DNA of 20,697 nucleotides from Thermodesulfobacteriota bacterium (GTDB lineage Bacteria; Desulfobacterota; BSN033; UBA1163): contig JASEIE010000022.1 in NCBI GenBank assembly GCA_030024065.1, positions 1-20,697 of the forward strand, in the 5' to 3' direction. The position numbers and the translations under genes were made by a program. The first letter of the stretch is position 1, and each line of letters begins with the position of its first letter. A model generated the notes under the pieces. It was not told the DNA's origin, made no database searches, and worked only from the letters and a program-made list of their open reading frames with translations. Positions 1 through 20,697 of the stretch are shown in pieces.

Positions 1-585
1 TTTTTTGATAACCTCGGGACCTTCGGAGCCTATCTGGGCATCTCCATTCCGAGCTTCTGGCTCGCCTACCTGCTCATTCTCGGGACCGTCAAACTCTTCG
101 GTTACCCCGTTCTCGGGATGAGGTCTTTTGTGACAGAGGGGTTCACCTCGCTGGAGATCGTGATGGATCGGCTCTGGCACCTGATGCTTCCCTCGATCAT
201 CCTGGCGATCGGAGGGATTGCCGCCCTCTCACGCTATACCCGCTCCAGCATGCTCGAGGTGATCCGTCAGGATTATGTTCGCACCGCCAAAGCCAAAGGG
301 CTTCCGGAGGAGATGGTCTATTACAAACATGCCCTGCGCAATGCACTGCTTCCCATTATCACCCTTTTCGGATTCCTCATTCCGGGGCTGATTGGCGGCT
401 CCATCATCATGGAAACCGTCTTTTCCTGGCCCGGAATTGGACGACTGGCTTATCAGGCTGTCCTGGCCAGGGACTATCCTGTGGTGATGACGATCAATAC
501 GATTTCGGCGGTGCTCGTCCTGATCGGGAATTTTATTGCTGACATCCTTTACGGGATTGCAGACCCGAGGATTCGATATGGATAG
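1..585 (+). CDS. dppB: Dipeptide/oligopeptide ABC transporter permease DppB-type (5' partial)
   Basis: This is the C-terminal part of an inner-membrane permease of the peptide/nickel ABC importer family. The open frame runs from the first base of the window with no start, so the N-terminus lies upstream; the internal ATG at 118 falls inside a conserved membrane region and is not the real start. Visible family marks are the cytoplasmic EAA loop that contacts the ATPase (around 240-355, with RQDYVRTAKAKGL and the following HALRNALLPI) and the C-terminal FSWPGIGRLAYQA and NFIADILYGIADPRIRYG segments typical of DppB/OppB. Hydrophobic stretches alternate throughout. It heads an operon with the second permease and two ATPases downstream. 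Family and role are secure. The substrate (dipeptide, oligopeptide, nickel or other) cannot be read here because the binding protein is outside the window. Confidence 0.93.
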   Translation, partial: FFDNLGTFGAYLGISIPSFWLAYLLILGTVKLFGYPVLGMRSFVTEGFTSLEIVMDRLWHLMLPSIILAIGGIAALSRYTRSSMLEVIRQDYVRTAKAKGLPEEMVYYKHALRNALLPIITLFGFLIPGLIGGSIIMETVFSWPGIGRLAYQAVLARDYPVVMTINTISAVLVLIGNFIADILYGIADPRIRYG

Positions 586-594
586 ACAAGGAAG

Positions 595-817
595 AAATTC
601 GAAATTCCAAGCACCAAATAACAAATAATTTGGCCATGACGGTTATGTCACCTGCAAATGATGAAAATAGTCCTGGGGTTAAGGTGAGGAAGCCTGTTTA
701 GGTTAGGTCAAAGGGTTAAGGCTAAAAATTTTTAGACAAATTACCTTACCCATCAACTAAACAGGCATCTTGACCCTAACCCTTAGACCAAAGACTTTTA
801 TTTGGAATTTGGAATTT
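595..817. repeat. Nested inverted repeat filling the dppB-dppC gap
   Basis: The 266-bp gap between the two permease genes contains no gene. An outer AT-rich pair, 595-610 against 802-817, matches as reverse complements at 15 of 16 positions. Inside it lies a second, imperfect pair, about 675-720 against 742-785, built around GCCTGTTTAG and CTAAACAGGC. The arrangement resembles a short palindromic interspersed element. As RNA it would form a long hairpin between dppB and dppC. Confidence 0.65.
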
Positions 818-851
818 GTGATTTGGGATTTTAAATCTTTTTGGTTAGCAG

Positions 852-1700
852 ATGGATTCTCAGGCAAAAACTTTCTGGAGATATTTTAAAAGAAACAGGC
901 TGGCCATGGGAGGCCTGGCGATGATCATCCTCGTCTTCCTGGTCGCCGGGTTTGCCTCCCTGATCGCCCCTTACGATCCAGGAAAGACGGATGTCTCTCT
1001 TAAATTGAAGCCTCCATCCCTTCGAAACTATTTAGGGACGGATCAACTGGGACGGGATGTCTTCAGCCGTATGCTCCATGGATCGAGAGTCTCCCTCTCC
1101 GTGGGATTTGTCGCTGTGGCCATCTCCATCCTCATCGGAATCCTGGTGGGAGCAGTGGCAGGATACTATGGTCGATGGGTCGACCCCGTTTTAATGCGCT
1201 TCGTTGATATCATGCTCTGCTTTCCCTCCTTCTTCCTCATCCTGACCGTGGTCGCGCTTCTGGGTCCCAGTCTCTTTAAAGTGATGTTAGTCATTGGAAT
1301 CACCTCCTGGATGGGAACCTCTCGATTTGTCCGTGCAGAATTCCTCTCCCTGAGAGAGAGGGATTTTGTCCAGGCGGCAACTGCCCTCGGTGTCAAAGAC
1401 AGAAGGATCATCTTCAAACACATCTTGCCCAATGCCCTGGCCCCGGTCTTTGTGACAGCGACACTCGATGTGGCCACAGCCATCCTGGTGGAGGCCGGGC
1501 TCAGTTTCCTGGGGTTCGGAGTCCAACCGCCCGCACCCAGCTGGGGAAACATCCTGACAGAGGGAAGGACTTATATCTTCGATGCGTGGTGGCTGACGGT
1601 TTTCCCGGGATTGGCTATTCTCACCACCGTTCTCTCTTTTAACCTGCTTGGGGAGGGATTGAGAGATGCCCTTGATCCGAGGCTGAGGGGAAGAAGGTAA
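852..1700 (+). CDS. dppC: Dipeptide/oligopeptide ABC transporter permease DppC-type
   Basis: Second membrane subunit of the peptide importer, 282 aa, close to the usual DppC/OppC length. An N-terminal cytoplasmic stretch leads to the first membrane helix (about residues 18-40). Next come the family marks LGTDQLGRDVFSRMLHGSR (residues 57-75), the core helices and the EAA coupling loop (about 163-196, with AATALGV followed by FKHILPN). Near the end are SFLGFGVQPPAPSWGNIL and the closing GEGLRDALDPRL, both typical of DppC. The ATG at 852 fits the family N-terminus, although no clear Shine-Dalgarno precedes it. It should pair with the upstream DppB-type subunit to form the channel. Substrate is unknown. 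Confidence 0.95.
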   Translation: MDSQAKTFWRYFKRNRLAMGGLAMIILVFLVAGFASLIAPYDPGKTDVSLKLKPPSLRNYLGTDQLGRDVFSRMLHGSRVSLSVGFVAVAISILIGILVGAVAGYYGRWVDPVLMRFVDIMLCFPSFFLILTVVALLGPSLFKVMLVIGITSWMGTSRFVRAEFLSLRERDFVQAATALGVKDRRIIFKHILPNALAPVFVTATLDVATAILVEAGLSFLGFGVQPPAPSWGNILTEGRTYIFDAWWLTVFPGLAILTTVLSFNLLGEGLRDALDPRLRGRR

Positions 1701-1701
1701 T

Positions 1702-1832
1702 CAATAATCAATGGGCAATGGGCAATTAACAATTAGCAGTGAACAGATCAATGATCAATTACTAACGGTCAATGGTCAATGATCCACTAAAATGTGATGA
1801 TTGATCATTGGCAATTGACAATTGATAATTGC
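1702..1832. repeat. Degenerate AT-rich short repeats between dppC and dppD
   Basis: The stretch is built from variants of CAATGGGCAAT, GATCAATGATCAATT and GCAATTGACAATT, in both direct and inverted order. The segment 1811-1832 is close to self-complementary. Repeats of this kind look like low-complexity intergenic filler rather than coding sequence. They matter because they run in frame into the following ATPase gene and create a misleading upstream start at 1794. Confidence 0.5.
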
Positions 1833-1844
1833 AAAATGGTTATT

Positions 1845-2822
1845 ATGAATAATCCTCTTTTGGAAGTCCGTTCTCTTTCCACCCATTTCTTTACGGAGGA
1901 TGGAGAGGTCAGGGCGGTTGAACATGTGAGTTTTGAGATCCACCCGGGCGAAATCCTCAGCCTCGTGGGCGAATCCGGATGCGGGAAGAGCGTGACCGGC
2001 CTCTCCATCCTGAGACTCATTCCCAGTCCACCCGGACAGATCATTAGCGGTGAGGTCCTTTTCGATGGGAGGGAGCTACTGAAGTTAGAAGAGAAGGAGA
2101 TGGAGAAGGTGAGAGGAAATGATATCTCCATGATCTTCCAGGAACCGATGACCTCCCTCAATCCGGTATTTACGATAGGGAATCAGATCATGGAGGCCAT
2201 CGAGCTCCACCAGAATCTCCATAAAAAAGAGGCTAAACAGAAAGCCATTGAGCTGCTCGACCGGGTTAAGATTCCCTCTCCTGAAGTAAGGATTGACTCC
2301 TATCCCCATCAGCTAAGCGGAGGGATGAGACAGAGGGCGATGATCGCCATGGCCCTCTCCTGTCAACCCAAACTCCTCATCGCAGATGAACCCACAACAG
2401 CGCTGGATGTGACCATCCAGGCCCAGGTCCTCCGGCTATTGAAGGAGATTCAGAGGAAGATGGGAATGGCCGTGATGCTGATCACCCATGACCTGGGAGT
2501 GGTGGCGGAGATAGCCGACCGGGTGGCTGTCATGTATGCCGGAAGAATTGTGGAGTCCGGGCCGATCGAGGCGATCTTTGGCCAGATGCGCCATCCCTAC
2601 ACCAGGGGGCTTCTCGAGTCGATTCCTCAACTGAAAGAGAAGAGAAAGAGACTCAATGCCATTCCCGGCCAGGTTCCAAACTCGATGGATTTACCCATTG
2701 GGTGCAAGTTCCATCCGAGATGTCATTTAATGATTGAAGAATGTAAGCAGGAAGAGCCTCCTCTCTTTCAGGTCAACGGGAATCACTTTAGCCGTTGCAT
2801 CCGATGGAAGGAATGCTGTTAA
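1845..2822 (+). CDS. dppD: Peptide ABC transporter ATP-binding protein DppD-type
   Basis: Cytoplasmic ATPase subunit that powers the peptide importer. Numbering from the ATG at 1845 (325 aa), the sequence shows Walker A GESGCGKS (42-49), Q-loop Q99 in [13 protein letters not shown] signature LSGGM (157-161), Walker B LLIADEP (177-183) with catalytic Glu182, and the H-loop His215. The C-terminus carries the oligopeptide-transporter extension ([15 protein letters not shown] and further cysteines), which in this family often has a four-cysteine pattern. The frame is open from ATGs at 1794 and 1836, but those upstream codons lie in the intergenic repeat and encode [14 protein letters not shown] residues. 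I therefore prefer 1845, where the family N-terminus ([11 protein letters not shown]) begins. No convincing ribosome-binding site is seen. Confidence 0.95.
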
Positions 2823-2825
2823 ATT

Positions 2826-2873
2826 CAGTTTCAAGTTTAAAGTTTCAAGTTGAAAAATTAAACTTGAAACCTG
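2826..2873. repeat. Inverted repeat in the dppD-dppF gap
   Basis: The arms 2826-2839 (CAGTTTCAAGTTTA) and 2859-2873 (TAAACTTGAAACCTG) are reverse complements apart from one extra base. They fill the short gap and end 4 nt before the preferred dppF start. The hairpin has no T-tract, so it is not a clear terminator. It could be an mRNA processing or stability element, or a short mobile palindrome. Confidence 0.55.
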
Positions 2874-2877
2874 AGAC

Positions 2878-3870
2878 ATGAAACTGTTGACAAGAATGAA
2901 TATGTCTCAAAACAATTTTCTGCTTCAGGTTCGGGATTTAAAAAAGTACTTCTACAGGGAGAAGCTCTTCTCTTCGGATAAAAAACCGATCCGGGCGGTG
3001 GATGGCATCTCCTTCTCCATCCGGAAAGGAGAGACGCTGGGACTGGTGGGAGAGAGCGGTTGTGGAAAGACGACCGCAGGCAAGTCTATTTTGAGATTGA
3101 TTGAGCCGACCTCGGGTCAGCTCCTTTTTAAAGAGCAAGATATCCTTGATCTCAATCGGGAAGGGCTCAGAAGATTGAGACCATCCATGCAGTTTATTTT
3201 TCAGGATCCCTATGAGTCACTCAATCCCAGAATGAAAGTCGGGGAGATCGTGGGGGAAGGGCTGGAGGTTCATCGGATCGCTCAGGGAAGAGAGAAGGTA
3301 AAGAGAGTGTCGGAGATTCTTGAGAAGGTGGGACTCCATCCCCAGGATGCGATGCGTTATCCCCATGAATTCAGCGGTGGCCAGCGACAGAGGATCGGCA
3401 TTGCCAGAGCTATCTCCTTGCATCCCGGACTGATTGTTGCGGATGAGCCTGTCTCAGCCCTGGATGTTTCTATCCAGGCCCAGATTCTCAACCTCCTGAT
3501 GGACCTGCGAGATCAACTGGGTCTTACCTACCTCTTCATCTCCCATGACCTTCGCATCGTCAAACATATCAGCGATCGGATCGCAGTGATGTACCTTGGA
3601 AAGATCGTGGAGATGGCCAGCGGAGAGGACCTCTTCCGTCGGCCTCTGCATCCCTACACCCAGGTCTTGCTCCAGGCCATACCCAGCTTGGATCCTTCGA
3701 CAAGGGGTCAAGAACCCCTCAACAGAGAGGAGTTTCGTCCCTTTTCTGTGGAAAGGGGATGTCTGTTCCAGCCCAGGTGCCCCCACACAAAGGAGAGATG
3801 TCAGATCGAAGAACCTCTCCTCTTAGACCAGGGAGAGGACCATCTGGTCGCCTGCCATTTCATTTCCTGA
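2878..3870 (+). CDS. dppF: Peptide ABC transporter ATP-binding protein DppF-type
   Basis: Second ATPase of the importer, expected to form a heterodimer with the DppD-type protein on the inner face of the membrane. It is 330 aa, the normal size. Motifs are Walker A GESGCGKT (58-65), Q-loop in [14 protein letters not shown] (about 107-119), signature FSGGQ (165-169), Walker B LIVADEP (185-191) and H-loop His223. The cysteine-containing C-terminal tail ([15 protein letters not shown]) is the OppF/DppF extension. Alternative starts at 2896 and 2902 are possible, since the first residues are not conserved and the ATG at 2878 directly follows an inverted repeat. It is the last gene of the transporter operon. 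Confidence 0.95.
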
Positions 3871-4288
3871 CCTCACAGGGTTTCCCAGAGTTTGCAATTT
3901 GATACGTTCGACGGCGCCAAACCCCGATTTAAAAATCGGGGTAAACCCCGTTAGAAATTCCAGCGGGGCATTAAACCCCGCCCTGCCTACCGGCCCCGGT
4001 CCTGACCGAGGGCGGGGCAGGCAGGCGGAATTAATCTGAAATGTCCCCCCGCTGCAGCCGCCGGCCCAGAGGGAGCAGCGGGGCATTATTTCTAACGGGG
4101 TAAAAAGCGCCGCTCAGTATCAACCCTGAGCATACCCGAGGTGCCTGTCCTGATCGCAGTCGAAGGATCAGACCGGGGAGTCGAATGGGTTGATTTTTTT
4201 CTGAAAATTGTCTTATTATAATATGTTAAATGGAATCCAGAGGCTTTCCCCTTCAGGGGAGAACACCGGTTGTTAAGGGAGAATCTCG
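3871..4288. other. Intergenic region with nested GC-rich palindromes, no gene
   Basis: No plausible gene is seen on either strand. The first part holds a compact hairpin (3922-3941, CCCCGATTT and its complement around AA). It has no following T-tract, so it is only a weak terminator candidate for the dpp operon. Most of the stretch is a larger palindromic element listed separately (3946-4100). The last part, about 4190-4225, is AT-rich with TATAAT at 4217-4222. That could be the -10 box of a promoter for the downstream DksA-type gene, but no -35 box sits at the normal spacing. Confidence 0.5.
3946..4100. repeat. Nested palindromic element with direct repeats inside
   Basis: The ends are perfect 13-bp inverted repeats: CCCCGTTAGAAAT at 3946-3958 and ATTTCTAACGGGG at 4088-4100. 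Just inside, AGCGGGGCATTA occurs in direct orientation at 3962-3973 and 4077-4088. A further inverted pair, CCCCGCCCT (3976-3984) and AGGGCGGGG (4009-4017), sits in the middle. No coding capacity is seen. The layout suggests a miniature inverted-repeat element or a REP/BIME-like cluster. Which family it belongs to cannot be told from one copy. Confidence 0.55.
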
Positions 4289-4687
4289 ATGGATCAGGAG
4301 AAACTTCTCTATTTTAAAGGACTGCTTGATGGACAACTTCATAATCTCTTAGAGGAAGCTGGAAAGACCTGCAGCGATATGCGTCAGGATCAGGAGGGAG
4401 ATTTCCCCGATCCCACGGATCGAGCTTCTCTGGAGTCGGACCGAAACTTTCTCCTGAGGATCAAGGATCGCGAGAGGAAGCTCATCATGAAGGTGAAGGA
4501 GGCCCTGGATCGGATTGAGAATGGGAGCTTTGGCATTTGTGAATCCTGCGGAAAATCCATTTCTGAAAAGAGACTATTGGCGAGACCCGTCACCACGCTC
4601 TGCATCGAATGCAAAACCGAATTGGAGGATCAGGAGCGAGGAGAGAGGTTAAGGGGAGCAAAGGCGAAACGAAAGTTCCCTGCATAG
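4289..4687 (+). CDS. DksA/TraR-family C4 zinc-finger transcription regulator
   Basis: A 132-aa protein of the DksA/TraR family, whose members bind the RNA polymerase secondary channel and change promoter output, often with ppGpp. Visible marks are an N-terminal predominantly helical region, a D41-x-x-D44-x-A46 motif matching the acidic coiled-coil tip of DksA (in FPDPTDRAS), and a four-cysteine zinc site (C84-x2-C87 and C105-x2-C108) in CESCGKSISEKRLLARP and the segment after it. Length is slightly below E. coli DksA. A GGGAG ribosome-binding site lies a few bases upstream of the ATG at 4289. The gene is 32 nt before galT and may share its transcript. Other members of this family are less well defined, so a strict DksA assignment is not claimed. 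Confidence 0.88.
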   Translation: MDQEKLLYFKGLLDGQLHNLLEEAGKTCSDMRQDQEGDFPDPTDRASLESDRNFLLRIKDRERKLIMKVKEALDRIENGSFGICESCGKSISEKRLLARPVTTLCIECKTELEDQERGERLRGAKAKRKFPA

Positions 4688-4719
4688 ACATTGTCATTTC
4701 TCCAACATAGTGACCTTTT

Positions 4720-5715
4720 ATGCCTGAACTGAGAAGAGATCCCATCCATGGAAGATGGGTAATTATTTCGACCGAGAGAAGCAGGAGACCTTCTGATTTT
4801 GCGCCAGAAGAACGTCAACCCATCGGCGGATTCTGTCCCCTCTGTGAAGGGAATGAAGACCGAACTCCACCGGAGGTCCTCGCCTTCCGGGATAATGGGA
4901 TTGCTCCGAATTCTCCGGGCTGGTCGCTTCGCGTCGTCCCGAATAAATTCCCCGCCCTCCGGATCGAAGGGGAGTTAAACCGAGAGGGGGAGGGGATCTT
5001 TGATAAGATGAATGGAATCGGGGCCCATGAAGTGGTGGTCGAGACACCCCGGCATAATGAGACCCTGGCCACTCTGCCGCTCAAAGCCGTGGAGGACGTC
5101 CTCTGGGCTTACCGGGAGAGGATCATCGATCTGAGGCGGGATGAACGGCTTCGCTATGTGATTGTCTTTAAGAATTATGGCGCAGCCGCCGGAGCCTCTC
5201 TCGAACATGCCCACTCCCAGATCATCGCCCTTCCCATCGTTCCCACGAGTGTGCGGGAAGAGATCGAAGGGTCGAAAAATTACTTTCTTTATAAGGACCG
5301 ATGCGTCTACTGCGATATCATCCGGCAGGAGCTTCAGCAGAAAAGGCGTGTCATCGCAGAGAACAGCGGGTTCGTCTCCATCGTTCCCTTTGCCTCTCGA
5401 TTTCCCTTTGAGACCTGGATCCTTCCGAAAATCCATCAACCCCGTTATGAACAGATGGCACCTTCTCTCCACGGACAGGCAGCTGAGATCCTTTCCGACA
5501 CCCTCCGGAGATTGAAGCAGGTCCTGGATGATCCTCCCTATAATTACATCATCCATACCTCCTCTTTTGCGGAACAGGACAGGGACTGTTATCACTGGCA
5601 CTTTGAGATCATGCCCAAGCTGACCAAGGTGGCTGGATTCGAGTGGGGGACAGGATTCTATATCAACCCAACCCCCCCTGAAGAGGCAGCGGAGTATATG
5701 AGGGAGGTCAGGTAA
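4720..5715 (+). CDS. galT: Galactose-1-phosphate uridylyltransferase (GalT, HIT superfamily)
   Basis: Predicted Leloir-pathway enzyme that moves UMP between UDP-glucose and galactose-1-phosphate through a uridylyl-histidine intermediate. It is 331 aa, close to bacterial GalT length. The active-site motif is H163-A-H165-S-Q167, corresponding to the HPHGQ of E. coli GalT at almost the same position, with His165 as the expected nucleophile. Zinc-type cysteine pairs are C39-x2-C42 (FCPLCEG) and C195-x2-C198 (CVYCDI). The C-terminal CYHWHFEIMP (H292, H294) is the second conserved histidine block. HAHSQ rather than HPHGQ also occurs in relatives such as plant ADP-glucose phosphorylase-type proteins, so a related nucleotidyl transfer is possible. 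It lies 6 nt upstream of a histidine kinase, and galU follows two genes later. Confidence 0.9.
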   Translation: MPELRRDPIHGRWVIISTERSRRPSDFAPEERQPIGGFCPLCEGNEDRTPPEVLAFRDNGIAPNSPGWSLRVVPNKFPALRIEGELNREGEGIFDKMNGIGAHEVVVETPRHNETLATLPLKAVEDVLWAYRERIIDLRRDERLRYVIVFKNYGAAAGASLEHAHSQIIALPIVPTSVREEIEGSKNYFLYKDRCVYCDIIRQELQQKRRVIAENSGFVSIVPFASRFPFETWILPKIHQPRYEQMAPSLHGQAAEILSDTLRRLKQVLDDPPYNYIIHTSSFAEQDRDCYHWHFEIMPKLTKVAGFEWGTGFYINPTPPEEAAEYMREVR

Positions 5716-5721
5716 TCGGTT

Positions 5722-8070
5722 ATGTCCGGTCATCCCGATGCTTACGGTCTTCTGAAATCGATCGTCGAACTCTCCACTTCCTCCCTTCTCCTTGAGACAA
5801 AACTGGGAAGAATGCTCCACGCCATCCAGGAAAGTTTTCAACCGGATCGATGTCTTTTCATAGGTCCGGAAAAGATTCTTAAAGATGGATTTCTCTTCCG
5901 TTTGGCTCAGGAAAGGGAACCCCTATGGGTGAATGAAGGGGCGCCCATTGAAGGAGAGGAACCCCTTTTGGAGGAGAAGGGTCTCCTCTGTCCGGCCTTT
6001 GCCTGTATCCCTCTCTATGATGAAACCTCTTTTCAGGGAGTCTTCTATATCGGTTTCTTAAAAAACCGGAAATTCTCTCCGCTGGAGGTCGATCTTCTGC
6101 TCCTGATCGCCAGGGAGATGGAATCGGCGATCCGGGATGATCATCTCCATCGTAAGGCAGAACAGACCATCTCCGAATTGACCGCTCTTCATGAGATGGG
6201 AAAAGCTGTCACCTCTACATTAAAACTGGAGGAACTTTTTGAACTCATCGTCACCACCGGCTTGAAGATTCTGAAGGCCATGGGAGGGGTGTTGAGGATC
6301 GAGGAAAGAAAAACCGGGGAGTTGATGGTCCAGTGCAGCATCGGAGGCTATCATCAACATCCTCTCGACGAGGAGATAGCGAAAAGGGTCCTCTCCAGCC
6401 GAACCCCTCTCTCGCTCTCTCGCTCCGGTGAAGAGAAATCTTTTCTCTCACTGCTCTGCGTGCCCCTGCTTTCGAAAGGAAGAGCCTTCGGGACCCTCGC
6501 CTTCTATGAAAAAGAGACCGAGCCTTCAAAATTTGACGAGAAAGATTTAGAGTTGTTGTTGACCATGGCAAGCCAGGCCTCCTGTGCCATTGAGAATGCC
6601 ATGACCCACAGCGAAATATCCCTGATGGCACAGGACCATGAGAAGAGGGCAAGACAGCTCTCCACCCTCTGGGAATTGAACAAGACCCTCCTCACCACTG
6701 TCCATTTTGAACGGATCATCCATATGACCCTAACCGCTATTACGATTGGTGACGGATTGGGGTTCAACCGCGCCATGCTCTTCCTCGTCGATGAGAAGAA
6801 CCGTTTTTTAGAAGGGGCCATGGCGGTGGGCCCGGATAGTGCGGAGGAGGCAGGCCGGATCTGGTCCGCCCTCTCGCAAAAGAAGGGAAACCCTTCCGAG
6901 CTGATCACCCAGATTGAATCATCCACTGAGAGCAATTCAGAATTAAACTCCCTTGTGAAAGGGCTTCAGATTCCTCTCGAGCATGAGCAGTGCATTCTTT
7001 CACGGACCGTTCTTGAGGGAAGGCCCTTTAACATCCGTGTTCCACAGGCTGAAGAAGGATGGCTTCAAACCCGCTGTGAAAGGGGTTGCCACCTCAGTTC
7101 GGAGGTGGGGTGTTATGTGAGCGAGCACCTCAGCCGGGATTCCAAGGTCTATGCCTTTGCGACGGTTCCCCTCTGGGGAAAAGGGAAGGTGATCGGTGTG
7201 ATCCTGGTGGACAATTTCTATAACCAGAATCCCATCGCAGAAGGGGACATCCACTATCTCGCCATGTTCTCCAACCAGGCAGGACTGGCCATTGAGAACG
7301 CCATCCTTTACCGGAAGTTAGAGGAGGTTCATCAGGAATTAAAGGAGGCCCAGACCTTCCTGGTCCATCAGGAGAAGATGGCAGCCCTGGGAGAACTCTG
7401 CAATGCCATTGCTCACGAGATCAGAAACCCTCTCGTCTCCATCGGTGGGTTTGCGCGCCGTCTCTACCGGGGCATACCGGACGATGCTCCAGAGAAACGG
7501 TTCACCCAGACCATCATGATCGAGGTGTCACGGCTTGAGAGGATCCTCGACGATTTTTACCGTTTCACTCAAAATGAAGCCATGGTTTTTAAAGAATGCG
7601 ATATCAAAGAAATCATCGAACACAGCCTCACCATGATCTCCGAGAAATTGGAGGAAGAAAAGGTCGAAATCATCAGGCAATACGCCGAGGGCCTCCCGAA
7701 AATAAACGGCGACTATCATCAATTGAAACAGGCCTTTTTCAATATGATCACCAATTCTTTTCAGGCGATGAAGGACCAGGGAAGGCTTTCCATTCGCGTC
7801 TTTCCTGTCTCCAGGGACGATTCTCTGAACGTCCGGGTCGAACTCGAGGATACCGGTTTTGGAATCGATCCTGAAAACATTCACAATATCTTCAACCCCT
7901 TCTATTCGACGAAAGAATCAAGACTCGGTTTGGGGTTACCGATTGTCCACAAAATCGTCACCTCTCATCGTGGCCAGATTGAAGTGTTCAACTCCCCCGG
8001 GGAAGGGGTGACCTTTATTGTCACCCTTCCTGGCCAAGCCGTGAGGAAGGAAGTTTCCGATTTGTCTTGA
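5722..8070 (+). CDS. Multi-GAF sensor histidine kinase
   Basis: A 782-aa soluble sensor kinase; no membrane segments or signal peptide are evident. Three GAF-like domains are inferred at about 20-140, 150-300 and 315-530 from recurring patterns such as VPLLSKGRAFGTLAFYE and VPLWGKGKVIGVILVD, each followed by an AxAIENA-type helix. A short coiled coil then leads to the dimerization domain with phospho-acceptor His565 in AIAHEIRNPL. The catalytic ATPase domain has N-box N678 (NMITNSFQAM), G1 D710-T-G-F-G, an F-box NPFYSTK and G2 GLGLPIV. The third GAF carries a cysteine cluster, C424, C452, C456 and C464, which could bind a metal or respond to redox state; that is speculation. It follows galT by 6 nt and precedes a receiver protein, its likely partner. 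The signal is unknown. Confidence 0.93.
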   Translation: MSGHPDAYGLLKSIVELSTSSLLLETKLGRMLHAIQESFQPDRCLFIGPEKILKDGFLFRLAQEREPLWVNEGAPIEGEEPLLEEKGLLCPAFACIPLYDETSFQGVFYIGFLKNRKFSPLEVDLLLLIAREMESAIRDDHLHRKAEQTISELTALHEMGKAVTSTLKLEELFELIVTTGLKILKAMGGVLRIEERKTGELMVQCSIGGYHQHPLDEEIAKRVLSSRTPLSLSRSGEEKSFLSLLCVPLLSKGRAFGTLAFYEKETEPSKFDEKDLELLLTMASQASCAIENAMTHSEISLMAQDHEKRARQLSTLWELNKTLLTTVHFERIIHMTLTAITIGDGLGFNRAMLFLVDEKNRFLEGAMAVGPDSAEEAGRIWSALSQKKGNPSELITQIESSTESNSELNSLVKGLQIPLEHEQCILSRTVLEGRPFNIRVPQAEEGWLQTRCERGCHLSSEVGCYVSEHLSRDSKVYAFATVPLWGKGKVIGVILVDNFYNQNPIAEGDIHYLAMFSNQAGLAIENAILYRKLEEVHQELKEAQTFLVHQEKMAALGELCNAIAHEIRNPLVSIGGFARRLYRGIPDDAPEKRFTQTIMIEVSRLERILDDFYRFTQNEAMVFKECDIKEIIEHSLTMISEKLEEEKVEIIRQYAEGLPKINGDYHQLKQAFFNMITNSFQAMKDQGRLSIRVFPVSRDDSLNVRVELEDTGFGIDPENIHNIFNPFYSTKESRLGLGLPIVHKIVTSHRGQIEVFNSPGEGVTFIVTLPGQAVRKEVSDLS

Positions 8071-8113
8071 AGGACGATAGGAGAATTCTTAAGTTTCTTC
8101 TGGAGATGAAGCG

Positions 8114-8470
8114 ATGAAGAAGATCTTAGTCGTCGATGATGAAGAGAATATCCGTTTCCTCTTTAAGGAGGAGCTGGAGGAGGAAGGGTTTGTCGTGGAG
8201 GTGGCAAAAGATGGGCTGGAGGCCCTTGAACAGCTTTTCCTCTTCAGGCCGGACCTCATCACCCTCGACATCAAGATGCCGGGACTCAATGGTATTGAGA
8301 CGCTCAAACGGATCCGGGAGACAGAGAGGCAACTCCCCATCATCATGTGTTCTGCTTATGGAGAGTACAGACAGGATCTGACGACCTGGGCATCCGATGC
8401 CTATGTGGTCAAGTGTGCCGATCTGGCTGAATTAAAGACGACGATTCGGAGACTTCTGGGGCTTCTATGA
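8114..8470 (+). CDS. Single-domain response regulator (CheY/Spo0F-like receiver)
   Basis: A 118-aa stand-alone receiver domain with no output domain. All key residues are present: the acidic pair D8-D9, phospho-acceptor D52 (in TLDIKMPG), switch residue S80 (CSAYGEY) and K100 (in YVVKCADLAEL). It should accept phosphate from the kinase encoded 43 nt upstream and act by protein-protein contact or as a phosphorelay intermediate. A GGAG ribosome-binding site sits 8 nt before the ATG. Its stop overlaps the start of galU (ATGA at 8467-8470), indicating translational coupling. The output of the pathway cannot be read from this window. Confidence 0.93.
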   Translation: MKKILVVDDEENIRFLFKEELEEEGFVVEVAKDGLEALEQLFLFRPDLITLDIKMPGLNGIETLKRIRETERQLPIIMCSAYGEYRQDLTTWASDAYVVKCADLAELKTTIRRLLGLL

Positions 8471-9339
8471 AGGTGAGGAAAGCAGTCATTCCGGCAGCGG
8501 GTTTCGGAACACGGTTTCTTCCGGCAACGAAGGTTGTTCCCAAAGAGCTGTTGCCCATTGTGGATAAACCCACTATCCAGTATATTGTGGAGGAAGTGGT
8601 TTCTGCGGGGATTGAAGAGGTGATCCTCATCACCGGCCGGCAGAAGGGCTCGATTGAAGACCATTTCGACACCTCGAGCGAGCTGGAGAGCCATCTCAAA
8701 AAGAAAGGAAGAAAGGATCTCCTGCAACTTGTTCAGGAGATCTCCGAGATGGTGACGCTCGTCTCTGTCAGACAGGAAGAACCCCTGGGGCTGGGCCATG
8801 CCATCCTCCGTGCTAAAAAGGTTGTTGGAAAGGAGCCTTTTGCCGTTTTATTGGGTGATGACCTGATCGATGCGAAAATTCCCTGCATCCGGCAGATGAT
8901 CGATGTCTATCAGGAGATGGATGGTGCTCTCCTTGCCATCCAGAAAGTACCAAAGGCGGAGACGCATCTCTACGGGATCATCAAAGGAAAGAGAGTGAAG
9001 GATCGACTTTACCGCATCGAGGAGATGGTGGAGAAGCCGGAGAAAGGAAAGGCGCCTTCCAATCTTGCCATCATCGGGAGGTATATCCTCCCCCCCCGGA
9101 TCTTTGACATATTGGAGAAGGTCAAGCCCGACAGAAGAGGAGAGATTCAACTAACGGATGGATTAAGGGAGTTGAATAAGACCGTTCCCATTTTTGGATA
9201 TGAATTTATGGGCGACCGGTACGATGCCGGAGACAAACTGGGATACCTGCAGGCCAACATCTCCTATGGTTTGAAACACCCTGAAATCGGCCCAAAACTT
9301 AAAAAATTTTTAAAGGGGTTGGCCACGAGTAATCGTTAG
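8467..9339 (+). CDS. galU: UTP-glucose-1-phosphate uridylyltransferase (GalU)
   Basis: Predicted to make UDP-glucose from UTP and glucose-1-phosphate, supplying cell-envelope polysaccharide synthesis and, with GalT, galactose use. It is 290 aa, normal for bacterial GalU. The N-terminal nucleotide-binding signature AAGFGTRFLPATK (10-22) and PKELLPIVDKPTIQYIVEE (25-43) are diagnostic. LGDDLID (129-135) carries the metal-binding acidic residues, VEKP (188-191) is conserved, and GDRYDAGDKLGY (249-260) is the C-terminal GalU motif. It overlaps the receiver gene by 4 bp, so the two are co-transcribed. A short hairpin and then tRNA-Ala follow. Confidence 0.96.
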   Translation: MKVRKAVIPAAGFGTRFLPATKVVPKELLPIVDKPTIQYIVEEVVSAGIEEVILITGRQKGSIEDHFDTSSELESHLKKKGRKDLLQLVQEISEMVTLVSVRQEEPLGLGHAILRAKKVVGKEPFAVLLGDDLIDAKIPCIRQMIDVYQEMDGALLAIQKVPKAETHLYGIIKGKRVKDRLYRIEEMVEKPEKGKAPSNLAIIGRYILPPRIFDILEKVKPDRRGEIQLTDGLRELNKTVPIFGYEFMGDRYDAGDKLGYLQANISYGLKHPEIGPKLKKFLKGLATSNR

Positions 9340-9354
9340 TTTTTTGTTTCATGT

Positions 9355-9377
9355 AAAATGGGACACCGTCTCATTTT
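9355..9377 (+). other. Hairpin between galU and tRNA-Ala
   Basis: A nine-base-pair stem (AAAATGGGA with TCTCATTTT, including one G-U pair) closes a five-base CACCG loop. It sits 16 nt after the galU stop and just before the tRNA. It may be a weak terminator or a processing signal releasing the tRNA 5' end from a galU-tRNA transcript. There is no T-run outside the stem, so termination is uncertain. Confidence 0.4.
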
Positions 9378-9379
9378 CC

Positions 9380-9455
9380 GGGGCAGTAGCTCAGTTGGGA
9401 GAGCGCCAGAATCGCACTCTGGAGGTCGGGGGTTCAACTCCCCTCTGCTCCACCA
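9380..9455 (+). tRNA. tRNA-Ala (anticodon CGC)
   Basis: A complete 76-nt cloverleaf with encoded CCA. The acceptor stem pairs 9380-9386 (GGGGCAG) with 9445-9451 (CTGCTCC) and includes the G3-U70 wobble that identifies alanine tRNAs. The D-arm is GCTC/GAGC (9389-9404). The anticodon stem CCAGA/TCTGG encloses loop ATCGCAC, giving anticodon CGC at 9413-9415 (reads GCG). The variable loop is five bases. The T-arm is GGGGG/CCCCT around TTCAACT. The discriminator base is A9452, followed by CCA 9453-9455. No duplicate of its 3' end was noticed elsewhere in the window, so there is no sign that it serves as an attachment site for the downstream island. Confidence 0.97.
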
Positions 9456-9463
9456 GGAAACTC

Positions 9464-9495
9464 AAAGGGTTAATCGTTTGGATTAACCCTTTTTT
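9464..9495 (+). terminator. Rho-independent terminator after tRNA-Ala
   Basis: A perfect 12-bp stem (AAAGGGTTAATC at 9464-9475 and GATTAACCCTTT at 9481-9492) closes a GTTTG loop and continues into a T-run. It ends the tRNA transcript, and probably the galT-galU unit if the hairpin upstream of the tRNA is read through. Confidence 0.85.
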
Positions 9496-9528
9496 GCAAC
9501 CTCTCTTTTTTGAAAGGATTGAGCCCTC

Positions 9529-10434
9529 ATGAGAATTGGAAAGCCAGGGAAAGTCCAGGAGAGAATTTGGTTTTTAGGCCGTGAGGAATCAGGAGTCTAT
9601 CTTCTGGAAGGGAAGGATGGCTCGATGATCATCAGCGGAGGAATGAGCTACATCGTTCCGGATCTCCTTGGGCAGTTTAAGGAATTTGGAATTGACGAAA
9701 ACAGGATAAAAAAGATTCTGATTCTTCACTCCCACTTCGATCATGTGGGAATCATCCCATTCTTCAAGCGCCGCTATCCAGAGATCGAAATATACGGCTC
9801 AGAAAGGGCATGGGAGATCCTCAAGATGGGAAAGGCCATCACCACCATCAATGAGTTCAGTTGGAATGTCTCAAAGAGGATGGGAAAGGAGGGAGTCCAT
9901 TCGACCTATGATCTCGACTGGGAAAACGATATCAATGGTAAGACGATTCGTGAAGGCGACAAAATCGACCTGGGAGACCTAAAGGTTTCTATCCTTGAAA
10001 TTCCAGGGCATTCCTCGTGCTGTATTGCCGCCTATGTCCCTGAGCTCAGAGCCCTCTTTCCTACGGATGGGGGAGGCATTCCATTCGATCAGACGATCGT
10101 CACCTCCGGGAATTCGAATTACACCAGATATCAGGAGAGCCTCGAGCGGTTAAAGGCCCTTGAAGTGGAGTATTACTGTGCCGACCACTATGGATATGTA
10201 ATCGGTGAGGAAGCCGGGAAGTTCATCCCATTGACGATCGAGATGGCAAAGAAGAAACGGGCCCAGATGGAGGAAGCCTACCGATTTACTCGGGATATCG
10301 ATAGGGCAGCAAAAAGGTTGATCTCTTCCTTTTACGACGAGAACCCTGACTACTTCCTCTCTCCAGAGATCTTCCTCGATGTCTATCGTCAGATGGTCCG
10401 CCACATCGCCAGTGTCATGGAGCAGAAGACTTGA
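9529..10434 (+). CDS. MBL-fold metallo-hydrolase
   Basis: A 301-aa protein of the metallo-beta-lactamase superfamily, expected to be a cytoplasmic two-metal hydrolase. Metal ligands are visible: H67-S-H69-F-D71-H72 (HSHFDH), H161 (in IPGHSSC), D180 (in FPTDGGG) and H220 (in CADHYG). Residues from about 235 to the end form a charged helical tail. The ATG at 9529 follows a GAAAGGA stretch and lies 33 nt past the terminator, so the gene probably has its own promoter. The superfamily includes glyoxalase II-like enzymes, lactonases, nucleases and flavodiiron proteins. Nothing seen here fixes the substrate. Confidence 0.88.
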   Translation: MRIGKPGKVQERIWFLGREESGVYLLEGKDGSMIISGGMSYIVPDLLGQFKEFGIDENRIKKILILHSHFDHVGIIPFFKRRYPEIEIYGSERAWEILKMGKAITTINEFSWNVSKRMGKEGVHSTYDLDWENDINGKTIREGDKIDLGDLKVSILEIPGHSSCCIAAYVPELRALFPTDGGGIPFDQTIVTSGNSNYTRYQESLERLKALEVEYYCADHYGYVIGEEAGKFIPLTIEMAKKKRAQMEEAYRFTRDIDRAAKRLISSFYDENPDYFLSPEIFLDVYRQMVRHIASVMEQKT

Positions 10435-10808
10435 GGCCTGCAAAAGGTTTATAATTTCATTGATCTTTGATTGTATCTTTGGTAAATTACCCACACGTAC
10501 CCTTACCATCTTAAAATTGAATATTTACGGTTTGCTCTCTGCGATTTGAACTATGCATTCGTTTCGATTGGGAGGATGATTTGAATCTCAATGAAAAATT
10601 TCAGGCCTAATTGAAAGCCTACTCTCAAAAAGAATGGGCTTTTTGTTTATCGCCCTTATGACTCGCGATTTACGGTAAAAAAGACGAGGGTGGATAAAGG
10701 TCAAAGAGAACAGGGTTTCTGTAAGGAAATGCGGGAAGGATGTCGTTGACCTTAATTCACATTTCAAGGCCTGACACCTTGCCATGACACGATTAAAGGT
10801 AGGCAATT
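10435..10808. other. Intergenic region at the left edge of the accessory island
   Basis: No supported gene. A promoter-like pair, TTGATC (10460-10465) and TAAATT (10483-10488) with 17-bp spacing, points toward the island, but the next start is 320 nt away. An AT-rich hairpin, CAAAAAG (10626-10632) with CTTTTTG (10639-10645), followed by TTTATC could be a weak terminator after the hydrolase. Around 10685-10772 one frame reads as short protein-like sequence without a start, possibly debris; no family was recognised. From about 10.8 kb the sequence becomes clearly more AT-rich. Confidence 0.4.
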
Positions 10809-11135
10809 ATGAAATATAGAGAAAAAACAGCTGTTAATAAAGAAGGCAAGCAAGTAATATGGAAACACCCAGGCGGTAAATTAAGAAGGCTCGGCCCGAC
10901 TTCCTTAACAGATACTGAGCTTCTAACAGTGATCATTGGTTCAGGAATTAGTGGGCGGTCAGCCGAAGATATTGCTACTGAGATTATTGGTAAGTATTAT
11001 TCATTACAAGGATTAATGGGGAAGACAATCGGCGAATTAATGACCATTAAAGGGCTGAAGGAGGTAAAAGCAACCCAAATAGCGGCAGTCTTTGAGGTTG
11101 CACGAAGAATCGTTAAAGCTTTAGAAAGGGAGTAA
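10809..11135 (+). CDS. RadC N-terminal (helix-hairpin-helix) domain protein, no JAB/MPN domain
   Basis: A 108-aa protein matching only the N-terminal half of RadC-type proteins. The typical SLTDTELLTVIIGSGISGRS motif (about 32-51) is followed by a helix-hairpin-helix segment (IKGLKEVKATQIAAVFEVARR, about 79-99). Full RadC proteins continue with a JAB/MPN metalloprotease-like domain, which is absent here; the frame stops cleanly one base before the next start. A GGTAG-type ribosome-binding site precedes the ATG. The helix-hairpin-helix would suggest DNA binding. Because it is only 1 nt from a DNA methyltransferase gene, I infer it is a DNA-binding partner of that enzyme. It could instead be a truncated RadC from a mobile element. 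Confidence 0.82.
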   Translation: MKYREKTAVNKEGKQVIWKHPGGKLRRLGPTSLTDTELLTVIIGSGISGRSAEDIATEIIGKYYSLQGLMGKTIGELMTIKGLKEVKATQIAAVFEVARRIVKALERE

Positions 11136-11136
11136 A

Positions 11137-13668
11137 ATGTCAGAATTTGATACCAAAATCCCAACTATCGAAAAATCTGAAGTGAATCATCTGAATAGAC
11201 AGATTCCACCCCTGGCCCACACAGCTATGTATAACTGGCATAAATTCTGGTCAAGAAAAACCTGGAACGTGGTAGGCGAGTTTATCAAAACATACTCTAA
11301 GGAAGGAGAGATTGTATTTGACCCTTTTGCTGGAAGTGGCGTTGCGGCCATGGAGGCATTGAAGAATAAACGAAGGGTCATCATTTGTGATATCCTTCCC
11401 GTTGCAACAGAAATCGCACGCTTAACCATCAAACCTTTCTCAGAAAATGAACTTTTTAATGCTTTCAAGAGAGTGGAGTCAAAAGCTAAAAACAAAATTC
11501 TAAGCCTTTATAAAACAAGATGCCGAAAATGTGAAACATCATTCCCCTTCACTTGCTCTATCTGGGAAAACAACACGATGGTTGAAATTCGTTACCAAAG
11601 TTGCCCCCACTGTGGGGATAGAAGAGAAAAAGAGACCCCGCCAACAAAAGAAGACTTAAAATTAATTAACGACTTTGAAAATAAGAAAATTAAAGAATGG
11701 TATCCAAAGAATCCATTATATTATCCTGATGGACAACCTTTTAAGGAAAAACAAAAATATGAATCGATTGACGGACTATTTACTAGGAGAAATCTTCAAG
11801 CCTTGGCTTGGTTAATGGAAGCCATTGAAGAAGAATTAAACAGAGATTTGAGAGATTTCTTAAAAATTGGCTTTACCTCAATAGTTCATTTAGCAACTAA
11901 GATGATGCCTGTTGGAGAACCCAAACCTACTAACCACTATACATATTTCAGTTCACCCGGATGGACTCAACACAGCTATTGGTATGCTGACCGTTTTATG
12001 GAACAAGAGGTTTGGAAGCTATTTGAGAGCGCCATCAATGGGCACCAGGGGCTTATTAAAGCTAAGATCGAATCAAATAAGTATTTTCAGAATATTAAAT
12101 TTGGAAATAATTACAAAGAGGTATTTGATAGAAAGGCTGATATTTATGTTCATACGGGTTCCGCCTTGGAATTAATGGAAGGAATGCCAAAAAGTGCTGT
12201 AGATTATATCTTCACTGATCCGCCTTACGATTCATCCATTCAATATGGCGAACTTGCCTACCTCTGGATTGCTTGGCTAAAAAAGGATGAAGGTTATTTG
12301 GACTATTTGATTTCGAACGAAGTTATACATAACGAGAAACAACATAAAGATTTTGGTGTCTACCATGGGCTACTTTCAAGAAGCTTTCGAGATATGTTTG
12401 AGATTTTGAAACCTGGAAGATATTTGACTGTAACATTTCACAATCCCACCTTTAAAGTTAGAAATGCCACGATCAGGGCAGGCGTTTTTGCGGGCTTTGA
12501 ATTTCAGAAAATACATCACCAACCACTTGGCCAGGTTTCAGCGAAAGCGATGATGCAACCATTCGGTTCAGCACAAGGGGATTTTTATCTTAGATTTTAT
12601 AGACCTAAGCTTTATGAGAGTGTTTCTCAACCTGAAGAAATTGACGAGAAGAGATTTGAGAAAATAGTCGTTGAAACAACCATTGGTCTGTTAGCTGAGC
12701 GCGCCGAGGAGACTCCTTATACACAAATAATAAACTTTATCGATCCTGTCCTTGCTAAGAATGGTTACTTCTCAAGCCTTGAGACAGGTCTTGATGTTAA
12801 AAAAGTGTTGGAAAAACATTTGGGGAAAGAATTCATTCTGGTAGATACGAAAATAGGCGGAGCCATTGGGAAATTATGGTGGTTAAAAGAACCCAATAGA
12901 TACATTAAATATGATATCCCACTTTCAGAGAGGGTTGAGGAAACAGTTTATCGAGAGCTTTTAAGCAAGGGGAAGGTGACCTTTACCCAAGTTTGGGATG
13001 CAATAAGTACAAAATTCCCTAACTCTCTAACATCAGACAGCAGTAGTATTATGGATGCCCTAATCCAATACGCAAGGAAAGTCCATGGTGGTTTTTGGAT
13101 GTTAAAGCCAGATTATTTTGCCCGTCAAAGTCAGCATAACGAGGTTTTAGCTCTTTTAGCTGAGGTTGGAAAAAGTTTGGGTTTTAAAATTTGGATTGGG
13201 AAGAAAGAACAATCAGAATATGCAGATGGTTTGGCAGGGAATAAGAAACTTTCTGAATATGTAAATGCTAATCTTGATAGCATCACAAATGCAGAGAATA
13301 AGAAAACGATCCAGGGAATAGACCTCTTATGGATAAAAAGTAATAAGATTGCAAGCTCCTTTGAAATTGAGTTTTCGACGTCGATGACAAGCGCATTAGT
13401 TAGAGGTTCAAACATTGATTCAGAGGTTCCAAAATACTTAGTCATTCCTGAGGAAAGGGAAGAACAATTTAAACGGAAGCAAAAATCACCAATGTTTGCC
13501 GAACAATTTGAAAAAGACAATTGGAATTTATTGTATTTTGATTCCATCCGGCAATTATATAAGAAGCTAAAATCAAAGCAGCTTGAATTGAACTCGATTA
13601 TTAACAAGAAGGGACCAGCCACCATGCGTCCTGTTATAAAAAATAATGAACAAATGAATTTATTTTAA
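11137..13668 (+). CDS. DNA methyltransferase with predicted PD-(D/E)XK-like C-terminal domain
   Basis: An 843-aa AdoMet-dependent DNA amino-methyltransferase. An HKFWSRKTW segment (35-43) precedes AdoMet motif I D62-P-F-A-G-S-G68. A four-cysteine zinc-finger-like insertion (C129-x2-C132, C156-x2-C159) follows. Catalytic motif IV is D361-P-P-Y364, which points to N6-adenine or N4-cytosine methylation. Residues from about 595 look like a separate region, with a helical part and then E669, D729 (GIDLLWI) and E743-I-E745 (SFEIEF). This spacing resembles a PD-(D/E)XK nuclease core with ExE in place of ExK. If correct, one polypeptide carries both modification and cleavage-type modules. It starts 1 nt after the RadC-like gene, with GGGAG as ribosome-binding site. 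The gene is AT-rich compared with the galT-galU block. The methyltransferase call is firm; the nuclease call is tentative. Confidence 0.85.
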   Translation: MSEFDTKIPTIEKSEVNHLNRQIPPLAHTAMYNWHKFWSRKTWNVVGEFIKTYSKEGEIVFDPFAGSGVAAMEALKNKRRVIICDILPVATEIARLTIKPFSENELFNAFKRVESKAKNKILSLYKTRCRKCETSFPFTCSIWENNTMVEIRYQSCPHCGDRREKETPPTKEDLKLINDFENKKIKEWYPKNPLYYPDGQPFKEKQKYESIDGLFTRRNLQALAWLMEAIEEELNRDLRDFLKIGFTSIVHLATKMMPVGEPKPTNHYTYFSSPGWTQHSYWYADRFMEQEVWKLFESAINGHQGLIKAKIESNKYFQNIKFGNNYKEVFDRKADIYVHTGSALELMEGMPKSAVDYIFTDPPYDSSIQYGELAYLWIAWLKKDEGYLDYLISNEVIHNEKQHKDFGVYHGLLSRSFRDMFEILKPGRYLTVTFHNPTFKVRNATIRAGVFAGFEFQKIHHQPLGQVSAKAMMQPFGSAQGDFYLRFYRPKLYESVSQPEEIDEKRFEKIVVETTIGLLAERAEETPYTQIINFIDPVLAKNGYFSSLETGLDVKKVLEKHLGKEFILVDTKIGGAIGKLWWLKEPNRYIKYDIPLSERVEETVYRELLSKGKVTFTQVWDAISTKFPNSLTSDSSSIMDALIQYARKVHGGFWMLKPDYFARQSQHNEVLALLAEVGKSLGFKIWIGKKEQSEYADGLAGNKKLSEYVNANLDSITNAENKKTIQGIDLLWIKSNKIASSFEIEFSTSMTSALVRGSNIDSEVPKYLVIPEEREEQFKRKQKSPMFAEQFEKDNWNLLYFDSIRQLYKKLKSKQLELNSIINKKGPATMRPVIKNNEQMNLF

Positions 13669-13840
13669 TCGGACATGACAAAAACTATGAATAAAAATTG
13701 TCTCCGGCAAAGCCTTCAAAGGAGAATTGTGAAGTGGAGAAGCCCACCGTAAACCTTGTACCCTTTTAAAGGAATTACATGAAAGAAAGTTAACTTTGCT
13801 CCAAAACTATTTTCAATCAGATTAGAAAGGAGATTATCTT

Positions 13841-14872
13841 ATGGCAACTCAAGATCAACTGAATGGTCTGAAAAATATTGCCCAGAGGTTCCGTACTATA
13901 GACAACGAAAAACTCCTCCGACCATCTCTTGGCGAGGAATCGCTCAAGGGAGAATTTACTCCGACAATTGGAGATTTAAGAAATAAAATTGATTTTGCTT
14001 CTGAGTATGCGCCAAACGTTCATGATACGTACATTTCACCTGTAGTTCAAGTCTTTGAACAGATTTGTGTGGAGATAGAGGCTCAAGCTAACAGGTCGAA
14101 TGCTGAGTATGTTGCTCAAAGGGCCAATTTTTTAAGAACAATTGAAGATCATATTGAGCAACTTCGGCAATATTGGCCACCCTTCATAAGCGCAGCTGTC
14201 GAAATTCGTGGTTTCATTCAAGACGAGGGCTTTAGAAAAGAGTATCAAAGTACTATCGAGTCGATGAGAGAGGAATCTACAAAAGCTCTGAGTCTTATCA
14301 AAGAGGAGGCTTCCAAGACGATTGAAGAAGCTCGAAAGCTGGCACAACAAATCGAAGATAGAGCAAGACGAACTGCCGCACATATTTCTGTTGGAGATGC
14401 TCAGGAGCAGTTCAAGCTTGCTCAAAAGGGTCTCAATAACCAAGTGATACTTTGGGCCGTGCTTAGCGTGGTATTTATCATTGCTTTTCTTCTCGCCGCT
14501 TATTGCCTAGTGAGTATTAAACTTCCCGAAGAATGGAAATGGCATGTAATTTATTATACTGCTATACGCGTAACGATCCTTGCTGCCATTGGAGCCATTG
14601 CTACCTTTTGTCTTAGAATTTTGCGAGCACATTTGCATTTGAGCCAACACAATCTTCACAGGCAAAGAGTAGCTAATAGTATGGCTGCTTTTGTGGAATC
14701 CGCGGTTACTCCAGAGCAAAGAGATTTTATATTGGCTCAGCTGGTCGACGCAGTTGTAAGATTTGGTTGCTCTGGGCTCTTACAGAAGGAGGATGATTCA
14801 ATTTATTCACCAAAAATGACGATCGATACAATAACTCGAAATCTCATTCCACCATCCGTGAAGCAACAATGA
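13841..14872 (+). CDS. Coiled-coil protein with two transmembrane helices, unknown function
   Basis: A 343-aa protein I do not recognise as a named family. The N-terminal 130 residues are soluble and helical. Residues about 130-200 are rich in Glu, Lys, Arg and Ala and look like a coiled coil (for example TKALSLIKEEASKTIEEARK). Two hydrophobic helices follow at about 202-226 and 236-260, separated by a short EWKWH loop. The C-terminal 80 residues contain HLSQHNLHRQRVANSMAAF, a polar helix pattern I associate with several uncharacterised bacterial membrane proteins. It has a strong AAAGGAG ribosome-binding site 8 nt before the ATG. Its stop overlaps the next reading frame (ATGA). In this defence-like setting a membrane-acting effector role is conceivable, but nothing in the sequence proves it. 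Confidence 0.75.
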   Translation: MATQDQLNGLKNIAQRFRTIDNEKLLRPSLGEESLKGEFTPTIGDLRNKIDFASEYAPNVHDTYISPVVQVFEQICVEIEAQANRSNAEYVAQRANFLRTIEDHIEQLRQYWPPFISAAVEIRGFIQDEGFRKEYQSTIESMREESTKALSLIKEEASKTIEEARKLAQQIEDRARRTAAHISVGDAQEQFKLAQKGLNNQVILWAVLSVVFIIAFLLAAYCLVSIKLPEEWKWHVIYYTAIRVTILAAIGAIATFCLRILRAHLHLSQHNLHRQRVANSMAAFVESAVTPEQRDFILAQLVDAVVRFGCSGLLQKEDDSIYSPKMTIDTITRNLIPPSVKQQ

Positions 14873-15027
14873 AGTGGATGAGTGCGGGGTCACGTTGGCA
14901 ATTGGGAGGGGCCAATTTCCTTTTGAAAGAAAAGCTCCGCAAAACCGACTGGCTCATTGACCAGATTGTTTATAAACTTTATGACTTAACTGAGGAAGAA
15001 ATAAAGATCGTCGAAGGGGAAAGTTAG
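14869..15027 (+). pseudogene. Severed C-terminal tail of a type IIG/Eco57I-like DNA methylase (52 codons)
   Basis: An ATG at 14869 overlaps the stop of the membrane-protein gene (ATGA) and opens a 52-codon frame ending TAG at 15025-15027. Its second half, from LKEKLRKTDWLIDQIVYK to LTEEEIKIVEGES, closely resembles the extreme C-terminus of large Eco57I-like/type IIG methylase-restriction proteins, from my memory of that family. Those proteins are many hundreds of residues longer. No AdoMet motif is present, so this cannot be an active enzyme. I read it as a relic left when the rest of the gene was lost or replaced. The alternative, a small accessory protein translated with the upstream gene, cannot be excluded. 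Confidence 0.6.
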
Positions 15028-15177
15028 GTAGAAAAATTTTTATTAAACATTTAAGATAACATCGGGGTTTCAAAAAATGCCTGATTGGAAGCGTAACTTT
15101 TGCGAGCCATGGGTACTGAGATGTTTAAAATGTTAATGCATAATTTTAAAACGACCAATAGAAAAATGGGGTGAATT
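15028..15177. other. AT-rich gap before the ATPase gene
   Basis: With the methylase relic just upstream, this completes a roughly 305-bp gap between full genes. No second relic or RNA gene is seen. The stretch is AT-rich and suitable for a promoter, but I could not assign clear -35 and -10 boxes. Confidence 0.3.
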
Positions 15178-16425
15178 ATGGGAAAGTTTATAAGACAATC
15201 TGTCCCGCGTATCGAAGAATTGTCCGTAAAAAATTATCGGGCCTTAAAGGATTTACAACTTAAAGGTCTTACCCCTTTGACTGTATTTCTAGGCCCTAAT
15301 GGGAGTGGCAAGTCAACGATCTTTGATGTTTTTGCATTCCTCTCCGAGTGTTTTTCTGTTGGGTTGAGAAAAGCATGGGATAAGCGGGGTAGGTTCAAGG
15401 AACTCCGCACCCGTGGATCTGATGGACCAATCGTTTTTGAATTGAAATATCGAGAAAAACCAAATTCACCTATCATTACCTATCATCTTGCCATAAACGA
15501 AGATCGTAAAGGCCCGTATGTGGCCGAGGAATGGCTAAAATGGCGTCGAGCACAAAGGGGTCAACCTTTCCGGTTTCTTGACTTTGAAAGGGGTGCTGGA
15601 CGGGTGATTACAGGAGAAGCGCCAGATGAGCGAGCTCAGCGCATCGAGGAGCGATTGGATTCCCCAGAAATGATCGCCGTAAATACGCTTGGACAGTTTG
15701 CAAAACACCCTCGTGTCAGTGCACTTCGTCGTTTTATTACCGGATGGTACCTTTCTTACCTTACGGCAGATAATACTCGCGTGACTCCCGAAGCGGGGCC
15801 GCAAGAAAGGCTATCAGCAACCGGTGATAATCTGCCGAATGTCATTCAATTTCTAAAAGAACAACATGAAGATAGGTTAGATCAAATATTGAAAACATTA
15901 TCCAGACGTGTCCCTCGGCTGGAAAAAGTGGATGCCGAATTAATGGCGGACGGTAGGCTGTTACTTCAAATAAAGGACGCACCTTTTGATCGGCCAATTT
16001 TGGCTAAATTTGCTTCTGATGGAACTTTGAAGATGTTGGCATACCTCACAGTTCTCTATGATCCTGAACCGCCGCAATTGATTGGAATTGAAGAACCAGA
16101 GAATCATCTTCATCCTCGATTATTACCGGAACTGGCAGAAGAATGTCGGGAAGCATCGGCCCATACTCAGTTAATGGTAACGACTCATTCTCCCTTCTTC
16201 GTCAACGGATTAAGATCCGAAGAATTATGGGTGCTTTATCGTGACGAGAGTGGCTACACACAAGCTAAGAGGGCGGTTGATATGCAAGGGATAAAAGAAT
16301 TCATGAATCAAGGCGCCCTATTAGGCCACCTCTGGATGGAAGGTTACTTTGAAATAGGTGATCCTTTAACAGCGGAAGGCGGTCCAAAGGAGTCAGTACA
16401 TAGAAACTTAAAAAGTGAAGGATAG
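15178..16425 (+). CDS. AAA family ATPase (AAA_21, OLD/SMC-like)
   Basis: A 415-aa ABC/SMC-like ATPase. The N-terminal [18 protein letters not shown] is the opening strand pattern of OLD/RecF-type ATPases. Walker A is GPNGSGKST (39-47). The signature-like [13 protein letters not shown] (278-290) is followed by Walker [14 protein letters not shown] (301-313) with E305-E306, and by the H-loop TTHSP (335-339). The middle (about 85-275) is the variable insertion usual in this family. No Toprim domain is fused to it, but a Toprim-like DUF4276 protein is encoded 6 nt downstream. Known OLD-type defence systems join these same two activities, in one protein or in a gene pair. A GGGGTG ribosome-binding site lies just before the ATG. 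Defence function is inferred, not shown. Confidence 0.88.
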
Positions 16426-16431
16426 CTTTGC

Positions 16432-17046
16432 ATGCATATTGAATTTATGGTTGAGGAACCTTCTGCAGAAGCAGCCCTTTTAAATATTCTTCCCAAGGTC
16501 TTAGAACCGACAACTTCTTTTGCAATTCATCCACATCAAGGCAAACAAGATCTTCTTAGAAAGTTGCCAAGTAGATTTAGGGGATATAAGGCCTGGTTAC
16601 CGAAAGACTGGCGGATTGTTGTTTTGATCGACGCTGATGATGAAGACTGTAGAGAACTTAAAGCCCGTTTAGAGGATATTGCTTACGGTTCACACTTGTT
16701 GACTAAAAGAGTAGCAAGAAACAGTTCTAACTTTCAGGTCCTGAACCGTCTTGCTATTGAGGAATTGGAAGCCTGGTTCTTTGGGGATATCGAAGCATTA
16801 AATGCTGCATATCCACGCATTTCATTGAACCTTGGGAACAAAGCCAAATACCGTAATCCGGATGCGATTACTGGTGGAACATGGGAAGCACTTGAACGAG
16901 AACTGAAAAGAGTAGGATATTACGCTGGCGGTTTTTCCAAGATTTCTGCTGCTCGTGAGATATCGCTGTGCATGGTTCCAGAGCGGAATCGGTCTCACAG
17001 TTTTCAGATATTTAGACAAGGTTTGTTAGAAATAACTGGATCATAA
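16432..17046 (+). CDS. DUF4276 family Toprim-like protein
   Basis: A 204-aa protein with the features of DUF4276. An N-terminal strand is followed by E8-E9 in FMVEEPSAEAALLNILP (Toprim-like first acidic motif), then VVLIDADDEDC with D67, D69 and D70 (second, metal-binding motif), then IEELEAWFFGD (E110, E111, E113). A FSKISAAREI segment lies near the C-terminus. Toprim folds make or break phosphodiester bonds, so a nuclease role coupled to the upstream ATPase is reasonable. A GAAGGA ribosome-binding site overlaps the end of the ATPase gene, 8 nt from the ATG, and the two genes are separated by 6 nt, so they should be co-expressed. Activity of DUF4276 proteins is inferred from the fold, not from this sequence. 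Confidence 0.85.
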   Translation: MHIEFMVEEPSAEAALLNILPKVLEPTTSFAIHPHQGKQDLLRKLPSRFRGYKAWLPKDWRIVVLIDADDEDCRELKARLEDIAYGSHLLTKRVARNSSNFQVLNRLAIEELEAWFFGDIEALNAAYPRISLNLGNKAKYRNPDAITGGTWEALERELKRVGYYAGGFSKISAAREISLCMVPERNRSHSFQIFRQGLLEITGS

Positions 17047-17280
17047 AGTACATTCAGGTTCGAATACAAAAAGAGGGACGTTCATGAAATTATGACTTAC
17101 TTTGCTAATATATTTGGGGGAGAGGTGGGTCAAAGCGATTCGTGTACTCGGCATGAATAATGGTTTTGTGTTGTAAGTTCCCTTCCGGTCTTAATGGCAG
17201 AAACTGTTAGCCAAAATTGGAGGCAGTAGGGTCAGGTCTCAACCTTCAACAGGTTGGGCGGCTCAGATAGAGGCTCAGGT
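17047..17280. other. Composition boundary before the HEPN gene
   Basis: No supported gene; the open frames here are about 20 codons or fewer. The DNA changes from AT-rich to GC-rich across this gap. A small hairpin, CAACCT (17240-17245) with AGGTTG (17251-17256) around TCAAC, lies next to GGGTCAGGTCTC, which may be the edge of a repeat or insertion. No terminator with a T-tract was found for the ATPase-DUF4276 pair. Confidence 0.35.
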
Positions 17281-18579
17281 ATGCCGGATCAAGTACAATT
17301 GACTCCCTCGGAAAAGGTGACACTGATCGCCGCGATCGAGCGCGCACTACTTGTCGCTGCCAAGGCGCGCAGCGTCGACCATGGGTTGCTCTTTCAGGTC
17401 CTCGCTCTCCGAGACGCGCCAGACTCAGCGCTAATGGAACTCCGCGAACTTCTGAAGGTGATTCAGGCGACACCCGCACTGGAGTTCTTCGACCACGCCT
17501 ATCAATGCGCCCTCGGGAACTGGGAAGATGTGAACTTTCGCTTTCTTGTCCAGTGGCTCATCTCACGCGGGCACCAAGTTGGAGCTAAGCAAACAGTCAA
17601 TGACGTAGCTCGATACTTAGAATCCGAGACTATAGAGGTTACGGCAATTCTGGCGATTGATGGGTTCGGCGTCAAACGCAACATCGAACTTGGTGAGTAC
17701 GAATTGGTTGCGTGGAATGACGTAGCAATGACCGACACCAAGTGGCATGTCGCAGCACGCGGTTTGTTCGGCGGCAAAACTCCCACCGCAGCCGTCATAC
17801 AACGACATGAAATCCAGCGGGTACATGTTCGTCCGTGGGATAGCCCAGGTGCCAACGTTCCACTGTCAATCGAACCAGCTCTCGATATCCTTCGCTGTGT
17901 GACGGCGGTAGCTGGCGCGGGATTTCGCTTGCTTCACTATTGGTTTGAACCCCCGGAATGGGCGCCGTGGGCGGTAAGCCGTTCTACCTTCGGAGTCGAC
18001 ACGACAGCTTTTGCGCGGCCAGTTGAATTAGACGAAGTAGTAGTGCCGCTACTTCTTGAGAGCACATCACGTCTTCGGGAATCGGATGAAAGCAATCGTC
18101 TGCGGCTTCGGGTGCCGCTTGATCGGCTGAATCGGTCCTATCTCGCCGGCATACGCAGCGTCGACAAGGCAATTGAGCTTGGAATAGCACTTGAGTCGCT
18201 ATACGCTCCCGCCAAGCTATCTGAAGGCATCGCTTTCGCCGTCCGGACACGCGCGGCAAGGTTCCTCGGTGGTTTGCCTGATGAGCGCCGCAAAATAGCA
18301 AGAATACATCGGGACGTCTACGACCTGAGGTCCCGCGCAGTGCATGCCGGACGCTTTGACGCTGTAGGAGCACCTAAGAAGTGGCGCGATCAAGCCCTTG
18401 TCCTCCAGGTGCTTGAAGAAGGGCAACGTGTCGTCGGCCAATCGTTGATCAAAGTAATACGAGAGGGCGAACCGAACTGGGAAGAATTCGACATCGGGAA
18501 TGCGGAACCAATTTCGGCTACCGTTGACGCCGTCCAACCCGACAGTACAGCGGACCCGCAGCAAGCAGCGGGCCGCTGA
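17281..18579 (+). CDS. HEPN-domain protein (ApeA-like), putative ribonuclease effector
   Basis: Numbering from ATG 17281 gives 432 aa. The C-terminal part, about 285-395, has the pattern of the Apea-like HEPN domain: SVDKAIELGIALESLY (293-308), a helix ending FLGGLPDER, and YDLRSRAVHAGRF containing R350-x4-H355, the R-x4-6-H ribonuclease motif. The N-terminal 280 residues are mixed alpha/beta of unknown family. Many HEPN proteins are RNases used in abortive infection, and ApeA is one such. Here the function is inferred from the motif and neighbourhood. The frame is also open from a TTG at 17254, but ATG 17281 is preferred because AGAGG lies about 8 nt before it. The gene is visibly more GC-rich than its neighbours, suggesting a separate acquisition. 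Confidence 0.8.
   Translation: MPDQVQLTPSEKVTLIAAIERALLVAAKARSVDHGLLFQVLALRDAPDSALMELRELLKVIQATPALEFFDHAYQCALGNWEDVNFRFLVQWLISRGHQVGAKQTVNDVARYLESETIEVTAILAIDGFGVKRNIELGEYELVAWNDVAMTDTKWHVAARGLFGGKTPTAAVIQRHEIQRVHVRPWDSPGANVPLSIEPALDILRCVTAVAGAGFRLLHYWFEPPEWAPWAVSRSTFGVDTTAFARPVELDEVVVPLLLESTSRLRESDESNRLRLRVPLDRLNRSYLAGIRSVDKAIELGIALESLYAPAKLSEGIAFAVRTRAARFLGGLPDERRKIARIHRDVYDLRSRAVHAGRFDAVGAPKKWRDQALVLQVLEEGQRVVGQSLIKVIREGEPNWEEFDIGNAEPISATVDAVQPDSTADPQQAAGR
18548..18578 (+). other. GC-rich hairpin ending at the HEPN stop codon
   Basis: CAGCGGACCCGC (18548-18559) pairs with GCGGGCCGCTG (18568-18578), leaving A18554 bulged and an eight-base loop. It spans the last codons and touches the TGA. 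There is no T-tract. It could slow 3' decay of the transcript or mark the edge of the acquired segment. Confidence 0.45.
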
Positions 18580-18730
18580 CTTTATCGGAGGAACCTCAGG
18601 GACGTTTGTGCAGAACGTGCAACAAAAAGGTGCACTCCATAAAAAAGTTGCCCCTTCCAAATGGGGAATGCGGAATTCGGAATGCGGATTACGGATATGA
18701 CGAAGAACGGATGAAAATCTTTTCCTCCCC

Positions 18731-18756
18731 TGACTGAATTTTTCAGTCAACTTTTT
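18731..18756 (+). terminator. Possible terminator between the HEPN and DUF4143 genes
   Basis: TGACTGAA (18731-18738) and TTCAGTCA (18742-18749) form an eight-base-pair stem with a three-base loop, followed by ACTTTTTAA. The stem is short and only moderately GC-rich, but the T-run is in the right place. It would isolate the following ATPase from upstream transcription. Confidence 0.5.
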
Positions 18757-18793
18757 AAGACTCTATTGATTGTGGGAAATCTCTGATCCCTAG

Positions 18794-18943
18794 GGGCAGG
18801 CAATCGTAATATCGTATGGTGACTTAGGAAAAAGCCTGGGTATCATCCATAAAAAGGGCGATCCAGATTTCACCGGCGAAACCTTCCGCATCCTTCCCCG
18901 CCGCCTTATTGTGCGAGTTTTGGCAGTTAAAGAATTTCAGTAG
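18794..18943 (+). pseudogene. Protein-like fragment without a start, unidentified
   Basis: Between in-frame stops at 18791 and 18941 this frame reads about 49 residues that look like real protein, ending GETFRILPRRLIVRVLAV and a few more residues. There is no ATG or GTG start in a useful place and no ribosome-binding site. I do not recognise the family. It may be the tail of a lost gene, or chance. It occupies part of the 413-bp gap between the HEPN and DUF4143 genes. Confidence 0.25.
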
Positions 18944-18946
18944 TAA

Positions 18947-18986
18947 TGTAAAAATGCATTGCATTTTTACAAAATTGATGTAAAAT
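18947..18986 (+). promoter_or_regulatory. Promoter with overlapping 11-bp inverted repeat before the DUF4143 ATPase
   Basis: TGTAAAAATGC (18947-18957), three bases ATT, then GCATTTTTACA (18961-18971) form a perfect 11-bp inverted repeat. A sigma70-like pair, TTGCAT (18959-18964) and TAAAAT (18981-18986) with 16-bp spacing, overlaps its right arm. A protein bound to the repeat would cover the -35 box. The -10 box ends 6 nt before the ATG at 18993, so transcription could start at the ATG itself. Confidence 0.5.
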
Positions 18987-18992
18987 AGATTC

Positions 18993-20180
18993 ATGGTCGA
19001 TAAACCAACCTTTATCCCCCGACTCCTTCGTTGTCCGAGTCGATCATTTTTTCTTTTTGGGCCACGCGCCACAGGTAAAAGCACTTGGATGCGACAGGTC
19101 CTTCCAGAGGCAGCATGGTTTGATCTGTTAGACGCATCCCTTTACTTAGAATTAAGCCGCGATCCGCATCGGCTTGAAGCTCTCGTGGGCAACCGGCCTT
19201 CAGGGAGTTGGGTTGTACTGGACGAGATCCAAAAGATCCCGGCCCTCCTTGATGAAGTCCACCGGCTAATGGAAACGCGTCGCTGGCGCTTCGCCATCTG
19301 CGGTTCTTCAGCACGGAAGCTCCGCCGGGGCGGTGCAGACCTCTTGGCAGGGCGTGCTATTACGCTCAACATGGAGGGTTTATCGGCTGCTGAAATAGGT
19401 AAAACATTCGATATGGAATTTTCCCTCAACTGGGGGACACTCCCATTTGTCCAACTCGACCGCGCCGATGCTGCCGATATTCTGGAAGCATATGTGAATA
19501 CTTATCTCAAGGAGGAGATTCGAGAAGAGGGACTTGTAAGGAACGTCCCTCCGTTTTTGCGTTTCCTCAATGTGGCTGGTCAGCTTAACGGGCAAACGGT
19601 CCACGGGCAGAACATCGCCCGGGAAGCTTCATTGCCTCGCAGCACAGTGGATACCTATTTTTCTATTCTGATCGATACCCTCCTAGGCCACTTTCTGCCG
19701 GCTTGGCGCCCCGGCCTCAAGGTTCGCGAAACTGCCCATCCAAAGTTTTATTGGTTCGATCCGGGGGTAGCAAGGGCAACTGCCGGTATGGTTCGTGAAC
19801 CCGCAGACCGGCTCTGGCAGGGGACAGCGCTTGAAACCTTAATCTTTCACGAATTGCGTGTGTACAATGAGATCAGCCGAAAAAAGAGGCCCTTATTTTA
19901 TTACAGGACCGCATTCGGTGTGGAGATTGATTTCATTGTAGAATCCAGAAAGCGGCATGGTGGCGCTCCAGCGCATCTTGTAGCCATCGAAGTGAAGCGT
20001 TCTGATAAGTGGAATCGGAGCTGGGAGTTTGGCCTCAGGGATCTTGCCAGTCATGCAGGCGTCAAAGTAGATCGTATGGTTGCCGTTTACACCGGCCAAC
20101 GTGCCTATCAATTCGAAGGCCTTGACGTCTTGCCGGTTTCAGAGTTTCTCCAAAATCTGTATCAGGGAAAGATTTTCTAA
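18993..20180 (+). CDS. AAA_14 ATPase with DUF4143 domain
   Basis: A 395-aa protein of the widespread AAA_14/DUF4143 type. Walker A is GPRATGKST (23-31), Walker B WVVLDEIQ (73-80) with D77-E78, and a sensor-like CGSSARKL (103-110) follows. The middle (about 205-235) looks like a winged-helix segment (NIAREASLPRSTVDTYFSIL). The C-terminus has D313 (VEIDFIVE) and E333-V-K335 (AIEVKRSD), matching the PD-(D/E)XK-like core often seen at the end of DUF4143. Such proteins occur in large numbers in some genomes, often near mobile or toxin-like genes, with poorly known function. No Shine-Dalgarno is present; the nearby promoter suggests a leaderless message. It is GC-richer than the methyltransferase region. 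Confidence 0.9.
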   Translation: MVDKPTFIPRLLRCPSRSFFLFGPRATGKSTWMRQVLPEAAWFDLLDASLYLELSRDPHRLEALVGNRPSGSWVVLDEIQKIPALLDEVHRLMETRRWRFAICGSSARKLRRGGADLLAGRAITLNMEGLSAAEIGKTFDMEFSLNWGTLPFVQLDRADAADILEAYVNTYLKEEIREEGLVRNVPPFLRFLNVAGQLNGQTVHGQNIAREASLPRSTVDTYFSILIDTLLGHFLPAWRPGLKVRETAHPKFYWFDPGVARATAGMVREPADRLWQGTALETLIFHELRVYNEISRKKRPLFYYRTAFGVEIDFIVESRKRHGGAPAHLVAIEVKRSDKWNRSWEFGLRDLASHAGVKVDRMVAVYTGQRAYQFEGLDVLPVSEFLQNLYQGKIF

Positions 20181-20536
20181 GGGTTCTGTGTCGCGTCTAC
20201 ACTATTCACAGTTAGGAATGGGGTTAAATCTTTAAGGGCTGTTGAAAAACTCGTCTGTTTCCATTTCTTACTTGCGTTGTTTTGGCGTGAATTGACCCTA
20301 ATGTTGCATTGAAAAGGGAGGCGAGTGTGCTTCCAATCCTTTACAATTGCGGAATTTTATATGTTTTATGGATAACATGCGATGTCACCTGATGTGACCT
20401 TTGTGATATGCTTGAAAACTGGGTAGCAAAACGTTTAGAGGTGCCGCTGTAAAGGTTTTCCAGCACACCCACCTCCCTTTTCATATAATTTTTATCAACT
20501 GTGAGGTTGATTTATCTTCTCTCACGCTTTTACATT
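20181..20536. other. Intergenic region after the island, no gene
   Basis: No gene is supported. GGGCTGTTGAAAAACTCG near 20238 looks like the kind of sequence found at insertion-sequence ends or interspersed repeats, but no partner end was found. GTCACCTGATGTGAC near 20383-20397 is a small inverted repeat that could bind a regulator. A perfect TATAAT at 20484-20489 could be the -10 box for the following gene, but no good -35 box sits 17 bp upstream. Confidence 0.35.
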
Positions 20537-20697
20537 ATGAAAAAAACAGAATCATCTCATTTCCAGAAGGAAGCGGTGATAGAGAACCTTTATCAACATG
20601 TGGGATATCTCTCCGTGAAAATCGGAGAGCGGCATCTCTGGAAAGAGGGAGCGCTCGAAAGGACTGCGGACTATATTGAGTCCGCCTTTACCTCTTA
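20537..20697 (+). CDS. Probable M28-family peptidase, N-terminus only (3' partial)
   Basis: An ATG at 20537 opens a frame that runs to the end of the window (53 codons plus two bases). The segment YLSVKIGERHLWKEGALERT followed by ADYIESAF matches the usual start of M28 zinc aminopeptidase-like proteins, where a helix pairing two chain ends precedes the catalytic domain. No signal peptide is evident at this start. The metal ligands lie beyond the window, so this rests on N-terminal resemblance alone. It probably marks the return to ordinary chromosomal genes after the island. Confidence 0.6.
   Translation, partial: MKKTESSHFQKEAVIENLYQHVGYLSVKIGERHLWKEGALERTADYIESAFTS

Follow-up and report, generated by a model that had tools for sequence, protein, structure and literature searches.

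A small open reading frame (ORF) resembling the N-terminal region of RadC lies immediately ahead of a gene for a putative methyltransferase-nuclease in the genome of a Thermodesulfobacteriota bacterium (GenBank assembly GCA_030024065.1, contig JASEIE010000022.1). Do the two genes form a functional unit, and what would the small protein contribute? The whole stretch analyzed, 20,697 nucleotides long, is called the window; the small protein, which consists of the RadC N-terminal region alone, is named RN.

The two genes and their products

RN matched the Pfam family UPF0758_N (E = 4.8e-16; 59 bits, cut-off 27.1), and the Pfam scan at E 1e-3 yielded neither a further family nor a helix-turn-helix (HTH) domain; the NCBIfam scan found no HTH domain either. 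The NCBIfam RadC model was matched at positions 3-83 of 212 only, with 64.7 bits against a cut-off of 180; hence RN has no JAB/MPN half, and ORF, Pfam and NCBIfam scores agree with the sequence-only reading in this respect. The clean stop and the 1-nt spacing between both genes, noticed in that reading, were confirmed by the ORF coordinates (Table 1). The Shine-Dalgarno-like motif at the end of the RN gene would fit translational coupling of RN and methyltransferase.

Table 1. Coordinates of the RN-enzyme locus within the window
Feature	Position	Strand	Remarks
RN gene	10809..11135	+	108 aa; UPF0758_N; TAA stop at 11133-11135
RN signature W-x-H-P-G-G-K-L	10860..10883	+	residues 18-25; from alignments
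Two helix-hairpin-helix-like motifs in RN	about residues 33-60 and 75-100		placed by reading the sequence
AAGGGAG, Shine-Dalgarno-like	11126..11132	+	inside last codons of RN gene; read from the sequence
Methyltransferase gene with C-terminal nuclease-like domain	11137..13668	+	843 aa; ATG start at 11137
Methyltransferase motif I, DPFAGSG	11320..11340	+	residues 62-68
Zinc-ribbon-like CxxC...CxxC insert	11521..11613	+	C129, C132, C156, C159; between motifs I and IV
Catalytic motif IV, TDPPY	12214..12228	+	residues 360-364; order I then IV
Winged-helix domain	12922..13104	+	residues about 596-656; model m310d596a0ad1, matches to winged-helix structures
PD-(D/E)xK-like nuclease domain	13108..13569	+	residues about 658-811; H667, D729 (13321-13323), E743 (13363-13365), E745 (13369-13371)

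As a rule, helix-hairpin-helix domains bind DNA at its backbone. RN would thus be expected to bind DNA, and this fold may serve DNA targeting or the sensing of branches. RN was found as a two-domain tandem in one chain at 15 of the 80 enzyme loci described below; L059, where RN and enzyme are split over frames, was counted by hand as the 16th tandem on the enzyme tree. The tandem copies may act as built-in dimers.

The 843-aa protein matched the Pfam families N6_N4_Mtase and MethyltransfD12; its best PADLOC match was PglXI (149 bits over residues 161-491). The four cysteines of the insert could bind zinc. A structure search with the model of the whole enzyme returned results filled by methyltransferases; therefore, the C-terminal part was folded alone, and it was modelled as a winged helix and a PD-(D/E)xK-like nuclease with a pLDDT of 92. 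An alignment of 76 sequences (the window and 75 loci, after omission of the five among the 80 whose frames are split or short) contained H667, D729, E745, T748 and the DPPY motif in all 76 sequences, and E743 in 75, with D at this position in L053. D729, E743 and E745, pointed out before from the sequence, are thus correctly placed and near-invariant. An E-x-E arrangement of this kind is also present in BamHI. Motifs, conserved residues and fold models support a methyltransferase and a predicted PD-(D/E)xK-like domain in one chain, and the enzyme probably both methylates and cuts DNA. Its C-terminal part may already have a Pfam name, PF27126: this accession is attached to most relatives of the enzyme, is the sole accession for the partial relatives P0178, P0181 and P0184, and is absent from P0177 and P0182; the Pfam scan of the window proteins did not report it.

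With its predicted methyltransferase and nuclease-type domains in one polypeptide, the enzyme resembles those of type IIG (IIC), and RN also precedes enzymes called REase_MTase_IIG by PADLOC. Classic type IIG enzymes consist of an N-terminal nuclease followed by the methyltransferase and a C-terminal specificity domain; in contrast, the nuclease-type domain of the 843-aa enzyme is C-terminal and follows a winged helix, motif I precedes motif IV, and a zinc-ribbon-like insert is present. The methyltransferase core is related to DUF1156/PglX-type methyltransferases (PADLOC PglXI, NCBIfam DUF1156_antiphage), but the enzyme scored 20.1 bits with the DUF1156_antiphage model against a cut-off of 1000. 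Other BREX proteins were not among the PADLOC matches listed for seven window proteins.

Pairing of RN with restriction-modification genes

A scan of genome contigs yielded 259 relatives of the enzyme, the best 80 of which were kept as loci. An RN ORF was located directly upstream of the enzyme in 44 of these 80, which carry 18 phylum-level labels (that of L067 included; the labels were taken from titles of metagenome-bin records) and comprise four genomes without assignment. The 36 loci counted as lacking RN include L021 and L045, whose contigs begin within the enzyme gene, and L053, L057 and L060, with less than 240 nt upstream. The two-gene unit proposed by the sequence-only reading is thus stable, old and present in distant genomes, and not confined to this one.

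On a tree of the 80 loci and the window, built with a quick method, the clade of the window comprised 50 members, 44 with and six without RN; two of these six are truncated where the contig ends, so that RN is present in 44 of the 48 members which could be evaluated. Outside this clade, where loci are mostly archaeal and some bacterial, 30 of 31 lacked RN, the exception being L067. RN accompanies the enzyme in most of the window's clade, whereas in archaea and other lineages the enzyme is also encoded without RN. Distances of RN and enzyme correlated (r = 0.65, 43 pairs). No other neighbour family was comparably shared in the flanking 3.5 kb on each side, as far as contigs extended, and the upstream ORFs of 34 loci without RN revealed no alternative conserved partner of the enzyme.

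The RN profile search separated RN-only from RadC genes by score, frame length, HPGGKL-type signature and JAB motif. According to alignments and a regular-expression split, the W-x-HPGGKL signature distinguishes RN-only proteins from RadC proper; it is variable in some members, and a loose pattern also fits one JAB-bearing protein (L200). On a quick tree of 156 domains and 104 columns, RN-only proteins and RadC proper, the latter together with a single fusion (L229), were separated by a branch whose SH-aLRT support was 99%. Of the 120 RN relatives listed, the majority have 108 aa; the search admitted lengths up to 1.75 times the query, a limit at which full-length RadC could not appear. The supported split and this typical length rule out a recent truncation of RadC, an origin of RN that had been considered at the outset. 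RN shares the N-terminal helix-hairpin-helix region with RadC (UPF0758) but differs by lacking the second half, by W-x-HPGGKL in place of the PRE-type start, by its side of the tree and by its restriction-modification (RM) neighbours. A RadC-type match was present in nine of ten genomes with an RN-type match; RN is therefore no substitute RadC. Where source annotation of RN-type proteins is given, it often reads 'DNA repair protein RadC'.

The fusion at L229:3398-6379 (minus strand) is a single frame of 994 aa encoding a DUF1156-like methyltransferase joined to a RadC N-terminal domain of the type seen in RadC proper. It was observed in a single genome, and its methyltransferase part was matched in three of 149 genomes, its own genome counted; as it also belongs to the RadC-proper side, it was set aside as a Rosetta-stone link.

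RN genes were surveyed by profile in four phyla: those of L008 (395 genomes), L034 (395; Bacteroidota by title), L012 (395; Nitrospirota) and L018 (392; Planctomycetota). The 46 evaluable RN genes were picked by hand from the survey rows, two of the four surveys comprising the matches listed, down to RadC-level scores; eight of them are the very loci from which the reference enzymes were taken, and the Bacteroidota survey supplied only one. Left out were five genomes reached through the enzyme (G001, G002, G004, G006, G009), the RadC-type G391, the fusion G1328, short or RadC-level rows such as G771, G1111:C81, G1495:C14 and G1560:C67:55, and seven genes at contig ends (G1111:C105, G1049:C105, G1049:C74, G806, G873, G1019, G1420). 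For 42 of the 46, a script detected a same-strand RM gene no more than 2.5 kb downstream; L221, with a window-type enzyme downstream, was missed by the overlap limit of the script and raises the total to 43, and L213, L218 and L232 remain without one. The RM gene was assigned by family scans, not blastp, for L112, L216, L217 and L230, and by family scan and a weak blastp match for L206; for L111, L091 and L208 the count is based on short or partial ORFs, with a full type IIG gene further on at L208.

Partners of RN comprised the window-type enzyme, several type IIG architectures, type I systems and separate type II genes. Large proteins downstream of RN matched PADLOC REase_MTase_IIG and related models and represent at least three architectures, designated IIGa, IIGb and IIGc, whose mutual identity is only 20-28% over 118-326 residues and for which blastp at E 1e-3 found no match with the enzyme of the window. 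HsdR-, HsdS- and HsdM-like type I genes were located at L110; further partners were a type II endonuclease, an HNH restriction enzyme, an enzyme whose specificity domain is of the Type ISP kind, and a type II methyltransferase with a DpnII/BanI-like protein behind it. At L203:1439-7365, on a 2.37-Mb contig, the type IIG gene behind RN appears to be split by an IS21-type element (rve, IstB), with the C-terminal piece beyond it.

The neighbourhoods of RN-only and RadC-proper genes were compared. An RM-like ORF was located within about 1.5 kb on each side of 37 of 49 RN-only genes versus none of 53 RadC-proper genes (Fisher p 1e-17, indicative only as the genomes are related to one another); L129, L161, L182 and L184 are in neither class. 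Subtraction of the eight loci supplying reference enzymes left 29 of 41, and of the five genomes reached through the enzyme as well, 24 of 36. Chance adjacency of RN and enzyme is ruled out by this RadC control, the pairing in 44 of 80 loci, the retention within the clade and the correlated divergence. The original view of RN as partner of this particular enzyme was correct as to the pairing and too narrow in scope, since RN also precedes many other kinds of RM genes.

Almost identical RN proteins were found before different enzymes, for instance before IIGb at L205, IIGc at L208 and IIGa at L209. As RN precedes several kinds of RM genes and near-identical copies precede different enzymes, RN is, judged from sequence, a partner-agnostic RM companion. 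DNA similarity was detected in 345 pairs of RN loci; in 313 of these, the partners carried different labels or were unassigned (loci beyond the label list counted as different; one best alignment per pair). Similarity in these 313 pairs extended from the RN start codon (median +1) to near its stop (median +281); being largely confined to the RN ORF, it indicates that RN was kept while its surroundings changed. The pattern favours a function linked to DNA or to a step shared by RM systems.

RN might instead be a hitchhiking cassette that marks a recombination-prone slot for the exchange of RM genes and does nothing for the enzyme. Restriction of similarity to the RN ORF in otherwise unlike loci would agree with this, as would the small genes, including one for a PIN-domain protein, between RN and the RM gene at some loci; but the tight spacing, the conserved RN signature and, in the window's clade, the 44 of 48 retention and the correlated divergence make a mere passenger quite improbable. 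Such small genes were observed right behind RN at L205, L206, L210 and L213, ahead of the RM gene where one follows, the PIN-domain gene at L205 and L213.

Control (C) proteins of RM systems are likewise encoded by a small gene ahead of the RM gene and have an HTH fold. RN, as a small partner-agnostic gene in the same position before unrelated RM enzymes and sometimes a covalent tandem, could be a comparable regulator which orders methylation before or after cutting when an RM system enters a new host. RN differs by its helix-hairpin-helix fold, with no HTH domain in the Pfam or NCBIfam scans. Furthermore, pairwise DNA alignments showed no upstream DNA common to most of 33 RN loci, and similarity began at the RN start codon; hence no shared operator was seen in the 313 pairs. 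The retention of RN amid changing surroundings thus speaks against an operator-bound control protein, and we regard regulation of this kind as unlikely.

A connection with mobile elements, also suggested by the sequence-only reading, found no support. Viral-contig scans confirmed no relative of RN or the enzyme; matches to an IIG-type RN were obtained in 19 plasmid records, each with less than 60% identity and less than 80% coverage, the annotated ones being RadC or JAB proteins, and matches to the RN of the window, at 34%, in two phage records lacking annotation. A viral, plasmid or phage origin is accordingly unsupported by these comparisons.

Possible function of RN

The locus may constitute a compact RM unit in which a single-chain methyltransferase-nuclease is assisted by RN in engaging or discriminating its DNA, a reading to which we give about an even chance. 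The 843-aa enzyme would methylate its site in the host and cut DNA without that mark; RN would be a helix-hairpin-helix accessory made in step with the enzyme by co-translation, would act through DNA, i.e. its backbone or structure, rather than through one particular enzyme family, and would thereby help the enzyme to engage or discriminate its DNA. RN would accordingly aid rather than restrain the enzyme. More tentatively, RN could be a widespread partner-agnostic subunit or helper of RM, recruited repeatedly as a sensor of DNA structure; cutting would then be licensed or vetoed according to the state of the DNA rather than by site methylation alone.

RN could also restrain the enzyme: by binding branched DNA or junctions of single strand and duplex at host forks and recombination intermediates it would shield newly made, still unmethylated DNA. 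A companion blind to the enzyme family and a helix-hairpin-helix fold would suit such self-protection, as would the RadC-type match beside RN in nine of ten genomes, RN being no replacement for RadC. Against this role, many relatives of the same enzyme manage without RN; we consider it rather doubtful and prefer a role of RN in assisting the enzyme.

No bacterial defence is better known than restriction-modification, and type IIG enzymes, with their single chain, are regarded as needing no partner. The occurrence of the RN family before many unrelated restriction systems suggests that bacterial DNA defence has a helper which has so far gone unrecognised. If this is true, a subunit or safety factor of type IIG and other RM types has been overlooked; this could perhaps account for the inactivity or toxicity of some enzymes when they are cloned alone. 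With this pairing, the vague question about the role of the RadC N-terminus also becomes testable.

In the portions available of the literature on RadC with restriction-modification, type IIG, defence islands and helix-hairpin-helix domains, no description of an RN-RM pair was found. The passages concerned report fusions of the JAB domain of RadC to helix-hairpin-helix domains, for which a role involving nucleic acids is proposed (PMC5512222), and RadC/ArdB antirestriction systems on mobile elements (PMC12458937); the pair is not described in the RadC passages of these two papers or of PMC8545432.

Genomic setting of the locus

Across about 10.5 to 16.5 kb of the window the G+C content is 0.36-0.46, compared with about 0.50 before. 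A tRNA-Ala gene is located at 9380-9455, and the RN-enzyme pair begins 1.35 kb downstream of it; a 62-aa ORF at 9344-9532 overlaps this tRNA gene and is very likely no real gene. The RN-enzyme pair is followed by a gene pair for an AAA ATPase (AAA_21) and a DUF4276 protein at 15178-17046, which matched PADLOC HEC-01A (578 bits) and HEC-01B (296 bits). The low-G+C stretch with the RN-RM unit and the HEC-01-like pair is probably an acquired defence island.

The AAA_21/DUF4276 pair is 84-87% identical to a pair at L109:6437-8316, beside an RN-IIG system, and the RN-IIG locus L103 encodes at 7689-8501 an ATPase 86% identical to that of the window, cut by the end of the stretch. This module seems to travel with RN-RM units.

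A 441-aa ORF with a TTG start (17254-18579) gave no Pfam or PADLOC match at E 1e-3. Between the enzyme gene and the AAA_21/DUF4276 pair, a 343-aa protein (13841-14872) was encoded which had no Pfam match, only weak LeoBC-like PADLOC scores and no relative at E 1e-15 among the loci compared; by eye, it contains a coiled coil and a membrane segment. Just past an AAA_14/DUF4143 gene, an inverted repeat was observed at 20310-20483, with 36-nt arms which are 83% complementary and 102 nt apart.
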